Origin: an uncultured Lachnospira sp. | Lineage (GTDB): Bacteria > Bacillota > Clostridia > Lachnospirales > Lachnospiraceae | Reading direction: 5' to 3' | Length of the DNA stretch: 42,056 nt | NCBI GenBank assembly: GCA_947628875.1 | Contig: CANRBP010000002.1 | Coordinates: forward strand, 1-42,056 | Part shown: positions 1-42,056 of the stretch, one piece after another | Layout of the letters: each line of letters opens with the position of its first letter | Numbering within the stretch: the first letter of the stretch is position 1 | Notes under the pieces: model-generated | Database searches by the model: none | Told to the model about the DNA's origin: nothing | Seen by the model: the letters and a program-made list of their open reading frames with translations, nothing else | Program-made: the position numbers and the translations under genes

Positions 1-2
1 AA

Positions 3-281
3 ATCCCCATAGAGCGCAGCTCCGAGGGGTTCCGTCTGATCACCCGGATACAGGACGAGGCGCACCGTTTCGCCATCACATACCACAGGAGCCTGCGCGG
101 CAAGGCGCAGGTGAGTTCGGTGCTTGATGGGATAAATGGCGTCGGGCCTGCACGGCGCAAGAACCTGATGAAGCATTTTCAGGATATTGAAAAAATCAGG
201 CAGGCGTCTGTTGAAGAGCTGGCGCAGACAGATGGAATATCTGAAACTGTTGCTGAAAACATATACAAATATTTTCATTGA
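3..281 (+). CDS. uvrC: UvrABC excinuclease subunit C, C-terminal end (partial)
   Basis: The first 93 codons seen, ending in TGA, are the C-terminus of UvrC, the nuclease subunit of nucleotide excision repair. The piece starts inside the RNase H-like endonuclease domain (EGFRLITRIQDEAHRFAI, then YHR) and ends in the helix-hairpin-helix DNA-binding region (LDGINGVGPARRKNLMKHF and a second hairpin near TDGISETVAENIYKYF). The 5' part lies outside the window. The gene precedes hprK on the same strand with a 90-base gap; uvrC next to hprK is a common arrangement in Clostridia. Family assignment is from motif recognition and is firm. Confidence 0.93.
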   Translation: MPIERSSEGFRLITRIQDEAHRFAITYHRSLRGKAQVSSVLDGINGVGPARRKNLMKHFQDIEKIRQASVEELAQTDGISETVAENIYKYFH

Positions 282-371
282 GTGATATTTGTGATAGAAT
301 AATCTCAGCTGAAAAATTGTATAGCACAACATATACAGGCAGCAGGCGCTTTAGCGGGAATGGAGAGAAAT

Positions 372-1319
372 ATGAATGATAAAGAAAGAGTAAAGCTGTC
401 CAAGGTTGTTGAAAAGATGCAGCTGGAAAACCTTACGCCGGATATTGATACATCTGGCATCTGGCTGCATGTGCCGGATCTTAACAGATCTGCGTTGCAG
501 CTGACTGGCTTTTATGACCAGTTTGACAACGACAGGATTCAGGTTATCGGCAATGTCGAATTTTCATATTTGAGCAGCTTGTCAGAGACAGAGCGGTATG
601 AACGGTATATGCAGCTTTTGTCCAAAAATATTCCATGTTTGATATTTTGCCGCAATCTGCAGCCGGAACAGAAGATACTGGATCTTGCAACAAAGTATCA
701 GATTCCGGTTTTAAAGTCAAAAAATTCAACCTGCGCATTTGTTGCGGAGGTGGTCAGATGGCTGAATGTACAGCTGGCGCCATGCATAGTGATTCATGGC
801 GTGCTGGTTGATGTGTATGGCGAGGGCGTACTGATAACCGGCGAGAGCGGTATCGGAAAGAGCGAGGCGGCGCTGGAACTTATAAAGCGCGGCCACAGGC
901 TTGTTACAGATGACGCGGTTGAAATACGCAAGGTCAGCGATGAGACGCTTATCGGAACTGCGCCAGGTGTCACAAAATATTTTATTGAACTGAGAGGCAT
1001 CGGGATTATTGATGTTAAGACGCTTTTTGGAGTGGAGAGCATCAAAGAGACGCAGCAGATAGATATGGTGATCAAGCTGGAAGATTGGAACAAAAATAAA
1101 GAGTATGACCGTCTGGGCATGGAGGAGGAATATACGGAATATCTTGGGAACAAGGTCGTATGCCATACGCTTCCGATACGTCCGGGACGCAACCTGGCTG
1201 TCATAGTTGAGGCGGCGGCTGTCAATCACAGGCAGAAAAAAATGGGTTATAATGCAGCGAAAGAACTTTATAGGAGGGTACAGGAAAATCTTATGAAGGG
1301 TGATGATGATGATGAGTAA
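372..1319 (+). CDS. hprK: HPr kinase/phosphorylase
   Basis: Bifunctional enzyme that phosphorylates and dephosphorylates HPr on Ser46, setting carbon catabolite repression through CcpA. The N-terminal domain is followed by the P-loop GESGIGKS (about residue 160 counted from the longer start), a conserved His just before it (VIHGVLVDVYG) and the HprK signature ELRGIGIIDVKTLFG. Length is normal at about 315 residues. The ORF track begins at ATG 360, but GGAG at 362-365 sits six bases before ATG 372, so I prefer 372. The 3' end overlaps the next gene through a GAT tandem repeat that encodes an Asp run here. No HPr gene is in the window, so the substrate must be encoded elsewhere. Confidence 0.95.
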   Translation: MNDKERVKLSKVVEKMQLENLTPDIDTSGIWLHVPDLNRSALQLTGFYDQFDNDRIQVIGNVEFSYLSSLSETERYERYMQLLSKNIPCLIFCRNLQPEQKILDLATKYQIPVLKSKNSTCAFVAEVVRWLNVQLAPCIVIHGVLVDVYGEGVLITGESGIGKSEAALELIKRGHRLVTDDAVEIRKVSDETLIGTAPGVTKYFIELRGIGIIDVKTLFGVESIKETQQIDMVIKLEDWNKNKEYDRLGMEEEYTEYLGNKVVCHTLPIRPGRNLAVIVEAAAVNHRQKKMGYNAAKELYRRVQENLMKGDDDDE

Positions 1320-2301
1320 AGCAGCATTTGGAATAGATATCGGAGGAACAACGATTAAATGCGGCCTGTTTTCTGAGGACGGCACGCTTCTGAAAAAGAA
1401 AATAATACCGACCAGGACGGAAGATGACGGATCGCATATACTGGAGGATATACGTGACTGTATCCTCGAAGTTTTAGATGAAGAAAAGCTGGATAAGCAG
1501 GATCTGATCGGCGCAGGACTTGGCGTGCCGGGTTCCGTTACCAATGACAGCATTGTCAATAAGTGCATAAACTTAGGGTGGGGCGTATTAAATGTCTCGG
1601 AAACTATGTCAGCGCTCCTTGAAATCCCGAAGGAAAAGATATGCATTGGAAACGATGCGAATATGGCTGCTCTTGGCGAGTATTGGAAAGGCAGCGGCAA
1701 GGACTATAACAGCCTGATGTTTATTACGATTGGCACAGGCATCGGCGGCGGGCTGATCATGGACGGCAAGCCTGTGAATGGCGCAAACGGCGCGGCCGGG
1801 GAAATAGGCCATCTGCCGATAGTCACAGACCTTCGGCGTTTTTGCGCCTGCGGCAAGATAGGCTGCCTCGAGCAGGTCGCATCAGCAAATGGCATGGTTA
1901 AAGAGGCGCATACGTATATTGACTTAGAGACACAGCGGCGCAAACGCAGCATGCAGCCGGACGAGCAGATATATAACGGGCCGCGCAAAGAAGATCTGGC
2001 GACGTCGGAGGACGTCTTTGATCTGGCTGCTGCCGGCAGCGCGCTGGGATTTACAGTTGTAGAAAAAATGTGCATATATATGGCTAAAGCGCTTGCCTGC
2101 GTGGCCTGCGTTGTAGACCCGGAGTGCTTTATCATAGGCGGCGGCGTTGCCGGGCAGGGCGAGGATCTGCTTGACCGCATACGCCATTATTATAAAACGC
2201 TTGCATTCCATCCAAGCATAGAGACGCCGATTCTGCCAGCCAGCCTTGGCAATGATGCAGGCATGTACGGCGCTGTAAAGCTGGTGCTGGACAAAGCTTG
2301 A
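1309..2301 (+). CDS. glk: ROK family glucokinase
   Basis: Cytoplasmic sugar kinase of the ROK family, most likely an ATP-dependent glucokinase. Visible motifs are the N-terminal phosphate-binding GIDIGGTTIKCGLF, the substrate region GNDANMAALGEYW, the glycine-rich TIGTGIGGGL, the ROK signature around AAGEIGHLPI, and the zinc-binding CACGKIGCLE. Length fits the family at about 330 residues. The start is ambiguous: GTG 1300 and ATG 1303, 1306, 1309 and 1312 are all in frame in a GTG/ATG run. GAAGGG at 1295-1300 favours 1306 or 1309. The start lies inside the end of hprK, so translation is probably coupled. Position beside hprK links it to glucose use. Confidence 0.9.
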   Translation: MMSKAAFGIDIGGTTIKCGLFSEDGTLLKKKIIPTRTEDDGSHILEDIRDCILEVLDEEKLDKQDLIGAGLGVPGSVTNDSIVNKCINLGWGVLNVSETMSALLEIPKEKICIGNDANMAALGEYWKGSGKDYNSLMFITIGTGIGGGLIMDGKPVNGANGAAGEIGHLPIVTDLRRFCACGKIGCLEQVASANGMVKEAHTYIDLETQRRKRSMQPDEQIYNGPRKEDLATSEDVFDLAAAGSALGFTVVEKMCIYMAKALACVACVVDPECFIIGGGVAGQGEDLLDRIRHYYKTLAFHPSIETPILPASLGNDAGMYGAVKLVLDKA

Positions 2302-2373
2302 CATGATGGCACGCATAAGGCATAGGCGGCATACATATAGAAACAGGAATTGCTGTTAAAGGCGGGAATGGAG

Positions 2374-3336
2374 ATGGAGATGGCACGGGAAGAACTGCTG
2401 GCCGGGTTAGCTGAAATTGCAGGAGCGGAGAACGTCTGCACAAATGAGCAGATGAGCCGGCATACGACATTCCGTATCGGCGGAGCTGCGGATTATTTTG
2501 TGGCGCCTGCTTCGGCGGAGGAACTGCAGGGAGTTGTTAGATTCTTAAATAAACGTGATGTGCCCTTTTATGTAATAGGGAACGGCAGCAATCTGCTGGT
2601 GAGCGACAGAGGCATCAGGGGCGCGGTTGTGCAGCTTTACGGCCGATTCAGCCGTATTGAGGTTCTGCACGCTGACAGCGGATGCGGCAGCGCTGTTGAC
2701 AAGGCCGGCAGAGTGTATCTCTTAGCGCAGGCAGGAGCAAGCCTGGCAGCAGTCGGCAGCTATGCCGCCGAGCTGAGCCTGGAAGGGTTTGAATTTGCAA
2801 GCGGAATACCTGGGACTGTTGGAGGCGCCGTTGTTATGAATGCAGGCGCGTATGGCAGGGAGATTAAAGACGTGCTTGTGCGCGCCACGGTCATGGAGAA
2901 AGCAACCGGGAATGTGCTGGAAGTTGATGCAGAGGATATGGATTTTGATTACCGGACCAGCTCTGTTGAAGGGAACGGCTGGATAGTTCTTGATGCGGTG
3001 ATCGCACTGAAGCCGGGGAACAGGCGGCAGATTCAGGAATATATGGCGCAGCTTGCTGAGAGCCGGCGGCAGAAACAGCCGCTGAATTACCCGAGTGCCG
3101 GAAGCACATTTAAAAGGCCGGAAGGGCATTTTGCAGGAAAACTGATAGAGGATGCCGGGTTTAAGGGATTTTCGGCAGGAGGCGCGCAGATTTCCGAAAA
3201 ACATGCAGGCTTTGTCATCAATACCGGAAACGCTTCCGCAAAAGATGTCATTGAACTGACAGACAGGGTGGCAGCAGGCGTGTTTGAACGGTATGGCGTA
3301 AAGCTGGAACTGGAAATCAGGCTGCTGGGGTTTTGA
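2374..3336 (+). CDS. murB: UDP-N-acetylenolpyruvoylglucosamine reductase
   Basis: FAD-dependent enzyme that reduces UDP-GlcNAc-enolpyruvate to UDP-MurNAc in peptidoglycan precursor synthesis. The sequence shows the FAD-binding motifs TTFRIGGAADYFV and VIGNGSNLLV, the substrate-binding FASGIPGTVGGAVVMNAGAYG, and the C-terminal PSAGSTFKRP with the catalytic serine, followed by EDAGFKGFSAGGAQISEKHAGF. The short form of this last region indicates a type II MurB. ORF track start 2350 is TTG; GGCGGG at 2361-2366 is well placed for ATG 2374, and ATG 2380 is also possible. It lies 72 bases after glk and 55 before rapZ, in a co-directional run. Confidence 0.94.
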   Translation: MEMAREELLAGLAEIAGAENVCTNEQMSRHTTFRIGGAADYFVAPASAEELQGVVRFLNKRDVPFYVIGNGSNLLVSDRGIRGAVVQLYGRFSRIEVLHADSGCGSAVDKAGRVYLLAQAGASLAAVGSYAAELSLEGFEFASGIPGTVGGAVVMNAGAYGREIKDVLVRATVMEKATGNVLEVDAEDMDFDYRTSSVEGNGWIVLDAVIALKPGNRRQIQEYMAQLAESRRQKQPLNYPSAGSTFKRPEGHFAGKLIEDAGFKGFSAGGAQISEKHAGFVINTGNASAKDVIELTDRVAAGVFERYGVKLELEIRLLGF

Positions 3337-3391
3337 TAACTTTTTAAGATGCCAGTATGCTGGATTGTAAATGAGTGGAAGGTAAAATTTT

Positions 3392-4264
3392 ATGAAGATG
3401 GTAATTGTGACAGGTATGTCAGGAGCCGGTAAGTCCACGACCTTAAATGTGCTGGAAGATGAGGGTTATACCTGTGTGGACAATATGCCGATTGCACTGA
3501 TTCCTAAGTTTGCGGAGATGGCGTCCGGCAGCGGCCGGAAATATGACGCAATCGCGCTGGGCATCGATATCAGGAGCGGAGAAAGCCTGGGAGATCTGGA
3601 CGATGTTCTGGAACAGCTGGATAAACAGCGGTGCAGCTATAAGATACTTTATCTTGATTCAAGCGATGAGGTGCTGGTTAAGCGTTACAAAGAAACCAGG
3701 CGTACCCACCCGCTTGCCAAGGACGACCGCGTAGATCATGCAATCGAGCTGGAACGCAAGCAGATGGAGTTTTTGAAGAAGCGCGCGGATTATATACTGG
3801 ACACGAGCCAGATGCTCACAAGGGAGCTGAAACAGGAGCTGGAACGCATTATTTTGGGGGAAGGTCATTATAATAACCTGTTTGTGACAGTGCTGTCTTT
3901 TGGATTTAAATATGGCATTCCTTCCGATGCGGATCTCGTATTTGATGTGCGTTTCCTGCCAAATCCGTATTATGTGGAAGGCCTGAAATACCTGACCGGG
4001 AATGATGAGCCTATCCAGTCGTTTGTTATGGGATTTCAGGCGGCGCAGGAATTTTTGGATAAGCTGCAGGACATGCTGCTGTTTTTGCTGCCCAATTATG
4101 TGGAGGAAGGTAAAAACAGTCTGGTTATAGCCATCGGATGCACAGGAGGAAAGCACCGCTCAGTCACCCTTGCAAACGCGGTTGCGGACAGGCTTAAAAA
4201 TACAGAATACGGCTGCAAGGTGGAACACAGGGATATCAATAAAGATGCAGCCAGAAAGAAATAG
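3392..4264 (+). CDS. rapZ: RNase adapter / nucleotide-binding protein RapZ (YvcJ)
   Basis: P-loop nucleotide-binding protein of the RapZ/YvcJ family. In enterobacteria it is an RNase E adapter controlling GlcN6P sensing; in Firmicutes YvcJ is a GTPase of less clear role. The N-terminus has Walker A GMSGAGKST at residues 8-16 and CVDNMP. The C-terminal domain has the family motifs DVRFLPNPYYVEGLKYLTG and IGCTGGKHRSV. Length of 290 residues is normal. GGAAGGT upstream supports the start. It sits between murB and whiA; the usual intermediate yvcK is missing and only nine bases separate rapZ and whiA. Confidence 0.95.
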   Translation: MKMVIVTGMSGAGKSTTLNVLEDEGYTCVDNMPIALIPKFAEMASGSGRKYDAIALGIDIRSGESLGDLDDVLEQLDKQRCSYKILYLDSSDEVLVKRYKETRRTHPLAKDDRVDHAIELERKQMEFLKKRADYILDTSQMLTRELKQELERIILGEGHYNNLFVTVLSFGFKYGIPSDADLVFDVRFLPNPYYVEGLKYLTGNDEPIQSFVMGFQAAQEFLDKLQDMLLFLLPNYVEEGKNSLVIAIGCTGGKHRSVTLANAVADRLKNTEYGCKVEHRDINKDAARKK

Positions 4265-4273
4265 GAAGGTTTT

Positions 4274-5254
4274 ATGTCTTTTTCATCGGTTGTAAAAGAG
4301 GAGCTGGAGAGCAGGATAGATCTTGCAAAGCACTGCCAGATTGCAGAGTTTGCGGCTATTATGGCGCTTTGCGGAAAAGCTGCGTATGACGGCAGCGGAG
4401 AACCGTTTCTGGTGATGGAGACAGAGAATGAGGCAGTTGCCCGTAAATTTGCGGTTCTTGCCGAAAAGGCTTTTCAGGCGCAGCCCCGGGAGGCGCCAGG
4501 CGGCCATGAAGGACGCAGGGGCAGCGATATCTGCCTGCAGATAACGGGACAGGCGAAGGTAATGCGTATCCTGATGGCGCTCAAATGGCAGGATGACGAA
4601 CATGGGCCGATTAAAAAAGTTTTTGCGCATCCGCTTATCGTGCAGAAAGAATGCTGTAAACGCGCATTTATACGTGGAGCGTTTTTGGCCGCAGGATCTA
4701 TAAGCGATCCCCAAAAATTTTATCATTATGAGGTCGTATGCGACAGTGAAGATGATGCAAAGCGGCTGTCTGAAATCATAGAGTTTTTCCATTTAGAAGC
4801 GAAAGTAATAGCCAGAAAAAAGAATTTTATCGTTTATATAAAAGAGGGCAGCCATATCACGGACTGTTTAAATGTGATGGGAGCTGTTGTCTCGCAGATG
4901 GAACTGTACAATGTTATGATACTTAAAGGAGTGCGCAACGATTTGAACCGGAAGGTAAACTGCGAGACGGCAAACCTTAACAAAACTGTCGAGGCCGGCG
5001 TCAAGCAGATGCGCGATATCGAGTATATCCGGGATACAGTGGGACTTTCGTATCTGAAAGACCCGCTGTATGAGGTCGCTGTTATACGCCTGGAAAATGT
5101 AGACATGAACCTGAAAGATATCGGCGAGCTTTTGTCGCCGAAAGTTGGAAAGTCAGGCGTCAATCACAGGCTGCGCAGGATCAGCGAGATAGCGCAGGAA
5201 TTGCGGCGCAAAAACGGCGTTCCGGAGCCGGGTCAGAATAAAACGGATATTTGA
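4274..5254 (+). CDS. whiA: DNA-binding protein WhiA
   Basis: WhiA is a DNA-binding protein with an N-terminal LAGLIDADG-endonuclease-like fold lacking nuclease activity and a C-terminal helix-turn-helix. In Streptomyces it controls sporulation; in Bacillus it affects cell division and chromosome segregation. Here MSFSSVVKEELESR is the typical start, a middle RGAFLAAGSISDP is the LAGLIDADG-like segment, and the C-terminus (ETANLNKTVEAGVKQ, DIGELLSPKVGKSGVNHRLRR) is the HTH region. Length of 326 residues is normal. It starts nine bases after rapZ with GGAAGG upstream, and a hairpin after its stop ends the operon. Confidence 0.95.
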   Translation: MSFSSVVKEELESRIDLAKHCQIAEFAAIMALCGKAAYDGSGEPFLVMETENEAVARKFAVLAEKAFQAQPREAPGGHEGRRGSDICLQITGQAKVMRILMALKWQDDEHGPIKKVFAHPLIVQKECCKRAFIRGAFLAAGSISDPQKFYHYEVVCDSEDDAKRLSEIIEFFHLEAKVIARKKNFIVYIKEGSHITDCLNVMGAVVSQMELYNVMILKGVRNDLNRKVNCETANLNKTVEAGVKQMRDIEYIRDTVGLSYLKDPLYEVAVIRLENVDMNLKDIGELLSPKVGKSGVNHRLRRISEIAQELRRKNGVPEPGQNKTDI

Positions 5255-5255
5255 A

Positions 5256-5279
5256 GGCCGTTTTTCTGACGGCTGTTTT
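5256..5279 (+). terminator. Probable intrinsic terminator after whiA
   Basis: GCCGT and ACGGC form a short stem with a TTTTCTG loop, followed by TGTTTTG. It lies between the convergent ends of whiA and the minus-strand dehydrogenase. The stem is only five to six pairs, so efficiency is uncertain. Confidence 0.5.
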
Positions 5280-5280
5280 G

Positions 5281-6036
5281 CTATTGTTTGCGCTGCTGCT
5301 GTTTTGAGGTCATGGCCAGCATCATATTTCTCGGCACAAAACGGGAAGCTGTTACGACAGCTTTAATCGGAAGCGTCGGGATTATGACCATTTTGCCGCG
5401 AAACATCTGTTTCAGCGCGTAGCGCACGCAGAAGGACGCCGGTATGCCTGGCAGCGAAAAGCGCACATTGGCGACACGGTTGAAATTTGTGCTGACCGGA
5501 CCGGGACAGAGAATGCTTATGCGTACCCGGCTTCCGGCTTCTTTTAACTCTTCATGGATAGCGCACGTCATGCTCGTGATATAGGCCTTTGTCGCATAGT
5601 AGGAAGCCATGTAAGGACCGCCTGGCAGCAGGCCGGCACAGGAAGCTACGTTTAAGATATAGCCGCAGTTGCGGCGTATGAACCCCGGCAGCAGTTTTTT
5701 AGTTAAAATGTGTACTGCCTTTACATTTACATTTATCATGTCAAGATCTTTTTGCAGGCTTGTCTGGTGGAAATTGCCTATATCGCCGAATCCGGCGTTG
5801 TTGATTAAAACAGACAGCCTGTATTTCCGCAATTTGTATGCCAGACGGATACAGGCTTTTTCATCGGACAGGTCGCACGGAATAATGCTGCACCTGGTAT
5901 TTAAACCGGCGGCAAGTTTTTTCAATTCCTTAACATCGCGCGAAACCAGAACAAGGTTATATCCCATTTTGCTTAATTGAACGGCAAATTCCCGGCCTAT
6001 GCCGGAACTTGCGCCTGTGATACATGCAGTAGCCAT
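5281..6036 (-). CDS. Short-chain dehydrogenase/reductase, DltE-like
   Basis: Classical SDR oxidoreductase using NAD(P)H; the substrate cannot be told from sequence. The cofactor motif TGASSGIG is at residues 7-14, NNAG near 79-82, a catalytic Ser near 132 (NVASCAGLLPGG) and YYATK at 146-150 giving the YxxxK pair. SR after the second strand (LVSRDVKEL) is compatible with NADPH preference. At 251 residues it has the family length. AAGGAGG lies just upstream of the ATG, and a perfect consensus promoter lies about 110 bases further upstream. It is a single minus-strand gene between two plus-strand blocks, so it is probably monocistronic. Confidence 0.88.
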   Translation of the reverse strand: MATACITGASSGIGREFAVQLSKMGYNLVLVSRDVKELKKLAAGLNTRCSIIPCDLSDEKACIRLAYKLRKYRLSVLINNAGFGDIGNFHQTSLQKDLDMINVNVKAVHILTKKLLPGFIRRNCGYILNVASCAGLLPGGPYMASYYATKAYITSMTCAIHEELKEAGSRVRISILCPGPVSTNFNRVANVRFSLPGIPASFCVRYALKQMFRGKMVIIPTLPIKAVVTASRFVPRNMMLAMTSKQQQRKQ

Positions 6037-6146
6037 GAATCAGCCTCCTTTTTGTTTCCTTTTTTGATTTTATGCGTTATAATAAAAACAATATTGCAGG
6101 CAGAAACGGACTGCGGAAAACGAATCCCTTCTGTGTCTGCCATTAT

Positions 6147-6175
6147 ATTATAAGTATGAAGGAAAAAGGTGTCAA
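6147..6175 (-). promoter_or_regulatory. Consensus sigma-A promoter for the SDR gene
   Basis: Read on the minus strand, TTGACA is followed by exactly 17 bases and TATAAT, a perfect match to the housekeeping consensus. It would give a 5' UTR of about 100 bases for the dehydrogenase. The -35 box overlaps the ribosome-binding region of the divergent YcxB-like gene. Confidence 0.8.
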
Positions 6176-6180
6176 ATATT

Positions 6181-6723
6181 ATGATGATTAAAAATAAAAC
6201 AACGATCTGCGAGGCTGCTGTAAAGGGTGCAATGCGTGCCAGCAATTATAACAACAGCAGATACAAGATATTTAAAATGATTTATAACGTCTTCGGCCTG
6301 ATATTTGGCATTATGCTCGTACATAGCCTGGTTGTGGATATTTTGGGAGAGGCGGAGCATGACAATGCGCTTGTCTGGCTGTATGGAGCGGCAACAGCCG
6401 TGTTTCTGTATCTTGGCATGTATGGAATGGACAGGAGTGACCGCAGGCGTTTCAGCCGTAATTATGCGAAAATGCAGGGGCATACATTTTATTATGAGGT
6501 TGACAGCGAAGAGATACGGGTAAAAGATGACGAGGACGACAGCGACAGCATAATGTGGCAGGACATTCTGAAGTGGGAGCAGGACGCGGAATATTTTTAT
6601 TTTTTTGCAAGCGAGGACGAATGCCTGATACTGGACAAAAAAGGATTTGAGGAAGGAACGCCGCAGGAGCTTGGAACTTTGGCAGAAGCTGTCATGGAAT
6701 TAAGGAAACAGCAAAAAGAGTAG
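6181..6723 (+). CDS. YcxB-like membrane protein
   Basis: Small membrane protein with a soluble C-terminal domain resembling the YcxB-like family; function unknown. Two hydrophobic segments follow a short N-terminus (FGLIFGIMLVHSLVVDIL and ALVWLYGAATAVFLYLGMYG). The C-terminal half carries the family pattern FYYEVDSEEIRVKD then IMWQDILKWEQDAEYFYFF and a terminal region ending EAVMELRKQQKE. The ORF track starts at GTG 6169; ATG 6181 with AAAGGTG upstream looks better, though GTG with AAGGA is possible. The start region overlaps the -35 box of the divergent SDR promoter, so the two genes may interfere. A TATAAT at about 6076 is a candidate -10 for this gene, without a good -35. Confidence 0.7.
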   Translation: MMIKNKTTICEAAVKGAMRASNYNNSRYKIFKMIYNVFGLIFGIMLVHSLVVDILGEAEHDNALVWLYGAATAVFLYLGMYGMDRSDRRRFSRNYAKMQGHTFYYEVDSEEIRVKDDEDDSDSIMWQDILKWEQDAEYFYFFASEDECLILDKKGFEEGTPQELGTLAEAVMELRKQQKE

Positions 6724-6768
6724 AGCTTTATGAAGCTTAGGCGTCAGGAACCCAAAAGCCGCGGAAAA

Positions 6769-6797
6769 TTGACAAACAGGCGTAAATATTGCATAAT
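6769..6797 (+). promoter_or_regulatory. Promoter for citrate synthase (and aroA)
   Basis: TTGACA, 17 bases, CATAAT: a strong sigma-A match. The transcript would have a leader of about 125 bases before the citrate synthase ATG. A further TATAAT at 6872-6877 lacks a well-spaced -35. No terminator is visible between citrate synthase and aroA, so the two may be transcribed together. Confidence 0.7.
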
Positions 6798-6929
6798 ATT
6801 AAGAAGCTGGGGTCAAAAGGTGCGAATCCTGCTAAACGTGTATTGCATATTTGCGGCATGTTTCATGCTGTTATAATATGATGAAACAAAGAAAATGGGA
6901 AAGTCACAGGAAGTTTGGAGGGAAAGCTT

Positions 6930-8306
6930 ATGAATAATCAGCAAATGATGGAACTGACGACCGTTGAAGCAGGCATATTTGACAATCTTGTAGAACAGGT
7001 TACAAAATCAGGATCCATTGATCAGAATCTTTATGTGGAATATGACGTAAAAAGAGGGCTTCGTGACAGCAACGGAAACGGTGTTCTGACAGGACTGACC
7101 GAGATTTCGGACGTATGCGGTACAATTAATGTAAACGGCAGGAAGATACCGGTTGACGGAGAACTGTACTATCAGGGGTACAATGTGGAGGAGTTAGTCC
7201 GCGGAATGCGCGGCGAGCGGTTTGCGTTTGAGGAGACGGCGTACCTGCTGCTGTTCGGCACGCTTCCGAGCAAGAAGCAGCTTGAGGATTTTATCCGTAT
7301 CCTGACGGATCTTGAAGAATTGTCAGGTTCGTTTATAAGAGATGTCATTATGAAGGCAACAAGCGCAAATCTGATGAATTCTCTGATGAAAAGCATTTTG
7401 AGCCTTTATTCATATGATGAAAATCCCGATGACATATCGGTAAGCAACGTGCTCAGGCAATCCCTGCAGCTCATTGCAAAGATGCCTTTGCTTTCGGTAT
7501 ATGCGTATCAGGCATATAAACACTCCAAACTGGACGAGACGCTGATAATCAAAAAACCGAAAAAAGGCAGTTCGATTGCTGAGAACCTCCTGTATATGAT
7601 GCGTGAAGACGGGCAGTATACAGAACTGGAAGCCAAAGTGCTGGATATATGCCTTGTACTGCATGCTGAGCACGGCGGCGGCAACAACTCAACATTTACG
7701 ACACATGTAATTACATCGACAGGCACGGATACGTATTCAACAATTGCGGCTTCAATTGCATCGCTTAAAGGACCGAAGCACGGCGGCGCCAATCTGAAAG
7801 TTCAGCGGATGTTTGCGGATATTAAAGAAAACTGCCATAATTGGGAGGACAAGGACGAGATTTGTGCCTATCTTGAAAAAATACTTGATAAAGAAGCATT
7901 TGATCGTGCCGGCCTTATTTATGGCATGGGTCACGCTGTATACACAAACTCAGATCCGAGAGCTGTAATCTTAAAAAAATTTGCCAGAAGCCTGTCCGAG
8001 GAAAAAGGAATGCAGAGGGAATTTGCTTTGTATGAGATGGTGGAGCGGGAAGCAGGCAGGCTGATCATGGAAAAACGCCAGATGTTCAAGCCGGTCTGCG
8101 CAAATGTAGACTTTTACAGCGGTTTTGTTTATACAATGCTGGGCATACCGGAAGAATTGTTTACGCCTATGTTTGCGACAGCTAGGATATCCGGCTGGTG
8201 CGCGCATAGGCTTGAGGAACTGGTCAATGCAGGCAAGATTATCAGGCCGGCGTATAAATATGTAGGCCATCACAGCAGTTACCAGAATATAGAGGACAGG
8301 CAGTAA
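6930..8306 (+). CDS. gltA: Citrate synthase
   Basis: Condenses acetyl-CoA with oxaloacetate to citrate; in these anaerobes it feeds the oxidative branch toward 2-oxoglutarate and glutamate. Recognisable elements are ISDVCGTINVNGRKIPVDGELYYQGYNVEELV, the first catalytic His in HAEHGGGNNSTF, KGPKHGGAN, the second His in GMGHAVYTNSDPRA (GHAVY where many enzymes have GHRVY) and the Asp in NVDFYSGF. At about 458 residues it matches the longer Clostridia form. The track start 6915 is TTG; GGAGG at 6917-6921 points to ATG 6930. An aconitase-family gene is 22 kb downstream; no isocitrate dehydrogenase is in the window. A 2-methylcitrate synthase activity cannot be excluded. Confidence 0.93.
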   Translation: MNNQQMMELTTVEAGIFDNLVEQVTKSGSIDQNLYVEYDVKRGLRDSNGNGVLTGLTEISDVCGTINVNGRKIPVDGELYYQGYNVEELVRGMRGERFAFEETAYLLLFGTLPSKKQLEDFIRILTDLEELSGSFIRDVIMKATSANLMNSLMKSILSLYSYDENPDDISVSNVLRQSLQLIAKMPLLSVYAYQAYKHSKLDETLIIKKPKKGSSIAENLLYMMREDGQYTELEAKVLDICLVLHAEHGGGNNSTFTTHVITSTGTDTYSTIAASIASLKGPKHGGANLKVQRMFADIKENCHNWEDKDEICAYLEKILDKEAFDRAGLIYGMGHAVYTNSDPRAVILKKFARSLSEEKGMQREFALYEMVEREAGRLIMEKRQMFKPVCANVDFYSGFVYTMLGIPEELFTPMFATARISGWCAHRLEELVNAGKIIRPAYKYVGHHSSYQNIEDRQ

Positions 8307-8325
8307 GCCTGCGTCAAGGTGGATT

Positions 8326-9621
8326 ATGTCACAATATAAAGTAAAAAAGATCCGGCACGCTGCGGACTGCACAGTTGAGGTGCCGGGTTCAAAAAGTATC
8401 ACAAACAGAGCGCTGCTTATGGCAGCGCTTTCTGACGGAGAATGCCGTTTGGACGGAGTGCTTTTTTCCGATGATTCCCGTCATTTTTTGTCTTGCCTGT
8501 CTGAGCTGGGTTATGAGGTTGATGTTCATGAACCGGAAAAATATGCTGTTATCCGGGGTACTGGCGGACGCCTGCCGAAAAAGTCGGCATCTGTTTATGC
8601 TGGCAGCGCCGGTACTGCGGCACGGTTTTTAACAGCGATGCTGGCGGTCTCTGACGGTGAATATGTTATTGACGCGTCTGCGCAGATGCGGAAACGTCCA
8701 ATGCAGCCGCTGTTTGAGGCTTTAACTTCAATGGGGGCAGAATTTACGTTTTTGGAGCAGGAAGGCTGCCTGCCTGTACGCGTAAAGGGCGCTGCCTGCG
8801 GAGGCGCAAGGCCGGGTACGGAAGTATCAATAGATATCAGCAAAAGCACGCAGTTTTTAAGCGCGCTGATGATGGCGGCGCCGGGGACAGGCTCAGGCCT
8901 TCGTATCCATATTTCCAGCGCCAAAACGGAAGGTTCTTATATACGCATAACAATGCAAATGATGCAGCAGTTTGGCTGCCATGTAAATCACGAGGGCAGT
9001 CTTTATGAGATTGCTGAGAATCAGCACTACCGCCATGGGATTTACAGGATTGAACCTGATGTGTCAGCTGCCTGCTATTTTTATGCGGCGGCTGCCTTGA
9101 CAGGCGGAAGCGTGCTTGTTAAGAATGTATATTTCAGCTCTATGCAGGGAGATATGCGTTTCCTGGACGTATTGAGGCAGATGGGCTGCAAGGTTGAAGA
9201 AGAACCGGAAGGAATACGCGTGACCGGGCCGGCAGGCGGAAGTTATCCCGGAGTCGATGTAGATATGAATGATTTTTCGGATCAGGCGATGACGCTTGCA
9301 GTACTGGCGGCATTTGCCACGACGCCGACTTATATACGCAATATCGGCCATATAAGGCTTCAGGAGTCAGACAGGATACGCGGCATCGTGACAGAACTGA
9401 CAAGGCTTGGCGTAAAGGCTGAGGAAGAAGAAAACGCGATACGCATTTTCCCGTCAGAAGTAGTGCCGGGGGTCGTCCAGACATATGAGGATCATCGAAT
9501 GGCTATGGCATTTGCGCTTGCAGGACTCCGATGCGATGGAATCGTGATTGACGGATGCGAGTGCTGCGCCAAGACATTTGAAAATTATTTTGATGTACTT
9601 GATAAGCTTGTGCAAGCATAG
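8326..9621 (+). CDS. aroA: 3-phosphoshikimate 1-carboxyvinyltransferase (EPSP synthase)
   Basis: Sixth step of the shikimate pathway, joining PEP and shikimate-3-phosphate. Motifs in order: GSKSITNRALLMAALSDG, SAGTAARFLTAML (the PEP-binding loop), MRKRPMQPL, DISKSTQFLSALMMAAP, DFSDQAMTLAVLAAFA, the second signature IRLQESDRI and TYEDHRMAMAFALAGL. Length of 431 residues is standard. AAGGTGG lies just upstream of the ATG. It follows citrate synthase by 19 bases. No other aro genes are nearby, so the position does not reflect an aromatic operon. Confidence 0.95.
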   Translation: MSQYKVKKIRHAADCTVEVPGSKSITNRALLMAALSDGECRLDGVLFSDDSRHFLSCLSELGYEVDVHEPEKYAVIRGTGGRLPKKSASVYAGSAGTAARFLTAMLAVSDGEYVIDASAQMRKRPMQPLFEALTSMGAEFTFLEQEGCLPVRVKGAACGGARPGTEVSIDISKSTQFLSALMMAAPGTGSGLRIHISSAKTEGSYIRITMQMMQQFGCHVNHEGSLYEIAENQHYRHGIYRIEPDVSAACYFYAAAALTGGSVLVKNVYFSSMQGDMRFLDVLRQMGCKVEEEPEGIRVTGPAGGSYPGVDVDMNDFSDQAMTLAVLAAFATTPTYIRNIGHIRLQESDRIRGIVTELTRLGVKAEEEENAIRIFPSEVVPGVVQTYEDHRMAMAFALAGLRCDGIVIDGCECCAKTFENYFDVLDKLVQA

Positions 9622-9681
9622 AAAAAAGGTTGACAGAGGGAGTATAATAGCAGCAAGGGAAGCATAGGGAAATATGTATGC

Positions 9682-9722
9682 TTTACGTGCCCGGAAAGCG
9701 CAAGTCCGGGGCGGTAAATTTT
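9682..9722 (+). promoter_or_regulatory. Stable stem-loop in the leader of the CobW-type gene
   Basis: An outer stem TTTAC/GTAAA encloses GCCCGGA/TCCGGGGC (one bulged G) around an AAGCGCAAG loop, and TTTTA follows directly. It looks like either a weak intrinsic terminator or an attenuator hairpin. Only 22 bases separate it from the ATG at 9745, so the gene's promoter must lie before it. A TATAAT at 9643-9648 is a possible -10, but TTGACA at 9630 is only seven bases before it. Confidence 0.5.
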
Positions 9723-9744
9723 ATGCGCAGAAATGAGGATTATT

Positions 9745-10935
9745 ATGACAAAAGTAGATATTATATCAGGATTTTTAGGAGCTGGAAAAACAACGCTTAT
9801 CAGCAAGCTGCTCAAAGAGGCGCTTAATGGCGAGCAGGTGGTGCTGATCGAAAATGAATTTGGCGAGATTGGCATTGACGGCGGTTTTTTAAAGGATTCC
9901 GGCGTTGAGATCAGGGAAATGAACTCAGGCTGTATATGCTGTTCTCTTGTCGGGGACTTTGGCACATCTTTGAAAGAAGTTGTGGATAAATATCATCCGG
10001 ACAGGATTATTATTGAACCGTCCGGGGTAGGCAAGCTGTCCGATGTGATTAAGGCGGTAAAGGATCTGCATATTGAGCAGGAGATCTGCCTGAACAGCGC
10101 GTCTACGGTTGCTGATGCCTCCAAGGTAAAGGTTTATATGAAAAATTTTGGCGAATTTTTTAATAACCAGATTGAACACGCAGGAACTATTATTTTGAGC
10201 CGTACACAGAATATAGGGGAGGACAAACTGGCAAAGGCAATAGAGATGATACGCGGACTTAATGAAAAGGCGCATATTATCACAACTCCTTGGGATTCTC
10301 TGGAAGGTGCGCAGATACTCGGCGCGATGGAGAATGTCACAAGCCTTGAGCTGGAAATGCTGGCGGAGCAGGCAGAAAAGGCTCATGCCGAGCATGAAGC
10401 GGAGCACCATCACGATCATGATGGAGACTGCTGCTGCCATCATCATGACCACGACCATGAGCATGATCACGACCACGACCATGAGCATGATCACGACCAC
10501 GAACATGACCATGATCACGACCACGATCATGAACATGACCATGAGCATGAGCATGATCACGGACATGATCACGACCACGATCACGATCATGACCACGGAC
10601 ATGAGCATGATCACCATCACGATCACGACCATGATCACCACCACCATCATGCGGACGAGGTATTTACAAGCTGGGGCGTGGAGACGCCGAACAAGTTTGA
10701 CCGCACAGCGCTTGACGGCATCTTGAAGCAGCTTGCCAATACGCAGGAGTATGGCAGCATTCTCAGGGCAAAGGGAATGCTTGAGGATAATGACGGCAGC
10801 TGGATGTATTTTGACCTGGTGCCGGAGGAATATGAGATACGAGATGGAAAGCCGGATTATACAGGGCGTATTTGCGTGATAGGCGCAGAATTAAAGGAAG
10901 ATGCACTGAAAAAATTATTTCAGCTTGCGGACTGA
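9745..10935 (+). CDS. CobW/COG0523-family GTPase with a long His/Asp metal-binding tract
   Basis: Probable metallochaperone GTPase of the CobW/P47K family, acting in the cytoplasm, most likely on zinc, nickel or cobalt. Walker A is GFLGAGKTT near residue 8, followed by ENEFGEIGIDG, the family metal site GCICC near 60, IIIEPSG as Walker B-like motif, and a C-terminal CobW_C domain (YGSILRAKGML, then WMYFDLVPEEYEI). The usual NKxD guanine motif reads SRTQ (IILSRTQNIGE), a change I recall in some Firmicute members. Between the two domains is a tract of roughly 90 residues with about 45 His alternating with Asp/Glu and a CCC. The ATG at 9745, with GAGG six bases upstream, is preferred over track start 9733. 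Product length is 396. Confidence 0.9.
   Translation: MTKVDIISGFLGAGKTTLISKLLKEALNGEQVVLIENEFGEIGIDGGFLKDSGVEIREMNSGCICCSLVGDFGTSLKEVVDKYHPDRIIIEPSGVGKLSDVIKAVKDLHIEQEICLNSASTVADASKVKVYMKNFGEFFNNQIEHAGTIILSRTQNIGEDKLAKAIEMIRGLNEKAHIITTPWDSLEGAQILGAMENVTSLELEMLAEQAEKAHAEHEAEHHHDHDGDCCCHHHDHDHEHDHDHDHEHDHDHEHDHDHDHDHEHDHEHEHDHGHDHDHDHDHDHGHEHDHHHDHDHDHHHHHADEVFTSWGVETPNKFDRTALDGILKQLANTQEYGSILRAKGMLEDNDGSWMYFDLVPEEYEIRDGKPDYTGRICVIGAELKEDALKKLFQLAD
10384..10650 (+). repeat. Degenerate hexanucleotide repeat encoding the His/Asp tract
   Basis: About 270 bases of CAT/CAC codons alternating with GAC/GAT/GAG, seen as repeated short blocks such as CATGACCACGACCATGAG. It stays in frame and is coding. 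Such repeats can change length by slippage or recombination, which would alter the number of metal ligands. Confidence 0.9.
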
Positions 10936-10949
10936 GAGTGAAAAATAAA

Positions 10950-10971
10950 CTTTCCGTTTTATGCGCGGAAG
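10950..10971 (+). promoter_or_regulatory. Small hairpin and duplicated leader motif before the second GTPase
   Basis: TTCCG pairs with CGGAA around TTTTATGCG. The region shares TTTTATGCGC and GCGCAGAAATGAGG with the leader of the upstream GTPase gene, separated here by 12 extra bases. The last part contains the ribosome-binding site. Confidence 0.45.
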
Positions 10972-10993
10972 ACAGCGCAGAAATGAGGTAAAT

Positions 10994-11941
10994 ATGGCAC
11001 AAGAACAATATCAGATCCCGATATTTTTAATTAATGGCCAACTGGACAGTGGAAAAACCAGGTTTATTTCGGACACGATTGAAATGGGGCAGTTTGCAGA
11101 GGCTAAAAATAAGCTGCTGATAGTGTGCGAGGAGGGGGAGGAAGAGTACGATGAAAAAATGCTTGCGGATAACGGCGTGAGCATGGTTGTACTGGAAAAA
11201 GAAGAATTTACGGAGGAGCGGCTGAAAGCGTTGGATAAGCAGTATGATCCATGGCTGGTCATTGTTGAGTATAATGGCATGTGGGAGCCTTCGCTTATTT
11301 TTGAGACGGCAAAGCCGTATGGCTGGGAGATTTATCAGACGATCACCCTGTTCAACGCCATGACGTTCAGCGTTCAATGGCCGAATATGAAAGCAATTAT
11401 GGCGGAAACGGTAAAATATGTGGATATGGTCATATTTAACCGCTGCAAATCAAGCATGGATCTTGGAAGCTACCGCAGGAGCATGAAAGCATTAAATTCA
11501 GCCGTACAGATCGTATTTGAGGATCAAAAGGGTGATATGATGTCAATTGCCGAGCAGCTGCCATATGATCTCAATGCCGATATTATAGAAGTTGATGACT
11601 GTGATTATGGCATCTGGTATATGGATGTGTCGGAGCGGCCGGAGGTTTATAAGGGAAAGACTGTGCGCTTTAAAGGGCAGGTCATGAAAAACAAATATTT
11701 TAAGGAAAAAAATTTTGTACCGGGGCGGAAAGTTATGACTTGCTGCGCAGATGATACGACATTTATCGGTTATATCAGTTTTTATGATAAAATTTCATCG
11801 CTTGAAAATAAACAGTGGGTGAAGGTAACGGCGAGAATAGAGTACGAATTTCAGATGGCTTACAAGAAAAAAGGGCCGGTGCTTTATGTGAGCGAGGCTG
11901 TTGAGGCGGATCCGCCAAAGGACGAACTGGTTTATTTCTAA
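10994..11941 (+). CDS. Degenerate CobW-like P-loop protein fused to a YcgQ/TIGR03943-like C-terminal domain
   Basis: A 315-residue protein that appears to be a diverged paralogue of the preceding GTPase. The N-terminus has a P-loop NGQLDSGKTRF, then LIVCEEGEEEYDE where CobW has ENEFGE, VIVEYNGMWEP aligning with IIIEPSGVG, and MVIFNRCKSS aligning with IILSRTQ. The CxCC metal site is missing. The C-terminal 110 residues (VRFKGQVMKNKYF, FVPGRKVMTCCADDTTFIGY, QWVKVTARIEYEF, GPVLYVSEAVEADPP) resemble the C-terminal part of YcgQ/TIGR03943 proteins, which partner a YcgR permease in Bacillus. No permease gene is adjacent here. The ATG at 10994 with GAGG upstream is preferred over 10961. Function is unknown; a metal-linked role with its neighbour is an inference. 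Confidence 0.7.
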   Translation: MAQEQYQIPIFLINGQLDSGKTRFISDTIEMGQFAEAKNKLLIVCEEGEEEYDEKMLADNGVSMVVLEKEEFTEERLKALDKQYDPWLVIVEYNGMWEPSLIFETAKPYGWEIYQTITLFNAMTFSVQWPNMKAIMAETVKYVDMVIFNRCKSSMDLGSYRRSMKALNSAVQIVFEDQKGDMMSIAEQLPYDLNADIIEVDDCDYGIWYMDVSERPEVYKGKTVRFKGQVMKNKYFKEKNFVPGRKVMTCCADDTTFIGYISFYDKISSLENKQWVKVTARIEYEFQMAYKKKGPVLYVSEAVEADPPKDELVYF

Positions 11942-11958
11942 GCTGGATGGGACTGCAT

Positions 11959-12858
11959 ATGATACAAGATATTTTTCCTAAACATTTGGATAACCATTAT
12001 GAAAATACAGCGCCGCAGGAAAAAGATACTGTCTTTTTGTTTGAGGGGAACAAGGTTATGGGCAGGCTTGAGGGGGAAAGCGTGCTTTATCCGGATTACC
12101 GGACATTTGCAGAACATGCAGGCTGCAAGATGCAATTTATTTATCTGTTCTCTATCGATGGGCAGCGCTTTTTTCTGGCGATGGCTGGCGGCGAACCGGA
12201 AAAGGGGTCTTTTCTTGGCGAAATGGCCGATTCGGAGGTACATGCGCAAAAAGAGGAACTCCTGCCAGGTTATGTTTTTATAGGAGTAAATGTATTCCGC
12301 AACGCAAAGCCGAGGGAAGTATCGTTTGCAGCCATTACGGCATACCATTTGTATGGCTGGTACAGAGACAACAGGTTTTGCGGAAGGTGTGGGCGGCCAT
12401 TGGCGCATTCGGACAAAGAGAGGATGCTCAGATGCACGTCTTGCGGCAATATGGTTTTTCCTAAAATATGCCCGGCGGTGATCGTTGGCATAACAGACGG
12501 CGACAGGATTTTACTGACCAAGTATGCAGGCAGGTCATATAAAAATTATGCGCTGGTTGCCGGATATACGGAAATAGGCGAGACGCTTGAGCAGACTGTA
12601 GAACGTGAAGTGCTTGAAGAAGTGGGACTGCATGTGAAAAATATACGCTACTATAAGAGCCAGCCGTGGGCGCTCAGCGGTTCGCTGCTTGCCGGATTTT
12701 ACTGCGAGCTGGACGGCAGCAGCACTATCAAGCTGCAGGAGGAGGAATTGTCTGTTGGCGTATGGGTGCATGCTGATGAACTGGATACGCAAGATGACGG
12801 AGTCAGCCTGACGCGAGAGATGATATCGAAATTTGCAAAAGAACACCGCCGCGTGTAG
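11959..12858 (+). CDS. nudC: NAD+ diphosphatase / NADH pyrophosphatase (Nudix)
   Basis: Nudix hydrolase of the NudC type, splitting NAD(H) to NMN(H) and AMP and, in several bacteria, removing NAD caps from RNA. The N-terminal domain is followed by a zinc ribbon (FCGRCGRPL with CTSCGNMVFP), the Nudix box running from GYTEIGE to REVLEEVGL, and the family marker SQPWALSGSLLAGF. Length of about 300 residues fits. Start may be ATG 11947 (track) or 11959; GGATGGG at 11945-11951 favours the second. It starts 17 bases after the YcgQ-like gene, so cotranscription is likely. Confidence 0.92.
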   Translation: MIQDIFPKHLDNHYENTAPQEKDTVFLFEGNKVMGRLEGESVLYPDYRTFAEHAGCKMQFIYLFSIDGQRFFLAMAGGEPEKGSFLGEMADSEVHAQKEELLPGYVFIGVNVFRNAKPREVSFAAITAYHLYGWYRDNRFCGRCGRPLAHSDKERMLRCTSCGNMVFPKICPAVIVGITDGDRILLTKYAGRSYKNYALVAGYTEIGETLEQTVEREVLEEVGLHVKNIRYYKSQPWALSGSLLAGFYCELDGSSTIKLQEEELSVGVWVHADELDTQDDGVSLTREMISKFAKEHRRV

Positions 12859-12932
12859 GCGCGCCGCCTTAACGGGCATTTTGCGGATATTTGCGCATAT
12901 ACTGTAGTGATTGGGATATCGCGGAGGTATCA

Positions 12933-13571
12933 ATGTTAAATTATCTGTGGGGACTGATGATTGTTATCGGGATTATCTATGGGGCGCTTACAGGAAATAT
13001 GCAGGCTGTAGGTGATGGCGCACTGGCTTCGGCTAAGGAAGCCGTATCGCTGTGCATAACTATGGCTGGCGTTATGGCGTTGTGGACAGGAATGATGGAA
13101 ATCGCCAGCCGGTCCGGCCTTATTGCGCAGTGTACGCGCATGATATCGCCGGTTATGCGCTGGCTTTTTCCAAATGTTCCTGCGGATCATGAAGCGATGG
13201 GGCATATGACAGCAAATGTTATTGCAAATGTGCTGGGACTTGGGTGGGCGGCAACGCCGGCCGGCTTAAAAGCAATGGAGTCGCTCAAAAAGCTGGAAGA
13301 TGAACGGCAGCGTGGGAATAATGAAAGCAGGCGCGGCATAGCCAGCAATGAAATGTGTACATTTTTAGTTTTAAATATATCTTCACTTCAGCTGATTCCT
13401 GTCAATATGATTGCATACAGGAGCCAGTACGGAAGCGTGGCTCCGACAGCAATAGTTGGTCCGGCTATCGCTGCTACGGCTGTAAGCACGCTGGCAGCCG
13501 TGTTGTTCTGCAAGGTGATGGAGCGCATGTTTGATATGGACAGGGCAAAGAAATCAGGCTTAAAGAACTGA
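12933..13571 (+). CDS. spmA: Spore maturation protein A
   Basis: Integral membrane protein needed for full spore core dehydration in Bacillus; acts in the sporulating cell with SpmB. The sequence has the nucleoside-recognition/Gate-like fold pattern, with MLNYLWGLMIVIGIIYG at the start, EAVSLCITMAGVMALWTGMMEIA, HMTANVIANVLGLGWAATP and TFLVLNISSLQLIPVNMIAYR. Length of 212 residues from ATG 12933 fits; GCGGAGGT upstream supports this start over track start 12891. spmB follows after an unusually long gap of about 140 bases. Confidence 0.92.
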   Translation: MLNYLWGLMIVIGIIYGALTGNMQAVGDGALASAKEAVSLCITMAGVMALWTGMMEIASRSGLIAQCTRMISPVMRWLFPNVPADHEAMGHMTANVIANVLGLGWAATPAGLKAMESLKKLEDERQRGNNESRRGIASNEMCTFLVLNISSLQLIPVNMIAYRSQYGSVAPTAIVGPAIAATAVSTLAAVLFCKVMERMFDMDRAKKSGLKN

Positions 13572-13652
13572 CATAAATGTACTGTTATATACGTATGATA
13601 CCGATTTGAAAGTGAATGTCAGAGCAAAAGAATAAAATATCTTGCGACAGGC

Positions 13653-13680
13653 ATAATAAGGGAATCAGCAGCATAGTATA
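13653..13680 (+). promoter_or_regulatory. Possible sporulation sigma (sigma-E-like) promoter before spmB
   Basis: ATA, 16 bases, CATAGTATA resembles the sigma-E/sigma-K type pattern (ATA near -35, CATAnnnTA at -10). In Bacillus, spm genes belong to a sigma-E-controlled operon. The match is short and the region AT-rich, so this is tentative. Confidence 0.3.
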
Positions 13681-13712
13681 TAATAAGTCTTGCTGTGTAT
13701 TGGCTGCGATAC

Positions 13713-14240
13713 ATGAAATTTATTATATTGACATCATCATTTATCATTCCGCTGATGATTTTTTTTATCGTTGTGCATGGAATGCTGAACAAAACAAAAA
13801 TATATGATGCTTTTGCGGATGGAGCCAAAGACGGTATTAAAACGGTTGCAGGCATTGCTCCAACGCTGATAGGGTTAATGGTTGCGGTAGAAATTTTGCG
13901 TGCGTCAGGATTCCTCGATTTTTTAGGAGGAAAGCTCAGTATAGTCATGGGATGGATAGGATTCCCATCGCAGCTTGTGCCGCTGACGCTTGTGAAAATG
14001 TTCAGTTCATCGGCGGCAACCGGACTGCTGCTTGATGTATTTAAGCAATATGGAACCGACTCTTACACAGGTCTGATCGCGTCCATAATGATGAGCTGTA
14101 CAGAAACTATATTCTACACGATGTCCGTTTACTTCATGGCTGCGCGGGTTTCAAAAACCCGCTGGACTTTGGCAGGCGCGCTTTTTTCCACACTGGCAGG
14201 AACAGCTGCCAGCGTGATACTTGCAGGAATGATGAGGTAA
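13713..14240 (+). CDS. spmB: Spore maturation protein B
   Basis: Membrane partner of SpmA with the same nucleoside-recognition-type fold; required for spore maturation. The protein opens MKFIILTSSFIIPLMIFFIV, followed by IKTVAGIAPTLIGLMVAVEILRASG, KMFSSSAATGLLLDVFKQYG and SCTETIFYTMSVYFMA, all typical. The track start GTG 13695 adds six residues; ATG 13713 matches the family start, although its ribosome-binding site is weak. Product is 175 residues. Separated from spmA by 141 bases that contain a sporulation-type promoter candidate. Confidence 0.92.
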   Translation: MKFIILTSSFIIPLMIFFIVVHGMLNKTKIYDAFADGAKDGIKTVAGIAPTLIGLMVAVEILRASGFLDFLGGKLSIVMGWIGFPSQLVPLTLVKMFSSSAATGLLLDVFKQYGTDSYTGLIASIMMSCTETIFYTMSVYFMAARVSKTRWTLAGALFSTLAGTAASVILAGMMR

Positions 14241-14283
14241 AAGGCTTCATTGGTAATAAGCGTAAAATGCTGTTATCTGCAAA

Positions 14284-14307
14284 TCATGCCTGCGAGATTT
14301 TGCATGA
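14284..14307. terminator. Inverted repeat between convergent spmB and the GH25 gene
   Basis: TCATGC and GCATGA pair around a 12-base loop, eight bases beyond the stop of the minus-strand lysozyme gene. A TTTGC follows on the minus strand. It could be a weak terminator for either gene. Confidence 0.3.
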
Positions 14308-14315
14308 AGAAGCTC

Positions 14316-15389
14316 TTAGTCCCATGTTTTGAAGCTTATATTAATATCAACATCACCATTTATGCCGTCTATTTTTCCGGTGCTTGTATACTGCCACATT
14401 GAAAATTCGTAAGGCATGTATGGTTCGTCACTGTAATAGGCAAACCATTTTTCATAGGGTTCAAGACGCGTAATGTCTATCATGCCTGCAAAGCATTTAA
14501 GGTTGCCATAAACAAGCGGCGTATACCCAGCCTCTTTAATTCGCTCGCAAAACGCGATGATAATATCGGTAAGCTCTTCTGCGCTTAAATCCTGCTGCCG
14601 GTAAGTATCTCCGGCAATTTCTTCTACGTCCAGAGCAATCGGATATTTAATCTGATAAGGGCGTATCATATCCAATACAAAATCAGCTTCTTCAACGGCT
14701 TCTGCTGCAGAAATAGCCTGAGTAAAAAAGTATACGCCAACATCAAGCTCATTCTTTAGGGCGGACGTTATATTTTTTTCAAACGAAGTATCCGCAGTGA
14801 GGAGGCCTGAGCCATAAGCGCGATAGCCGCAGCGGATCATGACATACTCAACGCCGGAATTATGTACTTTTGAAAAATCAATGCTGCCCTGGTAACGGGA
14901 AACATCAATTCCTTTATGTGATAAGAGTTGTCCGTTTTCTAAATATGTAATCTCACCTGAATCAGATTGCTCAAATGTTCCGTGAAGCTGGTTCATCTTC
15001 AGTTCTTTGTGTATGTCGGCAAAAATATAACGGTTGTCGTCCGTATAAACTATCTTATCCGGAAAATATTCACGCAGCAGCGAATTGACGCTTGTGCCAT
15101 TGGACAGGCGCTCCTGGATATCAGATAAAACATCTTCGCGGGCATCTGACCGGGCAGAAGCAACAGCCTCTGCAAGCTGCTCGGGCGTGTATGTCTCAAC
15201 CGAAGCAGTTACCGTCCGCATGCGGTTACGGTATATAAATATAAATATGATGCAGAGTGTCAGGCATACGGCAGCTATGATAGACAAAGAAATGATGATA
15301 ACCAAATGCCTTTTCTTCTTTGGCGGCGCAGCTGTACTGGCCTCAGGCTGCTCCGGCAGTTCATTATTATAATTGTTTTGTTCGTACAT
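14316..15389 (-). CDS. Membrane-anchored GH25 lysozyme
   Basis: Probable cell-wall muramidase. From ATG 15389 (GGAGG upstream) the 357-residue protein has a Pro/Glu-rich cytoplasmic N-terminus, one membrane segment at about 28-53 (KKKRHLVIIISLSIIAAV), an extracytoplasmic linker with a helical stretch (TPEQLAEAVASARSDAR), and a GH25 domain from about 159 to the end. Catalytic-site motifs are GIDVSRYQGSIDFSKV, YVMIRCGYRAYGSG, DVGVYFFTQAISAAEAVEEA and YPIALDVEE. The family cleaves the MurNAc-GlcNAc bond. The track start 15488 would add 33 unlikely residues. A consensus promoter lies 230 bases upstream, so the leader is long and contains 14-base tandem repeats. Confidence 0.9.
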   Translation of the reverse strand: MYEQNNYNNELPEQPEASTAAPPKKKRHLVIIISLSIIAAVCLTLCIIFIFIYRNRMRTVTASVETYTPEQLAEAVASARSDAREDVLSDIQERLSNGTSVNSLLREYFPDKIVYTDDNRYIFADIHKELKMNQLHGTFEQSDSGEITYLENGQLLSHKGIDVSRYQGSIDFSKVHNSGVEYVMIRCGYRAYGSGLLTADTSFEKNITSALKNELDVGVYFFTQAISAAEAVEEADFVLDMIRPYQIKYPIALDVEEIAGDTYRQQDLSAEELTDIIIAFCERIKEAGYTPLVYGNLKCFAGMIDITRLEPYEKWFAYYSDEPYMPYEFSMWQYTSTGKIDGINGDVDINISFKTWD

Positions 15390-15497
15390 AAAGCCTCCAT
15401 GTGTATCTCTCAAAATGATAATCGTATAAGGTATCTGCACTGCTTTGCATAAATCTGTATAAAGGAAACCAATCTGAGCCATAAGCAAAAGCTATAA

Positions 15498-15553
15498 GCA
15501 TCATGCTTTGAGCATCGAGCTTTGGGCATAAAGCTTTAAGCATCAGGCTTTAA
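15498..15553. repeat. 14-base tandem repeat in the leader of the GH25 gene
   Basis: Four direct copies of a 14-base unit: GCATCATGCTTTGA, GCATCGAGCTTTGG, GCATAAAGCTTTAA, GCATCAGGCTTTAA. Degenerate copies flank it (GCAAAAGCTATAA before, GCAGCAGGTTATGT after). Each unit contains GCTTT, and several make AAGCTT-type palindromes. On the minus strand it lies within the predicted 5' UTR of the lysozyme gene. Confidence 0.8.
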
Positions 15554-15616
15554 GCAGCAGGTTATGTATGGTTTATACAAAGCAGCATAGCAAGTATCAA
15601 TTAATTTACTGATTAT

Positions 15617-15645
15617 ATAATAGATTAATTATAAATAAATGTCAA
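15617..15645 (-). promoter_or_regulatory. Promoter for the GH25 lysozyme gene
   Basis: On the minus strand TTGACA, 17 bases, TATTAT. This is near-consensus and implies a leader of about 220 bases that includes the 14-base tandem repeat. Confidence 0.7.
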
Positions 15646-15688
15646 TAGCGGCAGCTGAAATTTTATTGATAAAATATAAAAAATTGTA

Positions 15689-15717
15689 TTGACAAATAAA
15701 CAGAATGGTGATAATAT
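15689..15717 (+). promoter_or_regulatory. Plus-strand promoter antisense to the DUF2508 gene
   Basis: TTGACA, 17 bases, TAATAT, overlapping GATAAT. The transcript would run through the DUF2508 gene in antisense and could reach the Tad operon at 16120. No other clear promoter was seen directly before the Tad operon. Confidence 0.6.
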
Positions 15718-15761
15718 ACTCATACAATACATCAAACATAAAAAATATACGAAAGTACAGT

Positions 15762-15980
15762 TTAGAGAGCTTCAGATTCTTTTGCTTTTTGAAGCAGATA
15801 TTTATAACGCTTTTGTTCGGAATTTACCTGATAGATGTAGCAGTCTATCAGATCTGGATCGGTGGCGTTGTCGAAGTTTGAATAGGCTGCATTGAGCGCA
15901 TTTTTTGTCATATTGATTTCGTCTAAAAGATACTTTTCATTATAAGTAACAGGACGAGATTTCCTTTTAAATAATTTCAC
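15762..15980 (-). CDS. DUF2508 (YaaL-like) small protein
   Basis: A 72-residue cytoplasmic protein of the DUF2508 family, of unknown function; the Bacillus relative YaaL lies near bofA, a sporulation gene. The charged, helical sequence includes EKYLLDEINMTKNALNAAYS, TDPDLIDCYIYQVNSEQKRY and KYLLQKAKE, typical of the family. The start is GTG (minus strand) with GAGGG upstream. It is the only gene on its strand here and lies head-to-head with the Tad operon. A consensus promoter on the other strand reads across it. Confidence 0.78.
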   Translation of the reverse strand: MKLFKRKSRPVTYNEKYLLDEINMTKNALNAAYSNFDNATDPDLIDCYIYQVNSEQKRYKYLLQKAKESEAL

Positions 15981-16119
15981 AAATATCCCTCGCTTTTAAT
16001 TGATTTGTTTTAAGTATAGTCAGAAATTGGAAATTCTATACACAATATTCAACTATTTTTAAAACAATAAACCGGTAATAATGCTGCAAAATTGAAAAGT
16101 AAACGGTGGAAATTTGGAT

Positions 16120-16656
16120 ATGGATGAATGGATATTAAGCGGATTCAGCCTTCTTAGGCTGGCTGTAAGCATAATATTGACAGCGGCGGCAGTATCAGAT
16201 GATATAAGACGCTATAAAATTTCAAATAAAATTATTATAGGAGGTGGTTTGGCAGCAGGGATAATTTTAGCTGGCGAGGCGATAAGCAAAAAAGGAAATG
16301 GTGTATTGGAATATGCATTGGGGTGTCTGGCCGCTTTTGGCCTGATGTTTGCGGCATATTGGCTTCATGCGGTTGGAGCAGGCGATGTTAAGCTTACAGC
16401 TGTGCTTGGAGGACTTTTGGGGATGCAAAAAACTGCTGCCCTGATTGCAGGAGCATTTGTTTGTGCAGGGATTATGGGAATAGCTGGTGTATTGTGTGGA
16501 AAATGCGCGGATACAACTATTGTATTCAGGCATACAGCTTTTGAAAACAAAGAAAATAATATTCGTTTTCATAAGCTTCATTTTAGTATAGCAATATTGT
16601 TGGGTGAGGTGATAATGGCTGGTTATAGCATAGTGAAGGGTGGGATAGCAGTTTGA
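16120..16656 (+). CDS. Prepilin peptidase, A24 family (TadV/CpaA-like), first copy
   Basis: Membrane aspartyl protease that cleaves and may methylate Flp-type prepilins. The two catalytic Asp motifs are visible: SDDIRRYKISN near residue 28 and GAGDVKL near residue 90. The rest is hydrophobic, with about five or six membrane segments. The track start TTG 16114 is too close to GGTGGA; ATG 16120 is better. It opens the Tad operon and its last bases overlap the TTG start of the TadZ-like gene, implying coupled translation. A second A24-like gene is at 24345, so substrates may be divided between them. Confidence 0.88.
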   Translation: MDEWILSGFSLLRLAVSIILTAAAVSDDIRRYKISNKIIIGGGLAAGIILAGEAISKKGNGVLEYALGCLAAFGLMFAAYWLHAVGAGDVKLTAVLGGLLGMQKTAALIAGAFVCAGIMGIAGVLCGKCADTTIVFRHTAFENKENNIRFHKLHFSIAILLGEVIMAGYSIVKGGIAV

Positions 16657-17675
16657 ATAATGTGTGCGTCCTGTATATTAAAAATGATTTGTATGCCAGG
16701 CGGCTGCTTCATGGATTCAGTCAGCGTGGAAATATGAAGTATGGTGTATTGCTGTTTACGCAAATAGATGAACTGGAAAAATACTTAAAAGATAATATGC
16801 CGGGAGTGGTGCTCTTATGCGAGGAAGATTACAGTGAGGAATATGCCGGCATAGTACAGCGTTTTTACAATGGAAAGCAGGTTATTTTAACAGAGGAGCA
16901 GAATAAGCAGGAAAAGGTGACAGATGATTTTGGGAGTAATACTGTTGGGATTTACCGGTATCAGCCGTTAGATAAAATTCTAAAACAGGTCGCAGATATG
17001 ATGAACTTTCAGAATACTCCTAAACTTTCAGAGACAGATATAATAGGCATTTATTCTCCTGCATGTGTGCCGGAACGTCCGGGATTTGCCCTGAACATGG
17101 CAAAAATTCTGTCAGAGCAGTACAGGACATTGTATCTGTCACTGGAAGAGTTTTCGGGTTTGGATCAGATTTTACCGTCTGAACCGGGAGAGAATCTGTC
17201 AGATGCCTTATATTATTACCGCCAGGGACAGCAGGCGGCAAATGAAAAAATAGCAGGGACAATCAGAAGTATTGCAGACCTTGATTATATTGCACCGGTT
17301 CGCTGTGCGGAGGACATTCATTATCTGGAAGCAGATCAGATCGTGGAGTTTATATGCAATATCGGAAAATATAATCATTATGAAGTGATTTTGCTGGATA
17401 TTTCATCGGCAGTATGCTCGCCATGGCAGATTATGGACTGCTGCAGTGCAATTTACTTTCCTGTGAAGGAAGATTATTTATCTGAAAAGAAAATATCAGC
17501 CTTTGAAACATATTTTATGGATATTGGCATGGAGTATTTATTTGACCGGATTGTGAAAGTAAAGCTGCCAGAAGGGGAAAGCAGTGTTGAGGCGGATTTT
17601 TGGACAAAGATGGTTTTCGGAGGCATGTACCGGTATGTAAAAAAATTGTTGGAAAAAAGGGAGGAATATGTCTGA
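16653..17675 (+). CDS. tadZ: TadZ/CpaE-like pilus assembly ATPase-type protein (degenerate P-loop)
   Basis: Cytoplasmic protein of the TadZ/CpaE group, which localises the Tad machine at a cell site. The N-terminal 120 residues look like an atypical receiver domain (VCVLYIKNDLYARRLLHGF, PGVVLLCEEDY). The remainder is MinD-like: IIGIYSPACVPERPGFALNMAKIL, LYLSLEEFSG and YEVILLDISSAV. The deviant Walker A lysine pattern of MinD is not visible, so ATP binding may be altered. The start is TTG 16653, overlapping the stop of the peptidase gene, with GAAGGGTGGG upstream. Its stop overlaps the tadA start. Confidence 0.8.
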   Translation: MNNVCVLYIKNDLYARRLLHGFSQRGNMKYGVLLFTQIDELEKYLKDNMPGVVLLCEEDYSEEYAGIVQRFYNGKQVILTEEQNKQEKVTDDFGSNTVGIYRYQPLDKILKQVADMMNFQNTPKLSETDIIGIYSPACVPERPGFALNMAKILSEQYRTLYLSLEEFSGLDQILPSEPGENLSDALYYYRQGQQAANEKIAGTIRSIADLDYIAPVRCAEDIHYLEADQIVEFICNIGKYNHYEVILLDISSAVCSPWQIMDCCSAIYFPVKEDYLSEKKISAFETYFMDIGMEYLFDRIVKVKLPEGESSVEADFWTKMVFGGMYRYVKKLLEKREEYV

Positions 17676-18951
17676 AAGCAGGGACAGTTTTCAGGATATA
17701 GCCATGCGGCTGAGGAAAAAGGTGTATGAGCGCCTGGATCTGTCAACAGAAGTAAACGATACGGAGCTGGAAAGCTTAATAGAGCAGTGTATTTTAGAGG
17801 AAAGCAGGAACGTCATGCTGCCAATCCGGCAGCGTGAAAGCCTGGCAGAAAAAATATTTAATGCAATTCGCAGGCTGGATATACTTCAGGAGATTTTGGA
17901 AGATGATGCGGTTACAGAAATTATGATAAACGGCTCTGAAAATATTTTTCTGGAAAAAGAAGGAAAAATTGTCAGATGGGCAAAAAAGTTTGAATCTCCG
18001 GCAAAACTTGGAGACATTGCGCAAAAAATAGCAGCAGTTTCCAACAAAATTGCAAATGAGTCCGTGCCAATTGTTGATACAAGGCTGCCGGACGGCTCAA
18101 GGGTCAATATTGTACTTCCTCCAATAGCAATCGATGGGCCTGCCATTACAATCAGAAAGTTTTATGACATTCCGCTGTCGATGGAAAAGCTGATAGAGTT
18201 TCAATCAATTACAAGCGAGGCGGCAGAGTTTTTAAAACTTGCGGTCAGGGCAAAATATAATATTTTTATAAGCGGAGGGACAGGATCAGGCAAGACAACA
18301 TTTTTAAATATTCTTTCTAATTATATTCCTGCCGATGAACGCATTATTACCATAGAAGATTCTGCGGAACTGCAGATTCGGAATATTAAAAATCTGGTGC
18401 GGCTTGAAGCAAGAAATGCCAATATGGAAGGTAAAAACGCTGTGACGATCAGGGATCTGATAAAAACAAGCTTAAGAATGCGGCCTGACAGGATTATTGT
18501 GGGTGAAGTGCGTGGAGCGGAAACATTGGACATGCTGCAGGCAATGAATACAGGACATGATGGCTCATTGTCAACAGGGCACGGAAACAGTCCGGCTGAC
18601 ATGATTGCCAGGCTTGAAACTATGGTGCTTATGGGTATGGAAATGCCTGTAAGCGCAATCCGCCAGCAGATCGCATCTGCAATTAATATGATTGTACATT
18701 TAGCAAGATTGCGTGATAAATCCAGAAGGGTCATGCAGATTATGGAAATATCGGGGATAAAGAATGGAGAAATTCAGTTTAATCCGCTATATGAGTTCAG
18801 GGAAAGCGGCGAAAAAAATGGAAAAGTTATTGGAAAACTGCAGAGGGTATATAACGAAGTCGCGTTTGGCGATAAGATGCGCGCGGCAGGGATACCAGAA
18901 GAAAAGTACATGCAGCCTGGAGGGCATATGCAGGATAAAGAAAAACTTTAA
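17668..18951 (+). CDS. tadA: TadA/CpaF secretion ATPase
   Basis: Hexameric ATPase that powers assembly of the Tad pilus from the cytoplasmic face. Walker A is ISGGTGSGKTTFLNIL, the Asp box is ITIEDSAELQ, Walker B is RPDRIIVGEVRGAETLDML and the His box is NTGHDGSLSTGHGNSP. The N-terminal part includes MINGSENIFLEKEGKI and RLPDGSRVNIVLPP, typical for CpaF. Length of 427 residues is normal. ATG 17668 has GGGAGG upstream and overlaps the tadZ stop. It belongs to the second gene pair of the operon. Confidence 0.95.
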   Translation: MSESRDSFQDIAMRLRKKVYERLDLSTEVNDTELESLIEQCILEESRNVMLPIRQRESLAEKIFNAIRRLDILQEILEDDAVTEIMINGSENIFLEKEGKIVRWAKKFESPAKLGDIAQKIAAVSNKIANESVPIVDTRLPDGSRVNIVLPPIAIDGPAITIRKFYDIPLSMEKLIEFQSITSEAAEFLKLAVRAKYNIFISGGTGSGKTTFLNILSNYIPADERIITIEDSAELQIRNIKNLVRLEARNANMEGKNAVTIRDLIKTSLRMRPDRIIVGEVRGAETLDMLQAMNTGHDGSLSTGHGNSPADMIARLETMVLMGMEMPVSAIRQQIASAINMIVHLARLRDKSRRVMQIMEISGIKNGEIQFNPLYEFRESGEKNGKVIGKLQRVYNEVAFGDKMRAAGIPEEKYMQPGGHMQDKEKL

Positions 18952-18961
18952 TATTAATAAA

Positions 18962-19666
18962 GTGCCATTGCATTGGATTATACTGGGGATTTTCCGGCTG
19001 GCCATAGTGTCATATTTGTTTTATGACAGCTGGCTGGCTGTGCCTGTGTTAAGTCCGTATCTGTTTTGGTATTTGCGGGAGAAGCAGCAGGAAAAAGAGG
19101 AACGCAGAAAAAAAGAGCTGGGAAGCCAGTTTAAAGATGCACTGCTGGCAGTTTCGTTTTCTGTTAATGTAGGTTATTCAGTGGAAAATGCATTTCGGGA
19201 GGCGCTTTCAGAGCTGCTGCTCCTATATGGGGAACAGTCGGAAATTGTGCAGTCATTTAAAAATATTGTAAGGAAGGTGGAACACAATGAAAATATAGAA
19301 GATGCACTGATGGAATTTGCGCAAAAAAGCAGAGTTGACGATGTTATTTATTTCGCGGAGGTGTTTCGGTATGCAAAAAGAAGCGGAGGCGATCTGTCAG
19401 CTATTATTAAAAATACATCAATAATGATAAGGGAAAAAATAGAAGTCAGTAATGAAATACAAACCATTATCAGCGGCAAAAAGATGGAGCAGAAGATTAT
19501 GGGATTTATGCCGTTTGGCATTATTATCTATTTAAGAGTTACTTCTGCACAGTTTATGGAACCTCTTTACGGCAATCTGCTTGGCATAGCGGTAATGACA
19601 GGCTGCCTTGGATTTTATGCAGCAGCAGATTATTTGGCAAAAAGGATCGTGCATATTGATGTTTGA
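18962..19666 (+). CDS. tadB: TadB-like type II secretion F-family membrane protein
   Basis: Inner-membrane platform protein that works with TadA and TadC. The core T2SF domain is seen (GSQFKDALLAVSFSVNVGYSVENAFREAL, FAEVFRYAKRSGGDLSAII, IISGKKMEQKIMGFMPFGI). Membrane segments are at the N-terminus (WIILGIFRLAIVSYLFY) and at the end. The start is uncertain: the track start 18764 lies deep in tadA, and no in-frame ATG exists near its end. GTG 18962, ten bases after the tadA stop, gives 234 residues but has no clear ribosome-binding site; GGAGGG at 18920-18925 is 36 bases away. Coupling to tadA termination is the likeliest explanation. Confidence 0.82.
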   Translation: MPLHWIILGIFRLAIVSYLFYDSWLAVPVLSPYLFWYLREKQQEKEERRKKELGSQFKDALLAVSFSVNVGYSVENAFREALSELLLLYGEQSEIVQSFKNIVRKVEHNENIEDALMEFAQKSRVDDVIYFAEVFRYAKRSGGDLSAIIKNTSIMIREKIEVSNEIQTIISGKKMEQKIMGFMPFGIIIYLRVTSAQFMEPLYGNLLGIAVMTGCLGFYAAADYLAKRIVHIDV

Positions 19667-20912
19667 ACAAATAAGACATTATTGGAAAATAATAAAAGAT
19701 AACCGGAAAATTGCGGTTATTTTAGCGGCGACACTAATTTTAGCCGTATTTTCCATGCAAACAGGGCGAGGGAATGAGCTGAAGGAGGCCAGGCTTGAAA
19801 GGCCGGGTTATTCTGAACTGCAAAGGCAGATACCTGTACGGATATATGCAGAAGGTATTGCCGGAGGAATAGACACGGTAATCGATCTGATGCCGCAAAA
19901 ATATTCGCCGGAGCAGATTAAACCTGTATTAGATGAGGTGTATCAGAAGGCGGAAATAAAAATATTGCAGAATAATGCAAATTTTCAGCAGATTGCCTCA
20001 GATTTAAATCTGGTCAGCCGGATAGATGGATATCCTGTAACGATTCAGTGGTATTCAAGCGATTATACAATAATCGATTATGAAGGCCATGTACATAATG
20101 AACATATGGCGCAGGGGCAGCAGCAAAAGGTTTTATTGACAGCAGTGCTTTGTTATGAGGAATATAAAGAGGAATATCAAATAGAGGCATGTGTTATTCC
20201 GCCGAATAGGACAGAACAGGAACTTTTTTGGTCGGAAGTACAGGAAGCGGTCAGCCAGGCTGTAAATGAAGAAGGACAGGCATACGTTGAGCTTCCTGCT
20301 GAGGTAGATGGTACAGCTTTACGGTATTTCATATCGGAAAATGAAACTTCCCCGTTTGCCATTATATTTATAGGCGTTGCGGCGGCATTGGTGATCCTGG
20401 CCAGAAACAGGCAGCGTCAAAGGGATGCATTGGAAAAACGAAAAAATCAGCTAAAGCGGGATTATCCTGAAATGGTATCAAAGCTCACGCTGCTTATAGG
20501 CGCAGGAATGACTATTCGCAGATCATGGGAAAAGATAGTTATGGATTACCAAAAAAGTAAAGAAAAGAGGCAGGACGGGCAGCGTTATCTATATGAGGAG
20601 ATGGCAGAGACGCTGAACCAGATGCGTGCAGGCATACCGGAGCAGGCAGCTTATGAACAGTTTGGAAGGCGTTGCGATACCAGGGAATATTTAAAATTCA
20701 GCACATTGTTAATACAAAATATGAAAAAAGGAACGGAAGATATGTCGGCAATGCTGCAATTGGAAGTGGCAGAAGCATTTGAACAGCAAAAAAATATGGC
20801 AAAAAAGCTTGGGGAGGAGGCAGGAACCAAGCTGTTATTCCCAATGATTATAATGCTTGCAGTAATTATGGCGATTATTATGATTCCGGCAATGATTTCT
20901 TTTAACAGTTAG
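19659..20912 (+). CDS. tadC: TadC-like F-family protein with large extracytoplasmic N-terminal domain
   Basis: Second F-family platform protein. Starting from ATG 19659, which overlaps the tadB stop, the protein has one membrane segment near residue 20 (IAVILAATLILAVF), about 180 residues likely outside the membrane, then another at about 225 (FAIIFIGVAAALVILA), a short T2SF region (YPEMVSKLTLLIGAGMTIRRSWEKI, EYLKFSTLLIQNMKKGTEDM) and a C-terminal membrane segment. The outside part contains a pattern like atypical bacterial Ig-like domains (VTIQWYSSDYTIIDYEGHV, then KVLLTAVLCYEEY). Ordinary TadC proteins lack such an insert. Length is 417 residues. Confidence 0.78.
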   Translation: MFEQIRHYWKIIKDNRKIAVILAATLILAVFSMQTGRGNELKEARLERPGYSELQRQIPVRIYAEGIAGGIDTVIDLMPQKYSPEQIKPVLDEVYQKAEIKILQNNANFQQIASDLNLVSRIDGYPVTIQWYSSDYTIIDYEGHVHNEHMAQGQQQKVLLTAVLCYEEYKEEYQIEACVIPPNRTEQELFWSEVQEAVSQAVNEEGQAYVELPAEVDGTALRYFISENETSPFAIIFIGVAAALVILARNRQRQRDALEKRKNQLKRDYPEMVSKLTLLIGAGMTIRRSWEKIVMDYQKSKEKRQDGQRYLYEEMAETLNQMRAGIPEQAAYEQFGRRCDTREYLKFSTLLIQNMKKGTEDMSAMLQLEVAEAFEQQKNMAKKLGEEAGTKLLFPMIIMLAVIMAIIMIPAMISFNS

Positions 20913-20914
20913 AT

Positions 20915-20947
20915 AAGTTTGCGATCGTAAAACGAAGCTGCAAACTT
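20915..20947 (+). promoter_or_regulatory. Inverted repeat between tadC and the pilin gene
   Basis: AAGTTTGC and GCAAACTT are perfect eight-base arms with an inner CGT-AAA-ACG hairpin; TTTA follows. It may act as a partial terminator or as an mRNA processing/stability element that sets pilin level relative to the machinery. Confidence 0.5.
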
Positions 20948-20984
20948 TTAGCGTACATGAGCGAACAAGGAATGGAGGAAAGTT

Positions 20985-21185
20985 ATGGAAAAGGTAAAGG
21001 ATAAAATGATTGGAGTAAAAAGAGGATTGACGGCTTTTTGGCAGGAAGAAGACGGCATGGGAGTTGTTGAGGTCGTGCTGATAATTATAGTGCTGGTAGG
21101 CTTGGTGATTCTTTTTAAAAATCAGATTACAAGCTTAGTCAATACTTTGCTGTCGAAAATGAGCAGCCAGGCAAAACAGATATAA
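20985..21185 (+). CDS. Flp1-like pilin
   Basis: A 66-residue pilin-like protein, the probable major subunit of the Tad pilus. A charged leader of about 24 residues ends EEDG, followed by MGVVEVVLIIIVLVGLVILFK, a type IV pilin-like hydrophobic helix with Glu at position 5 of the mature chain. The expected cleavage by the A24 peptidase is after that Gly. The short C-terminus (NQITSLVNTLLSKMSSQAKQI) is typical of Flp1-like proteins in Firmicutes. AATGGAGG precedes the ATG. Location directly after tadC matches other Tad loci. Confidence 0.85.
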   Translation: MEKVKDKMIGVKRGLTAFWQEEDGMGVVEVVLIIIVLVGLVILFKNQITSLVNTLLSKMSSQAKQI

Positions 21186-21262
21186 AAGGGAAGGAGGCAG
21201 AGGAAGGTGTGCCGACATGCAGAACAAGATATGCAAAGCGCGCTAATTCCGTGAGATAAAGT

Positions 21263-23398
21263 ATGGATTTATTAAAACAACAGAATAAAGCAAGGCTGCC
21301 GGCACAAATCACTATATATGGCGCACTTTCCCTTGCCTTGGTTTTGTCATTGGTCTGTGTCTGCGTGCGCTCGGCATCACAGGCGGTTTTGCTGGCCGAG
21401 GCTGATGCGGCAGCCAGGTTATCCGTGGAATCAGTATTTGCAGGATATTGCAGGGAGCTTCTTGAAGAGTTTGACATATTTGCGCTTCGCTATCCGGGCA
21501 GTGCGGATCGGCGGCTATGGCAGTATGCAGATGAAAACATAAAGGGTATAAATACTATGCAAAAAGTTTCGCTGGCAGGCGCGGAGTTTGAACAATGCGT
21601 GAGTATGGCGGATCAGGGAGGCATAGGCCTTGAAAAACAGATACTTGCATATATGGATTATGGCATATATTCGCAGATAATTGCAGAGATTGCCGGAATT
21701 GAAGAAACTGGAAAGCGAAGCAGGGCGGTGCAGGAAATTACTCAGGAAATAGAGGAATGCGAAAAAAAGCTGGCAGAAACAGAGACGTTAATCATGGAGC
21801 TTGTTGAGCTTGTTGAAGGATTGAAAACGGAGCCGGATGGTTTATATATTAAAAAGGGAAAGCCAGTAGCTAATGGCAGCTATTTTGCTAAAGCTGCCAT
21901 TACCCAAACGGTATCAATGGAGGCAGCGGCTATCGATTCAGTTTCCGTATATGAGGCTGCAGCAGGCAGCTACACAAAATATACCAATGTGATGCAGATT
22001 CTTGATGATATGGCAGTGGACACGCAAGAATTAGAAAATATCGGAGATGAAGCAAGTGAAAGCTATGGCGCCAATTCATGTGCGGAACTGTATAAAAGAA
22101 ATTACAGCAGTTTAAAAGAAGTGATAAGCAAAGTGGCAGAAAAAACGCAGGAGGCGGTTAAAAAAATCGAAAGTTATAAAAAAGGCAGGAATCAGTGTGC
22201 AGGAAATTTTGATATATGCATAGAGAAAGTGGAACAGAACAAAAAAGTGTTAGGGGAGGATTTGTACGCCAGCCTTTCAGATGATTTAATGCAGATGAAA
22301 GAAGGAGAGGCAAATTCAAAAAATGCCCTGTGTGATGTTGAAACGATTCAGGAAGGCCTGATGCATAATCAAAAAATATTAGAGGCAATGCAAAATATAC
22401 TGCCGGAACTTGATATTGACCTTAAAGCAGAGAATTGCGGCACAGTAAGGAAAAATCTGGATTATTGCAAGGAACTGTTAGGTGGGCTTAGCAACGGCAA
22501 ACTTAAATTTGATTATTCAAAAATTGATTTTTCACAGGAATCGCAGGGAACAGGCATAATTGTAAATATCAGAAAAACGCTGTCGGAAGGTATAGCCGGG
22601 TTGGTAGCTCCGGAACAAATTTCAGATAATGCTATTCATTATGCAGATTTGTCATCAGGCATTTATGGAAATAGCCAGGATAACAGCGAATGGCAGAATG
22701 CAAAGGACAGATTGCTTTTTGGGCAGTATTTGCTGGGACGTTTAGACAGTTATACTGATGCACAAGAAACGCAGGAGAATCCGTGGTGCGGACTTGCTTA
22801 TCCGCTGGAATATATTTTATATGGAAATTGCAGCGATAAGGAAAATTTAAATGAAGCCATTTTAAATTTATCCATATTACGGGAAGGCAGCAATCTTATT
22901 TATTTAATAACAGATTCAGAAAAAAGAAGCGAGGCATATACCCTGGCGTCTGCGCTGGTTGGTTTCACGGGTAATGCGGCAGTCATTAAAGCGGCACAAT
23001 ATCTTATATTGGGCGTATGGGCATATGGTGAAAGCATTTTAGATATAAAGACGCTTCTTTCAGGCGGAAATGTACCGGTTGCTAAAACGAAGGAGACTTG
23101 GCAATTAGGATTAAACAGGCTGCTTAAAATGGATCTTTCTGTTGAGAAACAAGAAAAAAGTGAAAAAAAAGCGGGAGAAATGTCTTATAGAGATTATTTG
23201 GGATTGTTTCTGTTAGCAATGGATAAAGGAAAAATGATTTATAGGACTATGGATATTATGGAACTTAGGATGATGTCGTTGGGGAAAGAAAATTTTAGAA
23301 TGTATGATTATATTTGGCAAGCCATAGGAACTGTCACTGTGCAGGCGGAATGGATGGACGCATATTATATCCGGGAAATTCAATACCAATATGTATAA
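21263..23398 (+). CDS. DUF5702-family Tad-associated protein
   Basis: A 711-residue protein with one N-terminal membrane segment (ITIYGALSLALVLSLVCVCV) and a large outside part, matching the DUF5702 type that accompanies Tad loci in Lachnospiraceae. The sequence after the membrane segment (EADAAARLSVESVFAGYCRELLEEFDIFALRY) is the family hallmark. Long helical stretches follow (QEITQEIEECEKKLAETETL). It probably acts like a TadG-type minor pilus component. The start ATG 21263 has a poor ribosome-binding site; a strong GGAGG at 21193 precedes a 16-codon ORF (GTG 21209 to TAA 21257) in the same frame, which might couple translation. Confidence 0.75.
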   Translation: MDLLKQQNKARLPAQITIYGALSLALVLSLVCVCVRSASQAVLLAEADAAARLSVESVFAGYCRELLEEFDIFALRYPGSADRRLWQYADENIKGINTMQKVSLAGAEFEQCVSMADQGGIGLEKQILAYMDYGIYSQIIAEIAGIEETGKRSRAVQEITQEIEECEKKLAETETLIMELVELVEGLKTEPDGLYIKKGKPVANGSYFAKAAITQTVSMEAAAIDSVSVYEAAAGSYTKYTNVMQILDDMAVDTQELENIGDEASESYGANSCAELYKRNYSSLKEVISKVAEKTQEAVKKIESYKKGRNQCAGNFDICIEKVEQNKKVLGEDLYASLSDDLMQMKEGEANSKNALCDVETIQEGLMHNQKILEAMQNILPELDIDLKAENCGTVRKNLDYCKELLGGLSNGKLKFDYSKIDFSQESQGTGIIVNIRKTLSEGIAGLVAPEQISDNAIHYADLSSGIYGNSQDNSEWQNAKDRLLFGQYLLGRLDSYTDAQETQENPWCGLAYPLEYILYGNCSDKENLNEAILNLSILREGSNLIYLITDSEKRSEAYTLASALVGFTGNAAVIKAAQYLILGVWAYGESILDIKTLLSGGNVPVAKTKETWQLGLNRLLKMDLSVEKQEKSEKKAGEMSYRDYLGLFLLAMDKGKMIYRTMDIMELRMMSLGKENFRMYDYIWQAIGTVTVQAEWMDAYYIREIQYQYV

Positions 23399-23413
23399 AA
23401 GGGGGTGGCAGAT

Positions 23414-24340
23414 GTGTCCTTTTGCGCAAAAAGAGAATACCGGGAGCTTAACAGGGTAAAAGAGCAGCGCTGTATGGCCGAGGGCGGGCAGGTCGGAGTA
23501 AACGCCAGGCGTTATTTAAAATGGACAGAGAGATCAGATAAATATGTAAAGGGCAGTAAAAGGGCATATCTGCCGGCATCTGCTACATTGGAATCAGCCT
23601 TGGTCATACCGCTGTATGTATATAGCGTTTTGGCGGTTATGTATATCATGCAGATACTTTTGGTAAAAAGTGAAGTGGACAGGGCGGCATATAACAGCTT
23701 GAGGACGCTGTCAAAATATGCATATGCATATGAGAAATTCGGCGATATTGATAATACGATATCAGCAATAGCGGCATATACGATGCTGGTTAAGGAACTT
23801 GGGACTGATTTTGCAGATACGCATAATATTGTCGGGGGTACGGCAGGCATCAGTATAATTGGATCTGAAATACCAGATGAAAATGGAAAAATAAACCTGA
23901 AGCTTGCTTATTGCCTGAAAAATCCATTTGATATTTTTGGGTTGGGCATTGTTAAGATAAAACAGAATTATGCAGTTCAGGCGTGGCTGGGACAGAATGA
24001 TGACGAAGAAACGCAGGCGGACGCAGATGGGGAAATGGTTTATATCACACCAAATGGAACAGTTTATCACACAAAAAGAAACTGCACATATATCCTGTTA
24101 TCAGTACGGGAAGTGGCCTTGGAAGATATCAGCAGTTTTAGGAATGATTCAGGCGGCAGGTATTATCCATGTGAGAAATGTTACCGGGATGCAGATGCGA
24201 GAAACGTATATATTACTGAATATGGCACGAGATATCATACATCGCTGAATTGCAGCATATTGAAACGGATTGTACTGAAAGTGCCGCTGGAACAGGCAAA
24301 CGGAAGGAAACCATGCGCGAAATGTGCAGGAGGACTTTAA
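23414..24340 (+). CDS. TadE-like pseudopilin with two C-terminal His/Cys (zinc-ribbon-like) modules
   Basis: A minor pilin-type protein. After about 55 basic N-terminal residues comes a TadE-like segment, LPASATLESALVIPLYVYSVLAV. A central domain follows, then two copies of a small module: VYITPNGTVYHTKRNCTYI ... YPCEKC and VYITEYGTRYHTSLNCSIL ... KPCAKC. Each provides His, Cys and CxxC, four possible metal ligands. Similar single modules occur at the ends of some secreted nucleases and wall-linked proteins. GTG 23414 with GGGGGTGG upstream is preferred over GTG 23405. Metal binding is inferred. Confidence 0.72.
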   Translation: MSFCAKREYRELNRVKEQRCMAEGGQVGVNARRYLKWTERSDKYVKGSKRAYLPASATLESALVIPLYVYSVLAVMYIMQILLVKSEVDRAAYNSLRTLSKYAYAYEKFGDIDNTISAIAAYTMLVKELGTDFADTHNIVGGTAGISIIGSEIPDENGKINLKLAYCLKNPFDIFGLGIVKIKQNYAVQAWLGQNDDEETQADADGEMVYITPNGTVYHTKRNCTYILLSVREVALEDISSFRNDSGGRYYPCEKCYRDADARNVYITEYGTRYHTSLNCSILKRIVLKVPLEQANGRKPCAKCAGGL

Positions 24341-24344
24341 AATA

Positions 24345-24818
24345 TTGATTAATATGCGTGCAGAATCACGCTATGGGTATAAAAAGAAAATGTTTAAAGA
24401 TATTGTGTTAAACAGCGTGATCATGACTGTACTGCTCTATTTTGCATGGGAAGATATAAAGCATCAGTCTATTGCGCGAAAGGAATTAGCTGCTGCGGGA
24501 ATCGCAGCATTGATATTCAGGCTGAGTCAGGGAAGCAGGTACCATATAAATATGATGTATCCGGCTGTATTTGCTGTGGCGCTGCTTATGCTGTTTGGCG
24601 TGACTGGATGCCTTGGAACAGGTGACTTGGCGGTTTTTGCAATACTGGCAGTGGTGAAAGGAAGTATATTTATGGTAGAGACATTTATATTTTCTATAAC
24701 GGTATTATTAATATACGCATGGGTAATGAAATTGGCGCGCCGTATGCCGCTTAAAAGGACAGTGCCGTTTTTGCCGTATATATGCATATCGGCGCTGGGG
24801 GTGATGGTATGCGCTTAA
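24345..24818 (+). CDS. Second A24 prepilin peptidase-like protein
   Basis: Small membrane protein with the two A24 aspartate positions: AWEDIKHQSIARKE near residue 36 and GCLGTGDLAVF near 92, where typical enzymes have GxGDxK. About five membrane segments are visible. It may be an active second peptidase, perhaps for the TadE-like proteins on either side. AGGAGG at 24328-24333 suits TTG 24345; ATG 24354 is possible but distant, and the track start GTG 24324 precedes the ribosome-binding site. The 3' end overlaps the next gene. Confidence 0.7.
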   Translation: MINMRAESRYGYKKKMFKDIVLNSVIMTVLLYFAWEDIKHQSIARKELAAAGIAALIFRLSQGSRYHINMMYPAVFAVALLMLFGVTGCLGTGDLAVFAILAVVKGSIFMVETFIFSITVLLIYAWVMKLARRMPLKRTVPFLPYICISALGVMVCA

Positions 24819-25177
24819 AAGCATCATTTACGGTGGAAAATGCTGTGCTGGTTCCGTTATTTACGATAATTATCATTACATTGGTGCTATATGGCATATC
24901 TGTGCATGACCATGTTATTGAGCATAGTGCTGAGCTGCAGGCAGCCATGAAGATTGAGCAGGAGTCTCCGGGACTATCCGATCAGGAACAGGAACGGGTG
25001 TTTCAAAACGCAGCTGCATATATTAGCGAAAAATCAATGCGCGAAGACGGTGATCCGTATAAGGTGGAGCAGGCGGCTGAAAATAAGATTATTATCAGGC
25101 ATAACCTGCCTGCGGATTTTATCAGAAAAGTTAATGCAGGCTCAAAATTAATAATGAATGATTCTGAGAAGGAGTAA
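24809..25177 (+). CDS. TadE-like minor pilin
   Basis: A protein of 122 residues with the Tad pseudopilin N-terminus LKASFTVENAVLVPLFTIIIITLVLYG, in which Glu follows the processing region. The rest is a soluble helical domain (HSAELQAAMKIEQE, YKVEQAAENKIIIRHNL). The ATG at 24809 with GGGGGTG upstream is used instead of track start 24782. The start overlaps the stop of the preceding peptidase gene, pointing to linked expression. Likely a minor pilus subunit. Confidence 0.7.
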   Translation: MRLKASFTVENAVLVPLFTIIIITLVLYGISVHDHVIEHSAELQAAMKIEQESPGLSDQEQERVFQNAAAYISEKSMREDGDPYKVEQAAENKIIIRHNLPADFIRKVNAGSKLIMNDSEKE

Positions 25178-25181
25178 CGGT

Positions 25182-26594
25182 ATGGATGCGGTAAGGTTTG
25201 AAAATGAAAATAATATTAATTATATGGTTATTGAAGAAAAAGGCGAACAAGCAGCTTTGGATTTTGAACTGAAAATGCTTGAAAAAAATAAAATACAGGG
25301 TTTGCTGCCGCTGTACATAAGGCAGATTAACAATCGCAGGCTTTATTACTATGAAATTACGGCAAAGCAGCAAATGTCAAAGATATTCTCTTTTAATAAA
25401 ATTAAGTGGCAGGATCTGAAAATGATATGCGAAGGCATAGCTATGATGGTGCATACAGTTAATGAATATCTGCTGGCATTGGAAAATATAATACTTAAAC
25501 CGGAACTGATATTCATGGACTTGTCCAAAAGGCAGCTGTATTTTACATATTATCCTGGCGTGAATGAAGACTTGGCAAAGCATGAAAAAGCTGATGAACA
25601 GCTGCGCCAGCTGTTTGAATATATTTTGGAGCATTACGACCACAGTACGGAAAAAGAAGAATTGATGACGGTTTATGATATGTACCAGAAAATTGTGCAA
25701 AATGAATATAATCTGGAAAAACTGGGCGAGTTTGTCAGTGAAAAGCCGGAAAAAAATAATAGGCCGGACGGAGAGGATATACAAAAGCCTGAAAATGAAG
25801 AAAAAACCGGCATAAAGCAGGATAATGAAAAGAATGCGGGCAAAGTTATTGATGCAATACCATGCGAGACAGTTCATGAAGAAAAAGAAGTTTATGACGT
25901 TAAAAAAATAAATTTGCAAAAAGGCATAAAAGCAATTGCCGGCGCCTGTATTCTGTGGGGCATGCTTCATTTGCTGCTGCCTGATATGATGCTGCTGCAA
26001 GTAAGCTCAATAGCAGCCATTATATTTATTGCGGCGGGTTCAGCAGTATTTTTGGTGCTTGAGCGTATGCCCAAAACAGTATTGTCAAAAATGGAATATA
26101 GCAGTTACAGCCAGCCTTTTGTAATGCCGGATTCAACAGAAGATAACATCGGAAAACAGGAAGAAGAAATATCCTTGACGCAAAATGCAGAAGCCGAAAA
26201 CATGCGTTCAAAACAGCAGGAGGCCAAGGCATATAGCGGACATACCATGCTGCTGTCAGAGTATATGGCTTCACATCAGCCTGCGCAGTATGCATTAAAA
26301 TTAGTTTATCAGGGAAACGAACAGGGTTTGGAGGGAGAATTGCCTGTTAGTAAGTTTCCGTGCATGATAGGCAGCTTTGGCCAGCACTGCGATATAAGAA
26401 TTGAGCATGCAATGGTCAGCAGGATACACATGTGCATATATTGTCAGGGGGCAGATATAAGCGTGGAGGATTTAAATTCTACAAATGGCACTTATGTTAA
26501 CGGAAGCCGTCTTGCAACAGGAGAAAAATATTCCATTCAAAACGGCGATGAACTCAAAATAGCCACATTGCTATATAAGGTTGAAATAAGCTAG
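25182..26594 (+). CDS. DUF6382 - transmembrane - FHA domain protein
   Basis: A 470-residue membrane protein ending the Tad operon. The N-terminal 190 residues match the DUF6382 type; LALENIILKPELIFMDL recalls a kinase-like catalytic loop without its key residues. An acidic linker follows, then two membrane helices at about 250-295 (AIAGACILWGMLHLLL, VSSIAAIIFIAAGSAVFLVL), and a C-terminal FHA domain with IGSFGQHCDIRI, VSRIHMCIY and DLNSTNGTYVNG, the phosphothreonine-binding pattern. AAGGAG lies eight bases before ATG 25182. It may tie pilus function to Ser/Thr phosphorylation; no kinase gene is in the window. Confidence 0.8.
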   Translation: MDAVRFENENNINYMVIEEKGEQAALDFELKMLEKNKIQGLLPLYIRQINNRRLYYYEITAKQQMSKIFSFNKIKWQDLKMICEGIAMMVHTVNEYLLALENIILKPELIFMDLSKRQLYFTYYPGVNEDLAKHEKADEQLRQLFEYILEHYDHSTEKEELMTVYDMYQKIVQNEYNLEKLGEFVSEKPEKNNRPDGEDIQKPENEEKTGIKQDNEKNAGKVIDAIPCETVHEEKEVYDVKKINLQKGIKAIAGACILWGMLHLLLPDMMLLQVSSIAAIIFIAAGSAVFLVLERMPKTVLSKMEYSSYSQPFVMPDSTEDNIGKQEEEISLTQNAEAENMRSKQQEAKAYSGHTMLLSEYMASHQPAQYALKLVYQGNEQGLEGELPVSKFPCMIGSFGQHCDIRIEHAMVSRIHMCIYCQGADISVEDLNSTNGTYVNGSRLATGEKYSIQNGDELKIATLLYKVEIS

Positions 26595-26639
26595 ATTTTA
26601 TGCTATATTCACACTATCGCAAAAGCTGGAGGATGCTCT

Positions 26640-27632
26640 ATGAAGGTAAATATTTATTATGGCGGCAGGGGTATGGTGGACGACCCAACGATTTTTGTGC
26701 TTAAAAAAGTTCAAAACGTGTTAGATGAGCTAAATGTTCGGTATGAACGCTTCAATTTATATGAACTGAAAAACAAGATCACAACTCTTTCACAAACTGT
26801 AACTGACGCAGATGCTGTTATTTTGGCGACTACAGTTGAGTGGCTTGGCATGGGCGGATATATGCAGATGTTTTTGGATGCATGCTGGCTTTATGCAGAT
26901 AAGACGGCCATCAACAACGTGTATATGTTCCCGGTTGTGTTATCTAAGACATATGGCGAGAGGGAAGTTTCGCTTACGCTGGTAAATTCATGGGAGATGC
27001 TTGGCGGACGGGCAGCTCCGGGGATCAGCGCTTATGTAGATGATACAACAGAATTTGAATTTAACAAATCGTATGTGGAGCTTATTGAGAAACAGGCGGA
27101 GAATATCTACAGGATAGTCTCTAAAAAAAGAATGTCGCTGCCGTCAAGCAGCCAGACTATCAAACAAAATGTCATGAAAGACATTGTGCGGCTGACGCCT
27201 CAGGAAAGCGAGCAGCTGTCCAAATATGCTTCAGATGATGCATTTGTAAAAACACAAAAGAAAGATATTGAATCGCTGGCTTCTATTTATAAAGAACTCC
27301 TTAGTGATGAGGAGAACGGAGGGGATAGCTATTATCTGGATATTTTTAAAAACCATTTTGATGATACTGTAAAATACAGAGGATCATATGTGATTGCTGT
27401 CAGCGATAAAAATAAGAGCATTACCCTGGATGTTGACTATGGAAAGCTTGATGTTGATTTTGGCGAAAATGCAGAGGCGGATGTTATAGCACGGATGAAT
27501 AAAGATGTTTTCGATGGAATAACAGAGGGTAAAATTACCTTTCACAGGGCATTTATGACGGGGGATATGATTGCGAAAGGTAATTTCAGAAGCCTCAGGA
27601 TGCTGGATGAATTGTTTACTTTTTCAAGGTAA
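26640..27632 (+). CDS. Flavodoxin-like domain fused to SCP2 sterol-carrier domain
   Basis: A 330-residue fusion. Residues 1-160 look like a flavodoxin/NADPH-dependent FMN reductase fold (MKVNIYYGGRG, ADAVILATTVEWLGMGGYMQMFLDA, MFPVVLSKTYGEREVSLTLVNSWEMLGG). After a linker, the C-terminal 110 residues resemble SCP2 (YRGSYVIAVSDKNKSITLDVDYG, KITFHRAFMTGDMIAKGNFRSLRMLDELF), which binds lipids or other hydrophobic ligands. GGAGG precedes the ATG. It stands between the Tad operon and a divergent-strand kinase, likely alone. The substrate is unknown. Confidence 0.72.
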   Translation: MKVNIYYGGRGMVDDPTIFVLKKVQNVLDELNVRYERFNLYELKNKITTLSQTVTDADAVILATTVEWLGMGGYMQMFLDACWLYADKTAINNVYMFPVVLSKTYGEREVSLTLVNSWEMLGGRAAPGISAYVDDTTEFEFNKSYVELIEKQAENIYRIVSKKRMSLPSSSQTIKQNVMKDIVRLTPQESEQLSKYASDDAFVKTQKKDIESLASIYKELLSDEENGGDSYYLDIFKNHFDDTVKYRGSYVIAVSDKNKSITLDVDYGKLDVDFGENAEADVIARMNKDVFDGITEGKITFHRAFMTGDMIAKGNFRSLRMLDELFTFSR

Positions 27633-27645
27633 CAGGCTTTGCGTG

Positions 27646-27679
27646 AAAAAATCAGGCATGAGATAATGGCTTCGGCCTG
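27646..27679 (-). terminator. Possible terminator of the histidine kinase gene
   Basis: On the minus strand CAGGC and GCCTG form a five-pair stem followed by ATTTTTT, just after the kinase stop. The loop is 17 bases, so the hairpin is modest. Confidence 0.35.
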
Positions 27680-27680
27680 T

Positions 27681-28463
27681 TTAGAGTGTCGGCAGGGTAA
27701 GGCAGACGCTTGTGGTATCGCTGTCCTGTTGGAAACTCACAGTTCCATAATGCGCAATGCATACGCGGTAGACGATAGATAAGCCAAGTCCTGCACGGTT
27801 TTCCCTTGTAGAATAAAATGGCTTGCATAAAATATCGGCAGTAGTATTTGGATAGCAGACAGGCTCAGAAAAAGGGTCATCAATGTCTATGTAATTAATA
27901 TCAGGAAGGATTCCGGGATTGGAAATAATGACCCGTACATGAGATGAATCCTCGTCAAGCCGGGCAGCAATATGGATGTCGCTGTTGTTTGGAGTTGCAT
28001 CGTAGCAATTGTCAATAATCTCATTGAGTGCTATAAGCAAGTGTTCCGGATCGCCGCTGACTTGAATATCGCTGCTGCCTATATCGAAAGTAAACATGCG
28101 GTCGGAATTTTCATGGCGGTCATCTGCCTCATCAGGGAGCTGCAATAGAAGATCCGTAAGTGATGTAGGCGCCAGTTCAGGGGATATGCAATATCTGTAC
28201 AGGGAAGTGCGATCCATAAAATTAATGAGCCGGTGAACCGTATCGCCGATCTCCTTCCAGAAGCTATATGTTTTTGCCTCGGGATGCTGGCGCGTGATCA
28301 GCTGATAGGAACTGTTGATAAAGGATATGTAATTTTTAATTTCATGGGACGCTGCACTTAAAGTGCGATAGTGCTCCAGAGCGGATGAATGGCATATGTC
28401 ATATAGAGAAGGGTCAGTTTGCTGTAAAGCCTGTAACATAGCATACTCATGTGGTTGAATCAT
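27681..28463 (-). CDS. Orphan cytoplasmic sensor histidine kinase
   Basis: A 260-residue kinase without membrane segments or a recognisable sensor domain. The H box is LSAASHEIKNYISFINSSYQL near residue 40, the N box ALNEIIDNCYDATP, the F region CKPFYSTR and the G2 box RAGLGLSIVYRV. The G1 box is reduced to SNPG. AAGGAG followed by six bases favours ATG 28463 rather than 28469. No response regulator is adjacent, so it is an orphan. A core Spo0A box lies 160 bases upstream. Orphan kinases in Clostridia often act on Spo0A; that role here is inference. Confidence 0.85.
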   Translation of the reverse strand: MIQPHEYAMLQALQQTDPSLYDICHSSALEHYRTLSAASHEIKNYISFINSSYQLITRQHPEAKTYSFWKEIGDTVHRLINFMDRTSLYRYCISPELAPTSLTDLLLQLPDEADDRHENSDRMFTFDIGSSDIQVSGDPEHLLIALNEIIDNCYDATPNNSDIHIAARLDEDSSHVRVIISNPGILPDINYIDIDDPFSEPVCYPNTTADILCKPFYSTRENRAGLGLSIVYRVCIAHYGTVSFQQDSDTTSVCLTLPTL

Positions 28464-28623
28464 TTGCATCTCCTTAAATAAATTTTATAAAATAGTGTGT
28501 AAGTGCTGCTGTAAGCCTGTCATAGAACCAAAAAATTATCATAAATAATATTGATATCAGTGTTTGTTTGGGTTATGATACATAAAGTATAAACTTGTTT
28601 AATCAGTATGTAAACAATAGGTT

Positions 28624-28630
28624 TTCGACA
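28624..28630 (-). promoter_or_regulatory. Candidate Spo0A box
   Basis: TTCGACA on the plus strand is the reverse complement of TGTCGAA, the core of the Spo0A-binding consensus, within AAAAATGTCGAAAA. It lies in the 248-base region between the divergent kinase and HIT genes. A seven-base match is expected several times per window by chance. Confidence 0.3.
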
Positions 28631-28711
28631 TTTTTTGCAAGCATACACTTATGAAGCTGGTGCCAATATGACACACATCATGCAATATTTTATAGAAAGG
28701 TAAGGATAGAG

Positions 28712-29128
28712 ATGAAAAAAGATGATTGTATATTTTGCAAGATCGCAAACGGCATTATTCCGGCAAATGCATTGTATGAAGATGATACTGTAAAGGTAAT
28801 ATTTGATGTCGGACCGGCATCGGAGGGACATGTTTTGATTTTGCCTAAAGAGCATTTTGATTCAATTTATATGTTGGATGATGAAACAGCTGCTCATATT
28901 TTTAAGGTGGCAGTAAAAGTGGCAAAAGCGCTGCAGAAGGCCTTGCCGCTTGAGGGATTGAATGTTGTGCAGAATAATGGAAAAATGGCAGGGCAAACAG
29001 TATTTCATTTCCACATGCACTTGATACCGAGATATCAGGGAGATACAGTCAATATTGGGTGGAAACCGGGAGAGATAACACCGGAGCAGATAGATGCATT
29101 GAAGGAAAAAGTTGCAGCTGAATTATGA
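28712..29128 (+). CDS. HIT family nucleotide-binding protein
   Basis: Histidine-triad hydrolase or transferase of the Hint type, usually acting on nucleoside phosphoramidates or dinucleotides. The zinc-related DDCIFCKIANGIIPA is at the start; the triad HFHMHLIPRY is near residue 100. Length of 138 residues is normal. AAGGTAAGGATAGAG precedes the ATG. The gene lies 49 bases upstream of the aconitase-family gene and may share a transcript with it. Its physiological substrate cannot be told from sequence. Confidence 0.93.
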   Translation: MKKDDCIFCKIANGIIPANALYEDDTVKVIFDVGPASEGHVLILPKEHFDSIYMLDDETAAHIFKVAVKVAKALQKALPLEGLNVVQNNGKMAGQTVFHFHMHLIPRYQGDTVNIGWKPGEITPEQIDALKEKVAAEL

Positions 29129-29177
29129 GATAATATAGCAGCAGCGAGAAGATTGAATGAAGAATGGAGAATTAATA

Positions 29178-31463
29178 ATGATAAAGTTAAGTAATGGCGG
29201 AGCATATCTGGTTAATGGCACAGATATTATTGAAGAAAACGAATCTGGCGCATTGTCAGCCAGATTGGGCGGACAGGCGCCGTCCAGAGAAGAAGCGGCA
29301 CAAAATACGATGGCATACAGGATATTAAAAGAACATAATACGTCAGGCAATATGCAGAAATTGAAGATAAAGTTCGACAAGATGACTTCGCATGATATTA
29401 CCTTTGTGGGTATTATCCAGACGGCGAGGGCGTCAGGATTGGAAAAGTTCCCGATACCTTATGTGCTTACAAATTGCCATAACAGCCTTTGCGCAGTAGG
29501 CGGCACGATTAATGAAGATGATCATATGTTCGGACTGACTTGCGCAAAGAAATATGGCGGCGTTTATGTACCTCCGCATCAGGCGGTAATACATCAGTTC
29601 GCGAGGGAGATGCTGGCAGAGTGCGGAAAGATGATATTAGGCTCTGACAGCCATACGCGTTATGGAGCATTGGGAACAATGGCCATGGGCGAGGGAGGAC
29701 CTGAACTGGTAAAGCAGCTTCTGAATAAGACATATGATATCAATATGCCGGGAGTTGTAGCTATTTATCTGACTGGCGAGCCTGCAAAGGGCGTTGGACC
29801 TCAGGACGTAGCGCTGGCTATTATTGGCGCGGTGTTCGGCAATGGATATGTAAAAAATAAAGTGATGGAGTTTGTAGGACCAGGAGTGGGCAGCCTCAGT
29901 GCAGATTTCAGGATCGGCATTGACGTTATGACGACAGAGACAACCTGCCTTTCATCAATCTGGCAGACAGACGAAAAAATACAGGAATTTTATGATATTC
30001 ATGGAAGAGGAGAGTGCTATCAGGAGTTAAAGCCTGGCAGCACGGCATATTATGATGGCGTTGTTTATGTTGATCTTGGAAAAATAAAACCGATGATTGC
30101 TATGCCTTTCCATCCAAGCAATACCTATACGATTGAAGAAGTTAATGCAAACCTTTTGGATATCCTGCATGATTGCGAGCAAAAAGCGCTTGTTAGCCTG
30201 GACGGACAGGTAGATTTCAAACTTACAAACAAAGTGCGTGACGGAAAGCTTTATGTTGACCAGGGTATTATTGCCGGATGTGCAGGCGGCGGATTTGAGA
30301 ACATCTGCGCAGCAGCGGATATATTAAAGGGACGCTCGATTGGTGCAGATGAATTTACGCTTAGCGTTTATCCGGCAAGTACGCCGATTTATATGGAGCT
30401 TGCAAAGAACGGAAGGCTGGCAGACTTATTAGGTACAGGCGCTATTGTTAAGACTGCATTTTGCGGCCCGTGCTTTGGTGCAGGAGATACGCCTGCAAAC
30501 AATGCATTTTCAATCCGCCATTCAACAAGGAATTTCCCGAACAGAGAAGGGTCAAAGCTGCAGCAGGGGCAGATAGCTTCAGTTGCTCTTATGGACGCAC
30601 GCTCAATTGCAGCAACAGCGGCAAATAAAGGCTTCCTGACAGCGGCAACGGATATGGATGTTGAATATACAGGGCCGGTTTACCATTTTGACAAAACAAT
30701 ATATGAGAACCGCGTATTTGACAGCAAAGGCGTGGCAGACCCATCGCAGGAGATCCAGTTCGGACCAAATATAAAGGATTGGCCGGAAATGGTTGAATTG
30801 CCGGAAAATCTGATTATTAAGGTAGTTTCAGAAATACATGATCCGGTTACAACAACGGACGAACTGATTCCGTCTGGCGAAACATCATCTTTCCGCTCCA
30901 ATCCGCTGGGATTGGCAGAATTTACCTTGTCCAGGAAAGATCCTGCTTATGTATCGCGTGCAAAAGAAGTCCAGAAAGCTGAAAAAGCCAGGGAAGCTGG
31001 ACAGTGCATGGGCGAGGCGCTTCCGGAATTAAGGGAGATTGTACACAAGGTTAAGGAAACATATGATGTTTGCAAGGAAAATCTCGGGATTGGCAGCACG
31101 ATTTTTGCGGTTAAGCCAGGAGACGGTTCAGCGCGCGAGCAGGCAGCATCATGCCAGAAGGTGCTTGGCGGATGGGCAAATATTGCGAATGAGTACGCAA
31201 CAAAAAGATATCGTTCCAATCTGATCAACTGGGGCATGCTTCCGTTTATTATAGAGCCGGGCGAACTTCCGTTTAAAAACGGTGATTATATCTTTATTCC
31301 GGCCATAAGGCAGGCGGTAAAGGACAAGGCAACCGTTATGCAGGCGTATGTGGTAAACAGAGATATGCAGGCGTTTGAATTAAAGATAGATGAACTGACA
31401 GATGACGAAAGACAGATAATTTTAGATGGCTGCCTGATCAATTTTTATAAAAATCATGATTGA
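29178..31463 (+). CDS. Aconitase-family hydratase
   Basis: A [4Fe-4S] hydro-lyase of the aconitase superfamily, 761 residues. Visible are the N-terminal [37 protein letters not shown], iron-sulfur cysteines in [11 protein letters not shown] and [11 protein letters not shown], and in the swivel domain the substrate loop [13 protein letters not shown] (aconitases usually have GSSRExA). The catalytic Ser-Arg pair is kept, one serine is Ala and the following His is Gln. It may be an aconitate hydratase for the citrate synthase at 6930, or a relative of the uncharacterised YbhJ hydratase group. GGAG upstream favours ATG 29178 over 29157. Confidence 0.8.
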
Positions 31464-31521
31464 TTCTGTGAGGCAAGCTATTGATATGCAAAGAAACCGA
31501 TAGAGAAAGCGGGAGATTCAT

Positions 31522-32613
31522 ATGGCAGAACAAAATATTTTAGCTGGTGATATCACGGTACTCGAACAGGTTATCAGCGATTTTAGGGAACATAATGAAA
31601 AAAAAGACCGTATGGATAAGCTTGTCCAAACCATGCATGACCTGGGAAAAAATATTGATGTAACAGAACGGGAGATGAAGGACGAGATTGATGCCAGGAT
31701 TAAGGCCAGCACGGCATCTATCTGTGAGGGATATGATAAGTCTATTGCGGCGGACAATGTAAAGCTCAAGGATGTCCAAAGCGACCGCGAGAAAGCAAAA
31801 ATGGCCGGGGTCAAAGAGCGGATTGAAAATGAGACGGCTTTTTTAAAAAAAGAAAATATCGATCTGAAGGATCAGATTAAGTCTGCATTTAAGCTTGAGC
31901 AGATACCAATGTTCTGCAGCCGCAAATTTTATCTTGCGTTATTTGGAACAAAGGGAGTATCGGATGCCGTTATCTATCTGGCTGTATTGCTCCTGTTCTT
32001 TACGGCCATACCTCTTGCGCTGTATTTTATTCCTTCATTTCCTGCATGGGGGTACATTGTGTATTACTCAGTGATGGCGCCGCTTGTTTTTTCGGTATAC
32101 AAATGGATTTATGCAAAGACATATGTGCCTCACGCCGAGACGATTCAGGCGGCACGCAGGACAAAAGTTAAGATACGCGTGAACTGCAAAACGATTAAAA
32201 AGATTGAAAAGGGCATCAGAACAGACAAAAATGAAGAAATGTATGGATTGGAAGGGTACGATTATACTATAAATGCAATCCATGATGACATTAGCCGCAT
32301 AGAAGATGAAAAAGCGAAGGCGCTGGACGAATTTGAAAAAACAGTTAAGCCGGATATTATTTCTGAGATTGAGGGGCGCAAGCTTGGCCAGATAGAGCTG
32401 ATGAAAAGCGAACTGGCGAAAAAACAGGAAGAGGCAGCAGCGCTGGACGAATTGACAAAGCGGCAGCGGATCTACATTTCTGCTAACTATGAAGCTTATC
32501 TGGGAAAAGAATTTATGAATGCAGATAAGCTTCAGGAACTCCATGATATCATGAAGTCAGGCGTTGCGGATACGGTTGCCCAGGCGCTTGCGGCATATAA
32601 GGATAAACATTAG
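31522..32613 (+). CDS. Membrane protein with flanking coiled coils, function unknown
   Basis: I do not recognise the family. The 363-residue protein has a charged helical N-terminal half (residues 10-125, for example EREMKDEIDARIKASTA), two membrane helices at about 147-170 and 176-195 (AVIYLAVLLLFFTAIPLALYF; YIVYYSVMAPLVFSVYKWIY), and a second helical half with a coiled-coil look (DISRIEDEKAKALDEFEKTV). Both ends should face the cytoplasm. GCGGGAGA precedes the ATG. It follows the aconitase gene by 58 bases, and its last 65 bases overlap the convergent yyaC end. Confidence 0.6.
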   Translation: MAEQNILAGDITVLEQVISDFREHNEKKDRMDKLVQTMHDLGKNIDVTEREMKDEIDARIKASTASICEGYDKSIAADNVKLKDVQSDREKAKMAGVKERIENETAFLKKENIDLKDQIKSAFKLEQIPMFCSRKFYLALFGTKGVSDAVIYLAVLLLFFTAIPLALYFIPSFPAWGYIVYYSVMAPLVFSVYKWIYAKTYVPHAETIQAARRTKVKIRVNCKTIKKIEKGIRTDKNEEMYGLEGYDYTINAIHDDISRIEDEKAKALDEFEKTVKPDIISEIEGRKLGQIELMKSELAKKQEEAAALDELTKRQRIYISANYEAYLGKEFMNADKLQELHDIMKSGVADTVAQALAAYKDKH

Positions 32614-33217
32614 GGGAATAATAGCCAAACGGCGTTGAGCAGTAATAACCGTCATGATATGGCATCGGATTGCCGCGGCGGGAATTGTCACATAAGGCAT
32701 TGACAAATACATTTGTGATAATATCCGCCAGCGTCATGATGATAGAGAGACGGGTCGTCTGTAACAGCAGGTTGTCCATCTCTCCGGAAATATTAACGAT
32801 GCCTGTTATATGTAAGTCGCCTATGGCCGGGAGCTGTTTTTTTACTCCGAGGCCAGGTATAAGCGGGCCGGAGCCAAGGGTAATATAACCTACATGTTCC
32901 GCCTTCCCCAAAGATGCATCAACTGCAATAATATATGGATTTTCATGCGATTGCAGGATATTTTCTATCATGTGCTCAAGGTTGGCTGCATGAATTGGGG
33001 AATACAGGGAACCGTATATAGATACATTTTCAAAGTAGTACTTTTTTAACTTGTACCCGACCAGCGGACCAAGGCTGTCTCCAGTGGAACGGTCGCTGCC
33101 GATGCACAGGATCACAAGCGGCCTTGAACCAACCGGTTCGGCCTGCAGTAAATCCAGCAGCTGTGCGCACATATCGAGAGGCGTGTCAGTGCTGGCAGAA
33201 TCAAAATAATATAACAT
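32549..33217 (-). CDS. yyaC: Spore protease YyaC family protein
   Basis: Gpr-like spore protease relative (DUF1256). The pattern CIGSDRSTGDSLGPLVGYKL, then SPIHAANLEHMI, IIAVDASLGKAEHVGYI, GVKKQLPAIGDLHITGIVN and TTRLSIIMTLADIIT is typical. In Bacillus this type is expressed in sporulation. About 32 extra residues at the C-terminus are rich in Tyr, Pro and Gly (CSTPFGYYSPNVYPYMPQAP) and may be disordered. The tail overlaps the convergent coiled-coil gene by 65 bases. AAAGGA stands eight bases before the ATG. Confidence 0.9.
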   Translation of the reverse strand: MLYYFDSASTDTPLDMCAQLLDLLQAEPVGSRPLVILCIGSDRSTGDSLGPLVGYKLKKYYFENVSIYGSLYSPIHAANLEHMIENILQSHENPYIIAVDASLGKAEHVGYITLGSGPLIPGLGVKKQLPAIGDLHITGIVNISGEMDNLLLQTTRLSIIMTLADIITNVFVNALCDNSRRGNPMPYHDGYYCSTPFGYYSPNVYPYMPQAPGQPYPQRLTS

Positions 33218-33506
33218 TGTTCTATTCCTTTCGGATAATATTGTGCCGGATAAGGTTATCTTTGTTATTCCGGATGGACAGAAATCAATATTTGCCTGTC
33301 TACAATATATTTATGTGGAAATTATGTAAATATGTCTTGAATGTTTCGTCAAATAATTTCAGAATAAAACAAAATGTGCGCAAAAAAGAAAAATAAAAAG
33401 AAAAATTTTTTTGACGCTGACAAAAAGTGATAAATTTTTTGCATACAGGGTGCTACGCTATAGACTAACCACTATTCATTTATGGGATCAAGGAGGCGGA
33501 AAGCAC

Positions 33507-34751
33507 ATGATAGAAATTATTTGCGACAGTGAGGAGGAAAACGAAAGCGATGACAGCAAAAAAAATACATCTATCAGAAGACCAAAGAATATTAAGCAGA
33601 TTGGCGATGTGAGTTCTAACCGGAAAATCTATATTGAAGATTATGCGTTTAGTTACATCAATTCTATCGCCTACAGTTCCCCGGATGAAGAGCAGGCCGG
33701 AGTCCTGCTTGGAGAGTGCCAGCGCGCTGATAATGAAAAATGCCTGTTTATCAAAGGAGTGATAAAGGCGAAGCATGTTGAGAACGAAGGAAAACAGGGC
33801 ATTTATTTTGATGAAAAAATATGGAACGGCATATACTCAGATGCCGAAAAATACTTTCCGAATTTGCAGGTGGTTGGGTGGTTTGCAGCGCTGCCAGATG
33901 TTACAGCTGAAAGAATGCAGTATTTAAAGCGTGTCCATATGGACAACTTTGCAGGGAACATGAAGACAATGTATTTAATCAACACCCTGGATAAAGAAGA
34001 AAGCTTTTATTTGTATGAAAACGGAGATCTGCGCCAGCAAAAAGGTTATGTGTGCTTTTATGAGCGCAACTATGAAATGCAGGAGTATATGCTGGAAAAA
34101 CGCGGGCGGCGTTCAGTGGAGAGCCAGGAAAAAGACAGGGTAATGAAATCCATACGCAGCATTATACAGGAAAAAGAAGAACTGCAGCAGCAAAAAAGAA
34201 ATGCGGCGTTTATGTATGGGGTAAGTACATTTATGGTTGTTGTAGTTCTGGTCATAGGAATAAACCTGATGAACAGCTACGAAAAAATGAAAAGCTTTGA
34301 CAGATCCTTAAACAGTATCGTGACTGAGATATCAAACATGAACCAGAAGGAGGCCGGAAATGTAAACGGAGCTGAACAGGATGGCGTGGCAGCGGACTCA
34401 GATGATGTTATACCCGTGCATAAAGTGACAGGCGATGTTTACCCGACAAAAGAGGAAACAGAGCCGGAAAATCCTTCGCAAAATCCGTCAGCAGGCAACA
34501 CGCAGAATACAGAAGCAGACAAAGAGGAGCAGACCGATGAGGCGACAAAACCTGCAAATACAGGGCAGGAGTCATCTATTGAAAATGTCTATCCGGAGTA
34601 CGATACATATGTAGTGCAGCAGGGAGATACTATCATGGGGATCTGCAAACAGCATTATGGCAGCGCATCAAGGTATGAAGATGTGATTGCTTTTAACGAA
34701 TTGGAGGACGCTAATAAATTATATGTTGGACAAGAGTTAAAACTGCCTTGA
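33507..34751 (+). CDS. Inactive MPN/JAMM-like domain - TM - LysM protein
   Basis: A 414-residue protein with an unusual layout. Residues 40-190 follow the MPN/JAMM pattern (EQAGVLLGECQRADNEKCLFI, QVVGWFAALPDV, NMKTMYLINTLDKEESFYLYE), but FAALPD replaces the metal-binding HxH of active enzymes. A basic helical region leads to one membrane helix near 233-254 (FMYGVSTFMVVVVLVIGI), then a long acidic Ser/Thr/Pro-rich linker outside the cell and a LysM domain at the end (YVVQQGDTIMGICKQHYGS ... YVGQELKLP). AAGGAGG supports ATG 33507 over track start 33411. It should link the cytoplasm to peptidoglycan. Partners are unknown. Confidence 0.72.
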   Translation: MIEIICDSEEENESDDSKKNTSIRRPKNIKQIGDVSSNRKIYIEDYAFSYINSIAYSSPDEEQAGVLLGECQRADNEKCLFIKGVIKAKHVENEGKQGIYFDEKIWNGIYSDAEKYFPNLQVVGWFAALPDVTAERMQYLKRVHMDNFAGNMKTMYLINTLDKEESFYLYENGDLRQQKGYVCFYERNYEMQEYMLEKRGRRSVESQEKDRVMKSIRSIIQEKEELQQQKRNAAFMYGVSTFMVVVVLVIGINLMNSYEKMKSFDRSLNSIVTEISNMNQKEAGNVNGAEQDGVAADSDDVIPVHKVTGDVYPTKEETEPENPSQNPSAGNTQNTEADKEEQTDEATKPANTGQESSIENVYPEYDTYVVQQGDTIMGICKQHYGSASRYEDVIAFNELEDANKLYVGQELKLP

Positions 34752-34775
34752 ATATTTTGTTTAATATTGTATAAT
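34748..34775 (+). promoter_or_regulatory. Promoter for the DUF5711-CvpA-polyamine gene run
   Basis: TTGAAT, 16 bases, TATAAT; the -35 overlaps the stop codon of the LysM gene. No terminator is visible between the following genes through 41790, so this could drive all six. Confidence 0.65.
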
Positions 34776-34834
34776 AGCAGTAGTACGGTCAAATGGCAGG
34801 ATGGTACAACTATTAGGAAAAAGAGGTACACCGG

Positions 34835-36094
34835 ATGGCTGATATCATATCAGGGCACTCCAGATTTAATAAAGGCGGCAATTCATCAACAGAAAAAAAA
34901 GTGATACAGCTTTCGGGGGAACCGCTGCAGAATGACGATTTAGATGAAGAACAGCTGCAAAATAAAATAAAAAGGCACAGGAAAAACAGGATTATCGGCA
35001 CTGTTGTGATTTTGGCGGCCGTGGCGGTTATGGCGCTTGTGATTATGAAAGCAATGGACAACATCACATACAAGGAGTATGTTGTTGAAAACTCGGTAAA
35101 CCGGGACGACAGCCAGTCATCGCGCTATGTGCCTTATGGAGACGGTTATATACGTTACAGTAATGATGGAGTTTCCTACTATGGCAAAAAAGGAAATGCA
35201 ATTTGGAACCAGACGTTTTCAATGCAGAAACCTCAGCTTAAAATATGCGGGGATTGCGTGGCAGTTGGGGATATCAACGGCAGCACCATATACCTGCTTG
35301 ATAAAGATGGAACGATTGGCACGGTTGACACATCGCTGACTATTTCACAGATAGAAGTGGCTCAGCAGGGGGTCGTTGCTGCTGTACTTGAAGATAACGA
35401 AGCCAATTACATCAATCTGTATGACAGGCAGGGGGAACATATATACAGTGTAAAGACAACGCTGGCTGGAGACGGCTATCCGCTGGATATCAGCATTTCT
35501 GACGATGCGACCAAGCTGATAGCATCATACCTATATGTCAGCGGCGAGCAGATTAAGACAAATGTTGTATTTTACAACTTTTCCGAGGTAGGGCAAAACG
35601 AGACAGAGCGTGTAGTAGGCGGATTTAACCACTATGACAGCACAATTGTAGGCGATGTGCATTTTATACGCAAAAACCGCGCAATTGCAGTAGGTGAAAA
35701 TGTGCTGAGCATATACAGCATTAAAGAATATCCTAAACTGGAAAAAGAAATTCCAATAAACAGCAGCATTGAAAGAGTGTTTTTCAGTGAGGACTATATC
35801 GGATTAGTATTGGAAAATACGGATTCCGGAGATGTATACAAGCTGCTGGTTTATTCGTCCAATGGAGACAAAGTGTTAGAGACGACATTTAATACGCAGT
35901 ATGACCAAATCAAGTTTGACGGCAAAAGCGTGCTGATGAGCAACTCAACATCTTTTGCGCTGCTGAACTTTAATGGTAAAGTTTTGACAAACCAGACAGT
36001 GGAATTGCCTATAGAAGGCATATTGCCAACAGGAATAAGAGGATATTATATTTTGGTCAATTCAAAATATATTCAAAACATTCGGTTAAGATGA
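34835..36094 (+). CDS. DUF5711-family membrane protein
   Basis: A 419-residue protein with a cytoplasmic N-terminus, a membrane segment near 53-72 (IIGTVVILAAVAVMALVIM) and an outside domain of repeated short beta-strand blades (YVPYGDGYIRYSNDGVSYY, VAVGDINGSTIYLLDKDG, DISISDDATKLIASYLYV), suggesting a WD40/PQQ-like propeller. This matches DUF5711 proteins seen before cvpA in Lachnospiraceae. AAAGAGGT precedes the ATG. Function is unknown. Confidence 0.75.
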   Translation: MADIISGHSRFNKGGNSSTEKKVIQLSGEPLQNDDLDEEQLQNKIKRHRKNRIIGTVVILAAVAVMALVIMKAMDNITYKEYVVENSVNRDDSQSSRYVPYGDGYIRYSNDGVSYYGKKGNAIWNQTFSMQKPQLKICGDCVAVGDINGSTIYLLDKDGTIGTVDTSLTISQIEVAQQGVVAAVLEDNEANYINLYDRQGEHIYSVKTTLAGDGYPLDISISDDATKLIASYLYVSGEQIKTNVVFYNFSEVGQNETERVVGGFNHYDSTIVGDVHFIRKNRAIAVGENVLSIYSIKEYPKLEKEIPINSSIERVFFSEDYIGLVLENTDSGDVYKLLVYSSNGDKVLETTFNTQYDQIKFDGKSVLMSNSTSFALLNFNGKVLTNQTVELPIEGILPTGIRGYYILVNSKYIQNIRLR

Positions 36095-36106
36095 CAGGAG
36101 GTACGT

Positions 36107-36883
36107 ATGAGCTGGGTATTTGCAGCAGTGCTGTTGATTTTTTGCGTGTGCGCATATATAGGGTGGAAAAAGGGTATCATTCGGATTGTATTGTCGCTGG
36201 CAACGCTTGTAGTAACATTATTTGCGTCCGTGATATTAACGCCGGTTATTGGAGGCGCGCTCAGGTCAGGGACAAGCTTGTATGATAACCTTGAGCGTTC
36301 GGTTTACATTACGCTGCTGGAAAATGAAAATAACCTGTTTGGCGGCGCAGTTGATGATGTAGTCGGTGATGATGCAGGAGAATTGCAGGATACGGGACTG
36401 GTGGAAACAATAAACGGGTATATCACGCAAATCGGCGAAATGCTGCATCTGCCGGAGTCAGTTACGAACAGCATAAGCGCATCGGTTATCCGGGATAAGG
36501 CGGAAAGCATAGCAGGAACCGGTGCGGCACACATAAAAAGCATCATAATGGCTGTACTGGCAGTGCGCCTGGCAAACATAATCTTTAATGCAATTATTTA
36601 TATGATTGTTTTTATCATTATATACGTGGTGCTGAAAATAATTGTAGCACTTACAAACCTCGTCAGCCGCCTGCCGGTGATTCATCAGGCAAACAAAATT
36701 GGCGGGTTCGCTGTGGGCATTGCGGAGGGACTGGTGATAGTGTGGCTGCTGTTTGTGGTTATCACAGCCTGCGGCAATATGCAGTGGGCGGCCGATGCAT
36801 TGGCTGACATCGGAGGCAACCCGGTATTGGCCGGCCTCTACGACCATAACCTGATCATGAAAATGGCATTTAAAGGCTTGTAG
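36107..36883 (+). CDS. CvpA family membrane protein
   Basis: Integral membrane protein of the CvpA/colicin V production type. The N-terminal helices (WVFAAVLLIFCVCAYIGWKKG, IVLSLATLVVTLFASVIL) and the C-terminal pair (IIFNAIIYMIVFIIIYVVLKI, GGFAVGIAEGLVIVWLLFVV) show the family outline; the middle loop of about 90 residues is extended. ACAGGAGG precedes the ATG and 12 bases separate it from DUF5711. The role in Gram-positive bacteria is poorly known and may concern the envelope. Confidence 0.85.
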   Translation: MSWVFAAVLLIFCVCAYIGWKKGIIRIVLSLATLVVTLFASVILTPVIGGALRSGTSLYDNLERSVYITLLENENNLFGGAVDDVVGDDAGELQDTGLVETINGYITQIGEMLHLPESVTNSISASVIRDKAESIAGTGAAHIKSIIMAVLAVRLANIIFNAIIYMIVFIIIYVVLKIIVALTNLVSRLPVIHQANKIGGFAVGIAEGLVIVWLLFVVITACGNMQWAADALADIGGNPVLAGLYDHNLIMKMAFKGL

Positions 36884-36913
36884 AAAATGTTAATAAAACT
36901 ATAAACACAAAGG

Positions 36914-38392
36914 ATGGGTAATGCGTTGGAAAGCAATACAAGACTTACACAGAATGACACGCCGATTCATCGGGCGCTTGAAGAACAGCGCCTGAACAGG
37001 CTGGCACATTTTGACGTGCCGGGACACAAGGGCGGCCGTGGAAATAAGGAGCTGAAAGAATTTCTGGGGGCGGACTGCGTAAAACTGGATATGAATTCTA
37101 TGAAGCCGCTGGATAACCTTTGCCATCCGGTATCGGTTATAAAGGACGCACAGATGTTGGCGGCAGAGGCTTTTGGCGCAGATGAGGCATTTTTTATAGT
37201 CAATGGCACAACAGCCGCCGTACAGGCAATGATAATGGCGACAACGGTTGCCGGGGACAAGATAATCATGCCCAGGAACGTCCATAGGAGTGCAATCAAC
37301 GCGCTTGTAGTAAATGGCGCGCTTCCGGTATATGTCAATCCGGGCGTAAATCAGCGGCTGGGGATACCGCTGGGCATGTCCGTGAAAGATGTGGAGACTG
37401 CCATTCATGAAAATCCTGATGCAAAGGCCATACTTGTGAATAACCCTACTTATTACGGCATCTGCTCGGATTTAAAGCAGATTGTGGATATGGCGCATGA
37501 CGCGGGCATGTTGGTGCTGGTAGATGAGGCACATGGAACGCATTTTTATTTCAGCGATACATTGCCGGTATCTGCAATGAAAGCAGGAGCTGACATGTCG
37601 GCGGTCAGTATGCATAAAACAGGCGGTTCTCTTACGCAGAGCTCGATTCTGCTGACGCGCAATACGGTGAATGCGGATTATATCAGGCAGATTATCAACC
37701 TTACGCAGACAACCAGCGGTTCGTACCTGCTTTTGTCCTCGCTGGATATTGCGCGCAAAAACATGAGCCTGAACGGAAAATTTTACAGCAGCAAAATGAT
37801 AGAGTTTGCAAGCTATGCCAGGGAGGAGATTAACAAGCTCGGCGGTTACTATGCATTTGGCGAAGAATTAATTGATGGGGATACGGTATTTGATTTTGAC
37901 AGGACGAAACTTTCCGTGCATACGCGTGACATTGGCCTGGCAGGCATTGAGGTTTATGACCTGCTTCGCGATGATTACGGGATTCAGATAGAATTTGGCG
38001 ATATTGGGAACATTCTCGCAATTATTTCAGGCGGAGACAGAAATCTTGAGATAGAACGGCTTATTTCTGCACTGTCAGAAATCAAGCGGCTTCATGAGCG
38101 GGAAAAATCAGGTATGTTTGATCACGAATATATTAATCCTAAGATTGTCATGGGACCTCAGAAAGCATTTTTCAGCAAAAAGCTGTCGCTTGCTATTGAG
38201 GAGAGCGCGGGAGGCATTTGCAGCGAGTTTGTTATGTGCTATCCGCCGGGTATCCCGATACTTGCGCCGGGGGAAATGATCACACAGGAAATTATCCATT
38301 ATATTGAATATGCCAAGGAAAAAGGCTGCCTGGTAACAGGCACACAGGATATGAATGTGGAAAATATCAACATAGTTGATACCAGCGCATGA
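36914..38392 (+). CDS. speA: Arginine/lysine/ornithine decarboxylase, fold type I (SpeA-like)
   Basis: PLP-dependent decarboxylase of the Bacillus SpeA type, likely making agmatine from arginine for polyamine synthesis; lysine or ornithine cannot be excluded. Motifs are HFDVPGHKGGRG at the start, FFIVNGTTAAVQAMIMA, NNPTYYGICSDL, LVDEAHGTHFYF and SMHKTGGSLTQSSIL with the PLP lysine. Length is 492 residues. Start could be ATG 36914 or TTG 36926, since AGGATGGG lies well placed for the second. speE follows after 19 bases. No agmatinase or agmatine deiminase is in view. Confidence 0.9.
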   Translation: MGNALESNTRLTQNDTPIHRALEEQRLNRLAHFDVPGHKGGRGNKELKEFLGADCVKLDMNSMKPLDNLCHPVSVIKDAQMLAAEAFGADEAFFIVNGTTAAVQAMIMATTVAGDKIIMPRNVHRSAINALVVNGALPVYVNPGVNQRLGIPLGMSVKDVETAIHENPDAKAILVNNPTYYGICSDLKQIVDMAHDAGMLVLVDEAHGTHFYFSDTLPVSAMKAGADMSAVSMHKTGGSLTQSSILLTRNTVNADYIRQIINLTQTTSGSYLLLSSLDIARKNMSLNGKFYSSKMIEFASYAREEINKLGGYYAFGEELIDGDTVFDFDRTKLSVHTRDIGLAGIEVYDLLRDDYGIQIEFGDIGNILAIISGGDRNLEIERLISALSEIKRLHEREKSGMFDHEYINPKIVMGPQKAFFSKKLSLAIEESAGGICSEFVMCYPPGIPILAPGEMITQEIIHYIEYAKEKGCLVTGTQDMNVENINIVDTSA

Positions 38393-38411
38393 TTTTGGAG
38401 GAAAAGATAGA

Positions 38412-39278
38412 ATGGAATTGTGGTATACGGATAAACATACCCAAAACGTACAGCTGACCATGAAAGTGAAAAACCAGATTGCGAGCGTGGAGAGCGAATA
38501 CCAGCGCATTGATATCCTTGATACGGTGGAATTTGGGAAAGTCCTGGTGCTGGACGGCGAGCTTATGATTACGCAGAAAGATGAATTTATTTATCATGAG
38601 ATGATTACTCATGTTCCGATGGCTGTTCATCCGCATGTGGAAAATGTTCTGGTGATTGGCGCCGGAGACGGGGGAACGATACGTGAATTGACAAAATACG
38701 ATACAATTAAAAATATTGACATGGTTGAAATAGATAAATCTGTTACGGACATGTGCCTTCAGTATTTTGAGGAAACTTCCTGCAAGCTGTCGGACTCTCG
38801 CGTACATATGCATTTTGAGGAAAGTATCCGCTTTGCGCGCATGAAAAAAGACGAGTACGATTTGATTATAGTTGATTGTGCGGATCCGTACGGCCCGGCA
38901 GAGGGACTGTTTACAAGGGAATTTTATGGCAACTGCTTTAAAGCGCTGCATGAGGACGGCATTTTGATCAATCAGCATGAAAGCCCGTATTATAGCGAGC
39001 ATTCGAGGACAGTCCAGAAAGCGCACAAGCATATACAACAGGTATTTCCGTACAGTACGGTTTACCAGTGCCACATTCCGTCATACCCGTCCGGGCATTG
39101 GCTGTTTGGGTTCGCATCAAAGAAATATGATCCGATTAGGGATCTGCACGAAGAAGCATGGAACAGGCTGGGTATTAAAACAAAATATTACAATACAGAT
39201 TTGCACAAAGGGAGCTTTTACCTGCCGACTTATGTGAAAGAATTACTCGGCATGACAGGAGAAATAAAAAATATATAA
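38412..39278 (+). CDS. speE: Spermidine synthase
   Basis: Aminopropyltransferase that makes spermidine from putrescine and decarboxylated S-adenosylmethionine. Motifs: LVLDGELMITQKDEFIYHEM, VIGAGDGGTIREL, MVEIDKSVTDMC and DCADPYGPAEGLFTREFY, containing the acidic catalytic residues. GGAGG at 38397-38401 precedes ATG 38412; the track start 38376 lies inside speA. Length of 288 residues is typical. It is the second gene of the polyamine cluster. No speD is seen in this window. Confidence 0.95.
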   Translation: MELWYTDKHTQNVQLTMKVKNQIASVESEYQRIDILDTVEFGKVLVLDGELMITQKDEFIYHEMITHVPMAVHPHVENVLVIGAGDGGTIRELTKYDTIKNIDMVEIDKSVTDMCLQYFEETSCKLSDSRVHMHFEESIRFARMKKDEYDLIIVDCADPYGPAEGLFTREFYGNCFKALHEDGILINQHESPYYSEHSRTVQKAHKHIQQVFPYSTVYQCHIPSYPSGHWLFGFASKKYDPIRDLHEEAWNRLGIKTKYYNTDLHKGSFYLPTYVKELLGMTGEIKNI

Positions 39279-39308
39279 CAGGCTGGATGCAGCAGACAGG
39301 AGGAAAGC

Positions 39309-40526
39309 ATGGGAAAAGCGCTTATAATTGGAGCAGGCGGCGTAGCTGGCGTAGCGGTTCATAAATGTTGTCAGAACCCGGAAGTTTTTGAGGAAATCTG
39401 TATTGCAAGCAGGACAAAATCAAAATGCGATGCATTAAAACAGGATTGTGAGCAGCGTTATGGGACAGGCGCCGGCAAAACAAAAATAACAACAGCGCAG
39501 GTTGACGCCGACCATGCAGATGAGCTGATCGCGCTGATACAAAAAGAAAAGCCGGATATTGTCATGAATATAGCACTTCCTTATCAGGATTTGACTATTA
39601 TGGACGCGTGCCTTGCAACCAAAACGAATTATATGGATACGGCTAACTATGAGCCGCCTGAAACTGCTCATTTTGAGTATTCGTGGCAGTGGGCATACAG
39701 GGAGCGTTTTGAGCAGGCCGGAATTACGGCGCTTCTCGGATCAGGGTTTGACCCGGGCGTTACCGGAGTTTTTTCCGCTTATGCGCAGAAACATTATTTT
39801 GATGAAATTGAATATATTGACATTTTGGACTGCAACGGCGGCGATCATGGATACCCGTTTGCGACTAATTTTAACCCGGAGATTAATATACGGGAAGTTT
39901 CGGCGAAGGGAAGTTACTGGGAAAACGGCCGCTGGATAGAAACAGAGCCAATGGAGATTAAGCGCGTATATAATTTTGACGGCGTGGGAGAGAAGGATAT
40001 GTACCTTTTGCACCATGAAGAAATAGAGTCGCTGGCCATCAATATAAAGGGCGTGAAAAGAATCCGTTTCTTTATGACATTTGGGCAAAGCTACCTTACG
40101 CATCTGAAATGTTTGGAAAATGTGGGCATGACATCTATTGAGCCGATTGAATTTGAAGGGCATTCAATTATACCGCTGCAGTTTTTAAAAGCAGTATTGC
40201 CTGATCCGGCTTCACTTGGGCCGAGAACGGTAGGAAAAACTAATATTGGATGCATTTTCCAGGGGCAAAAAGACGGAAAGCCGGTTTCATATTACGTTTA
40301 CAATATGTGCGACCATCAGGAATGCTATAAGGAAGTCGGGGCGCAGGCAGTATCATATACTACCGGCGTGCCTGCCATGATCGGGGCAATGATGCTGATG
40401 ACCGGAAAATGGAACAAGCCGGGCGTTCACAATATAGAAGAGTTTGACCCGGATCCGTTTATGGACGCACTCAACAGGTTTGGCCTGCCGTGGGTGGAAA
40501 ATTTTCATCCTCAGCTGGTTGACTGA
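39309..40526 (+). CDS. Carboxynorspermidine/carboxyspermidine dehydrogenase (saccharopine dehydrogenase family)
   Basis: NAD(P)H-dependent enzyme joining aspartate semialdehyde to a diamine to give carboxy(nor)spermidine. The Rossmann motif IIGAGGVAGVAVHKC is at the start; DIVMNIALPYQDLTIMDACL, MDTANYEPP and LLGSGFDPGVTGVFSAYA fit the CASDH subgroup of the saccharopine dehydrogenase family. Its neighbour is the matching decarboxylase, which fixes the assignment better than sequence alone. CAGGAGG precedes the ATG. Length is 405 residues. Confidence 0.9.
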   Translation: MGKALIIGAGGVAGVAVHKCCQNPEVFEEICIASRTKSKCDALKQDCEQRYGTGAGKTKITTAQVDADHADELIALIQKEKPDIVMNIALPYQDLTIMDACLATKTNYMDTANYEPPETAHFEYSWQWAYRERFEQAGITALLGSGFDPGVTGVFSAYAQKHYFDEIEYIDILDCNGGDHGYPFATNFNPEINIREVSAKGSYWENGRWIETEPMEIKRVYNFDGVGEKDMYLLHHEEIESLAINIKGVKRIRFFMTFGQSYLTHLKCLENVGMTSIEPIEFEGHSIIPLQFLKAVLPDPASLGPRTVGKTNIGCIFQGQKDGKPVSYYVYNMCDHQECYKEVGAQAVSYTTGVPAMIGAMMLMTGKWNKPGVHNIEEFDPDPFMDALNRFGLPWVENFHPQLVD

Positions 40527-40560
40527 TTGTGCCATGCAAAAAGAATGAATGGGGCGCGTC

Positions 40561-41790
40561 ATGGAAGATATTAATTTTAGCAAAATACCAACGCCTGCAT
40601 ATATTGTTGATGAGCGGCTGCTGGAGCAAAATCTGAAATGCCTGAATATGGTTATGAAAAAAACAGGCTGCAAAATATTGCTTGCACAAAAAGGGTTTTC
40701 CATGTTCTCCCTTTATTTAATTATCAAACAGTATCTGAGCGGCACTACGGCAAGTTCTCTTTATGAAGCCAGGCTTGGCAGAGAAGAAATGGGCGGGGAG
40801 ACGCATATTTTTTCCCCGGCTTATAAAGAAGAAGAATTTGCGGAAATAGCAGAAATTTGCGACCATATTGTGTTTAATACGGTCAGGCAGTATCAAAAAT
40901 TCAAGGAGCAGGCAAAGGCTGCCGGCTGCGGCTGCGGCCTGCGCGTCAATCCGGAATATGCAGAAGTGGAACATGAAATATATAATCCGTGCTGCGCCGG
41001 TTCAAGGCTTGGAACTACAGCGGCAATGCTTGAGCAGGCGCTGGCGCAGGACATGGCAGCATTGGACGGGATTGAGGGGCTTCACTTTCATGTTATGTGT
41101 GAGCAGAATGCGGATACGCTGGAAAGAGTGCTCATGCATGTAGAAGAAAAATTCGGCTGGCTGTTGGCTTTGCCTGAAATCAAATGGGTAAATTTTGGCG
41201 GAGGCCATCATATAACGCGCTCAAACTATAATATAGAATTATTGATAAAGTGCATAAATTACATTCAGGACAGATATCAGGTGCAGGTGTATCTTGAACC
41301 TGGGGAAGCAGTTGCGCTCAATGCCGGTTATCTGGTTGCGCAGGTGATGGATATACACGAGCAAGCTTTTGAAGTTACAAAAGAGATGCTTCCGCATAAC
41401 GCAGATTCAGAAGAAGCAGGATATATGGCGCGAGCAGCCATTCTCGATGCATCAGCAGCGTGCCATATGCCAGATGTCCTGGAAATGCCATATCGGCCTG
41501 AAATAATTGGTGCGAGACGCCCGGGTGAGCTGCAGAAACGCTATCCTTATATTTACAGGTTTGGCGGAAATACATGTCTTGCAGGAGATATCATAGGTGA
41601 TTATGCTTTTGACCATGAACTTATTCCTGGAGAAAAGCTGGTATTTTGCGATATGGCTCACTACAGCATGGTAAAGAACAATACTTTTAATGGCATTGCT
41701 CTTCCTCAGATTTGGGCATACAATGAAAAAAAAGGCGCATATCCGGTCAAAACATTTACTTATAAAGATTTTAAGTCGAGGCTCAGCTGA
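40561..41790 (+). CDS. nspC: Carboxynorspermidine/carboxyspermidine decarboxylase
   Basis: PLP enzyme of the alanine-racemase fold that decarboxylates carboxy(nor)spermidine to (nor)spermidine. PTPAYIVDERLLEQNL opens the domain, the PLP lysine is in KILLAQKGFS, and HFHVMCEQN, VNFGGGHHIT, YLEPGEAVALNAG and CDMAHYSMVKNNTFNG follow. DASAACHMPDVLEMPYRP supplies the other-subunit active-site cysteine region. GGGG at 40550-40553 favours ATG 40561 over 40549. It ends the polyamine gene run; agmatine-processing genes, if linked, would lie outside. Confidence 0.94.
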   Translation: MEDINFSKIPTPAYIVDERLLEQNLKCLNMVMKKTGCKILLAQKGFSMFSLYLIIKQYLSGTTASSLYEARLGREEMGGETHIFSPAYKEEEFAEIAEICDHIVFNTVRQYQKFKEQAKAAGCGCGLRVNPEYAEVEHEIYNPCCAGSRLGTTAAMLEQALAQDMAALDGIEGLHFHVMCEQNADTLERVLMHVEEKFGWLLALPEIKWVNFGGGHHITRSNYNIELLIKCINYIQDRYQVQVYLEPGEAVALNAGYLVAQVMDIHEQAFEVTKEMLPHNADSEEAGYMARAAILDASAACHMPDVLEMPYRPEIIGARRPGELQKRYPYIYRFGGNTCLAGDIIGDYAFDHELIPGEKLVFCDMAHYSMVKNNTFNGIALPQIWAYNEKKGAYPVKTFTYKDFKSRLS

Positions 41791-41883
41791 TGCGGAAAAC
41801 GGCCGGAAAATGACTTCTTGCCGGCATGAGATTAACGGATTAAAAATATAATTTAAAAAAAATTTAAAAAAATAAAAAAATTG

Positions 41884-41912
41884 TTGACAATCCAAAAAAT
41901 GGGTGATATTAT
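41884..41912 (+). promoter_or_regulatory. Strong promoter with A-tract upstream element
   Basis: TTGACA, 17 bases, TATTAT, preceded by phased A/T tracts at about 41845-41880 that look like an UP element. It points to a gene beyond the right edge. Confidence 0.75.
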
Positions 41913-41918
41913 AAATAA

Positions 41919-42056
41919 GCCGCTGTAAGCGGCAAAACAAAAATCAATCCATCTGGCGGAGACAGACGAATTGATTTGCACATTGGCAATCAAACAGTAA
42001 AACAACCCTGAAAATTCATTAAAAGTTTTCACGATTACAACGTAAGATTACGGATA
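41919..42056 (+). promoter_or_regulatory. Structured 5' leader of an unseen gene
   Basis: Just after the promoter is GCCGC-TGTAA-GCGGC. Next, AAATCAAT (41941-41948) pairs with ATTGATTT (41970-41977) around TCTG/CAGA. GATTTGC (41973-41979) can instead pair with GCAATC (41986-41991); the two helices share bases and exclude each other. A small CGTA/TACG hairpin is near the edge. I cannot match it to a known riboswitch class. Confidence 0.45.

Follow-up and report, generated by a model that had tools for sequence, protein, structure and literature searches.

What a COG0523-type GTPase and a second, diverged P-loop protein might do together is the question raised by two adjacent genes in a 42,056-nucleotide stretch of DNA (the window) from an uncultured Lachnospira sp. 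(contig CANRBP010000002.1). To our knowledge, the way in which zinc is handed on after its entry into the bacterial cell is largely open, and few partners of COG0523 proteins are known.

Domain structure of the two proteins

The two genes, denoted P1 (positions 9745–10935) and P2 (10994–11941), lie side by side on the forward strand, 58 bp apart, in agreement with the tandem arrangement claimed in a sequence-only reading of the window; they are flanked by an EPSP-synthase-like gene (judged by sequence) and a NUDIX/zinc-ribbon gene. P1 (396 residues) is a COG0523/CobW G3E GTPase, with a G domain, a CICC metal motif, a His-rich linker and a CobW_C domain; it matches the profiles PF02492 (cobW; 1.6e-38) and PF07683 (CobW_C; 4.7e-8). 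COG0523 membership is defined by the CxCC motif (PMC9164220), which is present as CICC in all 142 P1 relatives; the Walker A motif of the family (GxxxxGKT) reads GFLGAGKT in 141 of them. GTP-dependent metal binding, another mark of COG0523, may extend to P1. The description of the first gene as a His-rich GTPase is borne out by its composition, since 46 of the 50 histidines of P1 fall within the 105 residues 201–305, a His/Asp-rich linker (10345–10659) that separates the G domain from CobW_C.

Several smaller features of the window were also considered. The 14-mer GCGCAGAAATGAGG stands ahead of both P1 and P2 (9725–9738 and 10975–10988) and includes the likely ribosome-binding site. The gene behind the pair (11947–12858) encodes a NudC-like NADH pyrophosphatase with a zinc ribbon (PF09297); a NudC-like gene also follows the pair in four close relatives (L088, L089, L107 and L258; locus numbers are ours), and in L269 a protein of this type is encoded ahead of it. 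This pyrophosphatase is a possible zinc client of the pair. A 241-residue antisense ORF (9925–10650), together with microRNA-family matches, was rejected as a low-complexity artefact of the His-codon repeat.

P2 (315 residues) is a soluble fusion of a G3E-like G domain (G2; 11018–11509) and a DUF1980_C domain of the YcgQ type, which is OB-like (11549–11938); no transmembrane segment was found in it. PF02492 matches residues 9–172 (8.3e-9; 35.7 bits, above its cut-off of 20.7), and PF21537 (DUF1980_C) matches residues 186–314 (3.2e-24). The TIGR03943 model reaches 76.9 bits, under its cut-off of 88.8, and aligns at profile positions 108–220, i.e. over the C-terminal half only; P2 carries DUF1980_C, but is not a full-length TIGR03943/YcgQ protein with an N-terminal membrane domain. 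The YcgQ-like C-terminus with a Cys pair that had been recognised from the letters is therefore real, and both cysteines (C250 and C251) are invariant in 66 of 66 relatives.

An AlphaFold2 model of P2 has a pLDDT of 88.8 and a pTM of 0.62, the latter value leaving the domain arrangement uncertain. Foldseek comparison of this model with the PDB places HypB on top (2hf8, 2wsm, 4lps), with UreG (5xkt) further down; approximately 100 columns are matched by 2hql, a small single-stranded-DNA-binding protein which we take to be an OB fold. A PDB sequence search with P2 gave chance matches only (best E 0.055). The PF02492 score, the HypB fold match and nucleotide motifs conserved in 66/66 relatives together assign P2 to the G3E P-loop class, and its N-terminal domain is thus not unrelated to CobW.

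The G domains of P1 and P2 share 25% identity over 174 aligned residues, 9 SD above shuffled sequence, and the alignment recovers the proposed order of motifs (GFLGAGKTT with GQLDSGKTRF, ENEFGE with CEEGEE, IEPSG with VEYNG and ILSRTQ with IFNRCK; in P2 these contain the Walker A GQLDSGKT, EYNG and NRC). The loss of the CxCC site from the second gene is likewise seen, as a gap opposite the CICC of P1, and none of the aligned P2 relatives has such a motif. Across the 66 P2 sequences 25 alignment columns are invariant, among them GK[T/S], E46, G48, E92, N94, N149 and R150 in the G domain, and G244, R245, M248, T249, C250, C251 and D254 (GRxxMTCCxxD) in the C-terminal domain. Judged by its motifs, P2 has lost only the metal site and has retained those for nucleotide; as the latter are invariant, P2 should still bind nucleotide. 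Given that P2 has neither a membrane segment nor a signal, we expect its OB domain to lie in the cytosol in this case.

Conservation of the pair

Among 200 genomes of the same family, 173 have both genes, 18 have neither, nine have P2 only and none has P1 only (Fisher p 2.5e-19, which overstates the independent evidence because the genomes are related); P1 was searched with its first 200 residues at E<=1e-40, giving matches in 173/200. All 18 genomes without P2 are hence also without P1, and in several of the P2-only cases P2 lies close to a contig end, the genome is incomplete or the P2 match is weak. P2 itself is matched in 182 of the 200 (91%) and in 67 of 291 class-level genomes, counts in which a few genomes hold partial or split forms.

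P1 lies beside P2 on the same strand in 75 of the 78 loci with context, in the order P1-P2 in 71 and P2-P1 in four (at one of these, L063, the genes are ~2.3 kb apart by the gap value of our script); two of the remaining three loci are cut at contig ends and at the third (L084) a P2 paralogue stands alone. Among the named carriers are Lachnospira multipara, Blautia parvula, [Clostridium] fimetarium, Frisingicoccus, Flavonifractor, Roseburia and Butyrivibrio. The neighbourhood extends across family and class and is not restricted to this genome. The pair, rather than either single gene, is the unit. The genes flanking it vary from genus to genus, with flanks in common between close relatives only, and no conserved client gene was found beside the pair among the surveyed flanks. 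The lone P2 paralogue (L084:5162-7124) adjoins a His/Cys-rich fusion of NifX-like (Nitro_FeMo-Co) and FKBP-type domains.

A three-gene membrane form and the descent of P2

In related Clostridia we found a three-gene form (L068-L071, L077-L079 and L251), of which no description was found in the literature searched. It consists of a CICC CobW protein, a protein of ~520 residues in which an N-terminal G domain precedes a permease of the ArsP_1 type (PF03773), and, as third member, a TIGR03943 protein with a transmembrane part and DUF1980_C (132 bits, above the cut-off). Both forms occur in a single genome (L251 and L252), and at L247 the genes for permease, YcgQ and CobW are adjacent to one for a small G protein that is encoded separately. 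Genes for Fur-family regulators lie divergently to or upstream of the three-gene form (L068:8499-8909, for which the best NCBIfam matches are Fur/PerR-like and under cut-off; L069:8576-9070; L071:3112-3570; L077:1816-2265; L079:8287-8760). The permease that the sequence-only reading called absent is indeed missing from this locus, but it exists in sister lineages, where it is joined to a G domain of this type.

In a tree of the G domains (rooted by midpoint and the CobW clan, with moderate internal branch supports), all CxCC CobW proteins separate from P2 and the permease-fused G domains (UFBoot 99). The P2 sequences form a single clade (98), which joins 8 of the 11 permease-fused G domains in a group that leaves out the others (99); the direction of descent depends on rooting at the CobW clan. 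In a tree of the OB domains, P2 falls with nine TIGR03943 proteins, out of 11 from three-gene loci, with all plain YcgQ proteins outside (98); its nearest neighbour is L251 (83), and the monophyly of P2 has a UFBoot of just 68%. Both trees tie the halves of P2 to the three-gene operon. The most likely history is thus that each half descends from one of the two membrane partners of a single operon, P2 having been rebuilt from their soluble parts.

The His-rich linker and the permease are complementary. At least 15 His per 50 residues are found in 133 of the 142 P1 proteins, and the nine that lack the linker are precisely the nine beside a permease fusion. Permease loss and linker gain coincide, with two exceptions: L083, a diverged paralogous pair missed by the pattern search, has a His-poor P1, and the P1 of L252, in the genome with both forms, reaches only 11 His.

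Zinc-uptake context

Eight pair loci, some of them from related genera, lie in or beside znuACB operons. The order is P1-P2-ZnuA-ZnuC-ZnuB at L201, with genes touching or overlapping, and ZnuA-ZnuC-ZnuB-P1-P2, contiguous, at L261 and L262; at L109, L149, L177, L181 and L206 the znu genes are a few kb downstream of the pair on the same strand. His-rich loops, which are known to characterise ABC lipoproteins that bind zinc, are present in the ZnuA of L109, L201 and L206; the ABC-3/ZnuA families include manganese systems too. An ABC-3 permease gene (znuB) lies within ~6 kb of P2 in 3 of 60 family genomes against ~0.22 expected (p 0.0016; coordinates were compared by eye, and P2 positions are missing for a few genomes). 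The parental form shows the same association: L077 reads ABC ATPase-ABC-3-Fur-CobW-G::permease-TIGR03943, and L241 reads ZnuA-ATPase-ABC-3-Fur-permease-YcgQ. The link of COG0523 to metal delivery, originally drawn from family knowledge, is strengthened by these znuACB and fur neighbourhoods, which point to zinc.

At most loci, that of the window included, no zinc genes are near the pair, and the genome of the window (72% complete) gave no ABC-3 match. As regards the zinc-limitation (Zur) regulon, some pair loci do lie inside znuACB operons, but a search for a shared operator found that any exact 6-bp dyad occurs in at most 2 of the 142 P1 leaders; a search for riboswitches or structured leaders (at E up to 5) gave nothing at Rfam gathering score, its matches being mainly spurious miRNA families on the His-codon repeat. 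Zinc is our best guess for the metal of the pair, with manganese, judged by the families alone, as a less likely candidate. Small DUF1980_C proteins also occur directly beside ABC-3 permeases of the zinc/manganese type (L256:5209-6578 and L257:5296-6797), that of L257 having a lipoprotein-like signal, which suggests that the OB domain also acts alone as part of metal uptake.

Proposed mechanism and alternatives

The pair is probably a zinc-delivery system that has not been studied before. We consider P1 and P2 to be a two-component soluble zinc-handling system, descended from the three-gene membrane system and acting after ZnuABC uptake, with a probability of about 0.6; this reading draws on the computed domain make-up, fold, pairing and co-occurrence, descent, His-rich/permease complementarity and zinc-operon context. 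The joint role would be of the kind suggested from the letters, a chaperone and its partner.

G3E proteins are known to function as dimers. In the scheme outlined here we infer that the metal is zinc, that the two proteins dimerise, in which direction the metal is passed and what the Cys pair of the OB domain does. Lachnospiraceae and related Clostridia would have dropped the permease and both membrane anchors; the G2 domain and the OB domain, one cytosolic half from each membrane partner, would have been fused to give P2, and CobW would have acquired its His-rich linker. Zinc imported by ZnuABC may then be buffered on the linker of P1, and GTP-loaded P1 would bind it at CICC. P1 and the P-loop protein P2 would form an asymmetric G3E dimer, from which zinc would be released upon GTP hydrolysis, with the OB domain of P2 (CC...D) as putative acceptor or client adaptor. 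G3E proteins have been described as nucleotide-gated metallochaperones (PMC9164220). Tentatively, the two may be taken further as an asymmetric hetero-GTPase of the G3E class that works as a zinc transferase and is comparable in build to the SRP/receptor pair: P1, with CICC and its His reservoir, would carry the metal, and P2, formed from cytosolic remnants of a lost metal permease complex, would accept it.

Zinc storage is a rather doubtful alternative, in which P1 would be mainly a cytosolic zinc sink whose loading is regulated by P2, with no dedicated client. The 46 His of the linker, its absence where the permease is present and the co-location with ZnuABC all fit such a role, but a simple sink has no need of two conserved P-loop proteins, nor of the invariance of GK, E92, N94, N149 and R150 in P2 and of CICC in P1. 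We likewise hold it to be improbable that the pair matures one specific metalloenzyme widespread among Lachnospiraceae (of zinc or another d-block metal), as HypA/HypB or UreE/UreG do, with P2 docking the client. The presence of HypB and UreG among the fold matches, the 91% of sampled family genomes with a P2 match and the client specificity of the G3E relatives Nha3, UreG and HypB (PMC9164220) are consistent with this; against it, no client gene is conserved next to the pair, the flanks vary widely and zinc uptake is the only recurrent context recognised. A metal other than zinc (cobalt, nickel or manganese) is unlikely: ABC-3 transporters do include manganese systems, as family knowledge has it, and COG0523 comprises cobalt, iron and zinc chaperones (PMC9164220), but the His-rich loops of the adjoining ZnuA proteins are, again by family knowledge, typical of zinc binders, and Fur-family genes adjoin the parental form. 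A reading of P2 as a decayed copy of P1, devoid of joint function, could be argued from the tandem placement, the 25% identity and the lost CxCC, but was rejected as very improbable given that the G domain of P2 clusters with permease-fused G domains rather than with P1, that 25 columns are invariant across 66 sequences and that the presence of P2 is linked to that of P1.

Relation to known systems

The pair differs from each of the known systems closest to it. The COG0523/CobW zinc chaperones (ZagA/YciC, ZigA, YjiA and ZNG1) resemble P1 in having a G domain, CxCC, a His-rich segment and CobW_C, and in some genomes a zinc-uptake context, but they do not have a constant second gene with a diverged G domain and an OB domain; the TIGR02475 (CobW) and ZigA models, moreover, score far under their cut-offs here. 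YcgR/YcgQ, also known as ScfA/ScfB, comprise an 8-TM putative permease and a TIGR03943 protein, and ScfB is a determinant of fitness in group A Streptococcus (PMC5584981). P2 shares with YcgQ/ScfB the C-terminal domain with its CC motif, but has no permease and no transmembrane anchor, and has a G domain fused in front. HypB (the best fold match) and UreG (a lower one) are G3E nickel chaperones; unlike them, P2 has an OB domain and is accompanied by a CxCC protein. The three-gene form has every soluble domain of the window pair, including the CICC CobW, but is membrane-bound through its permease and anchor, and its CobW is without the His-rich linker.

In the literature searched we found no description of the pair and no mention of TIGR03943, with COG3689 and DUF1980 each named in a single paper; in the COG0523 survey (PMC2770081), COG3689, COG0701 and YcgQ are all unmentioned. 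The C-terminal domain of YcgQ/ScfB, uncharacterised so far, is now tied to zinc genes. The pair, found in approximately nine-tenths of the genera that were sampled from a dominant family of the gut, gives a COG0523 GTPase a fixed partner and clearly exemplifies the rebuilding of a membrane complex in soluble form. If P1 and P2 do form an asymmetric hetero-GTPase, it would be a soluble zinc-delivery machine of transporter origin.
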